Source: Alphaproteobacteria bacterium
Lineage (GTDB): Bacteria > Pseudomonadota > Alphaproteobacteria > Caulobacterales > Maricaulaceae
Direction of reading: 5' to 3'
Assembly: GCA_018222865.1 (NCBI GenBank)
Contig: JAAEZM010000006.1
Span: 62,001 to 126,000 of the forward strand
DNA length: 64,000 nucleotides
The stretch's first letter is position 1; each line of letters starts with the position of its first letter. The position numbers and the translations under genes are program-made. The notes under the pieces are model-generated. The model worked only from the letters and a program-made list of their open reading frames with translations, was not told where the DNA came from and did no database searches. Shown one piece after another: positions 1 to 64,000 of the stretch.

Positions 1-405
1 CTGATGCACGCATAATTATCACTCCAGACTGAGGTCGGCCGTGCCGACATTTTCCTCGTCTGGACAGGGTGGACGTGAATGAAATTCAGGCAACCCGTTA
101 ATATTATTTACTAAAATGGTGGGCGGAGATGGAAAGCGCCCCGGGGAGAGCCAGTGGGCGAGGCTCCAAGCGTGTTGGTGACGCTCATCCCCGGGACGCC
201 CTAACCGGGCTGGGCGCGAACTCCAGCGAAAGCCATAAGGCTCTCACAGTTGGGGTGAGCCTGCGCCTTTGTCTCCAGCAGATCCGGACAGCTCCTATCC
301 ATGGGGTGAAGGAGGCCGGACGAATTAAGAGTGCGTGTGAATCTTATTCATTCAAGGAAAAATCACGCTAGGCGCGCAGAAATTCACGTTCACACCTGTG
401 AGGCG
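1..405. other. Gene-free left edge, G+C-rich, structured
   Basis: No open reading frame here has a convincing start, ribosome site or recognisable product. The first 120 bases are A+T-richer. The remainder is G+C-rich and dominated by nested inverted repeats, described in the separate RNA candidate entry. The stretch lies downstream of a leftward gene, so it could be the end of that transcript, a separate RNA, or the leader of a gene beyond the left edge. Confidence 0.5.
136..267. ncRNA. Candidate structured RNA (three-way junction plus hairpins)
   Basis: Direct reading gives a clean three-way junction. A closing stem pairs 136-147 with 188-199 (12 positions, one mismatch). It encloses hairpin 148-152/162-166 (GAGCC/GGCTC) and hairpin 169-173/181-185 (AGCGT/ACGCT). 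A second domain follows, with 213-217/263-267 (GGCGC/GCGCC) enclosing 231-234/239-242 (AGCC/GGCT) and 243-247/255-259 (CTCAC/GTGAG). Perfect arms meeting with only two-base linkers are unusual by chance. I do not recognise a family: RNase P, tmRNA, SRP, 6S and cobalamin riboswitch consensus elements do not fit in order. The strand cannot be decided, because paired arms look the same on both. Confidence 0.3.
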
Positions 406-1251
406 TTATTCCGCTGCGACCGAGTCGCTGAAGCCCGGGGTGGAGCGCTCGCCGATGAAATAGGGCGCGTCGATTTCAAACACATCCTCCTGATCCGCCA
501 GATCGAAGGCCAGCATGAAGTCTGCCATGGAGGCATAGGTCGTCGTTCGAATATCTCCGGTGTGATCGTCGAGCCTCAGGCGCTGGTCGATCAATGGTCC
601 GACCCAGCGTTCAAAGACATTCAAATGGACACGCGACGGGCTGAAATAGGCGTCGAGATTGACTTTAATCTGCTCGCGACTTGTCGTCTGCCAAATGGAG
701 GAGGCCACGACATCCAGCATGAATTCATTGCAGTTCTGGTAGCGCGCATCGCCGGGATTGGAGAGGAGGGAATAGTCCGGATTGTGAAGCGTCTCAAACA
801 AGGGAGAGGCGATCACATCGAGAATGCGCTCCTGCATCTCTTCATTGGGAATAATCACGCCGACCTGGCCGATGGCATCGCCGCGGGTGAAGTCCAGCGG
901 CCAGTCCTGGTAGAGGCCGGATACGGTCACCGGGCTGATCTCATGATAGAGATTGAAGACGGCATAGCCGTATTGCGTGCCGCCATCGAGTGTGGGCACG
1001 GGCGTGTAAACCCAAAAGGCGCCATGGGTGTAGCGAATGCCATCAGGTAGGCCGGAGCGCGGGCGTCCGCTGCGGAACACCATCGCGACATAGGCGCCGC
1101 GATGGGCGAGCTCGCGTTCTATCTGTTTGGAAAAATCGGCTGTTTCCTGAAGGGTGAAATTATCAACCGGGCGGCCATTACTTCCAGCTTCAGCCGCGGG
1201 CAGACCAGCGAACAGGCTCAGCGCCATCAAACAGACGAACAAGACGCGCAT
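406..1251 (-). CDS. Exported DUF2145 family protein
   Basis: A 281-residue protein with a cleavable signal peptide (about residues 1-22, hydrophobic core then A-E-A), so probably periplasmic. The body matches the DUF2145 family: a block with R-Y-T-H-G near the start of the domain and R-Y-Q-N-C-N-E-F in the middle. The conserved His and the Cys-Asn pair are reminiscent of permuted NlpC/P60-like folds, but catalysis is not established (inference). It follows the small gene upstream with only two bases between stop and start, so the two are almost certainly co-transcribed leftward. The molecular role of the family is unknown. Confidence 0.8.
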   Translation of the reverse strand: MRVLFVCLMALSLFAGLPAAEAGSNGRPVDNFTLQETADFSKQIERELAHRGAYVAMVFRSGRPRSGLPDGIRYTHGAFWVYTPVPTLDGGTQYGYAVFNLYHEISPVTVSGLYQDWPLDFTRGDAIGQVGVIIPNEEMQERILDVIASPLFETLHNPDYSLLSNPGDARYQNCNEFMLDVVASSIWQTTSREQIKVNLDAYFSPSRVHLNVFERWVGPLIDQRLRLDDHTGDIRTTTYASMADFMLAFDLADQEDVFEIDAPYFIGERSTPGFSDSVAAE

Positions 1252-1253
1252 GA

Positions 1254-1541
1254 TTAGAGATCCGGGCCGGAACGGCGATCTTCGTCCTGGATGACCGCTT
1301 CTCCGATGGGAAGCGGCGCGTCGGCTTCTTCCGTATCCGCGCGTTCACGCATTACACGCTGAGCGTCACGGGCGTAATTGCGCGCGCGATCCATATTGGA
1401 GCTGTCAGCCGCATAATTCATCGTATGGGTGGTGACCTGCTCATTGGCAGCAGGGGCGTCCTGGGCGTCAGTATTGTCCTGTGCATTCGCAACGCCGGTA
1501 TAGGCTGCGAAGGTGCAAGCAGAGATCAGGATCAAACGCAT
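1254..1541 (-). CDS. Small exported protein, unknown function
   Basis: A 95-residue protein with a signal peptide (about residues 1-20, ending A-N-A) and a mature part rich in Asp, Glu, Ala and Arg, probably largely disordered. An AAGGA ribosome site lies about eight bases before the ATG, which supports the start. It is the first gene of a two-gene leftward operon with the DUF2145 protein. A 21-bp inverted repeat sits about 20 bases upstream and may control both. I recognise no domain; linkage suggests that it works with the DUF2145 protein in the periplasm. Confidence 0.7.
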   Translation of the reverse strand: MRLILISACTFAAYTGVANAQDNTDAQDAPAANEQVTTHTMNYAADSSNMDRARNYARDAQRVMRERADTEEADAPLPIGEAVIQDEDRRSGPDL

Positions 1542-1561
1542 GAGGTCGGTCCTTTCGACTA

Positions 1562-1582
1562 GTGTTAAGAGAATACTAACAC
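1562..1582. promoter_or_regulatory. Inverted repeat, candidate operator
   Basis: The arms GTGTTA and TAACAC are separated by nine bases and lie about 20 bases upstream of the small exported protein gene, in the short gap after the xthA stop. Symmetry and position fit a repressor site or promoter-overlapping operator for the leftward operon. No cognate regulator is visible nearby. Confidence 0.35.
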
Positions 1583-1615
1583 ACCTCGCGCGTGAACCTA
1601 GGGTGAATTTTGCGC

Positions 1616-2404
1616 CTAAAGCGCGAAGTGGCCGACAATGGGGATATGATCAGACGCCTTGGTCTCGCCGCGTGTCTTGCGATGGATCTCGACGCTTTCC
1701 AGCGTGTCCGCCGCCTGGGGCGATAAAAGAAGATGATCAATGCGGATGCCGTGCCCCTTCTGCCAGGCGCCGCCCTGATAATCATAAAACGTGTATTGAT
1801 GTCCGCGCCCGTCGACCTGCTCAAACGCCTCGGTCAGGCCTAGCCATTTCAGCTTTTTAAAGGCGGCGCGGGTTGCCGGCAGTGCCAGGGCATCATTGGC
1901 CCACACAGCCGGATCCCAGCAGTCTGAATCGCGCGGAATGCAATTATAATCGCCTGCCAGGATCAAGGGCTCCTCATAGGCGAGGAGGTTTTGAGCATGG
2001 CTGTAAAGCCGCCCCATCCAGGCGAGCTTGTAATCATATTTGGGGCCGGGGGCGGGATTGCCATTGGGCAGGTAGATCGTCGCCACGCGCACTGGTCCGC
2101 CCTCCGCCGAAATCACGGCTTCAAGATAGCGCGCCTGTTCATCGTCCTCATCGCCAGGCAGGCGGGCCGTGCATTCCTCGACCGGATAACGCGAAAGAAT
2201 GGCGACACCATTGTAGGATTTCTGCCCGTGCGTTTCGACATTATAGCCCAGGCTTTCAATCTCGAGACGGGGAAAGCCCTCATCGACCGTCTTGATCTCC
2301 TGCAGACAGACCACATCCGGCTTGGCTTCCTCCAGCCATGCAAGGACATTGGGCAGGCGGGCCTTGATCGAATTAACGTTCCAGGAAGCGACAGTCAGGG
2401 TCAT
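1616..2404 (-). CDS. xthA: Exodeoxyribonuclease III
   Basis: A 262-residue cytoplasmic AP endonuclease/3'-exonuclease for base excision repair, of the usual family length. Signature motifs are in order: S-W-N-V-N-S-I at the N-terminus, L-Q-E-I-K-T carrying the metal-binding Glu, G-D-Y-N-C with the catalytic Asp-Asn, and the terminal S-D-H-I-P with the Asp-His pair. I chose the internal ATG giving M-T-L-T-V because family members begin directly with the first beta strand; an upstream ATG would add 12 unlikely residues. Gene order close to erpA and dgt is common in alphaproteobacteria. Confidence 0.95.
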   Translation of the reverse strand: MTLTVASWNVNSIKARLPNVLAWLEEAKPDVVCLQEIKTVDEGFPRLEIESLGYNVETHGQKSYNGVAILSRYPVEECTARLPGDEDDEQARYLEAVISAEGGPVRVATIYLPNGNPAPGPKYDYKLAWMGRLYSHAQNLLAYEEPLILAGDYNCIPRDSDCWDPAVWANDALALPATRAAFKKLKWLGLTEAFEQVDGRGHQYTFYDYQGGAWQKGHGIRIDHLLLSPQAADTLESVEIHRKTRGETKASDHIPIVGHFAL

Positions 2405-2564
2405 GGGGCGAATCTCAGCGGCTGGCGGAAGAGCGAGCATAGGCGGTTCGCGCAGCGATGAAAGTAGGGGGTGTAGATGCGGTCATGGGCCGCCATCTCA
2501 GCGGTATATTGCATCCATTCGCGCTCTCACGGACATCACAGTCCGGAACAGCCTGGAGGGGATG

Positions 2565-3839
2565 ATGTTTCGAAGCTTACTGATTGCAAGCCTTGGTTCC
2601 TGTGCCGCAGTGCTTTCCGGTGACGTATTCGCGCAAAGCGAAACCGGCGCCAATTTCCACTATCAGGGCGAGATGCAGATCCAGCCGGAGGCGGGCGAGG
2701 TGGCGCTTGACTGGCAGATCAGCATTTTTGAGAGCGATCTTGATGAAGTTCGATTCATGCTCTCGCCGGCCTTCGACAATGTCGACATCACCGGTGCAGA
2801 TGTACGCTCGGTAGAGGTCTCGACCGTGGACGGGTTTTCCGGCCCCATATCGGTTTATGCCATCTCGCTGGCCGAGGGCGCAGATGTGCGAGAGGTGTCG
2901 CTGAGCTATAGCGGCCTGCTCCTGCCCGAACCCCTGCAGCACGAGATCAATACGGTCGATAGCGAAAAGATTGAACTGACCGTAGACAGTTTCTGGATGC
3001 CGTTCGATCAGCGCTTCTCTAGCCTTGTTACGGCCGACCTGGCCATCCGTCTGCCCGGCCATGAAGCGGGCGATTGGGCCGGTGTTTCCATGCAGGAAAT
3101 CGAACCCATCGAGGGCGGATTTCGCCTGCGCCAGACCCGTCCCGCACTCGACGTCGCCTTTACCCTCATGTCGGACTTCCACCTGGTCGAGACCGAAGCC
3201 TATTCGATTTATGATCTGCGCGGCGATGCGGCGGACCTGACCGATCTGATCGGTGCATTGGAGTTTTGCTCTGACTATCTCAACACTCTTGCAGGCCCGG
3301 CCGGTCCGTTGCCGCAGGCCAAGATCATCATCACTCGCCGAGAGGCGGCGGGATATTCGCGTGGTACGCTGATCGCGCTCACCGACATTGCCGACAATCA
3401 GCCGGATCGGCTAACGCAGTTTATCTGCCATGAGCTCGCGCACCATTGGAGCTATGGCAATGCGATGACGGTGGAAAACTGGCTCAATGAGAGCTTTGCA
3501 GACTATATCGCCGTCATGGGGATGCGCGAGGCCTTTGGCGAACAGGCCTTCGAAGATCGGCTTGAGAGCTATCGGCAGCAGATCTCCGAGGCGGATCTGC
3601 CGGCGATCTGGACGCCTGCGATGACGGCCCGGCCGCCCTACCTCATTGCCTATCGCAAGGGACCACTGGCGCTGGCCGAGCTGGAGGCCGAGATCGGTCG
3701 CGAAGTCTTCGCCGATTTTCTGCGAGCGGCCATGATCGCGCGCATCTCCACGACTGGGCAAATGCTTGATGTATTGGAGATGAGTGCGGGGGCAGAGGCC
3801 CGTGACTGGTTCGAAACCGTCTTGGCTGATGCAGGCTAA
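2565..3839 (+). CDS. Exported M1-like (gluzincin) metallopeptidase
   Basis: About 424 residues with a signal peptide (residues 1-21, ending V-F-A). The second half carries a zinc-peptidase site, H-E-L-A-H-H-W near residue 289, followed 15 residues later by N-E-S-F-A-D, the third zinc-ligand Glu. In classical M1 enzymes this spacing is 18, so this is a divergent gluzincin of the M1-like or peptidase-MA-like type. The first half is beta-rich, like the M1 N-terminal domain. GGAGG lies five bases before the second of two tandem ATG codons, so that one is taken as the start. It ends tail-to-tail with the nitroreductase gene, sharing four bases. Confidence 0.8.
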   Translation: MFRSLLIASLGSCAAVLSGDVFAQSETGANFHYQGEMQIQPEAGEVALDWQISIFESDLDEVRFMLSPAFDNVDITGADVRSVEVSTVDGFSGPISVYAISLAEGADVREVSLSYSGLLLPEPLQHEINTVDSEKIELTVDSFWMPFDQRFSSLVTADLAIRLPGHEAGDWAGVSMQEIEPIEGGFRLRQTRPALDVAFTLMSDFHLVETEAYSIYDLRGDAADLTDLIGALEFCSDYLNTLAGPAGPLPQAKIIITRREAAGYSRGTLIALTDIADNQPDRLTQFICHELAHHWSYGNAMTVENWLNESFADYIAVMGMREAFGEQAFEDRLESYRQQISEADLPAIWTPAMTARPPYLIAYRKGPLALAELEAEIGREVFADFLRAAMIARISTTGQMLDVLEMSAGAEARDWFETVLADAG

Positions 3840-4519
3840 AACCCCTTAAACACTGCAAACTCCTCCACGGCGGCGCGTTCAGAGCGCAGCGTATTCACCT
3901 TGGCGTTCTTGTCGGCATGGCCAAGCGCCAGTCCGCACCAGATGCGTTGGTCTTCGGGCAGGCCGAGGGTTTTTTCGATGGTCTTGTGGCGGGTCATCCA
4001 GGCTTCCTGTGCGCAGGTGCCCAGACCCTTGTCTTCCGCGGCCAGCATGAAGGACATGATGAACATGCCCAGATGGCCCCATTGATTAGGGTTCATTTCC
4101 TTGTCGAGGCTGAAGAAAATCCCGACCGGAGCGCCAAAGAAGCGGAAGTTATCGAGGAGGTGGTTGAGCCTGGCTGCCTTGTCCTCGCGCGGGATGCCAA
4201 TCGTATCATACATCTGCTCGCCGAGCTCGAAGCGGCGAGTGCGATAGGGCTCCCAGAGCTTGGGCGGATAGGCGCCGAACTCGCTCTCATCCTCAAACGG
4301 CGCTTCATCCAGGCGGGCACGGACGGCATCAATCACGGCCTGGCGGGCCTCGCCGGCAACAACATGCACATTCCACGGCTGGAGATTGCCCCCGGACGCT
4401 GACCAGCGAGCGGTATCGAGAAGGTCGCGGATTTCGTCCTCACCCACCGGGGTGTCGAGGAAGGCGCGGGTGGAAATGCGAGCGCGCATCAGGCGCTGAA
4501 AATCGGTCATATCACTCAT
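3836..4519 (-). CDS. Nitroreductase family protein
   Basis: A 227-residue FMN-dependent oxidoreductase of the nitroreductase superfamily, cytoplasmic. The N-terminal R-I-S-T-R-A-F block (FMN phosphate binding) and the S-A-S-G-G-N-L-Q-P-W block are typical, as is the C-terminal C-G-L-A-L-G-H stretch. The physiological substrate cannot be read from sequence; relatives reduce nitro groups, quinones or enones. It is convergent with the peptidase gene with a 4-base overlap, CTAA, which supplies both stop codons. A second in-frame ATG three codons in could also be the start. Confidence 0.88.
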   Translation of the reverse strand: MSDMTDFQRLMRARISTRAFLDTPVGEDEIRDLLDTARWSASGGNLQPWNVHVVAGEARQAVIDAVRARLDEAPFEDESEFGAYPPKLWEPYRTRRFELGEQMYDTIGIPREDKAARLNHLLDNFRFFGAPVGIFFSLDKEMNPNQWGHLGMFIMSFMLAAEDKGLGTCAQEAWMTRHKTIEKTLGLPEDQRIWCGLALGHADKNAKVNTLRSERAAVEEFAVFKGF

Positions 4520-4543
4520 GCGCGCAAAGCTAGCGCAGTTCGC

Positions 4544-4891
4544 TCAAAGGTCGATGATTTTCTCAAAGCCGCCAAAAATCAGGCGCTTGCCATCAAAGGG
4601 CATGTCTTCTTCCTGCATGCGCGCATCGCTCATCATGCTCTCCATGCCCTTATCGCGCGTCGCCTTGTCCGGCCAGACCACCCAGCCTGACGCGATCGTC
4701 TCATCATCCTTGCGCATGACGGCGGTGTGGAAGGAATTGGTCTCGCCCTCGGGTATGTCATCGCCCCAGACATCAACCACTGACAGGGCGCCATGGTCTT
4801 TGAAGACGACGGCCATGGCCTCGGCATGCTTGCTGTAAGCGGCCTTATTCGCTGTCGGCACGGCGGCTAGAAACAAGTCGACATATTGCAT
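4544..4891 (-). CDS. DUF1428 family protein
   Basis: A 115-residue soluble protein matching the DUF1428 (YbaA-like) family, a dimeric alpha/beta-barrel-like fold. Recognisable blocks are the start M-Q-Y-V-D, the K-D-H-G-A-L stretch, V-V-W-P-D-K, and the C-terminal M-P-F-D-G-K-R-L-I-F-G-G-F. The family has the expected length and no established reaction. GGAGAG four bases before the ATG supports the start. It lies just downstream of erpA on the same strand and is perhaps co-transcribed with it. Confidence 0.88.
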   Translation of the reverse strand: MQYVDLFLAAVPTANKAAYSKHAEAMAVVFKDHGALSVVDVWGDDIPEGETNSFHTAVMRKDDETIASGWVVWPDKATRDKGMESMMSDARMQEEDMPFDGKRLIFGGFEKIIDL

Positions 4892-4950
4892 TGCGCTCTC
4901 CCCATTTGCGGGAAAACGCTATCGCGAATACGCGTTTCAGGCGAGGGGAA

Positions 4951-5280
4951 TTAGACGGAAAAACTCGTTCCGCACCCGCAAGCCGCAGTGGCATTCGGGT
5001 TTTTGATCTGGAAGGAGGCCCCGATCAGCTCATCGACATAATCAATGACGGAACCTTCAAGGAAGGGCAGGGAGGCCTCATCGATCACAACGCGCGCGCC
5101 ATCCAGCTCGATCAGCAAGTCATCGCTCTTTTGTTCCGTATCGATATCGAACGTGTAGGAAAAGCCTGAACATCCGCCGCCAACAACGCCAATACGCAAG
5201 AGGCCATTGGCCGCCTGGCTGGCCATAATCGTATTGATCTGTTTCGCGGCCGAGGCCGAAAGCGTGACGTCCTGAGACAT
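4951..5280 (-). CDS. erpA: Iron-sulfur cluster insertion protein ErpA
   Basis: A 109-residue A-type carrier that hands Fe-S clusters to apo-enzymes in the cytoplasm. The three conserved cysteines are present: Cys37 in G-G-G-C-S-G-F, and Cys101 and Cys103 in C-G-C-G near the C-terminus. The length fits the family. ErpA and IscA are hard to separate by sequence; the position next to dgt, as in many alphaproteobacteria, and the absence of other isc genes favour ErpA. It is divergent from dgt across an 84-bp gap that must hold both promoters. Confidence 0.93.
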   Translation of the reverse strand: MSQDVTLSASAAKQINTIMASQAANGLLRIGVVGGGCSGFSYTFDIDTEQKSDDLLIELDGARVVIDEASLPFLEGSVIDYVDELIGASFQIKNPNATAACGCGTSFSV

Positions 5281-5364
5281 TTGACATCCATCCAGCTATG
5301 CGGTTTCACCATGCTCAGGTCAGTATATGGACTGCCATCCCGCCTTTAGAAAGACCTACACCTG

Positions 5365-6555
5365 ATGACAATTGCGGCTACCGACCGTTTTCGCGCCCCT
5401 TATGCCAGTCACCCGTCTCAATCGCGCGGCCGGTTTCATGACCAGCCAGCGAGCTTGATGCGGAATTGTTTCCAGCGCGACCGAGACCGCATCATTCATG
5501 CGACAGCTTTCCGCCGGCTTAAGGAAAAGACGCAGGTCTTCGTCGCCCATGAAGGCGATCAATACCGGACTCGCCTGACGCATTCTCTCGAGGTCGCCCA
5601 GATCGCCAGGACCCTGGCGCGCGCCCTTCACGCCGATGAGGATCTCGCTGAAGCGCTCGCGCTCGCGCATGATCTCGGCCATCCGCCCTTTGGGCATACG
5701 GGCGAACGCGTCTTGGCCGAGAAGATGGATGCCTATGGCGGTTTCGATCACAACGCCCAGACCTTGCGGGTCGTGACCAAACTGGAGACTCAATATCCGG
5801 ATTTTGAGGGCCTGAATCTCACCTGGGAGACACTAGAGGGTGTGGTCAAACATAATGGACCCTTGCTTGGGCCGGGCCGGGGGGCTGAGGATCTCGCCTG
5901 GGCCTTCACCGATTATGAGCACTGGCAAAAGCTCGAACTGGACACCCATGCCGGGCTGGAAGCTCAAATCGCCGCGATTGCTGACGATATCGCCTATAAT
6001 AATCACGATATCGATGATGGTATTCGCTCCGGCATTCTGGAAATCGGACCGCTAAGGGAGATCCCGCTTATTGGTGGGATCTTCGACCGGATTGAAGCTC
6101 GCTGGCCCGAAATCTCAGAAACCGTGAAGATCTATGAAGCCGTGCGTGAGCTGATCGGTCTCATGGTCGGCGATGTGCTTGAGGAAACCAAACGGCGCCT
6201 GGCGCGCGATAATCCAGAAAGCGCCGACGCGCTTCGGCGCCTCGGCTATTCCGTCGTCGCATTTTCGGAGGATTTTCTGAAAACGCTTTCGGAGCTTCGA
6301 CGCCATCTCTATGAGCACATGTACCGGCACTACAAGGTGAACCGGATGATGAGCCAGGCGGGGCGCGTCACCAGAGATCTATTTGATCTTTATCATGAAA
6401 CCCCGGGCGTTCTGCCCACGAATATTCAAAAGCACATCCGTGCACCAGGATCTGAGCAGTCCGCCCGCGTCGTTTGCGATTACATCGCGGGGATGACGGA
6501 TCGATTTGCGATGGAGGAACATCGCCGACTATTCACAGTTCAGGCGTATTTCTAG
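5365..6555 (+). CDS. dgt: dGTPase-like HD-domain dNTP triphosphohydrolase
   Basis: A 396-residue HD-superfamily enzyme that hydrolyses dNTPs to deoxynucleoside and triphosphate, in the deoxyguanosinetriphosphate triphosphohydrolase-like subgroup. The metal site is visible as R-L-T-H-S-L-E-V (first His), A-L-A-H-D-L-G-H-P-P-F-G-H (His-Asp pair) and the later D-D-I-A-Y-N-N-H-D block. The length agrees with the short bacterial subfamily. In related genomes the next gene is argS, then a SPOR protein; here argS is absent and a 154-bp gap follows. Confidence 0.93.
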   Translation: MTIAATDRFRAPYASHPSQSRGRFHDQPASLMRNCFQRDRDRIIHATAFRRLKEKTQVFVAHEGDQYRTRLTHSLEVAQIARTLARALHADEDLAEALALAHDLGHPPFGHTGERVLAEKMDAYGGFDHNAQTLRVVTKLETQYPDFEGLNLTWETLEGVVKHNGPLLGPGRGAEDLAWAFTDYEHWQKLELDTHAGLEAQIAAIADDIAYNNHDIDDGIRSGILEIGPLREIPLIGGIFDRIEARWPEISETVKIYEAVRELIGLMVGDVLEETKRRLARDNPESADALRRLGYSVVAFSEDFLKTLSELRRHLYEHMYRHYKVNRMMSQAGRVTRDLFDLYHETPGVLPTNIQKHIRAPGSEQSARVVCDYIAGMTDRFAMEEHRRLFTVQAYF

Positions 6556-6709
6556 CGCATAGCTTATTCACGCTGGAGCCGAAAATTGGCTGCAGGCGGG
6601 TGCCGGGGCGGGGCTTGCTGGTGTTATCTATTGGGGAAGAATGTGATTCGGCAGACCCGCTTCGGGTCAAAGCCGGAATTTCAGGTCGGGACAAACAGGT
6701 CGACACAGT

Positions 6710-7582
6710 ATGACAGACCAGGACGACGATAGCCGTATCGGTGCATATGCACCGCCCTCTGACGGGTATGAAACCTTTGACGCGCGTGAGGAGGATGGTC
6801 GCCGCGGCACCTTCCTGCTTCTTGTCGCGGTGGCCGTGATCGCGCTTTTCGTCGCTGTCGTCTGGGTCGCGTTCAATCGGGGTGTGAGAGAAGCGGACCA
6901 GGCGCCGCGCATTGTCGCCGATGTCGAACCTTATCGAACCCGACCCGCCGATCCGGGGGGTGAACAGACGCCCGATACCGGTCTGGCTGTCTATGATCGG
7001 CTGACCGGCGAAAACGACGATAATGAAGATGTGTCGCTGCGCCCAACGCCGGAAGAACCCATGGAAGAGGCCCGACCGTCCTTGCGGGTCGAAACCGTTG
7101 GCGCGGATCAGACGAGCGCACCGGCCGAAGACGTCGAAGAGGCGACCGTGGAAAGCGAGACGCCCGATATAACGCCGCGTCCCGCACCGACGCGCCCCCA
7201 GCCCGAGCCAGAGGCGCCAAGCGCTCGTCAAACCCCTGCCGAAACACCAGATTTCGAGACGCCTCCTGCGTCGCAACCGGCAGAGTCTGAACCTTCAGCT
7301 CCAACTGAGCCGGCGGTACAGCCGGTCGCTTCTGGCAATTGGGTGGTCCAGATCGCCTCATTCAGGACCGAAGCGGATGCGGAAGCGGCCTGGCTTGCCT
7401 TCAGAACCCGCTTTGCTGATATCGCATCGGGTCTGGCGCCAGATGTTGCCAGTGTCGAGATTCCCAATCGGGGAACCTATCACCGACTGCGTATCGCAGC
7501 CTTTGGTACACGCGATGAAGCCATAGCCTTTTGCTCGACCCTGCAAGGGCGAGGGCAGGATTGTCTGGTGGCCCGCCGATGA
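6710..7582 (+). CDS. SPOR-domain inner-membrane protein
   Basis: A 290-residue bitopic protein with a short acidic cytoplasmic tail, a membrane segment at about residues 34-55, a long Pro/Glu/Thr-rich periplasmic linker (about 60-205) and a C-terminal SPOR domain (about 209-290, starting N-W-V-V-Q-I-A-S-F). SPOR domains bind denuded glycan strands at the division septum, so this is probably a cell-division or peptidoglycan-remodelling accessory. It overlaps nagZ by four bases (ATGA), implying translational coupling to that peptidoglycan-recycling enzyme. The same pairing is found in other alphaproteobacteria. Confidence 0.9.
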   Translation: MTDQDDDSRIGAYAPPSDGYETFDAREEDGRRGTFLLLVAVAVIALFVAVVWVAFNRGVREADQAPRIVADVEPYRTRPADPGGEQTPDTGLAVYDRLTGENDDNEDVSLRPTPEEPMEEARPSLRVETVGADQTSAPAEDVEEATVESETPDITPRPAPTRPQPEPEAPSARQTPAETPDFETPPASQPAESEPSAPTEPAVQPVASGNWVVQIASFRTEADAEAAWLAFRTRFADIASGLAPDVASVEIPNRGTYHRLRIAAFGTRDEAIAFCSTLQGRGQDCLVARR

Positions 7583-8595
7583 GTGCAAACGCCGTTATCT
7601 ACGGTCTTGGCGGTCTCGAATTGACCGCGGATGAAAAGGCCTTCTTTCGCGATGCGGATCCGTGGGGCTTCATCGTTTTTGCGCGCAATATTGAAGGGCC
7701 CAAACAGCTTTCAAAACTGACGCTGAGCCTGCGCGACTGCATGGGACGCGATGTTCCAATCCTGGTTGACCAGGAAGGCGGGCGCGTGCGTCGGCTTCGT
7801 CCTCCGAGCTGGCGTGAAATGCTTCCGGCGCAGGTCTATGGCGATCTGTATCTGCGTGAGGAAGAAGCCGCGATTGAGGCGGTTTGGCTGAACCACCGTC
7901 TGATGGCGGAGGAGATGCGCGCAGTCGGTATCGATGTCGATTGCGTCCCCTGCCTTGATCTGCGCCTGCCCGGAGCGGATGCGATCATTGGCGACCGTTC
8001 TTTTGGCGAAACGCCTGAGCCCATTATCCAGCTGGGTCGCGCCGCCATGGATGGCGTGCAAGCCGGTGGGGTTGCTCCGATCATCAAGCATATACCCGGT
8101 CATGGCCGGGCCGATGCGGATAGTCATCTCGAACTCCCCGTTGTGCGGGAAGAGCACGGATTGCTTCTGGAAACCGATTTCGCCCCCTTCAAGGCGCTTA
8201 ATGATGCCGTCATGGCGATGACCGCGCACATAGTCTATCGCGACATCGACCCGGACCATCCGGCGACGACCTCGCAGGCTATGGTGCAGGATATCATTCG
8301 CGGTGAGATCGGATTTGGCGGACTCCTCATGACTGATGATCTCTCTATGAAGGCCCTGAGCGGGACATTCCGGGAGCGCGGTGAGGCATCGATCCAAGCG
8401 GGTTGTGATCTGCTACTGCATTGTAATGGCGAGATGTCTGAGATGATCGCCGTGGCGGAAGCCGCGCCGAAACTCGCCGGCAAGGCGCTGGAGCGCGCCG
8501 CTGCGGCCGAAGCCGTTCGTGAAAATATCGAGAGTTTCGACGCGCAAGCGGCCGAATCGCGGCTCAATACGCTTTTGGATTTGGCCAAGGCGTGA
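7579..8595 (+). CDS. nagZ: Beta-N-acetylhexosaminidase NagZ (GH3)
   Basis: A 338-residue glycoside hydrolase family 3 enzyme that removes N-acetylglucosamine from cytoplasmic anhydromuropeptides during cell-wall recycling. Hallmarks are D-Q-E-G-G-R-V-R-R (substrate-binding loop), K-H-I-P-G-H-G-R-A with the following Asp-Ser-His (the mobile catalytic loop), and M-T-D-D-L-S-M-K-A-L with the nucleophile Asp. The start is the ATG overlapping the SPOR gene stop; the protein then opens with the usual A-V-I-Y-G-L-G-G. scpA begins seven bases after its stop. Confidence 0.95.
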   Translation: MSANAVIYGLGGLELTADEKAFFRDADPWGFIVFARNIEGPKQLSKLTLSLRDCMGRDVPILVDQEGGRVRRLRPPSWREMLPAQVYGDLYLREEEAAIEAVWLNHRLMAEEMRAVGIDVDCVPCLDLRLPGADAIIGDRSFGETPEPIIQLGRAAMDGVQAGGVAPIIKHIPGHGRADADSHLELPVVREEHGLLLETDFAPFKALNDAVMAMTAHIVYRDIDPDHPATTSQAMVQDIIRGEIGFGGLLMTDDLSMKALSGTFRERGEASIQAGCDLLLHCNGEMSEMIAVAEAAPKLAGKALERAAAAEAVRENIESFDAQAAESRLNTLLDLAKA

Positions 8596-8602
8596 GTGAG
8601 GC

Positions 8603-9415
8603 GTGAGCGAGGAATTCCAGGAAGATATCCGGTTTGAGGCTGCTGAAGAGGCGGAAGGGCAGGGCTTGGTCGTCGATATTGACGGTTTTGAAGGCCCGCT
8701 TCACTTGCTGCTCGCACTCGCGCGGAAAAAGAAGATCGACCTGGCCAAGCTCTCCATCCTCGAATTGGCAGAACAATATCTTGGATTCATGGAAGCTGCG
8801 CGCCAGCGCCGACTGGATTTGGCGGCCGAATACCTGGTGATGGCGGCCTGGCTGGCCTTCCTGAAATCCAAACTCTTATTGCCCAAGCCGAAGAAAGAAG
8901 ATGACGAAGCCCCGGCCGAACAGATGGCAGCGGCTTTGGCCTTTCGGCTGCGCCGTCTTGATGCAATGCGCGCTGCCGGTGAAGCGCTCTATGCCCGTCC
9001 TCTTGTGGGACGTGATGTGCATTTACGCGGAGAACCGGAAGGCGTGCGCTCCACGCGCTCCGTGATCTATGAAGCGGATCTTCACGATTTGTTAAAGGCT
9101 TACGCGACGCGCCGTTCGATTATGGCGCGAAAGGTCTATCGGCCTGTTGTACCTAAAGTTTATGGCCTGGAAGCTGCAAGAGGTCGCCTTGAGGCGCTAC
9201 TTCCGCAAGTCGCGGAATGGCGGGATCTCGACAGCCTGCTGCCGCGGGCCGAAGAGCTGGGAGCTGAGGCGCCGCCGCGTCGTTCGGTCCGGGCGAGTTC
9301 GGTTCTGGCAGCGTTGGAAATTACCAAAGAAGGTCATGCGCAGATCCGTCAGCGCGAGGCCTACGCCCCGCTTTATGTGCGTGCGGCGGAACGGGAGGAC
9401 ACGCCGAATGAGTGA
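8603..9415 (+). CDS. scpA: Segregation and condensation protein A
   Basis: A 270-residue kleisin that bridges SMC heads and recruits ScpB in the chromosome condensation complex. The N-terminal F-E-G-P-L-H-L-L-L-A-L block and the long helix with L-A-E-Y-L-V-M-A-A-W-L are characteristic, and a winged-helix region closes the protein. The reading frame opens with GTG at 8603; no in-frame ATG occurs before the conserved region. It lies seven bases after nagZ and overlaps scpB by eight bases, as expected for co-translation of the two partners. Confidence 0.94.
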   Translation: MSEEFQEDIRFEAAEEAEGQGLVVDIDGFEGPLHLLLALARKKKIDLAKLSILELAEQYLGFMEAARQRRLDLAAEYLVMAAWLAFLKSKLLLPKPKKEDDEAPAEQMAAALAFRLRRLDAMRAAGEALYARPLVGRDVHLRGEPEGVRSTRSVIYEADLHDLLKAYATRRSIMARKVYRPVVPKVYGLEAARGRLEALLPQVAEWRDLDSLLPRAEELGAEAPPRRSVRASSVLAALEITKEGHAQIRQREAYAPLYVRAAEREDTPNE

Positions 9416-10199
9416 GGAACAGGACCCACCTCAGGACGCTATCAGCCAAGCTATCGACGCGCTGCGCCATCAAGCGATGCACCAGGGGCCTGCTGATCTG
9501 GAGCAGGAAGAATTGGCTCTGGGCGTGCGCCTCGCCGTCAATACCGAGCGCAAGCATTTGCGGATCCTTGAGGCGCTACTCTTTGCGGCTGAAGAACCGC
9601 TTGACGAGGAAACGCTGATCGGTCGCTTGCCGCTGGAAGCCAATATCCCCGCCTTGCTGGCCGCTTTGCAGCATGAATATGCCGAGCGCGGTGTTCATCT
9701 TGTAGAGGTCGGCGGTCGATGGCGCTTCGAGACCGCTGCGGATCTCGCCGAAGTGCTCAGTGAAGTCCGTCAGGAGCCGCGCAAACTGTCCCAGGCGGCG
9801 CTGGAGACCCTTTCCATCATCGCCTATCATCAGCCGGTGACGCGCGCGGAGATCGAGGAAATTCGCGGCGTGGCCGTGTCCAAGGGAACGCTGGATCTTC
9901 TTTTCGAACTGCGCTGGGTGCGGCCACGCGGTCGCCGCCGGACGCCTGGTCGGCCGGTGACATACGGGACGACCCCCGCCTTCCTTGAGTATTTCGGTCT
10001 TCAGGCGATCGGTGATCTGCCGGGACAGTCTGATCTCAAGGCGGCTGGCTTGCTGGATGCGCGTATCCCGCCGGACTTCTCCGTGCCGGATCCATCCCGG
10101 CATATCGAAGATGCCTTGCTTGAAGATCCGATGGATGAGGAAGAGGCGCATGCCTTCCATATCGACTTCATGGAATCGGACGAGACTGAGCAATCCTGA
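9408..10199 (+). CDS. scpB: Segregation and condensation protein B
   Basis: A 263-residue winged-helix dimer that binds the ScpA kleisin in the SMC complex. Recognisable blocks are R-I-L-E-A-L-L-F-A-A-E-E-P-L, Q-A-A-L-E-T-L-S-I-I-A-Y-H-Q-P-V-T-R-A-E-I-E-E-I-R-G-V, and P-G-R-P-V-T-Y-G-T-T. The N-terminus has an extra acidic, Gln-rich stretch of about 45 residues. The start is the ATG overlapping the end of scpA by eight bases; a longer reading upstream is only an out-of-frame run through scpA. Confidence 0.94.
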   Translation: MSEEQDPPQDAISQAIDALRHQAMHQGPADLEQEELALGVRLAVNTERKHLRILEALLFAAEEPLDEETLIGRLPLEANIPALLAALQHEYAERGVHLVEVGGRWRFETAADLAEVLSEVRQEPRKLSQAALETLSIIAYHQPVTRAEIEEIRGVAVSKGTLDLLFELRWVRPRGRRRTPGRPVTYGTTPAFLEYFGLQAIGDLPGQSDLKAAGLLDARIPPDFSVPDPSRHIEDALLEDPMDEEEAHAFHIDFMESDETEQS

Positions 10200-10266
10200 T
10201 CGTGGTGTTGGACGCCGCGCTGGAGTTGGATTAGACCTGTCTTAACGTGGTTAGACGGAGGGCTTT

Positions 10267-10518
10267 ATGGCTCCGGGTATGTGGCAGATTCTGCTAGTCG
10301 TCCTGTTGGCGGCCGTGCTTTTTGGTGGTCGCGGCAAGATTGCTTCGGTTATGGGCGATTTCGCTAAGGGTATTACCTCTTTCCGCAAAGGTTTGCGGGA
10401 TGAGGAGGAGGAGGCCTCGACGTCTGAGCGCGCCTCTTCTGATGGCTCAGCAGCCATTTCCGAAGACGCGCCTGCGGAGGCGCGCGAAACGCGCGAAACC
10501 GATAAAGCCGGGAGCTAA
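10267..10518 (+). CDS. tatA: Twin-arginine translocase subunit TatA
   Basis: An 83-residue pore-forming component of the Tat system. It has one N-terminal membrane helix (about residues 5-19), the F-G-G hinge, then an amphipathic helix ending in F-R-K-G-L, followed by an acidic disordered tail. The hinge is F-G-G-R-G-K-I rather than the commoner F-G-x-x-K-L-P, still within family variation. A GGAGGG ribosome site precedes the ATG. It starts the tatABC operon, three bases before tatB. Confidence 0.92.
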   Translation: MAPGMWQILLVVLLAAVLFGGRGKIASVMGDFAKGITSFRKGLRDEEEEASTSERASSDGSAAISEDAPAEARETRETDKAGS

Positions 10519-10521
10519 GCG

Positions 10522-10929
10522 ATGAGCCCCGGCATTGGCATGCCGGAAATGTTCGTGGTCCTGGTGCTGGCGCTTGTCGTCGTGGGACCGCAGCAGCTTC
10601 CGATTCTGATGCGCCGTGTCGGTCGCATGATTGGCCAGATGCGCGCGATGGCCAAAGAATTCCAGGCGAGTTTTGATGAGATTGGTCGCGAGACCGAGCT
10701 CTCCGAATTGCGCAAGGAAATCGAGGCACTCAAACAGGCCAATCCGCTCGAGGAAGTGCGCGGGGCTGTCGACCAGGCTGCACTCGACGCTCAGAACCAG
10801 AAAATCCGGGATCTGAAAATCAAACAGGCTGGCGGACCAGCAGGCAATGTGGAACGCCCCATGCCTCCGGAAAACCGCTCGCCACAGATCGAGACGATCC
10901 AACCCCGCCGCGCTGCGGATGATGAATAG
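10522..10929 (+). CDS. tatB: Twin-arginine translocase subunit TatB
   Basis: A 135-residue partner of TatC in the Tat receptor complex. The N-terminal membrane segment ends in V-V-G-P-Q-Q-L-P, the TatB version of the family motif (usually G-P-E-R-L-P), followed by a long amphipathic helix and a polar tail. The N-terminus M-S-P-G-I-G-M-P-E differs from the usual M-F-D-I-G-x-x-E, but the Glu in the membrane segment is kept. It is placed between tatA and tatC with gaps of three and two bases. Confidence 0.92.
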   Translation: MSPGIGMPEMFVVLVLALVVVGPQQLPILMRRVGRMIGQMRAMAKEFQASFDEIGRETELSELRKEIEALKQANPLEEVRGAVDQAALDAQNQKIRDLKIKQAGGPAGNVERPMPPENRSPQIETIQPRRAADDE

Positions 10930-10931
10930 CC

Positions 10932-11747
10932 ATGTCCCAGATCGAACATGATGAAGTCGAAGCCAGTCGGGCGCCCTTGCTGGAGCATCTGGTAGAGCTG
11001 CGTCAGCGCCTAATGGTCATTATCGGCTTTTTGACCGTGGGCTTTATCGCCTGTTTCATCGTTTCAAACACGATCTATGAATGGCTCTTGCTGCCCTATC
11101 GCGATGCCGCAGCCGCTGTGCGCGGTGTGCCGGTCGATGAGCTGGAGCTGACAGCGAATTTCTTTGCGCCGCTGGAGTTTTTCTTCGTGCGGTTAAAGCT
11201 CGCCCTGGTGGGCGCCTTCATCATCGTCTTCCCGGTGATCAGCTGGCAGGTCTATGGCTTTGTTGCGCCTGGGCTTTACAATAATGAGCGAGGGGCTTTC
11301 GCGCCCTTCATGATCCTTTCGCCGCTGCTCTTCGCATTGGGCGTGTCTTTCGTCTATTTCGTCGTTCTGCCCATGGTGATGCGCTTCTCGCTCGGCCAGG
11401 AGCAGATGGGAACGGATAGCGGTCTGTCGATCGAGCTTTTGCTCAATGTGTCAGACTATATGAACCTGATCACCACGCTCATGCTGGTGTTTGGCATTTC
11501 CTTCCAAATGCCGATCCTGATGATGCTGCTCGCAAAAGCAGGTCTGGTGCGCTCATCGACCATGCTCAAGGGCTGGAGATTCGCGGTCGTCGGTATTGCC
11601 TTGTTCGCCGCCTTTGCGACGCCGCCTGATCCGGTCAGCCAGATCCTGCTCGGCGGGGCTTTGCTGGCGCTTTACTTCCTCTCGATCGGCGCAATGACCC
11701 TTATGGAGGGCAGGCGTCAGGACGAGGACGAAGAAAGCGACAGCTAG
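10932..11747 (+). CDS. tatC: Twin-arginine translocase subunit TatC
   Basis: A 271-residue six-helix inner-membrane protein that recognises twin-arginine signal peptides. The cytoplasmic N-terminus carries L-L-E-H-L-V-E-L-R-Q-R-L, the most conserved Tat signal-binding element, and the F-A-P-L-E-F-F periplasmic block and A-T-P-P-D-P loop are also present. Exported substrates are likely to include the twin-arginine kelch protein encoded at about 44-45 kb. It is the last tat gene; serS follows after 66 bases. Confidence 0.95.
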   Translation: MSQIEHDEVEASRAPLLEHLVELRQRLMVIIGFLTVGFIACFIVSNTIYEWLLLPYRDAAAAVRGVPVDELELTANFFAPLEFFFVRLKLALVGAFIIVFPVISWQVYGFVAPGLYNNERGAFAPFMILSPLLFALGVSFVYFVVLPMVMRFSLGQEQMGTDSGLSIELLLNVSDYMNLITTLMLVFGISFQMPILMMLLAKAGLVRSSTMLKGWRFAVVGIALFAAFATPPDPVSQILLGGALLALYFLSIGAMTLMEGRRQDEDEESDS

Positions 11748-11813
11748 GGCGTTTACCCCTTGCGTCTGGGCGGTTATAGCCCGCAACAGAATTCCTTCCA
11801 CCGGACACCTCCC

Positions 11814-13091
11814 ATGCACGATATCAAGATCATCCGAGACGAACCTGCACAATTCGATGCCGGCCTGGCCCTTCGTGGTGTTGAGCCGCAATCTGGCCGC
11901 CTGATCGAGCTGGACAAGAAGCGCCGCGATGCGCTGGGACGTCAGCAAGAAGCCGAGACGGAGCGCAATACGCTCTCAAAACAAATCGGGCGCGCGAAAG
12001 CGCAGGGCGATGAGGACGAGTTCAATCGCCTGCGTTCTGAGGTCGATCGTCTTAAATCCGTGCTGGAAGAAGCTGGCGAGGAAGCCCGGCATTTCGACGA
12101 GACGCTGAACCAGCATATCGCAGCTCTGCCCAACCTGCCTGAGGCCGGTGTGCCGGAAGGCGAGGACGAGGCGAAAAACGAGGAAGTCCGCCGCTGGGGT
12201 CAGCCGCGTGAACTCGGTTTTGAGGCCCGCGATCATGTGGATCTGGGCGAAGCCATGGGCGGTATGGATTTCGAGGGCGCGGCGAAACTGTCCGGTTCGC
12301 GCTTTGTCGCCCTGAAAGGCCAGTTGGCACGTCTCGAGCGCGCACTGTCGCAATTCATGCTCGATACGCACACCGCCGAGCATGGCTATATGGAAGTCAG
12401 CCCGCCCTACATGGTGCGCGATGAAGCCATGTTCGGAACCGGCCAATTGCCGAAATTCACCGAGGACAGCTTCCGCACCACCAATGGTCACTGGCTGATC
12501 CCGACCTCGGAAGTGCCGCTGACCAATCTGGCGAGCGATGCCATTCATGCCGAGGATGTGCTGCCCATGCGCATGACGGCACACACGCCATGCTTCCGCT
12601 CTGAAGCGGGATCTGCGGGTCGTGATACGCGTGGCATGATCCGCGTGCACCAATTCCACAAGGTGGAGATGGTCTCGATCGTGAAGCCGGAAGAGAGTGA
12701 AGGCGAGCTCGATCGCATGACCGGCTGTGCCGAGAAAATCCTCCAGGCCCTGGAATTGCCCTATCGCGTCATGCTCTTGTGCACGGGCGATATGGGTTTC
12801 TCCGCCAAGCGAACCTATGACCTCGAAGTCTGGCTGCCGAGCCAGGAGACCTATCGCGAGATCTCCTCCTGCTCCAATTGCGGTGACTTCCAGGCCCGCC
12901 GGATGAATGCGCGCTATCGCAAGGAAGGCGAGAAACGTCCGCAATTCCTGCACACGCTCAACGGCTCCGGTGTGGCTGTTGGCCGAGCGCTGCTGGCGGT
13001 TATGGAAAACCACCAGAATGAGGATGGCTCCATCACCGTGCCGGCCGTCCTGCGTCCTTATATGGGTGGTCTGGAAAAAATCGGCGGCTAG
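11814..13091 (+). CDS. serS: Seryl-tRNA synthetase
   Basis: A 425-residue class II aminoacyl-tRNA synthetase. The N-terminal coiled-coil arm (about residues 30-105) binds the tRNA-Ser variable arm. Class II motif 2 is visible as [21 protein letters not shown], and motif 3 as G-S-G-V-A-V-G-R. The start M-H-D-I-K-I-I-R is the normal N-terminus; a longer reading upstream is not supported. It is followed by a strong intrinsic terminator. In related bacteria serS is followed directly by surE; here about 4 kb of accessory DNA intervenes. Confidence 0.96.
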
Positions 13092-13100
13092 TGCGAATAG

Positions 13101-13140
13101 CGAGCTGGAATATTTTTTCAAAAATTCCGGCTCGTTTTGC
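13101..13140 (+). terminator. Intrinsic terminator after serS
   Basis: The arms CGAGC-T-GGAAT and ATTCC-G-GCTCG pair, extended by A/T pairs in the middle, with a short loop, followed by TTTTGC. It lies ten bases beyond the serS stop and closes the long dgt-to-serS transcription run. Confidence 0.75.
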
Positions 13141-13721
13141 GTCGACGACTACTCCTACTATTAAGGCGGGGATAGGCGCTTTCCTGCCGGCCCTTTGCAA
13201 TCTGAAAAATAAAAACTTTCAGCGGGTTGAGGGTGGTTCCCGGTTCGTCCTGGCGGGATAGGGGGGCTTGGGAGGCTGTTATGGGGGCCGCGTCTGCGCT
13301 GCGATGGACGCCAGATCCGCGAGCAGGCGACGCCGGCCAAAACGGGCTCGCCAAGACCCACAAGCAAAGCCCCGTCCGCATCGACCCCTTCGCCAAGACC
13401 CACCAGGCAGGACCCACCGGCGTCAGCGCCCATGCCGCACAAGACCGGCCTGCACCATGGCACAAGCGGGCATGCCCTCGACGCAGAACACAGCGAAGCC
13501 CTGCGCCCGCACGATTGCCCTGGTCTTGATGTCCACACTGTCAAAGAACGAGGCTCAGTCTAGCCGCGCGCGAGCAAGCGAGGATAAGGGGCGCTCCCAA
13601 AGCGGCGGTCTAAAACGGTGCTTGCGCATTGTGAGGTGTGAGCGCGGCGCTATGGTCTGCAGCAAAGCATGGTGTGATGGGGTCGGGCTGCGCGAAAACA
13701 GCCCGTGGAAGGGAAATCATC
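13141..13721. other. Gene-poor stretch, no supported gene
   Basis: Several frames stay open on both strands, but none gives a protein with recognisable domains, natural composition or a ribosome site. They are Arg/Pro-rich on one strand and Cys/Gly-rich on the other, as expected of high-G+C noncoding DNA. A short direct repeat, CGCCAAGACCCAC, occurs twice about 40 bases apart near 13350-13400. The stretch marks the left border of the accessory block that separates serS from surE. Confidence 0.5.
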
Positions 13722-14522
13722 TTGCGACAGCAATATCGTACCGAAATGGCCGTACATGATGCCCAAGCGCTCTATTCGCTTGATGGAGACGGATCCTTCA
13801 ATCTCACCCTGGTCGGCGAGATCCTGGTGTCGGAAGACAAAGCCTTTCGCATCGGCCTGCCCGTCCATGCGGCTTTTGGCGAGTTCTGGCCTGAACATCT
13901 TGGAGCGGTCCTGTTTCCAAGCCTGCTGACCATCAACACTGAAAACGAGCCCCAGCAAATCGATGCGCTGCTCGCTCTGCTGATTGAAGATCAAGCCGAG
14001 CCGCGGCATTTGCGCGCCGATATCCAGCACTTTGATGATGGGCGAAGGAGCGGCGACACGACCATCTGGTCATCTGCCATCGCGCAGCCCCGCAGAGCCG
14101 AGACCCCGCTTGCAAAACCCCGCCTTCGCGCCGACCGCGAAGATGCGGACTTCATGGGCACGGTGAGAGTTTCGGTGTCGGCGTGTGAAGGCGATTGCGA
14201 TAGGGGGCTGGAAATCTCGGGCTCAGTGGTCCTGTCAAAGCAGGACGAGCTGCCAGAGGGGCGTTTGGTGAAAGCGCGCTTTGAGGTGGGCGATGGGCGG
14301 CCCGGTTTTGACCCCATTGCGGGGGCTTTCACATTTCCCATAGCCGCAGAGGACCTCAAGCGTCTGGTCCTTCTGGCTCAACACGCATCCTTCCAGCCAG
14401 ACCGCGTGCTTTTGGACATCGACCTGCGCAAGCGGGCGGTGGACGCCGAAACGGCATCCTGGTTTGTCGGCGAGACAGAGCTCTGGTTTCATCAGCTTTT
14501 GAGCACGCCTGCCGGCTTTTGA
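13722..14522 (+). CDS. Hypothetical protein, unknown
   Basis: About 266 residues, with no signal peptide, membrane segment or domain that I can name. The composition looks like a real soluble protein of mixed alpha/beta type, with recurring short hydrophobic strands and acidic turns. The start is uncertain: a TTG at 13722 follows a GGAAGGGA ribosome site, whereas the first good ATG is at 13746 without one. It sits alone between the serS terminator and the repeat island; a second copy of its final phrase, A-G-F-stop, is echoed just after the stop (repeat of GAGCACxCCxGCCGGC). Possibly a lineage-specific gene. Confidence 0.5.
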   Translation: MRQQYRTEMAVHDAQALYSLDGDGSFNLTLVGEILVSEDKAFRIGLPVHAAFGEFWPEHLGAVLFPSLLTINTENEPQQIDALLALLIEDQAEPRHLRADIQHFDDGRRSGDTTIWSSAIAQPRRAETPLAKPRLRADREDADFMGTVRVSVSACEGDCDRGLEISGSVVLSKQDELPEGRLVKARFEVGDGRPGFDPIAGAFTFPIAAEDLKRLVLLAQHASFQPDRVLLDIDLRKRAVDAETASWFVGETELWFHQLLSTPAGF

Positions 14523-14869
14523 GCACACCCGCCGGCGATTGAAGCCAGCCCGCGACGGCTCTGCCGCGTGGACTATGCCGCGCAGAAATCGTCGAGAGCA
14601 CATTGCCCTGGCGTTCGGGCTTCCCCCGGCCTTGTGCCGGGGCCTAGCTTCATCTCACCCAATCAGCTCAGAAACATAATATGTTTCATGCGGCATAAGG
14701 CAGGATGGCGGTGCCCGGGCGGTGCGGGAGAGGGGGTGATGAAGGCGTTTTGAAATATCGAAACGGGTTACGCATCAGAAAACGCTACGGTTTTAAGCCA
14801 ATCCGCTCAAACCGGTTTTCTTCTGACAGCGCCATCTGACACTGCCCCCAAGTTCTTCTGACGACGCCT
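14523..14869. other. Intergenic stretch filled by repeat copy 1
   Basis: No gene is visible. Nearly all of this gap is the first copy of the roughly 270-bp dispersed repeat described separately. An open frame of about 60 codons runs through it and has a counterpart in copy 2, but the two break differently, so it is not coding. Confidence 0.5.
14571..14850 (+). repeat. Long dispersed repeat, copy 1
   Basis: This stretch is closely similar to 15607-15880 in the same orientation, with scattered substitutions and small indels. Shared landmarks in order are CGCAGAAATCGTC, AGAGCACATTGCC, a CCCCGGC-CTTGT-GCCGGGG hairpin (14624-14642), AACATAATATGTTTCA, GGCGTTTTGAAATATCG, GCATCAGAAAACGCTACGG and AAGCCAATCCGCTCAAACC. 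It has no coding capacity. The two copies bracket the RHS-remnant/Imm26-like module. Confidence 0.8.
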
Positions 14870-15352
14870 TCAATCCAGCTGGTCGGAAGGAACTCGTGCG
14901 ACGTCTATTTCGAGCGACTTTACCCAACGATTTTCCAAACCATTGAAGTGGTCAATCAGCCTGTCTTCCACGTGTGGAGCATCCCACACCGCTGCGCATT
15001 CCAACCCCTCGCACTCTGACAGACGCGCCGGTCGCTCATAGCCAGTGGATGCAAAATCCGCATGGTAAAGCGCTAAACGCCCAGTAATTTTATCCTGCTT
15101 AAACATTCGCGGCATAGCCCCAGTCTGATCTGAAATCGGGATATTACCTAACCTTTTCCACCTTCCGCTTTTAACGTCTGCGTTGTGGACACAAACCTTA
15201 AACGCGACTGATTTCGTGTCGATATCCTTGAGTTTTTGTGATGAATCGTGCAGTCGATCAAAAAAAACAATCAACGGACTTTCGGACACTTGCGCGTATG
15301 CGAAGCCATTTGGCAGTGCGATTTCGAGAATATCTCCGACCGTGCGACGCAT
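14870..15352 (-). CDS. Imm26-like immunity protein
   Basis: A 160-residue soluble protein. The start M-R-R-T-V-G-D-I-L-E-I-A-L followed by F-A-Y-A-Q-V and a P-L-I-V-F-F-D strand resembles the Imm26 family of immunity proteins found beside polymorphic toxins (family match by eye). A strong GGAGAAAG ribosome site precedes the ATG. Only 45 bases upstream, on the same strand, ends an RHS core fragment, the classic toxin-then-immunity order. The toxin part itself is missing, so this looks like an orphan immunity gene. It is bracketed by the two long repeats. Confidence 0.55.
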   Translation of the reverse strand: MRRTVGDILEIALPNGFAYAQVSESPLIVFFDRLHDSSQKLKDIDTKSVAFKVCVHNADVKSGRWKRLGNIPISDQTGAMPRMFKQDKITGRLALYHADFASTGYERPARLSECEGLECAAVWDAPHVEDRLIDHFNGLENRWVKSLEIDVARVPSDQLD

Positions 15353-15397
15353 GTACTTTCTCCGAATTTTAGCAATCAGTTCTATTATTGTTGCGCG

Positions 15398-15562
15398 CTA
15401 TTCACCATCATCCAAGCGCGTCATATAACCGAAGCCACCCACGAAGTTTCCCGCCTCCCCCGTTGGATCATTATACATCAACGGCGAGTTCCCCACATAC
15501 GCATACAGGTTCCACTGATCTGCATAGCCGATGGGGTCGCCCACCATCTCCACCCTCCCGGA
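15398..15562 (-). pseudogene. RHS-repeat core C-terminal fragment
   Basis: Reading leftward from about 15562, one frame gives D-P-I-G-Y-A-D-Q-W-N-L-Y-A-Y-V-G-N-S-P-L-M-Y-N-D-P-T-G and then about 20 more residues to a TAG at 15398. This is the hallmark end of an RHS/YD-repeat core, where variable toxin domains begin after D-P-x-G. Upstream the frame meets a stop inside a REP-like hairpin at 15557-15573, so the shell is gone. The tail after D-P-T-G is too short for a toxin domain. It lies directly before the Imm26-like gene. Confidence 0.7.
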
Positions 15563-15573
15563 TCAAGTCCGGG
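15557..15573. repeat. REP-like hairpin
   Basis: CCCGGA-TCAAG-TCCGGG is a perfect stem with a five-base loop. It has the same architecture as the hairpins inside both long repeats and near 37.8 kb. It interrupts the RHS fragment. Confidence 0.65.
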
Positions 15574-15606
15574 ACAGGCTTCCGGTGTGACATGGATTTG
15601 TTGTTC

Positions 15607-15880
15607 GACATTGTTGCGCAGAAATCGTCCAGAGCACATTGCCTTGGCGGTCGGGCTTCCCCCGGCCTTGTGCCGGGGCCTGGCTTCATCTCACCCCAAT
15701 CAGCTCGGAAACATAATATGTTTCACGCGGCATAACGCAGGATGGCGGGGGCTGGTGCAGGAGAGGGGATTGATAAAGGCGTTTTGAAATATCGGAACGG
15801 ATTGCGCATCAGAAAACGCTACGGTTTCAAGCCAATCCGCTCAAACCGTTTTTTCTGACGGTGACATCTGCACCAGTCCC
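15607..15880 (+). repeat. Long dispersed repeat, copy 2
   Basis: This is the direct repeat of 14571-14850 with the same landmarks, including the CCCCGGC-CTTGT-GCCGGGG hairpin at 15660-15678. It fills most of the gene-free gap between the RHS fragment and the next small gene (15563-15906). No gene is visible within it. Confidence 0.8.
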
Positions 15881-15906
15881 TAATATTCGCGATTACATAT
15901 CCACCT

Positions 15907-16269
15907 CTATATCGCCACGAAGTCACCATCAATTGATTGAAAATTAAGCGTTTCAAACCCGTTAGGGCTTAGTTTGAGAAAAATAGTCCAAGCACAAGAA
16001 TTTAGGGTTATTTTTCCACTCTGCTCCGCTACAATAAAACTAGAACCTATCATTACATCGCGAATGCAAAATTTTTCATCTTCCGAAATAGTACTAATAT
16101 CGAATCTGAATGAGTTCGCTCGGTATTTGGCGTTTATTTTTTCATCTTTTAGAGCGAAATAACCCGTGCTGGTTCTTATCTTAAGTTCGTACGGATCAAA
16201 TACTAAGTCCTCAACAACAAAGCTCCCCCTGTGAGGAATTTCTTCTAGCCGCCTTCGTAGGTATTCCAT
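15907..16269 (-). CDS. Small A+T-rich orphan protein, possible immunity protein
   Basis: A 120-residue soluble protein with no domain that I recognise. Its codon use is distinctly A+T-richer than its neighbours, which suggests recent acquisition. AGGAG lies six bases before the ATG at 16269, whereas the ATG at 16275 abuts it, so the inner one is taken. Size, acidic beta-rich character and position in the RHS/Imm26 island suggest a second orphan immunity or effector-neutralising gene, but this is inference from context only. Confidence 0.5.
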   Translation of the reverse strand: MEYLRRRLEEIPHRGSFVVEDLVFDPYELKIRTSTGYFALKDEKINAKYRANSFRFDISTISEDEKFCIRDVMIGSSFIVAEQSGKITLNSCAWTIFLKLSPNGFETLNFQSIDGDFVAI

Positions 16270-16592
16270 CACCATCTCCTAAGAAGGGCGAATGCGTAGC
16301 ATGCCCAATGGGGTTGTGCATATATGCCCGAGAATCTGGAGCTCCCGTACAAATGCTGATTGGTTTTCCCTGAACTCTTAGCGGCGGTAGAAATGGCGTT
16401 CGAGGTTGAAGTGATTGTGGCCCGCGGCGCCCGCGGCGGCTCTGCCGCGAGGACGCGCAGATCACACATCGGGTTGCTGGCTCTCTGCGCCCTCTTTTTC
16501 CATCGCCTCTTTTGCGGGGCACAATTTGACCCCTGTCTTGCCGCAATGGAGTGAATAGGTTTGGGATGTGACCAGATGGGGAAGGCATCGCG
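16270..16592. other. Degraded accessory DNA, no gene
   Basis: Leftward frames here are open but broken relative to each other. One ends G-H-N-H-F-N-L-E-R-H-F-Y-R-R before a stop at 16378; another runs into the start of the small A+T-rich gene, with its stop overlapping that ATG. This could be the remains of the gene that once preceded it, such as a toxin C-terminus, but nothing is intact. GC-rich inverted repeats around 16420-16450 resemble intergenic hairpins. Confidence 0.35.
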
Positions 16593-17150
16593 ATGTGGCG
16601 GGGTTTATTGGCAACGATTTTTGCGTGGACCGCGCAGGGCGTTCTGACCACAGCGATCCTCGTGGTCAGCGCCTTGCTCGCGATATTCGTCCTGATCATG
16701 GCTTGGGTTGCCTATCCCCGGCCGCAAGGCGATTTTACCCATGAATTGCTTTGGGCCAGTGACCCTGGCTCGGATGAGGATCACCTGACATACACGCTAT
16801 CGCTTGAGCGTTTTTTTGGAGCGGAGATGAGCCATGTTTGCGTTTTCGCGGGCACGGCTGGGTATCAGGCTCGGCGCACCGACCGGTTGGAGCGGGCGGC
16901 GAGAAGAATTTCCAATCGCTTGCTATTGGATATGGATAGCGATTTTCACCATCTTTATATCGAGTTCGCTGATGGGTCTTACCGGGTAGACCGGTCGCAT
17001 TTCCTATCCAATCATTGGCGGATGGATCCTGATCGCCGGCAGCCCTATTGCGCCTTGGCGAACGGCCATGTCGTTGAAATTTCCCTGACCCGGAATTCGC
17101 AAGCGGGCGGCGGTGATTTTTATTGGGTCTCGTTTGTTCCGGGCGAATAA
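16593..17150 (+). CDS. Membrane-anchored hypothetical protein
   Basis: A 185-residue protein with one strong N-terminal membrane segment (about residues 15-42) followed by a soluble domain of about 140 residues, which probably faces the periplasm. It has a GGGGAAGG ribosome site. No recognised domain; the soluble part carries conserved-looking Trp, Cys and Asp/Arg residues and ends with F-Y-W-V-S-F. It is the last gene of the block between serS and surE, possibly lineage-specific. Confidence 0.6.
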   Translation: MWRGLLATIFAWTAQGVLTTAILVVSALLAIFVLIMAWVAYPRPQGDFTHELLWASDPGSDEDHLTYTLSLERFFGAEMSHVCVFAGTAGYQARRTDRLERAARRISNRLLLDMDSDFHHLYIEFADGSYRVDRSHFLSNHWRMDPDRRQPYCALANGHVVEISLTRNSQAGGGDFYWVSFVPGE

Positions 17151-17234
17151 GGCGCGCGCGCCTCGTACCTTAAAGGCTGGCGCACGGGGGGATTCGCGCT
17201 AGAAGCAGGTTGAGACGAGCGAAAAGGCCTGACA

Positions 17235-18029
17235 ATGATCCCTGACAATCCGCGCATCCTGCTCACCAATGATGATGGTATCCGCGCTCGCGGCCTCCAA
17301 TCGCTGGAAAAGATCGCCCGCGAGCTCTCTGACGATATCTGGATCGTGGCGCCGCATGAGGAGCAATCGGGGGCGGGGCGGTCCTTGACCCTGCATGATC
17401 CCTTGCGCATTCGCCGCTGGGATGACCGCCGGTTTTCCGTCACGGGCACACCGACCGATTGTGTGCTGATGGGCATCCAGGACATCATTACCGGTAAAAA
17501 GCCGGACCTGGTCCTTTCCGGCGTCAATCGTGGTCAAAACATCGCGGAGGATGTGACTTTCTCCGGGACCGTGGCCGGCGCCATGCAGGGCATGCAGTTC
17601 GGCATCCCCTCTGTTGCGCTCAGTCAGGCTTATGGCTTTCAAAAGGGCGCGCAAATCGCCTGGGAAACGGCGGAGACCTATGGCGCGCCGATCTTGCGCC
17701 GACTGTTTGACCTGAAATGGCCTGAGGATGTTCTGATCAATGTGAATTTCCCGGACTGTCCGCCCGATGCGGTCAGCGAGGTTGAAGTGACCCGTCAGGG
17801 CCGCCGCGATCAGCATATCCTGCACGCGGAAAAACGCACGGATCCGCGTGGGGTGGATTATTACTGGCTGGGTTTCCGCGGCAAGCTGTCCAATCCGCCA
17901 GAGGGCGTGGATCTCAAGGCCGTCTATGATGGTAAGATCTCTGTTACGCCGCTGCACATGGACCTGACGCACGGGGAAACACTCGGCAATCTCAAGCGCA
18001 TGCTCGGTGGCGTTCCGCCCAAGCAATAA
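17235..18029 (+). CDS. surE: 5'/3'-nucleotidase SurE
   Basis: A 264-residue stationary-phase survival nucleotidase that removes phosphate from nucleoside monophosphates in the cytoplasm. The metal site is clear in [12 protein letters not shown] at the N-terminus, with S-G-V-N-R-G-Q-N and the V-T-G-T-P-T-D-C-V block further on. It starts the classic surE-pcm-nlpD run, 25 bases before pcm. In relatives it follows serS directly. Confidence 0.96.
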
Positions 18030-18054
18030 GGGCCAGGCTTTAGGGATCTTATAG

Positions 18055-18696
18055 ATGAGCTTTCCTGATCCACGCATGATCCAGCTGGTCATGTCCCTGC
18101 GCGGCGGGGGGGTGACGGACAAGGATGTGCTAGGCGCTGTAGAGCGTACGCCGCGCAATCTCTTTGTGCCTGAGCGTTTTGGGGACCAGGCTTATGACGA
18201 CCGGCCCTTGCCGATTGATTGCGGCCAGACCATCTCCCAGCCGCTTATCGTGGCCCTGATGACCCAGGCCTTAAAGCTTGGCGATCGCGATAAAGTCCTC
18301 GAGATCGGAACAGGGTCGGGCTATCAGGCGGCCATTCTCGCCAAGCTGGCGCGGCGTGTTTACTCGGTTGAGCGTTATCGCACCTTGTCCAAGGAAGCCG
18401 AGGCGCGCTTTGCCGAGCTGGGCCTGTCCAATATCGTCACGCGTGTCGGCGATGGCTCTATCGGCTGGCCGGAGCAGGCCCCGTTTGACCGGGTGATCCT
18501 TACCGCGTCCGCACCCGAGCGTCCTGACGCCATTCTTGAACAGCTCAAGGAGGGCGGTATCGCCGTCGCGCCTGTTGATCGCGGGAATACGCAAATCCTG
18601 GTGCGTTACGAGAAAACCGCCGACGGGATTGTCGAAACCGATCTGATGACGGTGCGCTTTGTACCGCTGATCAAGGGCGAAGCGCGCGCGCTCTGA
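18055..18696 (+). CDS. pcm: Protein-L-isoaspartate O-methyltransferase
   Basis: A 213-residue SAM-dependent enzyme that repairs isoaspartyl residues in aged proteins. The substrate motif C-G-Q-T-I-S-Q-P and the SAM motif V-L-E-I-G-T-G-S-G-Y-Q-A-A are intact, and the length is typical. Pairing with SurE is conserved across proteobacteria and fits a stationary-phase maintenance role. nlpD follows on the same strand after 127 bases. Confidence 0.95.
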   Translation: MSFPDPRMIQLVMSLRGGGVTDKDVLGAVERTPRNLFVPERFGDQAYDDRPLPIDCGQTISQPLIVALMTQALKLGDRDKVLEIGTGSGYQAAILAKLARRVYSVERYRTLSKEAEARFAELGLSNIVTRVGDGSIGWPEQAPFDRVILTASAPERPDAILEQLKEGGIAVAPVDRGNTQILVRYEKTADGIVETDLMTVRFVPLIKGEARAL

Positions 18697-18823
18697 GCCT
18701 GTCCGGGCCGACTTGATTCGTTATTCGCCTTGAGTGCGAAGATCGTGGCTATGGATAACCGCCGGTTAAGCCTTATCTGGCTTGATGCACCCTGATTGTT
18801 GTCTAAGAGGTGTGTCCGGAGCC

Positions 18824-19750
18824 ATGCGTAAGTCCGTTGTGATCTGTTTCATCGCAGCGCTGAGTGCAAGCCTTGCCGCTTGCGCCACGCCGCCGCGTGA
18901 TCCGGCGCGGGTGGATTATCGCAATTTTTCCGGCAATGCCTCATCCCAGCCGCGCAGCGTGACGCGCTCTTGCCGCGAGGGCTATACGGTCCGCTCGGGC
19001 GATACGCTCTCGGAAATCGCCGAGGCCTGTAATGTGCCCATGCGCGAGCTGGCGGAGGCCAATGGGCTGAGCGCGCCATACTCGCTGCGCTCTGGTCAGC
19101 GCCTGGACATGCCGCGTCCGCCCGTCCATGTCGTCCAGCGGGGCGAAAACCTCTACCGGATCGGGCTTCGCTATAATATTCCCTACCAGCAATTGGCCTC
19201 GCACAATGGTTTGCGCGCGCCTTACGAGATCGAGGTCGGTCAGCAGATCCGCCTGCCGGTTGGTGCGCGGGCTGTGAATGCCTCCTCAAGCCGTTCAACG
19301 GCGTCACGTCCGCCGCAATCCACCTCGCGCAATAACCGCAATGCGCGCGTTGAACGGGCCGAGCCAGCAGCCGGTGCGCCGCGTTTCGACTGGCCCTTGC
19401 GGGGCGAGATCGTCTCTGGCTTTGGCCGCACGTCCAATGGCGGTCGCAATGACGGGATCAATATCGCCGTGGCGACGGGCACGGATGTGCGGGCGTCGGC
19501 GGCCGGGCAGGTGGTCTATGCGGGCGCCGAGCTTGATGGCTATGGCGAACTCATCCTGATCCGCCATGCCAATGGCTATGTGACCGCTTATGCCCATAAC
19601 AGCCGGCTATTGGTTCGCGAAGGCGATCAGGTCGAGCGCGGTCAAGTCATCGCGCAGGCGGGCTCCACCGGCACAGTCGATAGTCCGCAACTGCATTTTG
19701 AGATCCGCCGCGGCGTCAGCCCGGAAGATCCGATGCGCCATTTGCGCTGA
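18824..19750 (+). CDS. nlpD: NlpD-type LysM/LytM lipoprotein (degenerate peptidase)
   Basis: About 308 residues. It has a lipoprotein signal with lipobox L-A-A-C, two LysM domains (starting Y-T-V-R-S-G-D-T-L and H-V-V-Q-R-G-E-N-L), and a C-terminal M23/LytM domain. Zinc ligands of active M23 enzymes are lost: the H-x-G-x-D site reads N-D-G-I-N, and H-L-H is Q-L-H. This matches E. coli NlpD, a non-catalytic activator of cell-wall amidases, also encoded after surE-pcm. The start is the ATG just before the basic signal sequence. It is probably active in septal splitting. Confidence 0.88.
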   Translation: MRKSVVICFIAALSASLAACATPPRDPARVDYRNFSGNASSQPRSVTRSCREGYTVRSGDTLSEIAEACNVPMRELAEANGLSAPYSLRSGQRLDMPRPPVHVVQRGENLYRIGLRYNIPYQQLASHNGLRAPYEIEVGQQIRLPVGARAVNASSSRSTASRPPQSTSRNNRNARVERAEPAAGAPRFDWPLRGEIVSGFGRTSNGGRNDGINIAVATGTDVRASAAGQVVYAGAELDGYGELILIRHANGYVTAYAHNSRLLVREGDQVERGQVIAQAGSTGTVDSPQLHFEIRRGVSPEDPMRHLR

Positions 19751-19872
19751 TTTCCCCACATACTCTTACCGCTAGGGCTTGTTGCAAGCTGCCGGGACCC
19801 CGATATAGTCCCGCGCAACCTTAATTGTGTCGCCATACAGGCGGCCCCTAATCTGCGGAGACGACTTCTGCC

Positions 19873-20178
19873 ATGACACCGGAACTTATGAATACCATTA
19901 TGATGTTCGGACTGATGTTTGCGGTCCTGTACTTCTTCATGATCCGGCCGCAGCAAAAACGTCAAAAAGAGCACCAGGCGCTGCTTGAGGGCCTCAAGCG
20001 CGGTGATGAAGTCATCACCCAGGGTGGGCTCATCGGCAAGGTCTCCAAAGTGGCTGACAGTGAAGTCACCATTGAGATTTCTGAAGGCGTCAAGGTGAAA
20101 GTGGTCAAGCAAACCGTGCTCGATGTGCGCAATCGCACCGAGCCGGCGGCTGCCAACGACGCTGAGACCAAAGACTAA
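19873..20178 (+). CDS. yajC: Preprotein translocase subunit YajC
   Basis: A 101-residue single-span inner-membrane protein of the SecDF-YajC accessory complex. The membrane segment (about residues 10-25) leads into the hallmark F-M-I-R-P-Q-Q-K-R-Q-K-E, then L-K-R-G-D-E-V-I-T-Q-G-G. It is 24 bases before secD in the conserved yajC-secD-secF order. Confidence 0.96.
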   Translation: MTPELMNTIMMFGLMFAVLYFFMIRPQQKRQKEHQALLEGLKRGDEVITQGGLIGKVSKVADSEVTIEISEGVKVKVVKQTVLDVRNRTEPAAANDAETKD

Positions 20179-20202
20179 TCCGACTGACCGGGACATAACG
20201 CC

Positions 20203-21858
20203 ATGATGCATTTTGGGCGCTGGAAACTGCTTTCCATCATCGCCGTCATCCTTTTGGGGGTGATGTATTCTCTGCCCAATCTCGTGCCGGAGAGCCAGCG
20301 CGTCACCACCAATGCGGTGGGTGAGGTCGAGCCGGCTGGCATTTGGCGCTATATCCCCAATCGCACGGTAAATCTGGGCCTCGACCTTCAGGGCGGTTCT
20401 CACATCGTTTTTGAAGTGGATATGGACGAGGTGCGCGAGCAGCAATTGGAAAACCTGGCGGCGAATGTGCGCCAGGTGCTCTCCGAGCCGCGCCGCATCT
20501 TCCGCTCTGTCTCTATTGTCGGTGATGAGGTCGTGGTGCTGACCGTACGCCCTGAAGATCGTGACGGGGCGTTGGAGACGGTCCAGGAATTGTCCCAACC
20601 GGTGGATCAGGCGGCGGGCGCGGTCAGTCTTGACCGGACGCTGGATGTCCAGTCCGGTGGGGAGGACGAACCCAATGCCATCCGTTTGAGCATCACAGAG
20701 GCTCAGTTCCAGGCGATCCGAGCGCGCACGGTCCAACAATCCATCGAGGTTGTGCGTCGCCGTCTTGATGGGATGGGCACGGTGGATCCGACCATTGCCC
20801 GCCAGGGCGATAACCGGGTGCTGGTTCAGGTGCCGGGGGCGGATAACCCGCAGGAAATCATCGATATCGTTGGCGCCCAGGCCTCAATGAGCTTCCACCT
20901 GGTTGCGGAAGGTGTGGATCCGGGGCCGGATGGTCGTGGCCGTGTCCCGCCGGGCATCAGCGTCTTCCCGATCGCTGAATCGAATGGTCAGACATTCCTG
21001 GCTGTTGAAAGCCGGGCGCTGTTGACCGGTGAGAACCTCACCGAAGCCAATGTAACCACCCATCCAAGCTATGTCGGCCCGGTGGTGGGCTTCCGTCTGG
21101 ATACGCAAGGCTCGATCATGTTCGGTGATGTCACCCGACAAAATCGCGGTCGTAGTTTTGCGATCGTGCTGGATGATGAAATCATCACCTATCCGCGCAT
21201 TAATGAGCCGATCCTGACGGGATCTGGCGTCATCGGCGGGGGCTATACCTACGAGACAGCAAACGATTTGGTGATCCTGCTCAATGCGGGCGCGCTGCCA
21301 GCCTCGCTGACCCCGGTGGAGCAGCGTGTGGTTTCCGCCTCGCTCGGTCAGGACCAGATTGAAAGTGGTCAGCTGGCCATCCTCATCGGGTTCGGCCTTG
21401 TGATCGCCTTCATGGTCGCGGTCTACGGCCTGTTCGGTGTCTTCTCCACCCTCGCGCTCCTGGTCAATGTGGTGCTCATACTGGGCGGGCTGTCAGGTCT
21501 TGGGATGACGCTGACCCTGCCGGGTATCGCCGGGATCATCCTGACCATTGGTATGGCGGTCGATGCGAATGTTCTGATCTATGAACGGATCCGCGAGGAG
21601 GCCAGGCGACCCAAGGTCAAGCCCATGCAGGCTGTCCGCAAGGGTTATGAACTCGCCCTGGCAGCCATTCTCGATGCCAATATCACCACTTTCATCGCGG
21701 CGGCTGTGCTCTACATGCTCGGTGCAGGTCCGGTGCGCGGCTTCGCCGTGACGCTGGGGATTGGTATCTTGACCTCGGTCTTCACCGCCTTTGTCTTCTC
21801 CCGCCTGCTGGCGGTGCTCTGGCTGCGGGCTGCCAAGCCCAAAGCGCTGCCGATTTAA
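20203..21858 (+). CDS. secD: Protein translocase subunit SecD
   Basis: A 551-residue RND-family membrane protein that uses the proton-motive force to pull preproteins from the Sec channel. It has an N-terminal membrane helix, a large periplasmic domain (about residues 45-385) with N-L-G-L-D-L-Q-G-G, and five C-terminal helices. The conserved G-M-A-V-D-A-N-V-L-I-Y-E-R-I-R-E-E proton-relay block is intact. It lies 15 bases before secF. Confidence 0.97.
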   Translation: MMHFGRWKLLSIIAVILLGVMYSLPNLVPESQRVTTNAVGEVEPAGIWRYIPNRTVNLGLDLQGGSHIVFEVDMDEVREQQLENLAANVRQVLSEPRRIFRSVSIVGDEVVVLTVRPEDRDGALETVQELSQPVDQAAGAVSLDRTLDVQSGGEDEPNAIRLSITEAQFQAIRARTVQQSIEVVRRRLDGMGTVDPTIARQGDNRVLVQVPGADNPQEIIDIVGAQASMSFHLVAEGVDPGPDGRGRVPPGISVFPIAESNGQTFLAVESRALLTGENLTEANVTTHPSYVGPVVGFRLDTQGSIMFGDVTRQNRGRSFAIVLDDEIITYPRINEPILTGSGVIGGGYTYETANDLVILLNAGALPASLTPVEQRVVSASLGQDQIESGQLAILIGFGLVIAFMVAVYGLFGVFSTLALLVNVVLILGGLSGLGMTLTLPGIAGIILTIGMAVDANVLIYERIREEARRPKVKPMQAVRKGYELALAAILDANITTFIAAAVLYMLGAGPVRGFAVTLGIGILTSVFTAFVFSRLLAVLWLRAAKPKALPI

Positions 21859-21873
21859 AGGGAGGACATCGAC

Positions 21874-22842
21874 ATGTCGCTTTCTCTTTCCCGATACCTT
21901 CCGGTTGGTTCGACCGTTCCCTTCATCCGCTGGCGTTTCATCGCGCTGGGCGTGTCCGCCTTGTTCATTGTCGCCTCCATGTTCGAGTTCGTGACGCTGG
22001 GCATTAATTTCGGCATTGATTTCCGCGGCGGTATCCAGACCGAAGTCGTCGCCAGTGAGGAAACCTCGATTGAGGATTTGCGGACCCTGGCCAATTCGCT
22101 CGAGCTCGGCGAAGCCCGTGTCCAAGAGGCCAGTAGCGTCGGCCTTGACGAAGGTACGAATAGTTTCCTGATCTCCCTGCCGCTGCAGGAGGGTGAGGGC
22201 CTTGAAGGGGAGCAGGCGCAAAATGATGCGCGTGAAGTCCTCAATAATGCGCTCACCGAATCCTTCCCGAACATCGAGTTGCGGGGCACGACGGTGATCG
22301 GTGGCGCAGTTTCCGGCGAGCTGATCATGGCCGGTTTTCTGGCGATCGGGATCGCGCTCTTATTGATGCTGGTCTATATCTGGTTCCGCTTTGAGTGGCA
22401 GTATTCCGTTGGCGCCATCATCGCTCTGACCCATGATGTGATCGCCACGATCGGCATGTTCTCCCTGACCCAGATCACATTCGACCTGGCGACGGTGGCG
22501 GCTATCCTGACCATTGTCGGTTACTCCATGAACGATACCGTCGTCGTCTATGACCGGATCCGCGAGAACCTCCGCAAGTATAAGAAAAAGCCGCTGGATG
22601 AGGTGCTGAACCTCTCGATCAATGACACGCTCTCACGGACAATCCTGACCTCTGTGACGACACTGGTCGCGCTGCTCTCACTCTATCTGATTGGTGGCGA
22701 GGCGCTTAAGGGCTTCTCCTTCGCGATGATCTGGGGCGTCCTGATCGGGACCTTCTCCTCCATCTTCGTGGCCGCACCGATCCTGCTTTTCACCAAGGTC
22801 AATCGGTCTCGCGAGGACGATGTGGAAGTCATCGATTTCTGA
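21874..22842 (+). CDS. secF: Protein translocase subunit SecF
   Basis: A 322-residue partner of SecD with six membrane helices. G-I-D-F-R-G-G lies in the first periplasmic region, and G-Y-S-M-N-D-T-V-V-V-Y-D-R-I-R-E-N is the SecF signature in the fourth helix region. Typical length. The gene ends 77 bases before the PuuD-type gene, with a long hairpin in between. Confidence 0.97.
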   Translation: MSLSLSRYLPVGSTVPFIRWRFIALGVSALFIVASMFEFVTLGINFGIDFRGGIQTEVVASEETSIEDLRTLANSLELGEARVQEASSVGLDEGTNSFLISLPLQEGEGLEGEQAQNDAREVLNNALTESFPNIELRGTTVIGGAVSGELIMAGFLAIGIALLLMLVYIWFRFEWQYSVGAIIALTHDVIATIGMFSLTQITFDLATVAAILTIVGYSMNDTVVVYDRIRENLRKYKKKPLDEVLNLSINDTLSRTILTSVTTLVALLSLYLIGGEALKGFSFAMIWGVLIGTFSSIFVAAPILLFTKVNRSREDDVEVIDF

Positions 22843-22876
22843 TCGACTTATCCTGACAGGCGAATTCGGCTAATTT

Positions 22877-22914
22877 CCCTCTCCTAAACAATCAAAATGA
22901 TTCTTAGGGGAGGG
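22877..22914 (+). promoter_or_regulatory. Long hairpin covering the ribosome site of the PuuD-type gene
   Basis: The left arm 22877-22887 (CCCTCTCCTAA) pairs with the right arm 22904-22914 (TTAGGGGAGGG), all 11 positions in RNA counting one G-U pair. Inside, AATCA and TGATT (22890-22894/2298-22902 region, that is 22898-22902) form five more pairs around an AAA loop. The right arm contains the purine-rich ribosome site of the gene starting at 22920. No U-run follows, so a terminator is less likely than a translational control element. Confidence 0.5.
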
Positions 22915-22919
22915 GCCTC

Positions 22920-23528
22920 ATGGCTGCATTACTGACAAATCTTCGCACGACCGTGCACGTATCTTTGGGCTTGGCGATCTTGTTACTGGTTGTCTTTGTG
23001 GGCCTGGGATGGGCGCAGATGGACATGCGGTTCTGGGAGGGTTTCGCACGCTGGACCCATGTTGTGTCCGGCATTATGTGGATCGGCCTGCTCTGGTATT
23101 TCAACTTCGTCCAGATCCCGAACATGCCCAATATTCCAGATGAGCAGAAACCGGCGATCGGCAAGGTGATCGCGCCGGCGGCCCTGTTCTGGTTCCGCTG
23201 GGGCGCAGCGGCCACTGTCCTGACGGGTCTGGTCGTCGCGCATCTGAACAATTATCTTTTCTCGGCCCTGACGCTGGGCGCGATGACCGGTTTTTCCGTG
23301 CCCTATCACATCTTCATTGGTATCGGCATGTGGATGGCCTTGATCATGGCCTTCAATGTCTGGTTCGTGATCTGGCCGAACCAGAAGATCGCGCTGGGTA
23401 TTGTCGAGGCGGAAGCCGATGCCAAACCGGCAGCCGCCCGTACGGCGATGCTGTTTTCGCGGACCAATACGCTGCTGAGCTTCCCGATGCTGGTCACCAT
23501 GGCGATGGCCCAGACCCTGTTCGGATAA
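22920..23528 (+). CDS. PuuD-type urate hydroxylase N-terminal domain membrane protein
   Basis: A 202-residue multi-pass membrane protein matching the membrane domain of urate hydroxylase PuuD. Visible hallmarks are the W-T-H-V-V-S-G-I-M-W-I-G-L-L-W-Y-F-N-F block with its His, further conserved His in V-V-A-H-L-N and P-Y-H-I-F-I-G-I-G, and W-P-N-Q. Full-length PuuD has a C-terminal cytochrome c domain, which is absent here, so the substrate is uncertain; no other purine-degradation genes are nearby. A bidirectional-looking terminator follows. Translation may be limited by the hairpin over its ribosome site. Confidence 0.75.
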   Translation: MAALLTNLRTTVHVSLGLAILLLVVFVGLGWAQMDMRFWEGFARWTHVVSGIMWIGLLWYFNFVQIPNMPNIPDEQKPAIGKVIAPAALFWFRWGAAATVLTGLVVAHLNNYLFSALTLGAMTGFSVPYHIFIGIGMWMALIMAFNVWFVIWPNQKIALGIVEAEADAKPAAARTAMLFSRTNTLLSFPMLVTMAMAQTLFG

Positions 23529-23551
23529 GCCGGAGCGCAAATACCCCAATG

Positions 23552-23581
23552 AAAAGGCCCGCCGGATGGCGGGCCTTTTTT
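23552..23581 (+). terminator. Intrinsic terminator
   Basis: AAAAGGCCCGCC-GGAT-GGCGGGCC followed by a T-run. The A-run on the other side means it can also serve the leftward serine hydrolase gene that ends at 23600. Confidence 0.9.
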
Positions 23582-23599
23582 GTCTGCAGCACTTGGCCG

Positions 23600-24835
23600 T
23601 TATTGCGGGAGGGTTCCGTAGGCATAGGGGCGCCACCAGCTGGCGGTACGGCCCTCGGGCATGTTTGGCCCGGGCAGGACCTGGGTCATCATGATTGCGA
23701 CCAGGCCCGAACCCGGGCTGACGAAGAAATCGGTATCGAAATACCCACCCCAGCCATAATCGCCTGGAATACCCATGGCTGGTCGATCATCCGTACCAGG
23801 CAGGACAACACCAACGCCGAAGCCATATGACCATCCGGCCATGCTCTCCGGCATGCTCTCCGGTCCCACATGCGGCTGGATCATGCTGGCCAGGGTTTCG
23901 GCCTCCACAAGACGCACACCATCCAGCTCACCACCATTTGCCAGCATCATCGCAAAACGGGCGTAATCGGCACCGGTGGACAACAGACCGCCGCCGCCGG
24001 ACGCCCAGCTCGGGACGTATTCGGGATTGTCTTCGGAATAGGGCGCAAACAGCTGGCCGCTTTCGTCATGGGTATAAAGGGCGGCGGCGCTGGCGATTTC
24101 GGCCTCGCTCGGGAAGAAGCCGGTATTGCTCATGCCCAGCGGTTGGAAGATTTCCTGTTCGAGGAAATCCTCAAACGCCATACCGGAAGCCACCTCGACC
24201 ACCCGGCCGAGAACATCGTTGGAATAAGAGTAGAACCAGCGATCGCCCGGCTGGAAATACAGGGGGAAGTTCGCAAGCTGGTTGATCTTTGCTTCCAGAT
24301 CGCCATCGCCCTGATAGAGCGTGCCCGCCGCCATGGCTTGCCCAAGACCGGTCTGTGTATCGAAGATATATCCGATACCCGAGGTATGGGTGAGCAGGTG
24401 GCGAATGGTGATCGGCTGTGCCTGCGGCGCCGTCTGGAACTCGCCGGCCTCATCGGCCTGGAACGCGGTCGCAACGCCGGTGTCGGCGAAAGCGGGAATG
24501 TAATTGGCAACCGGATCATCCAGATTGATCGCCCCGCGCTCCACAAGCATCATGGTCGCAAAGGCGGTCACCGGCTTGCTCATGGATGCCAGGCGCATCA
24601 GCGTGTGCTCGGAAACCGGGACGTCGCCGCCCAGCGATGTGGCTCCAGAGGTGAGGATTTCCTCTTCGCCATCGCGGATCAGGATCACAGCATAGCCGGC
24701 GCGGCGGCCCGCTTCGACGCGCTCATCCAGAGCGGCTTGGAAAGCGCTTAGGCCCTGCTCGGAAAAAGCCTGGCCCAGTACGGGTGCGTGCAGCGCCACG
24801 CTGACCAGCGCCGCAACACATACGGATTTGAACAT
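23600..24835 (-). CDS. Exported serine hydrolase, beta-lactamase family
   Basis: A 411-residue secreted protein with a signal peptide (about residues 1-21). The beta-lactamase/penicillin-binding fold is shown by S-M-S-K (nucleophile Ser and Lys), Y-S-N within the S-Y-S-N-D block, and a C-terminal region with W-G-G-Y-F-D-T-D-F-F. These proteins are usually esterases or D-amino-acid peptidases rather than antibiotic resistance enzymes, and nothing here indicates a beta-lactam role. It stands alone between a terminator and sodB. Confidence 0.88.
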   Translation of the reverse strand: MFKSVCVAALVSVALHAPVLGQAFSEQGLSAFQAALDERVEAGRRAGYAVILIRDGEEEILTSGATSLGGDVPVSEHTLMRLASMSKPVTAFATMMLVERGAINLDDPVANYIPAFADTGVATAFQADEAGEFQTAPQAQPITIRHLLTHTSGIGYIFDTQTGLGQAMAAGTLYQGDGDLEAKINQLANFPLYFQPGDRWFYSYSNDVLGRVVEVASGMAFEDFLEQEIFQPLGMSNTGFFPSEAEIASAAALYTHDESGQLFAPYSEDNPEYVPSWASGGGGLLSTGADYARFAMMLANGGELDGVRLVEAETLASMIQPHVGPESMPESMAGWSYGFGVGVVLPGTDDRPAMGIPGDYGWGGYFDTDFFVSPGSGLVAIMMTQVLPGPNMPEGRTASWWRPYAYGTLPQ

Positions 24836-24913
24836 TGTCTCCCCCTCGGGATGATTTATCGACCGAGGGGGAGATTAGGGCGGCCTGCCATGCTTGGCGA
24901 GCCGGTTCTTGCG

Positions 24914-25531
24914 CTAGGCTGCGTCTGTAAGTGCAGAGTTGAGGTTCTGCGCCGCGAACTCCCAATTGATCAGGTGATCAAGGAAGGTGGAGATATAGCT
25001 CGGACGCGCATTGCGGAAGTCGATGTAGTAGGCGTGCTCCCAGACATCCATGGTCAGCAGCGGGGTGACCCCGGCTTCTGTCAGCGGCGTTTCGGCATTG
25101 AGCGTCTTGCGGATTTCCAGCTTGCCGTTGGCAAGAACAAGCCAGGCCCAGCCAGAACCGAACTGATTGGCACCCGCCTCGGCAAAGGCGGTCTTGAACG
25201 CATCAAGCGAACCGAAATCACGCTCGATGAGCTCAGCCAGCTCGCCGCTCGGCGCACCGCCGCCATTTGGCGCCATGGAGTGCCAATAGAAGGTATGGTT
25301 CCAGATCTGCGCGGCATTGTTGAAAATGCCGGCCTTGGACGCGTCGCCTGCAGAAGCGTGAATAATGTCTTCCAGGCTCTTGTCTGCCAGCTCACTACCT
25401 TCAATCAGGCCGTTCAGCTTGCCCACATAAGCATTGTGGTGTTTGCCATGGTGGAAATCCAGCGTCTCGGAGGAGATATGAGGAGCCAGTGCATCTTTCG
25501 CATAAGGAAGGTCGGGCAGGGTGAAAGCCAT
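24914..25531 (-). CDS. sodB: Superoxide dismutase (Fe type)
   Basis: A 205-residue enzyme that dismutates superoxide in the cytoplasm. Metal ligands are visible: the His in L-D-F-H-H-G-K-H-H, the His in N-H-T-F-Y-W-H-S, and Asp and His in M-D-V-W-E-H-A-Y-Y. A-A-Q-I-W-N-H with Gln in the first half and the lack of a signal peptide favour the iron type. The start gives M-A-F-T-L-P-D-L-P-Y, the normal N-terminus; the upstream in-frame ATG is in the leader. Confidence 0.95.
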   Translation of the reverse strand: MAFTLPDLPYAKDALAPHISSETLDFHHGKHHNAYVGKLNGLIEGSELADKSLEDIIHASAGDASKAGIFNNAAQIWNHTFYWHSMAPNGGGAPSGELAELIERDFGSLDAFKTAFAEAGANQFGSGWAWLVLANGKLEIRKTLNAETPLTEAGVTPLLTMDVWEHAYYIDFRNARPSYISTFLDHLINWEFAAQNLNSALTDAA

Positions 25532-25635
25532 TGTATCTCTTTCTTTCATATTGGGAGGAAGGGATTACGTGGACCGTATCCCAACGTCAGCTCTGGATAT
25601 GGTGACTGGGCGCCAAGTGTCCAGCGGAGTGAAGC

Positions 25636-26451
25636 ATGAACGACGAAAATTTTGACACGCTGTTACAAAACAGCGACCCGGACCGCCGGCTCGCGGCGCT
25701 TCTGGCTCCGCCGGAACAGCGCCAGCGCTTGCTGACGCTTTACGCCTTTCATCATGAGATTGCGAAAATTGCCGAGGCGACTTCAGAAAGCCTGATTGGC
25801 GAGATGAAGCTCACCTGGTGGCGCGATGCCGTCGATGATCTATACGCGGATCCGACCAAGGTGCGCCGTCACGCCGTGACGGAAGGTCTGTCGGAACTTA
25901 CCGGCTTGATCGGGTGCGACGCGCTTCAAGGTCTTATCCTGGCGCGGCTGGATGATGTCACGGCGCGGCCCTTTGCGGATCTTGATGAGGTGGTGGCCTA
26001 TGTGGATGCCACCGCGGTCGCTCTGATGGACATGGCGGTGCGCCTTTGTGAAGCCGAGCTCGATAAGGCGTGGACACAAAGCGCGGGCCGGGCCTGGGGG
26101 CTGGCCGGCCTGCTGCGCGCCTTTGCCCACCGCGCATCTATTGGTCGGGCACCGGTCCCGGGCGACCATCTCAGTCGCGAAGGTGGATCCGCTGCGATGA
26201 TGGCCCAGGGGCTTGGCCGTGAGCCAGCCGCGATCGCGGTAAAGCCTGTTCGTACGGCGGCTCTGCAAGCGATGGCGGAGTTCAAGGCCCTGGGCGCGAT
26301 TCCCGCGGCAGCGGTACCTGCTTTGGGTTATGCGGTGCTTGCGCCAGCCTATTTCAAGCGTTTGCCTGACGACCCGTTCGCAATTGCAACCGAACCCGCC
26401 CTGCTGGGGCGTCAATTACGTCTCAGCTGGCTTGCTTTGACCGGTCGATAG
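25636..26451 (+). CDS. Squalene/phytoene synthase-like protein (NDUFAF6 type)
   Basis: A 271-residue all-helical protein of the squalene/phytoene synthase superfamily. The first Asp-rich motif, which binds the prenyl diphosphate through magnesium, is not kept: the region reads F-H-H-E-I-A-K-I-A-E. The W-W-R-D-A-V-D-D-L-Y block resembles the NDUFAF6 subgroup, linked to respiratory complex I assembly in mitochondria. A catalytic prenyl transferase is therefore unlikely (inference). No carotenoid genes lie nearby. A neighbouring trmFO is also seen in other alphaproteobacteria. Confidence 0.78.
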   Translation: MNDENFDTLLQNSDPDRRLAALLAPPEQRQRLLTLYAFHHEIAKIAEATSESLIGEMKLTWWRDAVDDLYADPTKVRRHAVTEGLSELTGLIGCDALQGLILARLDDVTARPFADLDEVVAYVDATAVALMDMAVRLCEAELDKAWTQSAGRAWGLAGLLRAFAHRASIGRAPVPGDHLSREGGSAAMMAQGLGREPAAIAVKPVRTAALQAMAEFKALGAIPAAAVPALGYAVLAPAYFKRLPDDPFAIATEPALLGRQLRLSWLALTGR

Positions 26452-26530
26452 GAAATTACACGTCTGCGGGGCTGACAGCGGCGCTGAATTGTCTAAGTTC
26501 CGTGACAATTCGACGACGGGAGACTTGTAC

Positions 26531-27226
26531 ATGCCTCATGCTCTGATCACGGGCGCCAATCGCGGCCTTGGCCTTGAACATACGCGTCAGCTGCTGGAGC
26601 GCGGCTGGACGATTTCAGCGGCGTGCCGGGATCCGCAAGGCGCTGAAGAGCTGAAGGCGCTCGATCCAGATGATGGACGTCTGCGCCTGTTTGCTTATGA
26701 CGCCAGCGATCTGACGGCAGCCGCAACACTCGCCAAGTCGGTCTCCGAGCCGATCGACCTCTTATTCGCCAATGCCGGAATGATGAGCCCGCAAACCCGC
26801 GGTTTCGGCAGTGCGGCTAGTGAGAGCATGATCGATGAATTGCGCGTCAACACTGTCGCTCCGCTGGCGCTTGTTGAAGCCTTTGTCGACCAGGTTGAAG
26901 CCTCGGAAATGAAAGTGATTGCCCTGCAGTCCAGCCGCATGGGCTCGATCGCGGATAATGATAGCGGTGGTGGCTATGGCTATCGCTCATCCAAGGCGGC
27001 CCTGAATGCAATCGGCAAGTCGCTGAGCATCGATCTCGCGCCGCGTGGCGTTTCCGTGCTGATCCTGCATCCGGGCTGGGTGAAGACCCGCATGGGCGGT
27101 CAGAATGGCCTTTTGACGGTTGAAGAATCCGTCTCTGCACAGCTCGATCTGATCGCGCGCGCCTATCAGACCGATGCAATGTCCGGGCGCTTCTTCCACG
27201 TTTCCGGCGAAGACCTGCCCTGGTAG
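26531..27226 (+). CDS. Short-chain dehydrogenase/reductase
   Basis: A 231-residue NAD(P)-dependent SDR enzyme. T-G-A-N-R-G-L-G binds the cofactor, and the active-site Tyr and Lys are in Y-R-S-S-K, preceded by the Ser in Q-S-S-R-M-G-S. It resembles the C-factor/sniffer-like branch of classical SDRs; the substrate is unknown. The start at 26531 has GGGAGA seven bases upstream; a longer reading would add an unsupported leader. It is followed by an intrinsic terminator. Confidence 0.88.
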   Translation: MPHALITGANRGLGLEHTRQLLERGWTISAACRDPQGAEELKALDPDDGRLRLFAYDASDLTAAATLAKSVSEPIDLLFANAGMMSPQTRGFGSAASESMIDELRVNTVAPLALVEAFVDQVEASEMKVIALQSSRMGSIADNDSGGGYGYRSSKAALNAIGKSLSIDLAPRGVSVLILHPGWVKTRMGGQNGLLTVEESVSAQLDLIARAYQTDAMSGRFFHVSGEDLPW

Positions 27227-27244
27227 GTCCGTCAGCTGCTCAAG

Positions 27245-27279
27245 AAAAAAGCCGCTCCGAGAGATCGGGGCGGCTTTTT
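27245..27279 (+). terminator. Intrinsic terminator after the SDR gene
   Basis: AAAAAAGCCGC-T-CCGA, loop GAGAT, then TCGG-GGCGGC and a T-run. One internal mismatch. It lies about 18 bases after the stop. Confidence 0.88.
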
Positions 27280-27354
27280 CATGCGGGTATGCGCTTATGG
27301 CCCGGCCTATTGCGGAGAATGCAGAGAGAACGACTCGGACACGACCCAGCCTGT

Positions 27355-27409
27355 GATCCCCACTCAACTTTACTCAAGGCACAATTGAGCAGAGTTGAGA
27401 GTGGGGATC
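27355..27409. repeat. 55-bp imperfect palindrome
   Basis: GATCCCCACTC and GAGTGGGGATC are the outer arms, with AACT/AGTT and further partial pairing (TACTCAA/TTGAGCA) towards a short central loop. It lies between the SDR terminator and the end of trmFO. No U-run follows on either strand, so it is not a standard terminator. The function is unknown. Confidence 0.6.
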
Positions 27410-27453
27410 AATCTCTCCGTGCCGCATTATTAAAATGCACCTGCCCGGGTATT

Positions 27454-28851
27454 TCAGGCGCTCAGCCAACCCGCCAGATCGTCCAGCGCGCGGGCGGACA
27501 TGGCGCGTTTCTTGGCCACGGATTTCGCCTTGCCACGGATGCGATTGCCCTCGGCATCGCGCGAGGGTGCGTCCATGTGCGGGAAGAGGCCAAAATTGAC
27601 ATTCATCGGCTGGAAGCTGTGCTTGTCGCTGGTGATATGCCCGCCCGTAATATGCGCAATGAGCGCGCCCAGCGCCGTGGTGGCAGGCGGGGTTGTAATC
27701 GGTTGTCCTAGGCGCTCAGCGGCCGCGAAACGGCCCGCCAGCAGTCCCATGGAGGCGCTCTCGACATAGCCTTCCACACCGATGAGCTGACCGGCAAAGC
27801 GAAGCCGCGGCTGGGATTTCAGGCGCAGCTGGTCATCAAGCAGTTTCGGTGAGTTGAGGAAGGTGTTGCGGTGAATGCCGCCCAGCCGGGCGAACTGCGC
27901 ATTCTCCAGCCCCGGGATCATCCGAAACACATCCGTCTGCGCGCCATAGCGCATCTTGGTCTGGAAACCGACCAGGTTGAAAAGCGTGCCCAGCGCATTG
28001 TCCTGGCGCAGCTGGACGATGGCGTGCGCCTTGATGTCGGGCTGGTGCGGATTGGTCAGACCGACCGGTTTCATCGGGCCATGGCGCAATGTTTCGCGGC
28101 CGCGCTCCGCCATGACTTCAATCGGCAGGCAGCCGTCAAAATAGGGCGTGTCTTCCCATTCTTTGAACTCGGTCTTGGGGGAGTCCAGCAAGGCATCGAT
28201 GAAGGCATTATACTGGTCTTCATCCATCGGGCAGTTGAGATAGGCGGTCCGGTCAGCCTCGGTCTCGCCCTTATCATATCGCGACTGGAACCAGGCCTTC
28301 TCCATGTCCACGCTCTCGCGATAGACGACCGGCGCAATGGCATCAAAAAAGGCCAGCTCGCCTTCGCCCGTTTCATCCAGGATGGCGTGCGACAAGCTTT
28401 CCGAGGTCAACGGGCCGGTGGCCACGATCACACTGTCCCAGTCTTGCGGTGGCAGGGACGGGATCTCCTCGCGTTCAATCGTGACCAGCGGGTGTTCGCT
28501 CAAGCGGCGTGTCACCGCCTGGGAGAACAGATCGCGATCGACAGCCAGGGCGCCCCCGGCGGGCAGGCGGTTGTTATCGCCTTCCTGCATGATGATGGAG
28601 TTGCAGCGACGCATCTCCTCATGCAGCAGACCCACTGCATTGGTCTGCGCGTCATCCGAGCGGAAGGAGTTGGAACAGACCAGCTCGGCCAGACCGTCCG
28701 TATTATGGGCGTCGGTTTCTTTGACGCCGCGCATTTCGTGCAGGATGACAGGAACGCCAGCACTGGCGATTTGCCAGGCGGCCTCGGAGCCGGCCATGCC
28801 GCCGCCGATCACGTGAATAGGTTTGAGAGCTTGCTCAGTCATGGGCGGCAT
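27454..28851 (-). CDS. trmFO: Folate-dependent tRNA (m5U54) methyltransferase TrmFO
   Basis: A 465-residue FAD enzyme that uses methylenetetrahydrofolate to make ribothymidine at position 54 of tRNA. The FAD motif [13 protein letters not shown], the [11 protein letters not shown] block and G-G-A-L-A-V-D-R are typical of TrmFO rather than of its relative GidA/MnmG. The C-terminus has an extra basic tail of about 15 residues. Two starts three codons apart are possible (28851 or 28842), neither with a strong ribosome site. Confidence 0.95.
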
Positions 28852-28967
28852 ATCGATCCGTCACGGGGGGAAGTCAAGTTTGCGCGGACAGTCACGCCGC
28901 GACCGACTGACGCGATAGCTTGCCTCTTCGCCCCCACGCCTATTTATACGGGGCAAAGAGAGGTGAG

Positions 28968-29864
28968 ATGAATCCGACCCCCGTCCCGATTATTCGCAGC
29001 GTGGCCGCCGGCTATGCTTTCCTGATCTCGCACTGGCATCGCGCCATGATCGCAGCCGCTCCCTATACCGTGGCCTATATCGCGCAATTGCTGCTATTGC
29101 GCCTGGTCGGACAAGGCGGCTCTGAAAGTGCGGTGCTGGAAGCAGGTATCCTGGTTCTGTCTGTTTTGACCGTAATCGCCTCACTGGCGCTGTCGGCCTC
29201 GATGCTGCGCATGGCTGTGCTGGGCGACTATTCGGGCCGTTTCGGATTGAAGGTCGGGAAGGATGAGTGGCGTCTTTTCCTGGTCTCCATCCTGGTGGCG
29301 CTCCTGCTGATACTGGTCTTCGTCATGGTCTTCATGTTCTGGGCCGTCTTCTTCTCGATGATTGCGTCGGGTGCTTTGGAGCGTGAGGGCATTGATCCGG
29401 AAACCTCCGGTTTCGATCTCGCACAAGCCACGGCCTATATGAGTACAGCGGACTGGGCGTCCGTGGTGGTGACGGGCGCCTTGGGGGCTTTCATCATTGC
29501 CTGGCTGGCGGCACGTCTGGTCTTGTCCTTCCCGGCGACGATCGACCGGGGCCGGGTGCTGGTCCTGTCTGTCTGGCCGCTGACCGATGGTATGGCATGG
29601 CGGATTGCTCTGGCCTTGCTGCTTGCATCCATTCCGCTCATCGCGGTGCAGATCGGCCTTTATGAGCTGCTCTCTGCGCTGATGGGGGAGCGCTTCCTGG
29701 CTGAGGCAGCCTTGATTTCAAGCGAGGTCGATACGGCGGAAGGGGTTCAGCGCTTTCGTGAGTATGAGCGCTGGCTGGGCCTGATGGCGGCGATCAATAT
29801 CCCTCTCTTCTCCGGTGTTTACGCTTATATCTACCGTCAGCGCACATCCCAGGATCAGGCCTAG
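28968..29864 (+). CDS. Multi-pass membrane protein, paralogue 1 of 4
   Basis: A 298-residue inner-membrane protein with about six helices. No named family is recognised. It shares with the next three membrane proteins a central motif of the form L-x-x-G-x-D-E-x-R-L-F (here V-G-K-D-E-W-R-L-F) right after a helix pair, and a W-P-L-T-D-G region before the last helices, where the paralogues have W-x-A-x-x-x-x-x-G. GAGGTGAG precedes the ATG. It is first in the rightward array; 115 bases separate it from paralogue 2. Role unknown; a transport or stress-envelope role would be a guess. Confidence 0.7.
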   Translation: MNPTPVPIIRSVAAGYAFLISHWHRAMIAAAPYTVAYIAQLLLLRLVGQGGSESAVLEAGILVLSVLTVIASLALSASMLRMAVLGDYSGRFGLKVGKDEWRLFLVSILVALLLILVFVMVFMFWAVFFSMIASGALEREGIDPETSGFDLAQATAYMSTADWASVVVTGALGAFIIAWLAARLVLSFPATIDRGRVLVLSVWPLTDGMAWRIALALLLASIPLIAVQIGLYELLSALMGERFLAEAALISSEVDTAEGVQRFREYERWLGLMAAINIPLFSGVYAYIYRQRTSQDQA

Positions 29865-29979
29865 GGATCGGCTCGGGAAAACTTTCATACTTATCCCTCT
29901 TCAAGAGGGGCGCGCGCCGTGAGAGGGTAACCTAAGGTGTTTTCATCTCACGGTGCAGGGCCGTAATGAGGGGCAAGTG

Positions 29980-31053
29980 ATGAGTAATCGATCCAGCAAT
30001 GGCAGAAGCTTTGATATCGCAGACGCGATTTTCTGGTTCTTCAAATGCTTCGGAGCACGACCGCTTGGGGCCATGTGGATCGCTCTCTGGCAGGCTCTGG
30101 TCGGCGGTTTCCTGGCGGCCCTGATCTTCTATCTCATCCTGCCCGCCTTCGCTGATCTCGGTGCGACGGTCATCGAGTTGGATGATGGCTCAATCAGCGA
30201 AGAAGAGGGCGGGTTGATAATCCTAGGCGCTGTTTTCAGACTATTGGCCGCCGGCAGCTGGGGCATGATACTCGGCGTACTCGCGGCTTTATCCTTCCAG
30301 GGGGCCTGGCTGCGCTTTTTGACCCGCGGCGAGATCGCGCCGGTTATCCCATTGCGTCTCGGATCGGACGAGCTGCGCCTGTTTGGCGTGAACCTGCTCT
30401 ATATCGGTGTGGGCATGGCAATGTATTTCGGCGTCGTGATGGTGCTGCTGACGCTCGGCGTGACCGGCGGCGGCATTATTGCGGCGAGCGGCGAGAACTC
30501 CGTGTCCGGCGCTGTCGGCTTCGGCCTGACCATGTTTCTCGGCGTTATTGCGATTGCTGTGTCGGTCATCTTCATCGCTGTCAAACTGTCCTGTGCGCCG
30601 GCCCTGAGTGTTCATGATCGCAAATTCCGCTTCTTTGAAAGCTGGGAAGCTACCAATTCCGTCTTCGGGCATATGGTGCTGTCTTATCTGGTTGTGGGCA
30701 TGCTGATCCTGGTGCTCGCCCTTGTCGTGGGCACGATGATTGAGCTGATTTTCCTCGGCGCGCTTCTCCCGCTGCTGGGGGAGATCATGGTTCTGGTCGA
30801 GCACGGCGCGCAGCCGACGGTCGATGAGCTTATCGAAATTGTGCGCGGACGTCTCATGCACGCAGAAGCGCTCGTGCCCGTCGCGATTGGCCTGGTGCTG
30901 AGCTATATACTGCAGATCGTCTATGAGGGGATGTGGCATGGCGTGGCGGCTTATAATGCCGTGCGTTATCGCGACGGCTCCACCCAGGATGAGGGGGATG
31001 CCCCTGTTCTGGGGGAGGACAGCCCGCTTGGCGCCAGCCCTCGCGAAGGGTGA
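29980..31053 (+). CDS. Multi-pass membrane protein, paralogue 2 of 4
   Basis: About 357 residues with six predicted helices and a Ser/Asn-rich N-terminus. The shared motif reads R-L-G-S-D-E-L-R-L-F, and F-E-S-W-E-A-T-N matches the second conserved region of the array. The C-terminal tail after Y-N-A-V-R-Y-R is polar and acidic. GAGGGG seven bases before the ATG at 29980 decides the start over an upstream GTG. No family name is recognised. The ExoD gene follows 64 bases later. Confidence 0.7.
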   Translation: MSNRSSNGRSFDIADAIFWFFKCFGARPLGAMWIALWQALVGGFLAALIFYLILPAFADLGATVIELDDGSISEEEGGLIILGAVFRLLAAGSWGMILGVLAALSFQGAWLRFLTRGEIAPVIPLRLGSDELRLFGVNLLYIGVGMAMYFGVVMVLLTLGVTGGGIIAASGENSVSGAVGFGLTMFLGVIAIAVSVIFIAVKLSCAPALSVHDRKFRFFESWEATNSVFGHMVLSYLVVGMLILVLALVVGTMIELIFLGALLPLLGEIMVLVEHGAQPTVDELIEIVRGRLMHAEALVPVAIGLVLSYILQIVYEGMWHGVAAYNAVRYRDGSTQDEGDAPVLGEDSPLGASPREG

Positions 31054-31117
31054 TCACGGCCGTTCCGCCGAGCCGAGAAAACTCTGGCGTTGACGGGCAG
31101 GGGCGCTGCAGCCCAGC

Positions 31118-31789
31118 ATGCCCGTCATGACCGCAAAAAATGAAGCCGGTGAAAACGAAACCGGTGAGACCGAAGCCGGACAGGCTGAAGCCGTCATCGG
31201 CGTCAGCCGGGCCTCACGGCTGGAGGATTTGTTCGACGGATTGACCGGAGCCGCCGATGAGGGGCCGGATTTCGTGTCGGTGGCGGACATTCTCTCAGCC
31301 CTTGCGCACCGGTCCTACGGACCGCTCCTGCTTTTACCGGCTCTGATATCCGTTTTGCCAATTGTCGGCGCCTTGCCCGGGGTCACATGGACGATGTCGG
31401 CGCTGTCCTTGCTGGTCTCGCTGAATTTTCTCTTTAGCCGCCGGTCTCTATGGCTGCCCTCGGCCTTGCGCGCGATCAAATTCCCGCGCCGCACCTTCGA
31501 GCAGGCGGTGGAATGGTGCCGGCCATGGCTGCGACGACTGGATGGCTTTATTCATCCGCGCCTCAACTTGATGCTCGGACCGCCCTGGCCGTTCCTGGTG
31601 GCAATCCTCTGTGTGCTCCTCTCCCTCGCCATGTTTGTGGCGTCTGTTGTTCCAGGAGGCGTTGTCATCCCGGCACTGGGGATTGTCTTCCTGGCGATCG
31701 GCCTGACCACGCATGACGGGCTGATCCTGCTCCTGGGCATTTTGGCCTCCGCTGCAGCCTTCTGGGGGCTGGCAGAGCTTATCCTTTAG
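31118..31789 (+). CDS. ExoD family (exopolysaccharide synthesis) membrane protein
   Basis: A 223-residue inner-membrane protein matching the ExoD family. After an acidic Glu/Gly/Thr-rich N-terminus it has D-I-L-S-A-L-A-H-R-S-Y-G-P-L-L-L-L-P-A-L, the family signature, followed by G-A-L-P-G-V and a C-terminal helix pair with V-V-P-G-G-V-V-I-P-A-L-G-I. ExoD was first linked to exopolysaccharide production in rhizobia; its mechanism is unclear. It sits inside the membrane-paralogue array on the same strand. The start may be three codons downstream (31127). Confidence 0.88.
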   Translation: MPVMTAKNEAGENETGETEAGQAEAVIGVSRASRLEDLFDGLTGAADEGPDFVSVADILSALAHRSYGPLLLLPALISVLPIVGALPGVTWTMSALSLLVSLNFLFSRRSLWLPSALRAIKFPRRTFEQAVEWCRPWLRRLDGFIHPRLNLMLGPPWPFLVAILCVLLSLAMFVASVVPGGVVIPALGIVFLAIGLTTHDGLILLLGILASAAAFWGLAELIL

Positions 31790-31913
31790 GTGCCCAGAGT
31801 GTTGCGCAGCGAAAACCTTGCACGCTTGGTGGCATAATGCGGTTGAGTGGCGCGCGCAGGCGTGGCACCAAAACTGCGGGGGTCATAAACCGAGTTCATA
31901 ACGGGGGGATGAT

Positions 31914-32846
31914 ATGAACGAGCGCACGACATTTATCGAAATGGTGACCTATGGGTTTCGCACGCTGTTCTGGCGGCCAATGCATTCCCTGATCTTCATC
32001 GCTGTCTATTCCGTCGCCATGATCGCCTATTATCGCTGGTCGGCCAGTGAGGCCGGGGTGAGCTTCTTCGCCGATTATGCCGACGCCATCATGGGCCTCT
32101 CCAATGGCTATGGTGCCGACAATTTCTTCCAGTTTTTCGGGGCTATCTTGCTGGTGAGCTTGCTGATCGGCACTGTTTTCTATGCCGGAGTGTATCGCGT
32201 CCTGGTCCGTGAGGATGCCAAGCCCTGGCTGCCAATTCAGTTGGGGCTGGATGAGCTGCGGCTCTTTATGGGGCTGATCGCGCTTTTTGTGATCTCGATG
32301 CTTGTGATCTTTCTGATCAGCCTGGTCGTCGTTATCGCCTCTTTCGTCCTGACCTTGGGGATTGCTGCTGTGCTTGGTGGAAATGATCCACAAGCCCAGG
32401 GCGTGATTGGGACATTTGTGGCTTTCGGTCTCGGCGTGGTCGGCATTATCGGGGCCGTCCTTCCCACGCTCTACATTCTCGGGCGTCTTGCTGTGAGCCT
32501 GCCGCTGATGATTAAGCTGCGCCGTTTCACCTTGGGCGGCTGGTCCGCGAGCAAGGGGATGGGCTGGTCTTTGCTCTTTGCCCATCTCGTCGTCTATCTG
32601 CTGGCGATCGGGGTGCAGATAATCTTTGCCCGCGATGTCCTGATGGCGAGCTGGTCCATGCAGGCCGATCCGGGACAGTTCTCGGAGCAATTCTCGCAAA
32701 TGATGGCCAATCCGATGGGAGATCTGGTTTATATCGGCGCTCCGGTCTACATGCTGCTCTATCTTTTGATGCTGGGCCCGACCGCAGCCATCGCCGCCAA
32801 GGCGGGGGCGACGTCGTCCGCATCGGATACGCCGCAAGACGCTTAA
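31914..32846 (+). CDS. Multi-pass membrane protein, paralogue 3 of 4
   Basis: A 310-residue membrane protein with about six helices. The shared array motif is Q-L-G-L-D-E-L-R-L-F, and the second region reads G-G-W-S-A-S-K-G-M-G-W. The C-terminus is a short Ala/Ser/Asp-rich tail. A GGGGGG-type ribosome site precedes the ATG. No family is recognised. It is 124 bases after exoD and 110 bases before paralogue 4. Confidence 0.7.
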   Translation: MNERTTFIEMVTYGFRTLFWRPMHSLIFIAVYSVAMIAYYRWSASEAGVSFFADYADAIMGLSNGYGADNFFQFFGAILLVSLLIGTVFYAGVYRVLVREDAKPWLPIQLGLDELRLFMGLIALFVISMLVIFLISLVVVIASFVLTLGIAAVLGGNDPQAQGVIGTFVAFGLGVVGIIGAVLPTLYILGRLAVSLPLMIKLRRFTLGGWSASKGMGWSLLFAHLVVYLLAIGVQIIFARDVLMASWSMQADPGQFSEQFSQMMANPMGDLVYIGAPVYMLLYLLMLGPTAAIAAKAGATSSASDTPQDA

Positions 32847-32956
32847 GGCACGCTGATAGATTTGGGGTGCTCAATCCTCGGCGAACGCGCTTGCCGGGAC
32901 TGTCGAACAGCGCTTAGAAACCTTTGCTTTCGCCAGCGAAACAGGGAGACGCAGAG

Positions 32957-33811
32957 ATGATGAAGCGGTTCGAAATCATGAATGCGGTGACGCTGTTTCT
33001 GCCTGTGGCGAAAGCCAGACCAGCGGCCTTCTGGCTTCTTATTGCCTGGATGTACGGGCTTTTGCTGGTGGCTGGCCTGGTGACCGCCTCCCTAGGCGCA
33101 GAGCCGCTCGACCCTGAAAATGTCGATCTGGCAGCGAATCTGATGCCGGCCCTGATTGGGATATTGGTTCAGGCCGTCATCGGGTTTGCCCTGGTGACGG
33201 TCTGGGTGCGCCTTCTGGGAACCGGCACAGTCGCCGGGGTGATGCCGTTCAACTTTGGGCCCAACGAGAAAGCTGGGCTTATCGCCATGGTCATGGTGAT
33301 CGCTTTGACTTTCGCCGTCACCATGATCGCCTTCATGATGGCCAGCGTCCTTCAATTGCTGACCTCACCGGTCATGATGGGCATGCTCTTCGTGCCCCTG
33401 GTGATCCTTGCGATTGTCTATGTAACGATAAGAACTGTGCCAGCCGTGGCCTTGAGCCTGCTGACCGCTCAGCCGGCCTTCAAACTCGCCTGGCGTGAGA
33501 CATCGAAGATTTTTGGCGGTTTGCTGGGCGGGTTTGTCACCGTGGTCATTGCCGCCATGATCCTCGCCGGACTCAATCTGGTCCTCACGGTGACGCTCAT
33601 ATCGGCGATGGGGATCGAACTGGAAGCCTTTGAAGCGGCGATGAATACGCCCGGCCTGAGCGCGGTAGAACTCGTCTTTCAGCTGCTCCAGACAGCCTTC
33701 CTTATTCCCATCCAGTTGATGAGCATCAGCCTGGCGACCTCCGCCGCGCTGCATATTCTGGGCTGGGACAATGAATGGACGCGGGAAATCGGCGCTGCGC
33801 GTGAGGCCTGA
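32957..33811 (+). CDS. Multi-pass membrane protein, paralogue 4 of 4
   Basis: A 284-residue membrane protein, the most divergent of the array: the shared motif has drifted to F-G-P-N-E-K-A-G-L-I, but the helix layout and the F-K-L-A-W-R-E-T-S-K region after the fourth helix match. GGGAG eight bases before the ATG at 32957 supports the start; a second ATG follows immediately. It ends the array, and the next gene is convergent. Confidence 0.68.
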   Translation: MMKRFEIMNAVTLFLPVAKARPAAFWLLIAWMYGLLLVAGLVTASLGAEPLDPENVDLAANLMPALIGILVQAVIGFALVTVWVRLLGTGTVAGVMPFNFGPNEKAGLIAMVMVIALTFAVTMIAFMMASVLQLLTSPVMMGMLFVPLVILAIVYVTIRTVPAVALSLLTAQPAFKLAWRETSKIFGGLLGGFVTVVIAAMILAGLNLVLTVTLISAMGIELEAFEAAMNTPGLSAVELVFQLLQTAFLIPIQLMSISLATSAALHILGWDNEWTREIGAAREA

Positions 33812-33952
33812 TCGCGGAATGTACGATCTGGGCCGTGCCCACCTTTCCGGTCCGGATGATGATTTACGGCGCCAATATTCGCGGCGCGATCTCACGGCGC
33901 GGGATGCGGCGAAGGCGCTGCACGCCCCCGCCGCCAGTCCGGCGTCCAAAGC

Positions 33953-34591
33953 CTAGGGCGTGGTGCGGATGAGCTCCCGCCCGTCGGCGTCGCGGACGGA
34001 GAAGGTCATGCAGGACGGCCCATATTCGCTTTCGGAGCGGCAGGGCAGCCACTCAATCTGCAGGCGATTGTAATCGGGGCCGTAATCGACATCGATCGAG
34101 AAGTCCTCCTGGCCGCCGCGCCACATATTCACCATGCAGAAGCTGAGGCGGCCATAATTCTCGTCATAGGATGCGGCGAGTGCGAACTCGCCAGTCTCCG
34201 ACCAGCCGAAGATATGATCCGGGCCCGTGCGGCCGCATTGCAGGGCCTCGGTGTACCAGCCGCGCTGTTCATTGCGAACGACCACGCTCACCGCTTCATT
34301 CATCGGGCCGCGAACGCCCAGGAAGGCGGCGTCGCCGCGCCGCATCACCCAGAACTGCTGCACCTCGGCGTCAACGATCCGGGGCGGCCGGCTCGGCGCC
34401 GGCCCGGCGGTGAAGACGCGGCCATCCGGATAGTGAACGCGCACATCGCCCTCATGGATGGACAGGCCGCACAAGCGGTTATCGGCTTCGAGCGGCGCGC
34501 TGGCGGCTCGAAAGTGGGCGCAGGGATGAATCGGGGCGGCGGGCTCGTCCTGCATAAGGCCCAGGGCCGCGCCGATAATAAACTCGAACAT
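33953..34591 (-). CDS. Hypothetical protein with Cys pairs
   Basis: A 212-residue protein of unknown family. The first 13 residues are hydrophobic but short for a signal peptide. Seven or so cysteines, spaced through a beta-rich body with many Tyr/Trp/Asp, suggest an exported, disulfide-bonded protein (inference). It is convergent with the membrane array and precedes uvrA on the same strand, with its own start 86 bases away from the end of uvrA. Function unknown. Confidence 0.6.
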   Translation of the reverse strand: MFEFIIGAALGLMQDEPAAPIHPCAHFRAASAPLEADNRLCGLSIHEGDVRVHYPDGRVFTAGPAPSRPPRIVDAEVQQFWVMRRGDAAFLGVRGPMNEAVSVVVRNEQRGWYTEALQCGRTGPDHIFGWSETGEFALAASYDENYGRLSFCMVNMWRGGQEDFSIDVDYGPDYNRLQIEWLPCRSESEYGPSCMTFSVRDADGRELIRTTP

Positions 34592-34676
34592 GTCTCACTC
34601 CGGAAACTCTACTCGCCAGAGTGAAACAGAGTCGATCCGGACCCGGCAGGCAAGCGCTCCTCGCAGACTTAACTGT

Positions 34677-34693
34677 GAAAAGCTCGGCTTTTC
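34677..34693 (-). terminator. Hairpin after uvrA, possible terminator
   Basis: GAAAAGC-TCG-GCTTTTC is a perfect seven-base stem 20 bases past the uvrA stop. There is no separate U-run after it; the T-rich arm is part of the stem, so this is a weak case. Confidence 0.4.
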
Positions 34694-34714
34694 TCCCGTC
34701 TGGGGAATCCCTGC

Positions 34715-37585
<2,871 letters not shown>

Positions 37586-37627
37586 ACGGATTGCCTGCCT
37601 TTATCCGGAATCATAGTCTGCGTCGCG

Positions 37628-37642
37628 GAACAATGCGTGAAC
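37628..37642 (-). promoter_or_regulatory. SOS box (LexA site) of uvrA
   Basis: GAAC-AATGCGT-GAAC fits the alphaproteobacterial LexA site GAAC-N7-GAAC (GTTC-N7-GTTC on the other strand) exactly. It lies 43 bases upstream of the uvrA start, in promoter position. Confidence 0.85.
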
Positions 37643-37760
37643 GTGGCGGTCATGTCCACAAAGCGGCGCAATCGCTGTGATGTAGGCCCGAGGCAGAGCG
37701 GCGTCCAGTGCAGCGACAGCGCGTGCTGACAGGGTTATGTCGGGAGCGGGGCTTTGGTAT

Positions 37761-37828
37761 CCCCGGGCTTGCACCGGAGCCTTCAGGCTAATCGCCGTAA
37801 ACTGGTCGGCCCCGGAATAAATCCGGGG
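37761..37828. repeat. REP-like palindrome cluster
   Basis: A perfect CCCCGGA-ATAAA-TCCGGGG hairpin (37810-37828, seven-base stem, five-base loop) is preceded by an imperfect relative, CCCCGG-GCTTGCA-CCGGAG (37761-37779), and followed by a partial repeat of AGGAATAAATCC. The architecture is the same as in the hairpins at 14624, 15557 and 15660. Confidence 0.65.
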
Positions 37829-37916
37829 AAAGGAATAAATCCCGGGGGAAGGCCGAACTGGCGTGTGGGCTGTGAGGTGTTGTGAACCGGGATGGCCGCG
37901 CTTGCGCGGCTGCCGG

Positions 37917-39290
37917 CTACTCCGCTACGGCTTGCGCCTGGAAGGCTTCCAGACATTCAGCCTGGGAGCGGGCCTCAAGCGTGGCGTAGAGCGCAAACGG
38001 ATCGGCGATAGGGGCGCCGAGAGCGGTTTCGAACGCCTCCTGATTGCTGCGCTCAGCATTGATCGCGGCGTCGCCATCACCGAGATTGGACGCGAAAATG
38101 CCCGCCGCGCTGACCGGCAGGAAATCCTCATAGGTCTGCGGCGTCGCGGCGACCAGCCCGCGCGCGATCAGGGTGTCGATATCGAGATCGCACTCGCCGC
38201 CGCTCAGCGCCGCGGCCTGACCTTCTGGCGTCAGTGCGTATTGGAAATAGGCGAGGCCTTCGCGGCGCAGCGTTTCCCAATCATCGGGGAAGGCTGCGAA
38301 GCCCGCTTCAAGGCGCGCACGGTATTCATCGGCATTGGAGCCATCGCCGGCGGGGAGAATGTCTGCGCGCACAGCATCGAGCAGACGGTCATAGAGCGCC
38401 CGGCCTTTCGGCGTCAGGGCGGCACCGCGCTGTTCGATCTCGCCAAAGCGGGCAAGGTGCTGTCCGCTTTCACCATCGGCGAATAGCACGGGCTCGACGA
38501 TCGCTTTGAAAGACGTCTGACGCAGAAGGATAGGGCATTGCCGCGCCGGCGGGCCTTCAATCACAGCCTTGGGCGCAATGCCATGCTCGGGCATCTGCGC
38601 CTGCACGGCTTCAATGTCGAGCGTGCGCGGGGTGAGATGATTGATGTGCGGCCCTTTGAACGACACGATATCTGCTGTCAGGCGATGTGAGGCGAGCAGT
38701 TCTTCATAGAGCGCCGCTGTAACCGGCGCCTGCGCATGCCACTGGAAGGTCTTGGTGAACTCAGCGACGAAAACATCCGCCTCATCCGCTGTCAGCCCGC
38801 CGATTTGTTCGGCGCGGCTACACAGATCAAGGGCAAGCGGGGTGAAGATGGAGCGTGCCTGCAAGAGGGATTGAGCTTTCGCGCGCAATTCATCCGAGGC
38901 TATCAGGTCCAGACGCAAGAGCGAGGTGAAAACCCGAAACGGGTTGCGCGCCAGAGCATGCGGGCTGGTCGGGCGGAAGGCTGTCGAGTGGACTGGAATA
39001 CCGGCGACTGAGAGGTCGTAATAGCCCACTGCTTCCATGCCCAGCAGGGCGAACATGCGGCGCATATCAAACAGTTCGCGTGCCGTGCCCAAGCGGATCG
39101 CGCCATGGCGTTCCACGCTGAGCCGACCCGCTGAGGCCGTTTCGACGGGCGCGTCCGGGGCCTGCTCATTCACCGTCTCAACAATGTCGAGCAGCGTGCC
39201 ATAGGCCGGCACTTCATCGCGATACATGCGGGACATGCCCGTTGAAAAGCGGGTACGAAGCTCATCGGCAGACACAAACTGGGGGGACAT
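37917..39290 (-). CDS. hglS: 2-oxoadipate dioxygenase/decarboxylase (DUF1338, HglS type)
   Basis: A 457-residue protein of the DUF1338/VOC-like family, whose characterised member HglS turns 2-oxoadipate into D-2-hydroxyglutarate in lysine breakdown with a ferrous centre. The conserved His and substrate Arg fall in the I-P-V-H-S-T-A-F-R-P-T block, a second His in G-P-H-I-N-H-L-T-P-R-T, and F-G-E-I-E-Q-R-G carries the ligand Glu. AGGAG eight bases before 39290 decides the start. No other lysine-catabolic genes are visible in the window. Confidence 0.85.
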   Translation of the reverse strand: MSPQFVSADELRTRFSTGMSRMYRDEVPAYGTLLDIVETVNEQAPDAPVETASAGRLSVERHGAIRLGTARELFDMRRMFALLGMEAVGYYDLSVAGIPVHSTAFRPTSPHALARNPFRVFTSLLRLDLIASDELRAKAQSLLQARSIFTPLALDLCSRAEQIGGLTADEADVFVAEFTKTFQWHAQAPVTAALYEELLASHRLTADIVSFKGPHINHLTPRTLDIEAVQAQMPEHGIAPKAVIEGPPARQCPILLRQTSFKAIVEPVLFADGESGQHLARFGEIEQRGAALTPKGRALYDRLLDAVRADILPAGDGSNADEYRARLEAGFAAFPDDWETLRREGLAYFQYALTPEGQAAALSGGECDLDIDTLIARGLVAATPQTYEDFLPVSAAGIFASNLGDGDAAINAERSNQEAFETALGAPIADPFALYATLEARSQAECLEAFQAQAVAE

Positions 39291-39491
39291 CAACAAAACT
39301 CCTGGCAAGAGCGCGGAAAAATAGGTGTTTTGTCTCGGGCGCCCAGCAACATTTCAGCGCAGGCCCTATGCATTTTTGTGCAGTGCAGCAGCTGAGGCGG
39401 GCTCCATCGCTGGCAAACAGCGGTAATGCGTGCCTAGACTCTTGTGAGCGCCTCCGGTCATATCGAGGTCAGATTCGACGGTTTACCCGTG

Positions 39492-39506
39492 GAACGAAAT
39501 GTGAAC
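39492..39506 (+). promoter_or_regulatory. SOS box (LexA site) of ssb
   Basis: GAAC-GAAATGT-GAAC, an exact GAAC-N7-GAAC match, lies 40 bases upstream of the ssb start. In E. coli uvrA and ssb share one divergent control region; here they lie about 2 kb apart, each with its own box. Confidence 0.85.
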
Positions 39507-39546
39507 ATATAAGCCGCAAAGGCGGCAAGAAAAGCGGAGACACGGC

Positions 39547-40008
39547 ATGGCGGGCGTCAATAAGGTTATTCTGGTAGGCAATCTTGGTCGCGACCCGGAG
39601 GTCCGCCGTCTGAATAGCGGTGATCCGGTCGTCAATCTGCGTATCGCGACATCCGATCAGTGGCGCGACAAGTCGACGGGCGAGCGTCGGGAAAAGACCG
39701 AATGGCATAGTGTGGTGATCTTCAACGAGAACCTTGCCAAGGTCGCTGAGAACTATCTGCGCAAGGGCTCGAAAGTCTATATCGAGGGCTCGCTTCAGAC
39801 GCGCAAATGGACCGATCAGAACGGTCAGGAAAAATACACCACCGAGATCGTGCTGCAGCGCTATCGCGGTGAACTGCAAATGCTCGACGGCCGCAACGAA
39901 ACTGGCAGCAGTTTTGAATCATCCGGAGATCGAGGTGGGTCGCAAGCGATGGAAGCTCCCAAGGAAAACTTCCGCAGCGCCGATCTGGACGACGAAATTC
40001 CGTTCTAG
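39547..40008 (+). CDS. ssb: Single-stranded DNA-binding protein
   Basis: A 153-residue OB-fold protein that coats single-stranded DNA in replication and repair. The N-terminal [17 protein letters not shown] and W-T-D-Q-N-G-Q blocks are typical, and the acidic tail D-L-D-D-E-I-P-F is the docking site for partner proteins. The linker is short for the family. SOS box upstream. Confidence 0.97.
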
Positions 40009-40075
40009 GCCTTTCTTTTGCCGCCATGGGGCGCAAGGGTGCCGGTCTGTTCGGGCATGATACAGGTAGGGATCA

Positions 40076-40819
40076 ATGCGTTTCTCTAAGAGTGGTTTGA
40101 AAGCTGTCATCTGTGCCGCCGTGGCATTGGGCCTTGGCACACCGGTTTCAGCAGTATGGGCGCAGGACAGCGAAGAGCTGACCGTCCCGGGGCCGAATTA
40201 TCGCATCCCGAGCCTCTACCGCGTCGATGAGGATGGCGTTGAAGCCTTCCTGATCGTGGGGCAGGGCGCTTGGGGCGATACGATTGCGACGCTGGCCGCA
40301 CTTCGGGAAATCGGTCCTGAGCGTGATGCCGCAATTATCGAACAGCTCTGGCGCGAGCGCGATACCAATCCGCCCCTCTTCCTGTTCGAAGTTGCGCGCC
40401 GGGCCGTCGCGACCCAGCCGGATCTCGCGCTTGAGGCCTATATGCTCGGTCGGGTCCGCACGATTTATGATGCTTCGCGCTGTCTGGATTCCACGGCGAT
40501 CGATGTTGTGGATGTAGCAACGCAGTATGCCGGTGAGGCGGTGATTGACGTGATGGCCGAGCGCCTCTCGACGGTTCCTGCCATGCTTGAGGGCTTTTTG
40601 AGCAATGGCGATGCCTTTGCATCGCAGGCCTCGCCATGGTGGGCCTGTTCCTTCAGTGACAGCGTATATCTTGCCGCCGTCAATGGCGCGCCGATGACGG
40701 GGCCGGAATGGCTCAAGGTGGAAGCCGTCTGGCCGTCAATCCAGGCGGATGTCAGCGAGAATGTCCAGGCCAATGCGACGCTGGTCCGGGCCGCGGTCGA
40801 AAACGGCGCGGCGCAGTAA
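40076..40819 (+). CDS. Exported hypothetical protein
   Basis: A 247-residue protein with a clear signal peptide (about residues 1-29, ending V-W-A). The mature part is helical and Ala/Glu-rich, with two or three repeat-like helical units and one Cys pair (C-L-D-S, W-A-C-S). No family is recognised. It ends 13 bases before the SDR-DoxX gene and could share its transcript. Periplasmic location is inferred. Confidence 0.65.
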   Translation: MRFSKSGLKAVICAAVALGLGTPVSAVWAQDSEELTVPGPNYRIPSLYRVDEDGVEAFLIVGQGAWGDTIATLAALREIGPERDAAIIEQLWRERDTNPPLFLFEVARRAVATQPDLALEAYMLGRVRTIYDASRCLDSTAIDVVDVATQYAGEAVIDVMAERLSTVPAMLEGFLSNGDAFASQASPWWACSFSDSVYLAAVNGAPMTGPEWLKVEAVWPSIQADVSENVQANATLVRAAVENGAAQ

Positions 40820-40832
40820 TCAGGGTCTGGCC

Positions 40833-42128
40833 ATGCGGATACTGATATGCGGTGCCGCGGGCTTTATCGGATCTCATCTCGCCGCTCATTTCCGCGCGCT
40901 TGGACATGATGTCCGCGCCGCTGCGCGCCGGACCGGTGAAGCACGTCAACGTCTGCCGGGCTATGAGTGGATCGAGTGCGATTTCAGGCATGACCGGGAG
41001 GCGGACTGGCATCCGCGCCTTGACGGCGTCGACGCGGTCATCAATTGCGTCGGTGTCTTGCAGGACGGGTTAGGTGAAAACTCGCGCGCCGTGCATGTCG
41101 ATGGCGCAGCGGCCTTGTTTCGCGCCTGTGAGCAGGCTGGCGTGCGCCGGGTGATCCATATCTCAGCGGTTGGCGCGGACAGTGAGGCCCAATCCTCTTA
41201 CGCCGATGACAAGCTCGCCGGAGAAAGCGCCCTTAAAGCGCTGGATCTTGATTGGGTGATCCTGCGGCCCTCATTGGTCATTGCGCGCAATACTTATGGC
41301 GGGACCAGTCTGATCCGAGCGCTTGCCGGACTGCCCTGGATCTCCCCGCTCGTCGGGGCGACACAGAGATTTCGTCCGGTGATGATGCCGGATCTCTGCG
41401 CTGCTGTCGAAGAGTGCCTTGCCCCGGATGCGGCGGTCCGCCAGTCCTTTGATGTCGGCGGTAAAACCGAACTGAGCATGGCGGACATTCTGCGGGCCTA
41501 TCGACGCTGGCTGGGTTTCGGTCCCAGCTGGGTTGTGGACATACCGGCCTCGCTGGCGCGCCCGGCCTTCTGGTTCGGTGACCTGCTGGGCTGGCTGGGT
41601 GTGCGGACCAGTCTTCGGAGCAATTCCCTCAAACAGCTCCAATATGATGTTGCCGGACATCCAGAGGCCTGGCTGGCTCAAACCCGTATTGAACCGAAAA
41701 GCCTGGATCAGTTTCTCGATCAAAGCCCGGCCGGTATCGCCGATAAGTGGCAGGCCAGGCTTGGCTTCGCCCGCCCGGTTGCGCGCTTCATTCTGGGATT
41801 GTTCTGGCTTGTCTCCGGGCTCATTGCCCTGAGCGCCGGACGCGTTGAGGCGCTGGCTTATCTTGAGAGCGTCGGCGTCACCGCGGGTATGGGCGAGGGC
41901 GTGCTTTGGAGCACATCCCTGTTTGATATCGCGCTGGGGCTGGCCATGCTGGTCAATTGGCGCACGGGCTGGGTCGCCGGTTTGATGATTGCCGGGACAC
42001 TTGCCTATGTCGCGGCGATAACCGTGTTATTGCCAGCCTTGTGGGCGGAGCCGCTGGGGCCCGTGGTGAAAGTCTTCCCCGGCATGGCGCTGGCGCTGCT
42101 GATTGCCGCCACACAGGATGAGCGCTGA
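40833..42128 (+). CDS. SDR (NAD-dependent epimerase-like)-DoxX fusion protein
   Basis: A 431-residue two-part protein. Residues 1-290 form an atypical SDR/NmrA-type Rossmann domain with C-G-A-A-G-F-I-G-S-H at the N-terminus. The C-terminal 130 residues hold four membrane helices, like DoxX-like quinone-linked proteins. The same fusion, followed by a DUF2269 membrane protein, occurs in other proteobacteria and may act in quinone or lipid redox chemistry at the inner membrane (inference). The start is the ATG before R-I-L-I-C-G; the longer reading overlaps the previous gene. It overlaps the next gene by one base. Confidence 0.82.
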   Translation: MRILICGAAGFIGSHLAAHFRALGHDVRAAARRTGEARQRLPGYEWIECDFRHDREADWHPRLDGVDAVINCVGVLQDGLGENSRAVHVDGAAALFRACEQAGVRRVIHISAVGADSEAQSSYADDKLAGESALKALDLDWVILRPSLVIARNTYGGTSLIRALAGLPWISPLVGATQRFRPVMMPDLCAAVEECLAPDAAVRQSFDVGGKTELSMADILRAYRRWLGFGPSWVVDIPASLARPAFWFGDLLGWLGVRTSLRSNSLKQLQYDVAGHPEAWLAQTRIEPKSLDQFLDQSPAGIADKWQARLGFARPVARFILGLFWLVSGLIALSAGRVEALAYLESVGVTAGMGEGVLWSTSLFDIALGLAMLVNWRTGWVAGLMIAGTLAYVAAITVLLPALWAEPLGPVVKVFPGMALALLIAATQDER

Positions 42129-42595
42129 TGAGCCTTTATGTCCTGCTGAAGCTGATCCACATCCTGTCTGCTGGCGTGCTCTTCGGTGCCGGCGCTGCGA
42201 TTGCCTTTTTCATGCTCATGGGATGGCGCTCCGGCAATGTCAGCGCATTCTATTTTGCCGCCCGTTTCACCGTTACAGCCGATTGGCTCTTCACCAGTTC
42301 TGCCGTCATCATCCAGCCCTTATCGGGTCTCGCCCTGGCCTTGCACCTTGGCTATCCGCTGACCGCGCCCTGGCTGTTGGCCAGTTATGCGCTTTATCTC
42401 TTTGTCGGCGCATGCTGGCTCCCTGTGGTCTGGATCCAGCTGCAAGTGCGTTCCGAGCTCAGCCATGCAGGCGAAGAAATCCCCGTGCGTATCCAGCGTC
42501 TGATGCGCTATTGGTTCATTCTCGGCTGGCCCGCATTTACGGCTTTGATCGGAATTTTCCTCTTGATGATCATCAAGCCCGAGCTCGCGATCTAA
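42128..42595 (+). CDS. DUF2269 family membrane protein
   Basis: A 155-residue inner-membrane protein with four helices matching DUF2269. L-K-L-I-H-I-L-S-A-G-V-L-F-G-A-G near the start and W-x-x-x-x-W-P-A-F near the end are typical. The start overlaps the stop of the SDR-DoxX gene (TGATG), implying coupled translation and probably a shared complex. No reaction is known for the family. Confidence 0.85.
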   Translation: MSLYVLLKLIHILSAGVLFGAGAAIAFFMLMGWRSGNVSAFYFAARFTVTADWLFTSSAVIIQPLSGLALALHLGYPLTAPWLLASYALYLFVGACWLPVVWIQLQVRSELSHAGEEIPVRIQRLMRYWFILGWPAFTALIGIFLLMIIKPELAI

Positions 42596-42607
42596 CCCGT
42601 CGCCCTG

Positions 42608-43894
42608 TCACATTTCCGGCCGAGGTTTGGGCAGGCGGACCCAGATCGGCATGTGATCCGACAGATCGTGTTCAAACAGTGCGAAAAACGCCCGCCGTTC
42701 GGATGAGCTGAGTTGGTTGAGTTCGCTCTGTGGACCGTAGAGCAGGTCCAGAAACAGCCGTACAAAGTTGAACATCCCATAGTCATACTGCCCTTCGACC
42801 GCGCCCGCATCGCGATTGGCCGTGTGATCGGGCAGGCGCGGATCGTGCGAGAAAATCCCGATTTGATCATAGGTGTCCTTCAGCCGGGCTGTTGTGCGGA
42901 ACGGTCCCGGCGCTCCCGATTTAAGCGGGAAGCCCGTCCCATATTCCGGATGGGCATCGAAGAAGGGGAAGTTGACGCGCGCGCCCGTGCGCGACTTCAG
43001 GAAATCCTGGTCGATCTCCTTGATCTTGTTTTCAATTCGCGCGCGGTCCTCCTCCGGATCATCAAAATCGAGATTCAGGTCGCCCAGCAGAATGAAATTG
43101 TCATGATAGGTGTATTCGAGCTTTTTCGCGCGCGTATAGATCCAGTCGAGCAGCGCCTCGAATTCCAGCTGTCGCTCCAGCTTCTGCTTGCTCGCATCGC
43201 CGTAAAGAAGGTGGGCATTGATGGCGAGAAACTCGTAAGGCTCAGCCGGTCCGAGGGGTTTCACTTTGAAGGAGCAGCAATAGGGGGAGCGGATGAAGGT
43301 CAGGAAGTGCGGAAGCTTGAAGGGCGGCATGCTGGGCCGTGACGGCTTGTCATCGGTTTCGCCATTATCATAGCGTTCCTTGTCGATCGCATATTGCAGC
43401 TTCTTGCGCTCAAACTCGGCAATCTCCTGCTCACGCTCCTTGAGCGCCGTGTTGAAGTCCTCACGCCGCGTCAGAAGGTTTTTCTGAACAGCTGAGCGAT
43501 CATAGGAGATGTCAGAGGCCACCTCCGTGCGCTCGATCGTCGACCAGCGAAACAGGAAGCCAAGCCGCTCCACCAGGCCTGGACGACCGGGAATGGCGCC
43601 GGTGACATCGGAAACGGCCATGCCGAACGCATCGCCGGCGAGCGATTTCAGAAAACCCAGCGCGGCAAGATCGTCCTGGATCTCCTGAATGGCGAGCAGA
43701 TCTGTGGCCTGGACATAGCGCGCGAGCAGGCGGAAGGCGCCCGCGGACTTGTTCTTGACCTTGCCCAGTTTGCGAATGTTGAAGGAGGACAGGATGACGC
43801 TGTCCGCGCGCTGTTCCGGGAAGCCATAGCGCTTCGGATCCTGGTCCAGAAGCGCATTGATCTGCTTCCATTGCTCTGGCGAGAACTCACCCAT
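42608..43894 (-). CDS. Endonuclease/exonuclease/phosphatase family protein
   Basis: A 428-residue protein of the EEP fold. Motifs in order: S-S-F-N-I-R-K-L-G, L-A-I-Q-E-I-Q with the metal Glu, L-L-G-D-L-N-L-D-F, and S-D-H-M-P-I-W with the Asp-His pair. A charged insertion at about residues 150-195 (K-E-R-E-Q-E-I-A-E-F-E-R-K-K) looks like a coiled coil and is unusual in the fold. No signal peptide, so probably cytoplasmic; DNA, RNA or phosphoester substrate not resolved. Convergent with the DUF2269 gene, 12 bases apart. Confidence 0.82.
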   Translation of the reverse strand: MGEFSPEQWKQINALLDQDPKRYGFPEQRADSVILSSFNIRKLGKVKNKSAGAFRLLARYVQATDLLAIQEIQDDLAALGFLKSLAGDAFGMAVSDVTGAIPGRPGLVERLGFLFRWSTIERTEVASDISYDRSAVQKNLLTRREDFNTALKEREQEIAEFERKKLQYAIDKERYDNGETDDKPSRPSMPPFKLPHFLTFIRSPYCCSFKVKPLGPAEPYEFLAINAHLLYGDASKQKLERQLEFEALLDWIYTRAKKLEYTYHDNFILLGDLNLDFDDPEEDRARIENKIKEIDQDFLKSRTGARVNFPFFDAHPEYGTGFPLKSGAPGPFRTTARLKDTYDQIGIFSHDPRLPDHTANRDAGAVEGQYDYGMFNFVRLFLDLLYGPQSELNQLSSSERRAFFALFEHDLSDHMPIWVRLPKPRPEM

Positions 43895-43975
43895 GAAATC
43901 CCCCTTAAATTGTTTGAGGGGATGATAATCGCTTGGGAGGCGAGTGGCGAGTAGAAACTGGCCGCATGCGTTGGT

Positions 43976-44989
43976 TTATGGGGTCAGGATCTCGACCAGG
44001 TTGGATGTGTCATCGCCGCCAACGCGCAAGGCGCCGCCAATGGCGAAAATCTGGCCGCCAACCGCAACCGCGCCAAGGCCGTGTCGCGGTGAGGCCATGT
44101 TGGGGCCCGCCTCCCAAGCATCGCGGCTGGGATCATAAATCCAGCATTGGGCATAAACGCCGCCGCCATCTGCAAACCATTCGCCACCAAAAGCATAGAG
44201 CTTGCCCGCGGCTGCGGCGACGGCTAGGCCGCCCTGGCCTTGCGGGAGCGGTGCGCGGCGATGCCAGGAATCGGATTGCGGATCGTAAGCCTCGTGCTCG
44301 GCATTATTGCCCGCATTGACGCGGCGGCCCCCCACGACATGGAATTGCCCATTGAGCACAGCCCCGGCCGCGGAATTGCGCGGTGTGGGATTGGGGGCAG
44401 CCCTGCGCCAGCGATCTTCCAGGGCGTCGTAGACATAATGCTCGGACCGGTCGCCATGATCATTCCAGTTGGCGTTCGCCGGACCATTAGGCTGTCGTCC
44501 CGTCGCGACATGGATCAGACCATCCAGCGAAACCGCACAGGTCTCGCCATAAGGGCGGGGCAGGGGCGAGACCTCGGTCCAGCTGTCGAGAGCCGGATCA
44601 TAGCGCGTTGTATTGGCGATCATGGTCCAGCCACCGGCTTCGCTCGCCCGGAAGCCACCGACCGCATAAATCGCATCATCATGGCCGACGAGATTGGGGT
44701 GATGGCGCGGTCTTGGCAGCGGGGCTAAACTCGTCCAGCCGCTGAAATCCGGATTGCTGACGAAGAGGGCATCGCTCACAGCGTCGATCGAATCGGAGTT
44801 GCGGGCTTCAAAGCCTCCCGCCACATAAATCCGACCGTTGAGCACGGTTGGATAGATCTCCTGGATGCGAATAGGCAGCGGGGCGCTGCTCGACCAGGTC
44901 GCAGTGTTTTGGCGGGCAAAGGCGGGGGCGGTGACCGATAGAGCGAGTGCTCCGGCGGTAAAATTGCGGCGTGTCAGCTTGATCATCAC
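43976..44989 (-). CDS. Tat-exported kelch-repeat protein
   Basis: A 337-residue protein with an N-terminal twin-arginine signal (T-R-R-N-F-T-A-G-A-L-A-L, cleavage after F-A-R or nearby), consistent with folded export by the Tat system encoded at 10.3-11.7 kb. The mature part is a beta-propeller of about six kelch repeats, each with a Y-D-P-x-x-D-x-W blade end and a G-G-R/G-G-E turn. It may bind glycans or act as a lectin- or oxidase-like enzyme; no catalytic site is evident. The second Met codon is also a possible start. Confidence 0.85.
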   Translation of the reverse strand: MMIKLTRRNFTAGALALSVTAPAFARQNTATWSSSAPLPIRIQEIYPTVLNGRIYVAGGFEARNSDSIDAVSDALFVSNPDFSGWTSLAPLPRPRHHPNLVGHDDAIYAVGGFRASEAGGWTMIANTTRYDPALDSWTEVSPLPRPYGETCAVSLDGLIHVATGRQPNGPANANWNDHGDRSEHYVYDALEDRWRRAAPNPTPRNSAAGAVLNGQFHVVGGRRVNAGNNAEHEAYDPQSDSWHRRAPLPQGQGGLAVAAAAGKLYAFGGEWFADGGGVYAQCWIYDPSRDAWEAGPNMASPRHGLGAVAVGGQIFAIGGALRVGGDDTSNLVEILTP

Positions 44990-45122
44990 TCTTCACCCTC
45001 TGCATCCATTTGACGTTCATCTTTCGCGGTTCAAAACACGACCCGTCCAGCGCGTTTGATGGAGCTTATCGACTGATATGGTGATAGGCCAATTGCTAAG
45101 TGATCTTGACTGGACGGTTTGC

Positions 45123-45136
45123 ACCGCAATTGCGGT
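45123..45136. promoter_or_regulatory. 14-bp perfect palindrome, candidate operator
   Basis: ACCGCAATTGCGGT lies 54 bases upstream of the serine hydrolase start, with a further CAATTGCCG half-site a few bases downstream and CCAATTGC about 30 bases upstream. Spaced AATTGC repeats suggest a regulator-binding region. Confidence 0.45.
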
Positions 45137-45190
45137 CGATCAATTGCCGTGCGGGGCGGTAATAATGCACTCTTCAAGGGGGAAGTGGCG

Positions 45191-46465
45191 ATGCCAGCTT
45201 ATATCAACTGGAAAACGATAACGGCGGCGATCATCGCGCTTTTATTGGGCGGGCTGGCCTGGCTGATTGCGCCGGCCTGGAGCTTTTTTGCCCATAGTGG
45301 TGAAGCCCCTTTCACGCCATTTGGCTGGGTAGAGATGCCGCAGAGCGAGGCGCCCTCGACCCAGATCGTTCATGACACGCGCTATCAGGACGCAAGTGAT
45401 CAGGCGATCGAGGCCCTGGCTGCCTGGCGTGCGCGCATTGGTGCGCCCTCATACTCGGCCGCCGTGTCCGTCGGCGGCGAAGTTGTATGGGAAGGCGCTA
45501 CGGGTTGGGCGGACCTGGCCGAGGAGCGCGCTGTTGATACCGGCGATCTTTATCGTATTGGCAGTACCTCCAAGGCGATAACCGCAATCGCCCTGGCCCG
45601 TCTGGTCGATCAGGGTGTGATTGACCTTGATGCGCCGCTTTCGAGCATTTTTGAGGACCTGCCGAATCCGCAATGGGCGGAGATTACGCCGCGCCAGCTC
45701 GCCTCTCACATGGCCGGTGTGCCGCATTATGACGGGGTGACAGAGGTCCGCGGCCTGTATCAGATGATCCGGCTGAGCAATCATTTCGCTGATATCCGCG
45801 ATGCACTGGCTCAGTTTGATGAAAGCGAAATGCTCTTCGCCCCGGGCGAGGCGTTCGAATATTCCTCTTTGGGCACGGTTTTGCTCGGCGCGACGATGAG
45901 TGAAGCGGCCGGCATGTCCTATCGCGATATCATGCGCCAGGAGGTGTTTGAGCCGGCCGGCGCGCTCAATACGATCGTGGCACCGCGTGATCCTGGTGAG
46001 CCCATGGTGGAGCTCTATTATCGCGACGATGACCGCTATCGCGTCTGGCGACCGGTCGATCTGTCGCATCGTCTGCCGGGCGGGGGCTGGGCCTCTTCGC
46101 CAGCCCAACTGGTACAGATGGGCGCGCTGATGCTCGATGAGACCTTTATTTCTCCGGAAACCCGGGAGGCGTTCTGGACGCCGCAACGCCTCAATAATGG
46201 CGAGGTCAACGAGCAGGGCTATGCCATTGGCTGGCGCTGGCGGGAATGGGAGATTGAAGGTGTCGGCGCGGTGCGCAATGCCAATCATGGCGGTGTGTCG
46301 CGCGGCTCTCAGTCCTGGCTCATGGTCTTGCCGGACTATGACATGGTCATCGCGCTGAACATGAACGGGCAGACCGATCCATTCTGGGAGTTCGGCGGGG
46401 CTTATGAGGAGATCGCCGCAGCCTTCATTCCTGTCGTGCAGTCAGCAGTACAAAGCCCACAATAA
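45191..46465 (+). CDS. Membrane-anchored serine hydrolase, beta-lactamase family
   Basis: A 424-residue protein with an uncleaved-looking N-terminal membrane segment (about residues 8-31) and a periplasmic beta-lactamase/PBP-fold domain. The nucleophile site is S-T-S-K in Y-R-I-G-S-T-S-K-A; the usual Y-x-N is replaced by Y-S-S (F-E-Y-S-S-L-G), and H-G-G-V-S-R-G-S forms the third motif. Probably an esterase or peptidase. The start follows AGGGGGAAG. An operator-like palindrome lies upstream. Confidence 0.86.
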   Translation: MPAYINWKTITAAIIALLLGGLAWLIAPAWSFFAHSGEAPFTPFGWVEMPQSEAPSTQIVHDTRYQDASDQAIEALAAWRARIGAPSYSAAVSVGGEVVWEGATGWADLAEERAVDTGDLYRIGSTSKAITAIALARLVDQGVIDLDAPLSSIFEDLPNPQWAEITPRQLASHMAGVPHYDGVTEVRGLYQMIRLSNHFADIRDALAQFDESEMLFAPGEAFEYSSLGTVLLGATMSEAAGMSYRDIMRQEVFEPAGALNTIVAPRDPGEPMVELYYRDDDRYRVWRPVDLSHRLPGGGWASSPAQLVQMGALMLDETFISPETREAFWTPQRLNNGEVNEQGYAIGWRWREWEIEGVGAVRNANHGGVSRGSQSWLMVLPDYDMVIALNMNGQTDPFWEFGGAYEEIAAAFIPVVQSAVQSPQ

Positions 46466-46597
46466 CAGACAATCTCACATGTCCGGACACGAAAAAGCGT
46501 GCGTCCGGTCATGCGATTTGTTTCCTTCAGAGGCGGCTGACCGGATTGTCATCTTCGGGTCAGTCGCCCGAAAGCTTGTCTGTGTGAAGTTGGACAC

Positions 46598-47239
46598 ATG
46601 AAGAAGTATCGCGAAAAGCAATCCGAAAGCCTTGAGATCCGTCTGGGGCATTGCGCCAAGACGGAATTCATGGAGGCCTGCCGGGAGCGAGGTCTCACGG
46701 CGAGTGAGGTCGTTCGCGAATTCGTTGAGTCCTACCCGCAAGCCAAACTGAAAAGGCGCTGGTCCGTCTCGAAACCCAAATTTACGGAGCCAGTGATGAA
46801 TTTCTCAGCCGTTTTTCTGCTTTCAGCCGCCCTCGGCACTAGCGCTATCATGCCAACCGCTGCTACCGCGGATCGAAACGATCCCCATGAGAGCTTTGCG
46901 GAGATCGATCTGGACGGGGATGGTCGTTTCGACCTCGCCGATCTCTACGAAGCGGCCGGTCTCGATGCGGACGGGCATTTTACCCAGGCCATGCGTGACG
47001 ATGTTGTCGCCAATATCCACGCCTCCATCGAGGATCTGGACATGCTGGCCCAAACGCCGGTGCTCAATCCTGACTTCATCGAGCGGACGTTGCGTCAGGC
47101 GGAAGCCGGCGCCGTGCGCGGCGTGCAAGAGGCATTTCATGAGATCGACTACAATGCGGACGGGCATGTCAGCCAGTCGGAATACATTGCGCATTGGCAA
47201 AGCGGAACACGTCAGCTCGGTCCGAATAACGGCGAGTAA
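46598..47239 (+). CDS. Ribbon-helix-helix / membrane / EF-hand protein
   Basis: 213 residues in three parts. Residues 8-48 look like a ribbon-helix-helix DNA-binding unit: strand S-L-E-I-R-L, helix T-E-F-M-E-A-C-R-E-R-G, then S-E-V-V-R-E-F-V-E-S-Y. A basic linker precedes a hydrophobic segment (about 67-87), orienting the rest outward. Two calcium loops follow, D-L-D-G-D-G-R-F-D-L-A-D (104-115) and D-Y-N-A-D-G-H-V-S-Q-S-E (184-195). An internal ATG at 46796 (Met67) with GGAG upstream could also yield a secreted EF-hand protein with a signal peptide. Whether one or two products are made is unknown. Confidence 0.7.
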   Translation: MKKYREKQSESLEIRLGHCAKTEFMEACRERGLTASEVVREFVESYPQAKLKRRWSVSKPKFTEPVMNFSAVFLLSAALGTSAIMPTAATADRNDPHESFAEIDLDGDGRFDLADLYEAAGLDADGHFTQAMRDDVVANIHASIEDLDMLAQTPVLNPDFIERTLRQAEAGAVRGVQEAFHEIDYNADGHVSQSEYIAHWQSGTRQLGPNNGE

Positions 47240-47258
47240 GGCCGGTTCCGCTCCGGCC
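47240..47258. terminator. Hairpin between convergent genes
   Basis: GGCCGG-TTCCGCT-CCGGCC lies immediately after the EF-hand gene stop and ten bases before the stop of the leftward ENPP gene. It has no T-run, so termination is only a possibility. Confidence 0.3.
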
Positions 47259-47268
47259 GGGTAACAGG

Positions 47269-48570
47269 CTAGTTGTCTGTTGCACAACGACCACCGGTGA
47301 TGCGGGCGACTTCGTCCACATCACCATCGGTCTGTGTCGGTTCGATGCCGAGCCCGCAGGCGATCAATCCATAGATGTTCACATTCTCGAATCCGGCCGG
47401 CCGCGTGCCTTCCGGGAAAATGGGACCGGCCCCGATGAAGGTCGCCCCCATTTCATCGTCGGCGTTATCCCAACCATGTGTGGCTTGTAGAGAGAGGTAA
47501 TAGGGGTTGGTCAGGTCAGTTGAACGCAGTGTGAGCAGCCATCCCGTATCTGCAGCGATGAGCAGGTCCGGCCCCCGCGACGGATGGTTGATATGGAAAT
47601 GTTCAGGCATTTCACCGCGACGATAAACCGAGAGATGGGGGTGGGCATTCGTCAGCGCCAGAAAGGCACGATCAATATCTTCCGGCTCGCCGAAGCCGTA
47701 GAGATAGGGTTCGAGACCGGCGCCGAAACGGCCAGCGTGTTCAGCGATAAAGACACCGTCGAGCGTGGCGTAGTCGTCCAGGAAGATTAGCCGGTCCATC
47801 GAAACATTGGACATGCCATGGTCCGATACGATCAGAATATTGGTGCGTTCGAGAAGGCCGCGTTCCTCCAGCCCGGCCACCAGCTCACCGACCAGCGCGT
47901 CAACCTGCTGGACGGCACTCGCTTCAGCGTCGCCGAAAATTCCATTGCGGTGCGTAACCGAGTCGACATGGTCGAAATAGACAGCGGCAAAGTCAGGGCG
48001 TTCCTCTTCCGGGCCATCGAACCAAGCCAGGACCTCCGTGACCCGTTCATCATAGGGCTTGTCATGTTGATAAGGGGTCCAGACGGTCGGGCGCTGCCCC
48101 TCGACTTCCGAGCCCAGCCAGAACATGACGTGTGCGCGGCGGCCCTGGTTTTCAGCCGTCTGCCAGATCGGCTCACCACTCCACCAGAACGGGTTTTGCG
48201 GGTCACCATTGCGCGATGAAAAGAGGGTTTGAGCTTCTTCATCCCAAGGCGCATTCGACAACATGCCGTGATTTTCCGGATAAAGGCCGGTCGCCATGGA
48301 GTAGAAATTGACGAAGGTTTTGGTCGGCATCACCGAAATCATGCGTTCGGGGCGTGTGCCACGCTCGGCCAGTGCCGACAAATTCGGCGCTTCATGACGA
48401 TCAATCGCATCAAAACGCAAACCATCAAGTCCGATCAAAAGGACAATGGGATCCTCTTGCTGTGCGGGGGCGGTGCCTGGTGCCGAGCCCGGCATGGGAA
48501 AACTCGCACAGGCGGACACCGCGAGTGCACCGAGTACGGCAGCGAATTTGGCAAATCGGAACATCGACAT
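47269..48570 (-). CDS. Alkaline phosphatase superfamily lipoprotein (ENPP-like)
   Basis: A 433-residue nucleotide pyrophosphatase/phosphodiesterase family protein with a lipoprotein signal (lipobox V-S-A-C). The catalytic Thr lies in M-P-T-K-T-F-V-N-F-Y-S-M-A-T-G-L-Y-P-E-N-H-G, the ENPP hallmark; metal ligands include the Asp in I-G-L-D-G-L-R and the Asp-His in V-S-D-H-G-M and in A-T-H-G-W-D-N. It probably hydrolyses nucleotide or lipid phosphodiesters at the outer or inner membrane surface. It stands alone, convergent with the EF-hand gene. Confidence 0.88.
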   Translation of the reverse strand: MSMFRFAKFAAVLGALAVSACASFPMPGSAPGTAPAQQEDPIVLLIGLDGLRFDAIDRHEAPNLSALAERGTRPERMISVMPTKTFVNFYSMATGLYPENHGMLSNAPWDEEAQTLFSSRNGDPQNPFWWSGEPIWQTAENQGRRAHVMFWLGSEVEGQRPTVWTPYQHDKPYDERVTEVLAWFDGPEEERPDFAAVYFDHVDSVTHRNGIFGDAEASAVQQVDALVGELVAGLEERGLLERTNILIVSDHGMSNVSMDRLIFLDDYATLDGVFIAEHAGRFGAGLEPYLYGFGEPEDIDRAFLALTNAHPHLSVYRRGEMPEHFHINHPSRGPDLLIAADTGWLLTLRSTDLTNPYYLSLQATHGWDNADDEMGATFIGAGPIFPEGTRPAGFENVNIYGLIACGLGIEPTQTDGDVDEVARITGGRCATDN

Positions 48571-48833
48571 GGCTTCCCCCGGGAAAACAAGATTGCGCGC
48601 CTTCTAACCACAGGCTCACCGAACAGAAAACAACAAAAATCCGAGCTTTTTCGAGATGCAGCGATGCAGCGCCGATTGCAGCGCGCATTTGCTTGGAATC
48701 GCCCCAATTGTTAAGACTCGGTGACAGATAGGCTGTCCGATTCAGATGCTGTGTTCGGCATTTTTGGTGAGGGCAGTTTTCACTTATTAAGACAGTCGCT
48801 TAGAGCTGTCGCATTGATAAGAAAGAGGCCGCC

Positions 48834-51617
48834 TTGAGCGATCACGACGACGATCTGAACACGCCACCGACCGGTGGTGATTCTGGTTTGCCAGACGGTA
48901 TCGGCAATATCGCCATCGAAGAGGAGATGCGCCGCTCCTATCTCGACTATGCAATGAGCGTCATCGTCAGCCGCGCGATTCCTGACGCGCGCGATGGTCT
49001 CAAGCCGGTGCACCGGCGCGTGCTATGGTCGATGCATGAAAACGGCTACACCCACGACAAGCCCTACCGGAAGTCGGCGCGTGTTGTCGGTGATGTGATC
49101 GGTAAATACCACCCGCACGGTGATCAGGCGGTCTATGACTCGCTCGTCCGCATGACCCAGGAATGGTCCATGCGCGTCCCGCTGCTCGATGGTCAGGGTA
49201 ATTTCGGCTCAATCGATAATGATCCGCCGGCAGCCATGCGTTACACCGAGGTCCGGATGGACAAGACGGCCTCGGCGCTTTTGGCGGATATCGACAAGGC
49301 CACTGTCGATTTTGCGGACAACTATGACGGTCAGGAACACGAACCGGTCGTCTTGCCGTCGCGTTTCGCCAATCTTCTTGTCAACGGATCCAATGGTATC
49401 GCTGTTGGCATGGCCACCAATATCCCGCCGCACAATCTCGGCGAGGTGATTGATGCGTCCCTGGCGCTTCTGGAAGATCCAGATCTGTCCGATGAGGATT
49501 TCCACGCCATTCTGCCGGGTCCCGATTTCCCGACCGGTGGTTTGATTCTGGGTCGTTCCGGTTCGCGCAATGCGATCCAGACCGGGCGCGGATCGATCGT
49601 CATGCGCTCCAAGACGACGATTGAGGAGGTTCGCAAGGACCGCCAGGCGATTATCGTCCATGAGATCCCCTACCAGGTGAACAAGGCCTCGATGATCGAG
49701 AAGATCGCTGACCTGGTCCGCGAAAAGAAGATCGAGGGCATTGCCGATCTGCGCGATGAATCCGACCGGTCCGGTATTCGCGTGGTGATCGAGCTGAAGC
49801 GTGACGCAAATGCCGATGTGATCTTGAACCAGCTCTATCGCTGGTCGCCCATGCAGACCTCCTTTGGTGCCAACATGCTTTCGCTCGTCGATGGGCGTCC
49901 GCAATTGCTCGGCGCGAAGGAAATCATCCGTGTCTTCCTGCGCTTCCGGGAGGAAGTCGTTGCCCGTCGTGCGAAATTCGAGCTCTCCAAGGCCCGTGAT
50001 CGTGCGCATGTGATCATTGGTCTGGCGCTTGCTGTTGCCAATATTGATGAAGTCATTGCGCTGATCCGCAATGCGCCCAATTCGGCGACGGCGCGCGAGC
50101 AGTTGATGGCGCGCGAATGGCCTGCTGCCGATGTGGCGCCGCTGGTGGAACTTGTTGCTGATCCGCGCTCTATCCTGACGTCGAACGGCACATTGCGCCT
50201 GACCGATGAGCAGGCCCGCGCCATTCTCGAATTGCGACTGAACCGGCTGACCGGTCTGGGCCGCGAAGAGCTGGGCAATGAGGCGGCGACGCTTGCTGAA
50301 CAGATTGAGGACTTGCTGGCAATCTTGCGGTCCCGGGCGCGGGTTCTCGACATCATCCGCACGGAGATGGAAGAGGTCAAAGAACTCTACGCGACACCGC
50401 GCCGGTCTGAATTCACCGATGCCGAACTCGATTTCGAGGATGAGGATCTCATCCCGCGCGAGGAGATGGTGGTCACCGTTACCCATGGTGGTTACGCCAA
50501 GCGGACGGCGCTGTCTGATTATCGGGCTCAGCGCCGCGGCGGCAAGGGTCGTTCAGGCATGGCAACGAAGGATGAGGATTTCATCTCAACCCTCTTCGTA
50601 GCCTCCACCCATGCTCCGCTGCTGTTCTTCTCCAATAAGGGCATGGTCTACAAGACCAAGACCTGGCGTTTGCCGCTTGGCGCGCCGAACACAAAGGGCA
50701 AGGCGCTGGTCAATCTCCTGCCTCTCGATCAGGGCGAGACCATTACCTCCATCATGGCTTTGCCGGAAGATGAGAGCACGTGGGCGGACCTCAATGTCAT
50801 GTTCGCCACCAAGTCCGGCACTGTACGCCGCAATCGTCTGTCCGACTTCGTCCAGGTCAATCGCAATGGCAAGATCGCGATGAAGCTTGAGGGCGAAGAG
50901 GAGCGCATTATCGATGTGCGCCTGTGTACCGAGGATGATGATGTCTTCCTCGTCTCGGACCGAGGTCGGGCTATTCGCTTCCCGGTCACCGATGTCCGCG
51001 TCTTCGCTGGCCGTAACTCGGTCGGTGTGCGCGGTATCCGCATGGGCGAGAGTGACACGCTGATCTCCATGGCAATCCTGCGTCATGTCGATGTGACACC
51101 GGCTGAGGCGCGCGCCTACATGAAACACGCAACCGCGATGCGCCGTGCCCTCGGTGATGAAGAGGGCGATGTTGCACCAGAGACCGCTACAGATGGTGCA
51201 GAGGAGGGCGAAGAGGCCGCTCTGACGCCAGAACGTATTGCGGAGCTGGGCGCAGCCGAACAATTCCTGCTCACCGTGGGAGCTGATGGCATGGGCAAGC
51301 GGTCCTCAGCCTATGATTACCGCGTGATGGGACGGGGTAATCAGGGGGTCGCGGCACAGGATCTGTCTCGCGGCGCGATGCTTGCGGCCAGCTTCCCGGT
51401 GGAAGATGCAGACCAGATCATGGCCGTCACCGATGGCGGACAGCTGATCCGCTTCCCGGTGGATGGTGTTCGCATAGCGGGACGATCGACCCGCGGTGTC
51501 CGTCTGATCCGTCTGAATGGCGAAGAGCAAGTCGTCGCCGTCGTACGCATTGAGGATGCGGGCGAAGACGAGGATGACATCATCGAGACGCCGGAAGGTG
51601 GCGATAGCGAGGCTTAA
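48834..51617 (+). CDS. gyrA: DNA gyrase subunit A
   Basis: A 927-residue type II topoisomerase subunit that cuts and rejoins DNA. The catalytic Tyr is in [10 protein letters not shown], and the G-Q-R-R-G-G-K-G gyrase box (here A-Q-R-R-G-G-K-G) marks it as gyrase, not topoisomerase IV. Six C-terminal beta-pinwheel blades follow, with an acidic insert near residues 775-800 and an acidic tail. The start is TTG, after an AAGAGG site. The quinolone-pocket position that is Ser83 in E. coli is Gln (H-G-D-Q-A-V-Y-D). Confidence 0.97.
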
Positions 51618-51734
51618 GGATAGATGAAATCGGGGTGATTTTCAGTGCGCCCCGTTTTCTCTGCGCTCTAAACCGGTTATTCGTCAGGCCTAGGAAGCGG
51701 CCGAACGGCTCGCTGCGCAACGGGGAGGTTGCAG

Positions 51735-52223
51735 ATGATCCGCACGGCGCTTTATCCGGGGACGTTCGATCCTCTGACAAATGGCCATTTCGATATCATC
51801 CGCAGGGCTGTGAAACTGACGGACAAGCTGGTCATTGGTGTCGCCATTAACGAGGCCAAGAAACCGCTCTTTACGCTGGAAGAGCGCGTCGAGATGGTTG
51901 AAGAAGCTGTTGTCGGTCTTCGCGATGTGACCCAGATTGAAGTGCGCCCCTTTGACGGCTTGCTGATGCATTTTGCCGAAGAGGTTGGCGCAAATTCTAT
52001 TGTTCGCGGTCTTCGCGCGGTCTCTGATTTCGAGTACGAGTTTCAGATGGTCGCGATGAACCAGCGGCTGAATGATGAAATCGAGACGGTGTTTCTCATG
52101 GCTGACCCGCGGCATCAGGCAATTGCCTCGCGGCTGGTCAAGGAAATCGTCAAGCTCGGTGGCGATATTTCGGCTTTCGTCTCACCCGAGATCGAGGCCC
52201 GTCTTAAGGAGCGCTTTGCGTGA
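51735..52223 (+). CDS. coaD: Phosphopantetheine adenylyltransferase
   Basis: A 162-residue enzyme of coenzyme A biosynthesis (ATP + 4'-phosphopantetheine to dephospho-CoA). The nucleotidyltransferase motif Y-P-G-T-F-D-P-L-T-N-G-H and the V-R-G-L-R-A-V-S-D-F-E-Y-E block are diagnostic. GGGGAGG six bases before the ATG at 51735 decides against a TTG two codons upstream. Its stop overlaps the start of the next gene. Confidence 0.96.
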   Translation: MIRTALYPGTFDPLTNGHFDIIRRAVKLTDKLVIGVAINEAKKPLFTLEERVEMVEEAVVGLRDVTQIEVRPFDGLLMHFAEEVGANSIVRGLRAVSDFEYEFQMVAMNQRLNDEIETVFLMADPRHQAIASRLVKEIVKLGGDISAFVSPEIEARLKERFA

Positions 52224-53173
52224 TCATGCGTCTGTCCCTGTCTGTCACTCTTGGCCTTGCTTTGGCCACGTCTGCCTGTGCTCGCGAGGCGGAAACGCCG
52301 ATCGAGGATAATCCGGCGATTTCAACCCTGGCCCAGGACGAGGCCGGTGCCGGCCCGGCCGTCGCCAGCTTTGAATTTCCTGAGGACGCCTGGCGTGATC
52401 TCGACCCTGAGGAGACGCTCTATATCGAGACGCCTCATGGTCTGGTGATTGTCGAGATGGCGCCGGAGTTCGCCCCCAATCACGTAGAGCGCATGACGAC
52501 GCTGGTGCGCGAGCGCTTCTATGATTTCCTGATCTGGCATCGTGTGATTGATGAGTTCATGGCGCAGGGCGGTGGGTCTCGCGCCAATCCCAACCACCGC
52601 ACGGAAATGCCAAACCTCGAGGCTGAATTCACCGTTCAGCGCGGCGCCGAGCTGACAGTCAGCGAATTGATGCCGCGCGTGATCAACCCCCAGGCTATTC
52701 CGCAAACCGCCCAGGCCGGTTTCTTTAACGGCTTCCACGCGGGCACCCAGCCAATCGCCCAGGCGATGATCACAGCGACGGGGCAAGTTAATTCCTGGCT
52801 CCTGCACTGCCAGGGGGCCGCCGCAATGGCACGAACCAGCGACCCGAACTCTGCGGGCAGCCAGTTCTACATCACCCGCGGCGATGCCAATCACCTCAAC
52901 GCCCAATACACCGTCTGGGGCCGGGTCCGCCTGGGCCAGGACGCGGTCGATAATATTGCTGTCGGAACGCATTTCCAGGATCCGGGTTTCACCCCGGACG
53001 TGATCCGCTCGATGCGTATTGAGGCGGACATCCCAGAAGGCGAACGCACGCAGGTGCATGTCGTCGACACGAATCATCCGGCCTTTGCGGCCTATCTGGA
53101 CACACTTCGCGATGACGCCGGCAATCTGCCGGATATTTGCGAGATTGAAGTTCCCACACGCATTCAGGACTAA
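52220..53173 (+). CDS. Cyclophilin-type peptidyl-prolyl isomerase, lipoprotein
   Basis: A 317-residue protein with a lipoprotein-like signal (A-T-S-A-C, about residue 20) and a cyclophilin domain that starts E-T-P-H-G-L-V-I-V-E-M. F-Y-D-F-L-I-W-H-R-V-I-D and S-A-G-S-Q-F-Y-I-T are family hallmarks. A 60-residue insertion in the middle (P-R-V-I-N-P-Q-A-I-P) is unusual. The start is GTG at 52220, overlapping the coaD stop, since AAGGAG fits it better than the ATG two codons on. The protein probably assists folding in the periplasm. Confidence 0.85.
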   Translation: MIMRLSLSVTLGLALATSACAREAETPIEDNPAISTLAQDEAGAGPAVASFEFPEDAWRDLDPEETLYIETPHGLVIVEMAPEFAPNHVERMTTLVRERFYDFLIWHRVIDEFMAQGGGSRANPNHRTEMPNLEAEFTVQRGAELTVSELMPRVINPQAIPQTAQAGFFNGFHAGTQPIAQAMITATGQVNSWLLHCQGAAAMARTSDPNSAGSQFYITRGDANHLNAQYTVWGRVRLGQDAVDNIAVGTHFQDPGFTPDVIRSMRIEADIPEGERTQVHVVDTNHPAFAAYLDTLRDDAGNLPDICEIEVPTRIQD

Positions 53174-53178
53174 GATAA

Positions 53179-53631
53179 ATGGCTGAAGAACAAATCGTAT
53201 TTACCCTGGACGGCGGCGATGTCGTCATCGGTCTGCGCCCGGACCTTGCGCCGAAGCATGTCGAGCAGATCACCAAGCTGGTCAAAGAGGGCTTTTACGA
53301 CGGTCTGACCTTCCACCGTGTCATTGACGGTTTTGTCGCCCAAGGCGGCTGCCCGAATGGCAATGGTATGGGCGGTTCGGGTACGCATATCCCGGCCGAG
53401 TTCAATGAAGAGCCCCATGTGCGCGGCACCATGTCCATGGCACGTGCGGCTGATCCGGACAGTGCGTCCAGCCAGTTCTTTATCTGCCTGGATGATGTGC
53501 CCTATCTCAACAACCAGTACACGGTTTGGGGCCAGGTTGTTTCCGGTATGGAGCATGTCGATGCGCTGCCGAAAGGTGAGCCGCCGCGTGAGCCGGGCAA
53601 AATCATCAAGGCCGTCGTCGTCGAGGCTTAA
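53179..53631 (+). CDS. ppiB: Cyclophilin-type peptidyl-prolyl isomerase, cytoplasmic
   Basis: A 150-residue compact cyclophilin without signal peptide. [16 protein letters not shown] is the active-site block, followed by [15 protein letters not shown] and V-W-G-Q-V-V-S-G-M. It lies five bases after the exported cyclophilin, a common tandem of exported and cytoplasmic isomerases. Confidence 0.92.
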
Positions 53632-53687
53632 TCGCTCTGCCAACCAGTACTGGCGCGGGGCGTGGCTTTGCTCTATGTCCCCGCGCC

Positions 53688-54746
53688 ATGAAGGTTACCG
53701 ATTTCGATTTCGAATTGCCGGAAGAGCGTATCGCGCTGCGTCCGGCCCGGCCGCGCGATGCCGCGCGGCTTTTGCATGTCCGCGCTGATGGCAGTCACGC
53801 TGATCATGGCGTGCTTGATCTGCCTGATCTTCTCCAGCCCGGCGATCTCATGGTCTTCAATGACACCAAGGTCATCCCGGCCGCGCTGGAAGGCGTGCGA
53901 CCGGCGCGCGACCACGGCGGGGGCGGTGATGTGACCGTCGAGGTCAATCTGCACAAGCGCGAGACCGGTGACCTCTGGCGCGCCTTTGTGCGTCCGGCCA
54001 AGCGCCTGCGCGAAGGCGATATCGTGCATTTCGGCGAGGCGCTCCACGCAACAGTCCTGTCAAAGGCTGACGGGGGCGAGATTGAGCTGAAATTCTCTGA
54101 GACCGGTGCAGCGCTTGATGAGGCGATCGCGGCGACAGGCGCGCCGCCTCTACCGCCCTATATCGCCTCCAAGCGCGATGTGGATGCCCAGGACAGTGAA
54201 GATTACCAGACCCTGTTTGCACGCGAAGAGGGCTCTGTTGCCGCCCCGACTGCGGGTCTGCATTTCACCGAGCGATTGATGGATGCGCTCGATGCGCGCG
54301 GTGTCGAGCGTGTGCATGTGACCTTGCATGTCGGGGCGGGGACATTCCTGCCGGTCAAGGCCGACGACACCGAGGATCATGAAATGCACTCGGAGTGGTG
54401 CGAGATCTCCGCCGAGGCCGCGGAGGCGATCAATCGGGCGAAAGCGGACGGGCGCCGCGTCATCCCGGTCGGGACAACGGCGCTGCGAACCATTGAAAGC
54501 TTGGCCAGTGGTCAAGGTGTGGTTGAAGCGTCCAGTCGAGACACCGACATCTTCATCACGCCCGGCTATGATTTCCGCATCGCCGATGCCCTGATGACGA
54601 ATTTCCACCTGCCCAAATCAACGCTGTTCATGCTGGTCAGCGCCATGTCCGGCCTTGAGCCCATGCAGCGCGCCTATGCCCATGCTGTGAAGGATGAGTA
54701 TCGCTTCTATTCCTATGGCGATGCCTGCCTGCTGGAGCGCGCCTAG
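53688..54746 (+). CDS. queA: S-adenosylmethionine:tRNA ribosyltransferase-isomerase
   Basis: A 352-residue enzyme that converts preQ1 in tRNA to epoxyqueuosine. Characteristic blocks are [19 protein letters not shown], and [16 protein letters not shown]. The queuosine partner tgt lies a little downstream on the same strand, separated by one leftward gene. It ends convergently in a shared CTAG with that gene. Confidence 0.96.
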
Positions 54747-55264
54747 CGCGGGCAGGGCGGCAGGTCGGCATTCACCTGAATAGTGGTTGAGCGCGTGCGG
54801 GTGCGCAGGACATTGGTCGCGCCGCGGCCAGCGGTCGTGGCCGTCTCGCCGGCCTCTGCGCGCGCAAGTCCGTCCTCGCCAACAACACCGCGTTCTCCGA
54901 CGAAGGTGACTTTCTGATAGTAAAACGCGACCTCTTCGGTCGGGCGGTCATCGGCATCGCCTGCCGCAGCGCGGTGAACCGTGCCGACACGGCCATCGCT
55001 GGCGCGGCATTGTCCGGCCTCGCGCCAATCCACGCCCGGAAACGCATCGGCCGAGACTGTGCGGACCTCAACGGCTTGCCAGTCAACGCCCGGGAATTGA
55101 TTGGGCTGACCGGCGAGTAGATCATCGGCCGGATAATTGGCGTCGCTCGTCCGGGCGATGGTGGCAGGCCTGTGGCGGCGATGGCTGGAGGCTTGCCCGG
55201 TTGCCTGATCCTGTTGCGCTTCAGCGATAAAAAGGCTCGCGGCGGCCATGAGTAGAATGCTCAT
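54743..55264 (-). CDS. Small exported hypothetical protein
   Basis: A 173-residue protein with a short signal peptide ([16 protein letters not shown]). The mature part is Ala/Arg/Asp-rich and carries two copies of the phrase F-P-G-V-D-W, about 20 residues apart. GGGGGAGA before the ATG at 55264 decides the start. No family is recognised. Its position between queA and tgt on the opposite strand suggests an insertion into a queA-tgt pair. Confidence 0.65.
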
Positions 55265-55375
55265 CTTGGTCTCCCCCTTAGGATGCGTGATGATACCATA
55301 TAAAGACATTGAATTGAGCCCGAGATGAACGCAGCGGCTTCCGCTTTCGGCGAATGCGGACTAGAAGCGCGCTCC

Positions 55376-56536
55376 ATGAGCGCTTTTCCCTATACTCTTC
55401 ACGCGACCGATGGCGCTGCGCGCTGCGGGACGCTGACCACTTCTCGCGGCGAGATCCAGACGCCTGCCTTCATGCCCGTCGGGACTGCCGGCACGGTGAA
55501 GGCGCTTTATATGGATCAGGTCAAGGCGACCGGCGCCGACATTATTCTGGGCAATACCTATCACCTCATGCTGCGCCCCGGGGCGGAGCGGGTGAAGAGG
55601 CTGGGGGGATTGCACAAATTCTCCACCTGGAAAGGGCCCATGCTCACCGATAGTGCCGGTTTCCAGGTCTGGTCCCTGTCCAAGCTTCGCAAGATGAGCG
55701 AGGAGGGCGTGAAGTTTCGCTCTCATATCGATGGGTCGGAATATAATCTCACGCCGGAACGCTCGATCGAGATCCAGGCCGATCTTCTCGGTGCGGATAT
55801 CTCCATGCAGCTTGATGAATGCACACCCTTTGGCTGTTCCGAGAGCGAGGCTCGCCAATCCATGGAACTCTCCATTCGCTGGGGCGCGCGTTCGAAAGCG
55901 GCTTTCGGCCATCGGGATGATCAGGCCCTGTTCGGAATTGTCCAAGGCTCAGTCTTTGAAGCGCTGCGCCGAGAAAGCGCAGAGCGCACGCTGGAAACCG
56001 GCTATGACGGTTATGCCATTGGCGGTCTGGCTGTCGGTGAAGGTTTTGAAGTGATGTGTGAAGTTCTGGACTACACAACGCCACACCTTCCAACCGAGCG
56101 TCCGCGCTATCTGATGGGCGTGGGCAAGCCCATTGATCTGGTTGAATCGGTAGCGCGCGGTGTCGACATGTTCGATTGCGTCCTGCCAACGCGGTCAGGG
56201 CGTCATGGTCAGGCCTGGTCTGACTGGGGTCCGATCAATATCAAGCGGGCCGAGTTCATCGAGGATGATACCCCTCTGGCTCCGGAGCTGAATTGCCCGG
56301 CCAGCCGGGATTATTCCAAAGCCTATCTCAACCATCTCTTCCGTTCAGGAGAATATCTGTCGGCCATGCTGCTCAGCTGGCACAATATCGCCTATTTCCA
56401 GGACCTGACACGCCGGATGCGCGAGGCTATCAAGGCGGGGGAATTCAACAGCTTCCGCGCCCAGTTCAATGCGCGCTGGCAGGAAGGGCAGGCGCGGATG
56501 AAAGCCGGTGAGGCCCCGATCGGGTCAGCGCGCTAG
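55376..56536 (+). CDS. tgt: tRNA-guanine transglycosylase (degenerate zinc site)
   Basis: A 386-residue enzyme that exchanges guanine 34 for preQ1. The catalytic region [10 protein letters not shown] and nucleophile block F-D-C-V-L-P-T-R are intact. The zinc site, normally C-x-C-x-x-C-x-x-Y-S-R-A-Y-L, reads [14 protein letters not shown], so two of three cysteines are replaced, while the later His in L-L-S-W-H-N is present. The start gives M-S-A-F-P-Y-T-L; an upstream ATG would add 17 residues. Overlaps the next, convergent gene by CTAG. Confidence 0.93.
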
Positions 56537-57159
56537 TCCGCGTCCTCAACCAGCCCATAGGCTTCAAAGGCCTCGCGAATATAGGAAGGCGGGCAGCCAA
56601 ACCCGTCATACAGTCCGCGCAGATAGGCACGTCGACGCTGGGCGTAGTCGCGCTGTTGCTGAGCCTCCCGCTCGATCCGGCCAGCGCCACCAATAAAGCG
56701 GACCACCGGGCGCACGGGGTTCAGGCCGACAATTGTTGAGCGATACAGACCGCGCGCGCCGTCCGCTGCGGCGCCGGGGGCCCGGGAGGCGGCATGCCGG
56801 CCGCGCGCGACCCAGCCCTCATCCTCGGGCTGATTCTCTTCCTCAACCCGCTGTTCTTCTTCAATATCCGGGCCCAGCACCACGGTGAGTCGGGCAATAT
56901 CCTGAGACACGGTAGAGCATCTGCGCCGCGATCCTTCACCGCCATAAGGCGTAGGGACCGTGTCATCGCCTTCATCCACCATGATCTGTCCGGGACGCTG
57001 GCGCGGCAAACCCACAGCATCATTCACAGCTGTGCGGGTTTCACTGGTCGCGAAACTCCCGGCCCGGCCAGCCTGGTCGCGAGTCGATGAGCATGCACTC
57101 AAGGCTAAAACCATGAATACGCTCAGGAAAACAACGTTTCTTCCCCTCATGAGCGCCAT
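56533..57159 (-). CDS. Hypothetical lipoprotein
   Basis: A 208-residue protein with a signal ending in L-S-A-C-S-S (lipobox, about residue 23). The mature part is polar, with Glu-rich and Arg-rich stretches and one Cys pair. No family is recognised. It shares its stop tetranucleotide CTAG with tgt. Its start region lies 109 bases from the tRNA-Lys gene, which is read in the other direction. Confidence 0.65.
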
Positions 57160-57219
57160 AATACGGAAGAATGTGACGAAATATCATCAAAAATGCTGAT
57201 TTCTTGCAGTAAGACCCGA

Positions 57220-57248
57220 TTGACCCGGGAGATTCGCGCGTATAGGTT
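57220..57248 (+). promoter_or_regulatory. Probable promoter of tRNA-Lys
   Basis: TTGACC at 57220 and TAGGTT (within TATAGGTT) at 57243 with 17 bases between, followed by a G+C-rich discriminator, end about 20 bases before the tRNA. The order and spacing fit the housekeeping sigma factor; the -10 box is weak. Confidence 0.45.
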
Positions 57249-57267
57249 CCGCGCTCTTCCGAAACGG

Positions 57268-57343
57268 GAGCCGATAGCTCAGCTGGTAGAGCATCTGACT
57301 TTTAATCAGACGGTCCAGGGTTCGAATCCCTGTCGGCTCACCA
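57268..57343 (+). tRNA. tRNA-Lys (anticodon UUU)
   Basis: A full cloverleaf of 76 bases. Acceptor arms GAGCCGA and TCGGCTC, a D arm with AGCTCAGCTGGTAGAGC, anticodon stem TCTGA/TCAGA with loop CTTTTAA (anticodon TTT), T arm AGGGTTCGAATCCCT, discriminator A and an encoded CCA. The gene starts a stretch of accessory DNA on its 3' side, but I found no repeat of its 3' end that would mark an integration site. Confidence 0.95.
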
Positions 57344-57698
57344 TTTTACCTCAATAATTGAAATGGTTGCAGGGTGGCCAACGGCCAGCTGGCTTAGCGG
57401 TATTATTTCTCGCATGTCGCATCGTGGTGCGAGCGATTGCTCAATAATCGTGTCGTAGGATTACGCGTATTCGTTAGACGGTGCAGGCCAATTTGATCCG
57501 CTTTGACGCAAAAAGAAGAGATCTCCGGCGGATCGGGAGCGCATCGCTCGGGCGTGTTACAGCGAACCGTGACCGACCGACGCGCACTATACGCCTTGTC
57601 GCAAAAACGCGGTCTTCCTAAGGTAGTGAAAGTTACGAACACTTCGCTTAACTCGTCGCATCTTCACTTCATGTGTGGTCGAGTATGGGACGCTTCGA
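57344..57698. other. Intergenic stretch after tRNA-Lys, no gene
   Basis: Composition is more A+T-rich than in the rest of the window. Short open frames are present but have no ribosome site or coherent protein. No terminator-type hairpin with T-run is seen directly after the tRNA. Confidence 0.4.
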
Positions 57699-58793
57699 AT
57701 GCCGCGCATCCTCGTCTTCGCATGTCTTTTCTTCCTAGGCTGTTTAAGCTTTCCGGCGGCGGATGCGCAATCCGATGAAGACATTGCCGCGTATGTTGCG
57801 CGCGCCGAAACCGCGTATCAGATAGGAAACGCCCTACGCCGAACCAGTGATCATGCGCTGAAGGTGCGCGTGCTGACGGCAGCGATTGAGAGCAACCGAT
57901 TCGATGGGGTGGGACTCGGCTATCTCTATGAAGACCGAGGTGCCGCGCGATTTGCGATGGAGCGCTATAGTGCCGCTGCGGACGATTTCGAAACAGCCAT
58001 CCCGCTCCTCGAACTATCAGCACTGGATCGACATCCTCTAGCTCCCAGGCTGATAAGGGCATTGGTCTTAGCTGGTCGGTTTAATGACGCCGCTTATGCA
58101 ACAGATCATTGGCGCGCGTCGCGCGGTGCTCCGTCGCGATTTCAAAGGTATGATGCCCGCTACGAAATCGAAGCCTATCTCGGAGCAGGAAGGTTCGATG
58201 ACGCGCTGCGCGCCTGGCGCGAACTCCTCGCGAGTGATGATGAGAGCCCTGCGCGGTTTAATGATGTTTTGTGGGGCTTTGGCGAGCGGCTCGATTATCT
58301 GCCCACCCGAGAATCCCGTGAGGAATGGATTGAACTCACTCGCATTGCGGTCGCTGACGCGCCGTCCTCCAACCGGCTGTTTCACCGACTGATGATCCGT
58401 CACCTAACTCAGGGGAATAATATCAACGAAGCGACGGTTTGGGCGAACGCGCTTGTCGATTTGGAATTAGAGCGGACGGGAGGTTCGCGCGGAGACGGTA
58501 ACGTCGCCATCGGCGGATTCCGATCTGGAGGCCCAACGTCAAGTCAGCTTGGCTTGCGCCTGGAGGGGGAAGATCGAGAGACAATCCAGGGCTCGTGCGC
58601 CGTTCTTTATGATGTGAATCACTCCGGCTGGGTTGAAAATGTACGAATTGAAAGCTGTGACTATGACGTATTGGCTGAGGCGGTGGAGTACCACACGCGC
58701 GATCAGGAGTTCGCGCCGCTCGTTGTCAATGGGAGGGTCGAGCCTCAAAGCGACCTTCGGGCCGTCTATCACTGGCCGCTCACGCCTGAATGA
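57699..58793 (+). CDS. Exported TPR-like protein with TonB-C-like end
   Basis: About 364 residues. A signal peptide (about residues 1-24, ending A-D-A) is followed by helical TPR-like units (about 35-230) with A-x-Y-x-x-A-A-D-D-F-E-T-A-I and A-G-R-F-N-D-A-A-Y, and a C-terminal region that looks like the TonB C-terminal fold: V-L-Y-D-V-N-H-S-G-W-V-E-N-V-R-I, then F-A-P-L-V-V-N-G-R-V. A scaffold or partner-binding role in the periplasm is inferred. Start at the second ATG; an upstream ATG is possible. No clear ribosome site. Confidence 0.65.
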   Translation: MPRILVFACLFFLGCLSFPAADAQSDEDIAAYVARAETAYQIGNALRRTSDHALKVRVLTAAIESNRFDGVGLGYLYEDRGAARFAMERYSAAADDFETAIPLLELSALDRHPLAPRLIRALVLAGRFNDAAYATDHWRASRGAPSRFQRYDARYEIEAYLGAGRFDDALRAWRELLASDDESPARFNDVLWGFGERLDYLPTRESREEWIELTRIAVADAPSSNRLFHRLMIRHLTQGNNINEATVWANALVDLELERTGGSRGDGNVAIGGFRSGGPTSSQLGLRLEGEDRETIQGSCAVLYDVNHSGWVENVRIESCDYDVLAEAVEYHTRDQEFAPLVVNGRVEPQSDLRAVYHWPLTPE

Positions 58794-58885
58794 CCAACCG
58801 CGCCAACGCGCATCTAGCCCCTTCAAGGGTCGTTTCCCGCTCTCTCGCTGGTTGAGACAAAAGACTGAGGCCAAGAATGGGGGAC

Positions 58886-59182
58886 TTAGGCAGATTCGTA
58901 GGGCCCAACTGTTTCGATAATCGTGCTGCCTTCCTCGACCTGGGCTTTTGAGAGGTCGCGAAGGGTTTGGAGATTGATCCAGGACTGAGGCGTCATGCCG
59001 AAGAAGCGGCCCAAGCGAAGCGCCATGTCTCCATCGCAGCGAGCGCCATCGAGAAGGCGCTGGAGGCGTGACCGGCCAACATGAAGACGCATTGCCAGCG
59101 TGGGAGCCTTGATGTCGTACTCTTCCATGAGGTCCGCCAAATGCTCACCGACTGTCGCGGTCGGGGAATGGAACTGTTTCAT
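58886..59182 (-). CDS. higA: HigA-type antitoxin
   Basis: A 98-residue XRE-family helix-turn-helix protein. T-V-G-E-H-L-A-D-L-M-E-E-Y and S-R-L-Q-R-L-L-D-G fit HigA antitoxins, where the helix-turn-helix binds the operator and the tail neutralises the toxin. The ATG at 59182 gives the usual N-terminus. It follows the toxin gene by 43 bases, the reversed toxin-first order typical of higBA. Confidence 0.85.
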   Translation of the reverse strand: MKQFHSPTATVGEHLADLMEEYDIKAPTLAMRLHVGRSRLQRLLDGARCDGDMALRLGRFFGMTPQSWINLQTLRDLSKAQVEEGSTIIETVGPYESA

Positions 59183-59225
59183 GACTGTGCAATCCTTTAC
59201 TGTGTCACTTATGGGTGCCACGGCA

Positions 59226-59507
59226 CTAGTGATAGTCTAAAAATTGAACCTCTTCGGCGTCATTGCCTTCAAACTTAAAGATGATGCGCCATTGCATGTT
59301 TACAGAAACAGACCAGAATCCCTTGAGGTCGCCGTCCAGCTTGTGGAGCCGATACGAAGGCGGAACCTTCAGGTCTGTCACATCGTGAGCGGTGTGAATG
59401 CGACCCAGCACCTTGCGTGCACGCTTGAAGAGGTCTTCTGGGGCGCCCTTCGGGCATTCGCCGTAGAAAATGGCCTCTATCTTCGCATCACCAAAGCTGC
59501 GGTTCAT
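59226..59507 (-). CDS. higB: HigB-type mRNA interferase toxin
   Basis: A 93-residue RelE/HigB-family ribonuclease. R-L-H-K-L-D-G-D-L-K-G-F-W-S-V-S-V, M-Q-W-R-I-I-F-K-F and the terminal F-L-D-Y-H are family hallmarks. The toxin cleaves mRNA on ribosomes unless bound by HigA. AAGGGA before the ATG at 59507 supports the start. A GTACC-containing operator-like region lies upstream. Confidence 0.88.
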   Translation of the reverse strand: MNRSFGDAKIEAIFYGECPKGAPEDLFKRARKVLGRIHTAHDVTDLKVPPSYRLHKLDGDLKGFWSVSVNMQWRIIFKFEGNDAEEVQFLDYH

Positions 59508-59532
59508 TCTGGTCCCTTTCGACGAATGATGT

Positions 59533-59582
59533 GTACCGGTAATCGGAACGCAAATCACGGGAGATGTACCGCATAAAGGTAC
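59533..59582 (-). promoter_or_regulatory. Candidate HigA operator/promoter region
   Basis: TACCGGTA (perfect 8-bp palindrome at 59534-59541) and GTACC-GCATAAA-GGTAC (59566-59582) lie 26-75 bases upstream of higB. Repeated GTACC-type half-sites fit an autoregulated antitoxin operator (inference). Confidence 0.4.
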
Positions 59583-59687
59583 GTGGATGGCCCCGGCCGA
59601 GTTTTCCCGCAAGATTTTGTTTGAGCGCTTGCCCGCGCCGCGTCTGCCGCTAGTCTCGTTGTCAGGAACAGTATGGGGGAGAGAGGA

Positions 59688-61364
59688 ATGCGTTTAACCG
59701 CATTGATAGCCATGGCCGCAGCGGGTCTGGCTTTGTCTGCTTGTGGCGGAAATCCGTCAGCGCCGCGTCCGAGTGCGGATGAGGCCACGCGTGTGACCCT
59801 TTCCCAGGGCGAAGTAATCGGCTTTGTCACCGAGCAGGGGGCGCATTCCTGGCGTGCAATCCCTTATGCCGCCCCGCCGGTGGGCGATATGCGTTGGCGT
59901 GCTCCTCGTCCGGTAGCGGCTTTTGAAGGCGTTTATGAAGCGCTCGATTTCGGGCCACGCTGTGTGCAGATGACCAATGCGCTTGATGAGGCAGAGGGTC
60001 TGGAGCCGGGTCAGCTGGTCGGCGCGGAAGACTGTCTGACCCTGGATATTTATGCCCCGCCCAATGCTGCGGACCTGCCGGTCATGGTGTGGATCCATGG
60101 CGGCGGCAATACATGGGGGCGTTCCAGCGCCTATAACGGATCCCAGCTGGCGCTGGATCAGGATGTCATCGTCATCGCCATCCAGTACCGTTTAGGTCCG
60201 CTTGGCTATTTCTCACATCCCGCCTTGAGGGAGTTCGTCGACAATCCCGCAGACCGGGCCGCAAACTTTGCGATCCTGGACATGGTGGCTTCGCTTGAAT
60301 GGGTTCGCGCGAATGCTGCGGCGTTCGGCGGTAATCCGGAAAATGTGACAATTTTCGGCGAGAGCGCCGGGGGGCATAATGTGGCGGCGCTCATGGCGTC
60401 GCCTCGGGCGCGAGGCCTGTTTGAAGCTGCGATCATGCAAAGCGCGCTGACCTGGTCGACACCCTTGCTGGACGCTGAGGCGGGATCTGAAACGCAGCGC
60501 AATGGTGCCATCGAAATCGCCGAGATCATTGCAGGCGATGTCCCCGATGCCGATGATCTGCGGGCTGTGGAACTGCAGGCTTTGTTCGACGCCTATACGC
60601 GCACCGGAGCGATTGATGTGCCCTTGATGATCGAGGATGGCGTAACGCTCGGGCGCGGGGGTATTCGCGCTGCCGCTGCGACACCGGGCGGTTTTGCGGA
60701 TGTCCCGCTGATCACCGGGGCCAATCGCGATGAAAACCGTCTCTACAAGGCGCTGAATCCTGATCTGGTCAATCGCGTCAGCCTCTTGCTCTGGCCCAAG
60801 GATGAAGCGTCCTATTTGTCCATCGCGGATTATCCCAGCCGGTTCTGGCGGGCATTGGCGGTAGATGATCTGGCCAATAGCCTCCATGCGGCCGGGCATG
60901 AAAATGTCTGGGCCTATCGCTTTGACTGGGATGAAGGTGGATCCTTCCTGGTGACCGATACCGGGCTTTTATTCGGCGCGGCGCACTCGATGGAAATCCC
61001 CTTCGTATTCAACCATTTCGAATTCTATGGGGCGCTTGATCAATTGCTCTTCACCAATGGCAATGAACCGGGGCGCGCGGCACTTGCCGAGGCCATGGGC
61101 GATCATTGGGGGCATTTCGCGCATCATGGCCGACCGCTGGAGAGCTGGCAGGCCTGGGAGCCGGGCGGTGCGCTCATGCGTTTCGATACGCCCGAAGCGG
61201 GTGGTCCCGAGATGATTTCGGGGGAGGAAAGCCTGGCATCCATCCTCGATGCTCTGGAGGCAGATGCGGCGCTGAGCGCGGTGCAGCGCTGTTCCGTCGC
61301 CGAGGAATTGACCGCCTGGAACCCGGTGGATGCGGATCAGATTGCTGCGCGAATTTCGTGCTGA
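59688..61364 (+). CDS. Carboxylesterase type B lipoprotein
   Basis: A 558-residue alpha/beta-hydrolase of the type B carboxylesterase family with a lipoprotein signal (L-S-A-C-G-G, about residue 20). The oxyanion H-G-G-G-N, the nucleophile elbow F-G-E-S-A-G-G-H and A-I-P-Y-A-A-P-P-V-G are diagnostic. Likely a surface or periplasmic ester hydrolase of broad substrate range. AGAGAGGA before the ATG at 59688 decides the start. Its 3' end overlaps the convergent aspartoacylase-like gene by 28 bases. Confidence 0.9.
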   Translation: MRLTALIAMAAAGLALSACGGNPSAPRPSADEATRVTLSQGEVIGFVTEQGAHSWRAIPYAAPPVGDMRWRAPRPVAAFEGVYEALDFGPRCVQMTNALDEAEGLEPGQLVGAEDCLTLDIYAPPNAADLPVMVWIHGGGNTWGRSSAYNGSQLALDQDVIVIAIQYRLGPLGYFSHPALREFVDNPADRAANFAILDMVASLEWVRANAAAFGGNPENVTIFGESAGGHNVAALMASPRARGLFEAAIMQSALTWSTPLLDAEAGSETQRNGAIEIAEIIAGDVPDADDLRAVELQALFDAYTRTGAIDVPLMIEDGVTLGRGGIRAAAATPGGFADVPLITGANRDENRLYKALNPDLVNRVSLLLWPKDEASYLSIADYPSRFWRALAVDDLANSLHAAGHENVWAYRFDWDEGGSFLVTDTGLLFGAAHSMEIPFVFNHFEFYGALDQLLFTNGNEPGRAALAEAMGDHWGHFAHHGRPLESWQAWEPGGALMRFDTPEAGGPEMISGEESLASILDALEADAALSAVQRCSVAEELTAWNPVDADQIAARISC

Positions 61365-62377
61365 TCGCGAATTTCAACCTCCTCCATGAGATAGCCAAAG
61401 CAATCGTCGCGAATGATGGTTGAATCGAGTGTGATCATGGAGGGGGTGATATCGCGGGTCAGATAAATCCCGTCAGGGCGGCGCTCGAAAAACCGGGCGG
61501 TGATATCCTCGCGGGCGGCATTGAAGACGCGCAAGGGCTGTCCTGCTTCTGAAAGCTGGGCAAAACGTTCACCGGCCTGTTTGGGGCAAAAATTCCAGTG
61601 ATCCATCGCCTCCGGGAAGAGGAGCGGGGCATCGGAGGAGGGGGAGAAGCCAAAGCGTTGGCTGTCTTCAATCTCCATGCGCCCGACCGTGTGAAACACC
61701 TTTACATCGCGTTCCAGCCCCTTCGTCCGGAAGGCCTGTAGATGCAGCGTGTCCAGGACGAGATCAAAGGCCCGTTCAATGCCCGCCGCTTCTCCCGGCT
61801 TGCCGGCCTCCACGGTAATCGCGGGACAAAGATCGCAAAGCGCCATGGTGATCACGCTGGGCGGATTGCGGAAATAGACCAGGGTCGGGCCAAACAGAGC
61901 GCCCAGGTGCAAGAAGTCCGGGCTCAAAGCGTTGATGCAGCCGTAAAACGGGTTCGTCCCGGTATTGTTATGGATGTCGATAGCCGCGAAGGGCCGGGCG
62001 GCCTTGATCCTATCCAATACGCGCTGTGCGAGATGATGGGTCGGCGTATTGCCGCCATTCCAGACCCGGTTGAAGTCGGGCTGCCCGTCCAGATGCCGCT
62101 TGCCGGCCTCGGTTGCGTGGACATTTCCAACGAAGATGAGCAGTGGGCGAGGCTGGGCATGCGAGCGCAGCCAGCGTGCCAGACGCTGAAGAACAAAAAA
62201 GCTTGTCGTTTCATTGCCATGCAGAAGCAGCGACAGGAAGACCGGCTGGCCCTTGCCGCCCGGCATATGGATCAGGGTTGGGTCTGGAAAAACACGGCGT
62301 ATCTCGGTCGGTGCCAGGGTGAGAAGGCGATCGGGGAGCTGATCGAGTGTGATCTCTGCAAGGGTCAGATCCGCCAT
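61337..62377 (-). CDS. Succinylglutamate desuccinylase/aspartoacylase family hydrolase
   Basis: A 346-residue zinc hydrolase of the M14-like AstE/AspA family. The zinc site is L-L-H-G-N-E (His and Glu), with a second His in I-D-I-H-N-N-T-G; D-F-N-R-V-W and the V-E-A-G-K-P region are also typical. Members remove an acyl group from an amino acid or peptide; the substrate is not resolved. It overlaps the GCS2-type ligase gene upstream by 13 bases, so the two are one operon and probably act on the same compound. Confidence 0.85.
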   Translation of the reverse strand: MADLTLAEITLDQLPDRLLTLAPTEIRRVFPDPTLIHMPGGKGQPVFLSLLLHGNETTSFFVLQRLARWLRSHAQPRPLLIFVGNVHATEAGKRHLDGQPDFNRVWNGGNTPTHHLAQRVLDRIKAARPFAAIDIHNNTGTNPFYGCINALSPDFLHLGALFGPTLVYFRNPPSVITMALCDLCPAITVEAGKPGEAAGIERAFDLVLDTLHLQAFRTKGLERDVKVFHTVGRMEIEDSQRFGFSPSSDAPLLFPEAMDHWNFCPKQAGERFAQLSEAGQPLRVFNAAREDITARFFERRPDGIYLTRDITPSMITLDSTIIRDDCFGYLMEEVEIRDQHEIRAAI

Positions 62378-63786
62378 CGATGCACCGGTGCTCCGTCTTT
62401 CTGGTTCTCAATATAGTCGAGTACGAGTTTCTGGTGGTCATTGCCATGGCAGTTGGCGTGCGCGCGTTGCCAGGCCGCCCCGTTCTGGCCATTGCGGGAG
62501 CGCGCTTTGACGATGCCGATATAATGCCCGGCTTCGGCCGGATCGATGCCGGCTGCAATGAGCGCATCGCGCGCGGCATCCGCGAGTTCATCTCGGATCA
62601 GGCCCTGTACATTGGCTACGCGCCCATCGAGCCAGACACAGTCGGCGGCATAGCCCTCTTTCGCACAGGCGTAGAAATTCCGGCGCGCCATTTCAAACGG
62701 CAGGCGTTCCTCAAGGTCCGGCAGCATCTCCAAATGCAAGGTCAGGCCGATGCAGAATGCCGTATTGGCGACAATATCAACGAGTGTTGGTCCTGCCGGC
62801 ATGACCCGGCTTTCGACCCGCAAATGCGGCGTTTCACCGGGCTGGACGATCGGCCGGTTCCAGCGCCAGACCGTTCCGTTTTGCAAACGCAAATGCTCCA
62901 GCTTTTCTTCCGGCGTGTCACACACCATTGGCAGGAAAGGCTCATAAGCGTCGAGATTGTCGAGGAAGAGTTCCATCAAGCTTTCGCGCACATGCGCGCG
63001 CCCGAAAGTCACCCGCGCCGCACGGCGACCATCGCCCTGGCGTGGGCCCGGTGCATCAAGAGCGCTTTCAAAGGCCGCAATCCGTGTCTCTTCCCACAAG
63101 CGACGACCGTAAAGATAAGGCGAGTTGGCGCTAGCCGCGACCAGTGGAGCAGAAGCGATCTGAGCCGCATTATAACGTCTGGCCGCGTTCTGCTGCGTCA
63201 TCATCAGGTGGACCTGAAGCGAGGTGCAGGCGGCCTCCATCATCAAATGGGTCTGGACCAGATCCAATTCTTCGCGACCTGCAATATCGATCTTCAGGGG
63301 CTCGCCGCCGCGCATCATGAAAAGTCGCTCATTGAGGAGGCGATAGCGTTCTGACGGGGTGGCATCGTCAATCCGCAGCATGGTTTCGCGCAAAGTGGCG
63401 GGGATGCCGGTCATCAGGGTTTTCATACCCATCGCCTCGGCCGTGTCCTCGGCCTTGCGCCAAAGCTCGGTGAGGTCTGATTGCAAACGCGAGAAGACCC
63501 GTTTCTCAAGTTTAAGCGGGTCAGCATTGAACTCGAAATTATATGCGGCGAGTTCGGGAACGATGCGCTCATCATCCAGCTTGTCGAGAAATTCCAGATT
63601 GCGCGGCGCGGGCAGGCCGTTTTCATCCATGAGCCAGGCTTCCAGCTCAAGTCCGATTGATGGTCGGATTGGTCGCTCGAAACGCTCGGTCTTGAACCAG
63701 CTCATCAGGCAACGCGTTTCCTCGCGCAGCCGGGTCTTGAAACCGGCTTCGTCGAGCCGCTCCTTTTCGGAAATCTCGCGTCCCAT
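62365..63786 (-). CDS. Glutamate-cysteine ligase family (GCS2-type) carboxylate-amine ligase
   Basis: A 473-residue ATP-dependent ligase of the GCS2 family. I-G-L-E-L-E-A-W near residue 65 binds magnesium-ATP, with E-F-N-A-D-P-L-K-L and H-L-R-V-E-S-R-V-M-P-A-G-P-T downstream. It differs from classical GshA, and the partner hydrolase suggests gamma-glutamyl or similar amide chemistry rather than plain glutathione synthesis (inference). GGGAGGG before the ATG at 63786 decides the start. First gene of a two-gene leftward operon. Confidence 0.85.
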   Translation of the reverse strand: MGREISEKERLDEAGFKTRLREETRCLMSWFKTERFERPIRPSIGLELEAWLMDENGLPAPRNLEFLDKLDDERIVPELAAYNFEFNADPLKLEKRVFSRLQSDLTELWRKAEDTAEAMGMKTLMTGIPATLRETMLRIDDATPSERYRLLNERLFMMRGGEPLKIDIAGREELDLVQTHLMMEAACTSLQVHLMMTQQNAARRYNAAQIASAPLVAASANSPYLYGRRLWEETRIAAFESALDAPGPRQGDGRRAARVTFGRAHVRESLMELFLDNLDAYEPFLPMVCDTPEEKLEHLRLQNGTVWRWNRPIVQPGETPHLRVESRVMPAGPTLVDIVANTAFCIGLTLHLEMLPDLEERLPFEMARRNFYACAKEGYAADCVWLDGRVANVQGLIRDELADAARDALIAAGIDPAEAGHYIGIVKARSRNGQNGAAWQRAHANCHGNDHQKLVLDYIENQKDGAPVHRWRI

Positions 63787-64000
63787 AAAGCCCTCCCTTT
63801 TTGTCAGGTTATGGGGGCTTTGGCGCTTTGGCGATGCGACCAAACGGCCCCCGCGGCCGGCCAGCCGCCCTGGGCCGATTGAAAACCCAACAGCATTGGG
63901 GTGCGAATCTGGATAAATTCACGGTTCCGGTCAGTTAATGAATTGGTTAATATTCATCCGACGGCGTCGCTCGCGGCGCCAAAGGGTGGGGGAGTTCCTG
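63787..64000. other. Right edge, promoter region without gene
   Basis: Upstream of the leftward ligase operon. It contains a TTAA-TGAATTGG-TTAA arrangement (near 63934-63950) in an A+T-rich patch. No coding sequence can be seen before the window ends. Confidence 0.4.

Follow-up and report, generated by a model that had tools for sequence, protein, structure and literature searches.

Gene locus and architecture of the encoded protein

The window analyzed in this study, a contiguous stretch of 64,000 nucleotides (G000:C11:62001-126000) from a marine bacterium assigned here to Maricaulis on the basis of its best-matching named loci, harbors an open reading frame for a protein of 213 amino acids, whose parts and associated DNA features are compiled in Table 1. 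The reading frame was confirmed, and the product corresponds to the single chain proposed in the first-pass annotation, namely a ribbon-helix-helix (RHH)-like unit followed by a basic linker, one membrane segment and two EF-hands. As deduced from the sequence and the structural model, a predicted DNA-binding domain and a membrane segment are present in one chain. The EF-hand assignment is based on a PF00036 match scoring 31.9 bits (cut-off 25.4) and on two canonical DxDxDG loops. A single hydrophobic stretch was identified at about residues 68-85. The PTAATA sequence closing the signal-anchor segment (residues 67-91) contains an AxA, signal-peptidase-I-like motif, and a cut is tentatively predicted before Asp92. 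A match to lanmodulin was dropped, as it reached 21.9 bits (E-value 1.4e-4) against a cut-off of 135.

Upstream, on the same strand, lies a gene of the Beta-lactamase family (PF00144) ending at position 46465, and the other neighbor is a Phosphodiest-family gene (PF01663) on the opposite strand. Judged from the strands of both neighbors, the gap of 132 bases between 46466 and 46597 serves the gene for the 213-residue protein. No sigma-70-like promoter was found between positions 46380 and 47320, and the RHH unit may therefore be either a repressor or an activator.

The AlphaFold2 model of the 213-residue protein had a mean pLDDT of 79.3, with confident RHH helices and a confident EF-hand part, and low confidence at residues 51-67 (pLDDT below 50) and 79-89. 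Helices were predicted at residues 18-31 and 35-45, with mean pLDDT values of 94 for residues 21-30 and 92 for residues 31-40; the RHH strand was left unassigned in this monomer model, in which the two helices appear at high confidence. Among the Foldseek matches listed for the full-length model, calmodulin-like and other EF-hand chains were found, none of them at an E-value of 0.001 or below, and VIA-align Z scores stayed below 8 throughout. Since the listed matches are EF-hand chains spanning residues 91-210 only, the fold search is uninformative on the RHH unit. The quality of the model obtained for a compact form of the protein (see below) was modest (pLDDT 71.5, pTM 0.35).

Table 1. Features of the gene for the RHH/EF-hand protein and of its upstream region (positions refer to the window)
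Feature	Position	Strand	Remarks
Full-length protein, 213 aa	46598..47239	+	RHH, linker, signal-anchor and two EF-hands; long start ATG at 46598
Ribbon-helix-helix unit, residues 6-46	46613..46735	+	Sub-threshold Pfam match; profile match; predicted helices; pN/pS 0.28
Variable basic linker, residues 47-66	46736..46795	+	33% mean pairwise identity; pN/pS 0.81
Hydrophobic signal-anchor / signal peptide, residues 67-91	46796..46870	+	Ends PTAATA, then DRND
EF-hand loop 1, DLDGDGRFDLAD, residues 104-115	46907..46942	+	PF00036 match
EF-hand loop 2, DYNADGHVSQSE, residues 184-195	47147..47182	+	PF00036 match
Candidate operator half-site 1, TGTCCGGACA, perfect palindrome	46480..46489	+	13/13 Maricaulis homologues within 1 mismatch
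Candidate operator half-site 2, CGTCCGGTCA	46502..46511	+	22 bp from half-site 1, measured between centres
Internal start codon, Met67	46796..46798	+	Column invariant in 13 aligned Maricaulis sequences
Internal Shine-Dalgarno CGGAG for Met67	46785..46789	+	Conserved across the family

Identity and conservation of the N-terminal unit

The first 66 residues of the protein matched the Pfam RelB profile below threshold (E-value 4.7e-4, 20.5 bits; 17.6 bits for the whole protein; gathering score 22.4), the match being limited to profile positions 2-36 of 82. A profile built from 22 family members and compared with solved chains recovered DinJ (9lew; E-value 1.1e-4) and pRN1 ORF56 (2.5e-3), followed at E-values of 0.06-0.8 by VapB26, ParG, RelB and other CopG/Arc/MetJ chains. 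Of the ten chains listed, two are not RHH proteins by name. By profile similarity, the unit is thus a member of the RHH superfamily at the level of the family, the window protein alone remaining below the RelB gathering score. A type II antitoxin of the RelB/DinJ kind was considered and rejected, as only part of the RelB profile is matched and the adjacent genes are those for the Beta-lactamase and Phosphodiest proteins and not for a toxin.

Conservation was evaluated for each part of the protein in an alignment of 13 of the 14 Maricaulis homologues (L011 was left out as near-identical to L008). The RHH unit is the most conserved part, with a mean pairwise identity of 73% and a pN/pS of 0.28. 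Identity drops to 49% in the EF-hand part (pN/pS 0.56), 40% in the hydrophobic segment (0.71) and 33% in the linker (0.81). The N-terminal unit, examined separately from the EF-hands as the first-pass annotation had advised, is hence under the stronger constraint, and the scenario in which the first 66 codons lack protein-level conservation and Met67 is the true start does not hold as far as the sequence can tell. The N-terminal RHH unit is real and conserved as a protein.

Distribution of the family and diversity of its exported domains

Near full-length homologues were detected in 14 of 19 genomes of the same genus, the window genome included. A match was found in 29 of the 61 relatives searched, and those outside the genus were mostly restricted to the N-terminal part. 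Within the order, 165 of 398 genomes contained a match to a profile of the N-terminal unit. At the level of the class, the proportion was 24 of 289, many of the weaker matches there representing short RHH proteins without a membrane segment. Named loci include Maricaulis, Parvularcula, Kordiimonas, Henriciella, Hyphomonas, Ponticaulis, Caulobacter, Brevundimonas, Phenylobacterium, Aminobacter, Roseibium and Ruegeria, among others. The architecture of RHH unit, membrane segment and EF-hands (RHH-TM-EF) recurs across the Alphaproteobacteria. For the family-wide analyses, 224 distinct open reading frames were reduced to 201 at an E-value of at most 1e-10, 195 with a hydrophobic segment and a length of at least 85 residues, and finally 171 at less than 90% identity; this set comprises the best-scoring matches and is not a random sample.

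Following the hydrophobic segment, pattern matching revealed EF-hand loops in 134 of these 171 non-redundant members, TonB_C-like domains in 9 and other stretches in 28. Pfam assignments for the window protein together with 60 of 69 named proteins (alignment A5) yielded EF-hand_1 in 52 and TonB_C in 4 of the 61 sequences. Members in which a TonB C-terminal-like domain replaces the EF-hands behind the same RHH-TM unit and operator are L019, L079, L083, L085, L101, L102, L114 and relatives; Henriciella is the name attached to one TonB_C-like locus, L224. Compact members of about 105-123 residues carry one EF-hand, and the Pro and Ala at the end of their hydrophobic segment are invariant in the 22 sequences aligned (alignment A6: 21 of 24 short members plus one of 153 residues; L215, L241 and L245, frames without an intact EF-hand, were left out).

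The pattern P[STKNGV]xA after the hydrophobic segment was present in 103 of the 171 members, compared with 18.4 in shuffled sequences. The looser AxA pattern was discarded as evidence (168 of 171 observed, 152.6 expected from shuffles), and only PxxA is informative. In the compact forms, the EF loop is located 11-13 residues past the PxxA motif in 34 of 49 cases.

The genome of L300 (G015:C1) carries two further RHH-TM-like paralogues side by side, and its sole exact copy of the operator decamer described below immediately precedes the RHH part of one paralogue. At L015 (G034:C136), the homologous frame stops shortly after the first EF loop, and a second family member lies beside it on the same contig; L015 is possibly a broken copy.

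A probable second translation start at Met67

Of the 171 members, 113 have an in-frame ATG between the RHH unit and the hydrophobic segment; among the compact EF forms, it is present in just 6 of 41. Pairing of the internal site with the 16S tail, evaluated in 69 cluster representatives (of 111 clusters), averaged -5.23 kcal/mol, compared with -3.29 kcal/mol for synonymous recodings (z -7.4; 0 of 1000 recodings as low), and the nearest 5' starts averaged -5.39 kcal/mol. No such excess was observed for downstream ATGs (n=207, z +2.2), for ATGs within the RHH unit (n=61, z +1.1) or for the equivalent place in members without the ATG (n=43, z +0.2). The internal start with its own ribosome site, proposed beforehand for Met67, is therefore supported by a Shine-Dalgarno sequence conserved in the family; for the window gene alone the signal is not significant (-5.8 versus -2.2, P 0.157). 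The residues around the site vary by subfamily while AGGAG-like bases persist, and it appears to be the ribosome site, and not the peptide, that is selected. The long forms probably give rise to two products, as read from these sequence patterns, one being the anchored RHH protein and the other an exported protein.

A candidate operator upstream of the gene

The two half-sites listed in Table 1 form a tandem pattern. Each of the 14 Maricaulis genomes carrying the full-length gene contains a single copy of it, directly upstream of that gene. As the pattern was derived from 13 of the 14 regions, its presence there holds by construction, and the test is its absence elsewhere in these genomes. It is absent from the other five of the 19 Maricaulis genomes, three of which are 65-89% complete, and the reversed pattern produced one match in all 19. 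The remaining four exact decamers of the window genome lie inside unrelated coding sequences.

Within the family, TGTCCGGACA was found with at most one mismatch in the 300 nt upstream of 106 of the 169 members having at least 150 nt of upstream sequence (dinucleotide shuffles, about 1.4) and exactly in 71 of 169 (shuffles, about 0.05). The same decamer was detected in 0/169 members in the first 300 coding nucleotides and in 0/165 in the next 300. Broken down by group, the operator precedes 13/13 Maricaulis genes, 9/9 TonB_C-like genes, 57/79 other long EF-hand genes, 10/22 longer and 5/6 short members with other exported stretches, and 12/40 compact EF-hand genes; no site within one mismatch was found upstream in 63 of the 169 members, including 28 of the 40 compact EF forms. 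A second site at +22 represents the commonest offset (44 of 106).

Across the 398 genomes of the order, the strict tandem pattern was located at 18 places in 18 genomes and the reversed pattern at none. Eleven of these places are before RHH-TM genes, and six before a signal peptidase I gene that lies beside a compact RHH-TM-EF gene. The remaining place is L312 (G546:C9:173397-173427), where a MaoC-family gene lies behind a perfect tandem; no RHH-family match was detected in that genome.

A wide regulon of single decamers was tried and rejected, the frequency of isolated TGTCCGGACA sites in the 19 Maricaulis genomes being near background (1-9 per genome, 93 in total, versus 2-8 and 69 for the reversed sequence). 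A relaxed tandem with three mismatches does not define a regulon either (80 matches versus 52 reversed in ten genomes). One genome, G527, showed 14 relaxed tandem matches and one reversed match.

The inverted motifs named in the first-pass annotation, TGTC-N12-GACA and TGTGT-N8-ACACA, are present at 46577-46596 and 46581-46598, respectively. Neither recurs in the 12 other Maricaulis upstream regions, and both are consequently taken as chance occurrences and not as control sites.

Covariation between an RHH strand residue and the operator centre

In RHH proteins such as Arc and MetJ, alternate residues of the strand face the DNA. In the family studied here, position X of the strand pattern K-K-S-E-X-L-E-V-R varies in concert with the central bases of the site. 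The ten-base sequence [TC]GTCATGAC[AG] lies upstream of all 14 members with Lys at X and of none of the 154 others, based on 168 members with a readable strand. Considering the 118 of these with a GTC-NN-GAC site, an AT centre was found at any such site in 14/14 Lys members and 3/104 others, and at the best site only in 13/14 versus 1/104 (Fisher p 2.8e-15); counted by cluster, the best site had an AT centre in 10/11 versus 1/64. The Lys members span several exported architectures, the EF-hand type included. In a tree of 45 RHH columns, the Lys residue needs five changes, of which supported branches force one, and one independent pair lies on supported branches; given tree support for a single change only, the Lys members are not independent of each other.

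The code is incomplete, as several members without Lys have CC, CT or TG centres instead of CG. Where the middle residue of the strand is Asp and not Glu (SLDIRL; L084, L091, L095, L105, L110 and L118), the centres are CC, CT or AG and never CG; L096 (RLDIRV) has CG. The SLDIRL members are probably one clade, and the Asp is a possible second element of the code.

The covariation argues that the RHH unit itself would bind the site, which matches the prediction for direct recognition and would not obviously result from an unrelated regulator. Self-regulation, suggested in the first-pass annotation on account of the two inverted motifs, is supported on other grounds: those motifs are not conserved, and the support comes from the family-wide operator together with the covariation of residue and base (14/14 versus 0/154).

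Linkage of compact members to a signal peptidase I gene

Among 57 short family genes (at most 165 residues) followed by 1.1 kb or more of sequence on the 3' side, 51 face a convergent signal peptidase I match, at a distance of no more than 13 nt in 32 cases. The sequence [TC]GTCCGGAC[AG] is present within 260 nt upstream of the signal peptidase match in 48 of the 51. The six short loci without such a match are L015, L233, L153 and L250, plus L265 and L036, which are fragments or non-members. Twenty of the 51 loci originate from named Caulobacteraceae, 28 from genome family f3, taken for Caulobacteraceae from shared contigs, and 3 are unassigned. Tail-to-tail pairs of a compact RHH-TM-EF gene and an operator-preceded signal peptidase I gene can be seen at L302-L306, L130, L176, L228, L229, L232 and L243, among others. 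Peptidase_S26 was confirmed by Pfam for the three proteins submitted. All eight f3 genomes examined contain one or more further S26 matches elsewhere, indicating that the signal peptidase beside the compact gene is a second enzyme.

For the long members, no signal peptidase was found nearby in any of the 40 loci whose 3' flank extends over 1 kb or more (tblastn, E-value 1e-6, two queries). The Maricaulis gene of the window likewise has no signal peptidase gene nearby, and the two S26 matches of its genome are located on another contig. They are adjacent to each other in one open frame of 547 codons (G000:C2:174047-175462).

The signal-peptidase-like motif and the linkage in Caulobacteraceae, both missed by the first-pass annotation, suggest that cleavage, besides ligand binding, may be part of the mechanism.

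Proposed mechanism and alternative explanations

Taken together, our reading of the sequence data, which we hold to be reasonably probable, is that the gene encodes a membrane-anchored, autoregulating RHH protein acting on tandem TGTCCGGACA and carrying exported EF-hands, probably controlled by signal-peptidase cleavage. The RHH domain is predicted computationally to bind the tandem operator before its own gene, and the topology implies that the EF-hand domain would be exported. Translation from Met67 would yield an exported EF-hand protein devoid of the RHH unit. The anchored form would be cut at the signal-peptidase-I-like motif, the remaining stub then probably being cleared within the membrane, and this cleavage would decide whether the RHH domain stays tethered, is released or is destroyed. 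Export or processing of the EF-hand domain would in this manner feed back on transcription, and the compact relatives in Caulobacteraceae would also control the second signal peptidase I gene. By analogy with RsiV and AyrRA (see below), an anchor that stays intact could signal that signal peptidase is in short supply or that the outer domain has failed to fold, and cleavage of the anchor could free or destroy the RHH domain. Calcium binding by the EF-hands may, as a putative step, set folding or cleavability beside the cut site. It is conceivable, if somewhat doubtful, that the protein serves more specifically as a gauge of signal peptidase: an RHH repressor on a cleavable anchor, whose cut rate would set expression of its own gene and of the second signal peptidase I of Caulobacteraceae, with the EF-hands making the cut depend on periplasmic calcium or completed folding.

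A one-component calcium sensor resembling ToxR or CadC, staying uncleaved in the membrane and altering RHH binding directly upon calcium binding without proteolysis, is one alternative. The EF-hand loops found in 134 of 171 members past the hydrophobic segment and the spacing between PxxA and the EF loop in compact forms (11-13 residues in 34 of 49) are in line with such a sensor. However, the 28 other and nine TonB_C-like exported stretches are attached to the same RHH unit, often together with the same operator (10/22, 5/6 and 9/9), and calcium is consequently not the common denominator; the sensor would also leave the PxxA motif and the signal peptidase linkage unexplained, and we regard it as rather unlikely. 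The multitude of cargo types sharing the RHH unit, and the restriction of the strict tandem operator to the gene itself in those Maricaulis genomes having it, would fit a homeostatic function, in which the RHH unit is an autorepressor on an exported protein, the product level is kept constant, and the segment has no role beyond export of the cargo, with no signal being sensed. This explanation seems unlikely to us as well, as it does not account for the operator before the neighboring signal peptidase I gene in 48 of 51 Caulobacteraceae loci.

It is quite improbable that the operator is the target of some other, unlinked regulator, with the RHH unit being a cytoplasmic extension that serves, for example, dimerization or membrane targeting. 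The tandem site before the MaoC-like gene of G546, one of 18 strict sites and in a genome without an RHH-family match, speaks in its favor, as does the fact that RHH binding to the operator is a prediction, but the strand residue covaries with the operator centre, and in Maricaulis the site tracks the gene (14/14 versus 0/5, with the pattern derived from 13 of the 14 and three of the five genomes being 65-89% complete). A product starting at Met67 only, with the upstream 66 codons untranslated, would be compatible with an internal ribosome site about as strong in the family as the upstream one (-5.23 versus -5.39 kcal/mol). It conflicts with the RHH unit being the most conserved region (pN/pS 0.28) and with the compact EF forms, which keep the RHH unit and mostly lack the internal ATG (present in 6 of 41), and is highly improbable.

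Relationship to known regulatory systems

Arc and MetJ are members of the RHH (MetJ/Arc) superfamily, and the family presented here resembles RelB/DinJ, CopG-like proteins and ParG in its profile match over the strand and two helices and in its palindromic operator. To our knowledge, the RHH proteins described so far are soluble. The Maricaulis-type chain differs from that superfamily in adding a hydrophobic segment and an exported domain, and no toxin gene adjoins it.

With ToxR, CadC and TcpP (PMC10269533) the family shares, by its predicted topology, a DNA-binding domain on one side, one membrane segment and a sensor-like outer domain. A survey of transmembrane transcription regulators named the helix-turn-helix as the most common DNA-binding domain, and neither 'ribbon' nor 'RHH' occurs in its main text (PMC10269533). 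RsiV of B. subtilis and C. difficile likewise combines a cytoplasmic regulator, a membrane segment, a signal-peptidase site at the junction and a ligand-binding outer domain; once lysozyme is bound, signal peptidase cuts first at the junction of transmembrane and outside parts, and RasP acts second (PMC9044953). The RHH proteins present a signal peptidase motif at the corresponding junction, as a motif only. RsiV differs in being an anti-sigma factor that binds lysozyme (PMC9044953), and cleavage of the RHH protein is only predicted.

The AyrRA system of S. aureus documents that cells can monitor a shortage of signal peptidase (PMC5727409). AyrRABC is comparable in its transcriptional response to insufficient signal peptidase, but it employs a separate AyrR and a relay, AyrA, and induces an alternative release system instead of a signal peptidase adjacent to the regulator (PMC5727409). 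CaBP of C. vibrioides is a periplasmic, exported, sigV-linked EF-hand protein tied to gene regulation; it differs in its length of 133 residues and its ordinary N-terminal signal peptide, and 'ribbon' does not appear in the text of that paper (PMC13171946). Further EF-hand proteins of C. vibrioides, having one or two EF-hands each and masses of 11.9-25.2 kDa, were mentioned, among them a probable transmembrane protein (PMC13171946, 2026).

In the open-licence literature, no paper joining ribbon-helix-helix with EF-hand was found. Among titles and the beginnings of abstracts, nothing like the family was retrieved for RHH combined with signal peptidase or with transmembrane or periplasmic, and nothing like the RHH-TM family for membrane-bound or one-component regulators. 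A compact feedback from the envelope state to a gene, as proposed for the RHH-TM-EF protein, is apparently undescribed.

Biological significance

If the proposed mechanism is true, operator, DNA-binding domain, membrane segment, processing site and exported domain would form a one-gene circuit within one short locus, to which the second start would add the exported part alone. The RHH-TM family occurs widely within a large group of environmental bacteria, and its DNA code is partly readable from the sequence. It has long been asked how Gram-negative cells adjust their signal peptidase capacity and their exported calcium-binding proteins to demand, and the family would make this question testable in laboratory Caulobacter.
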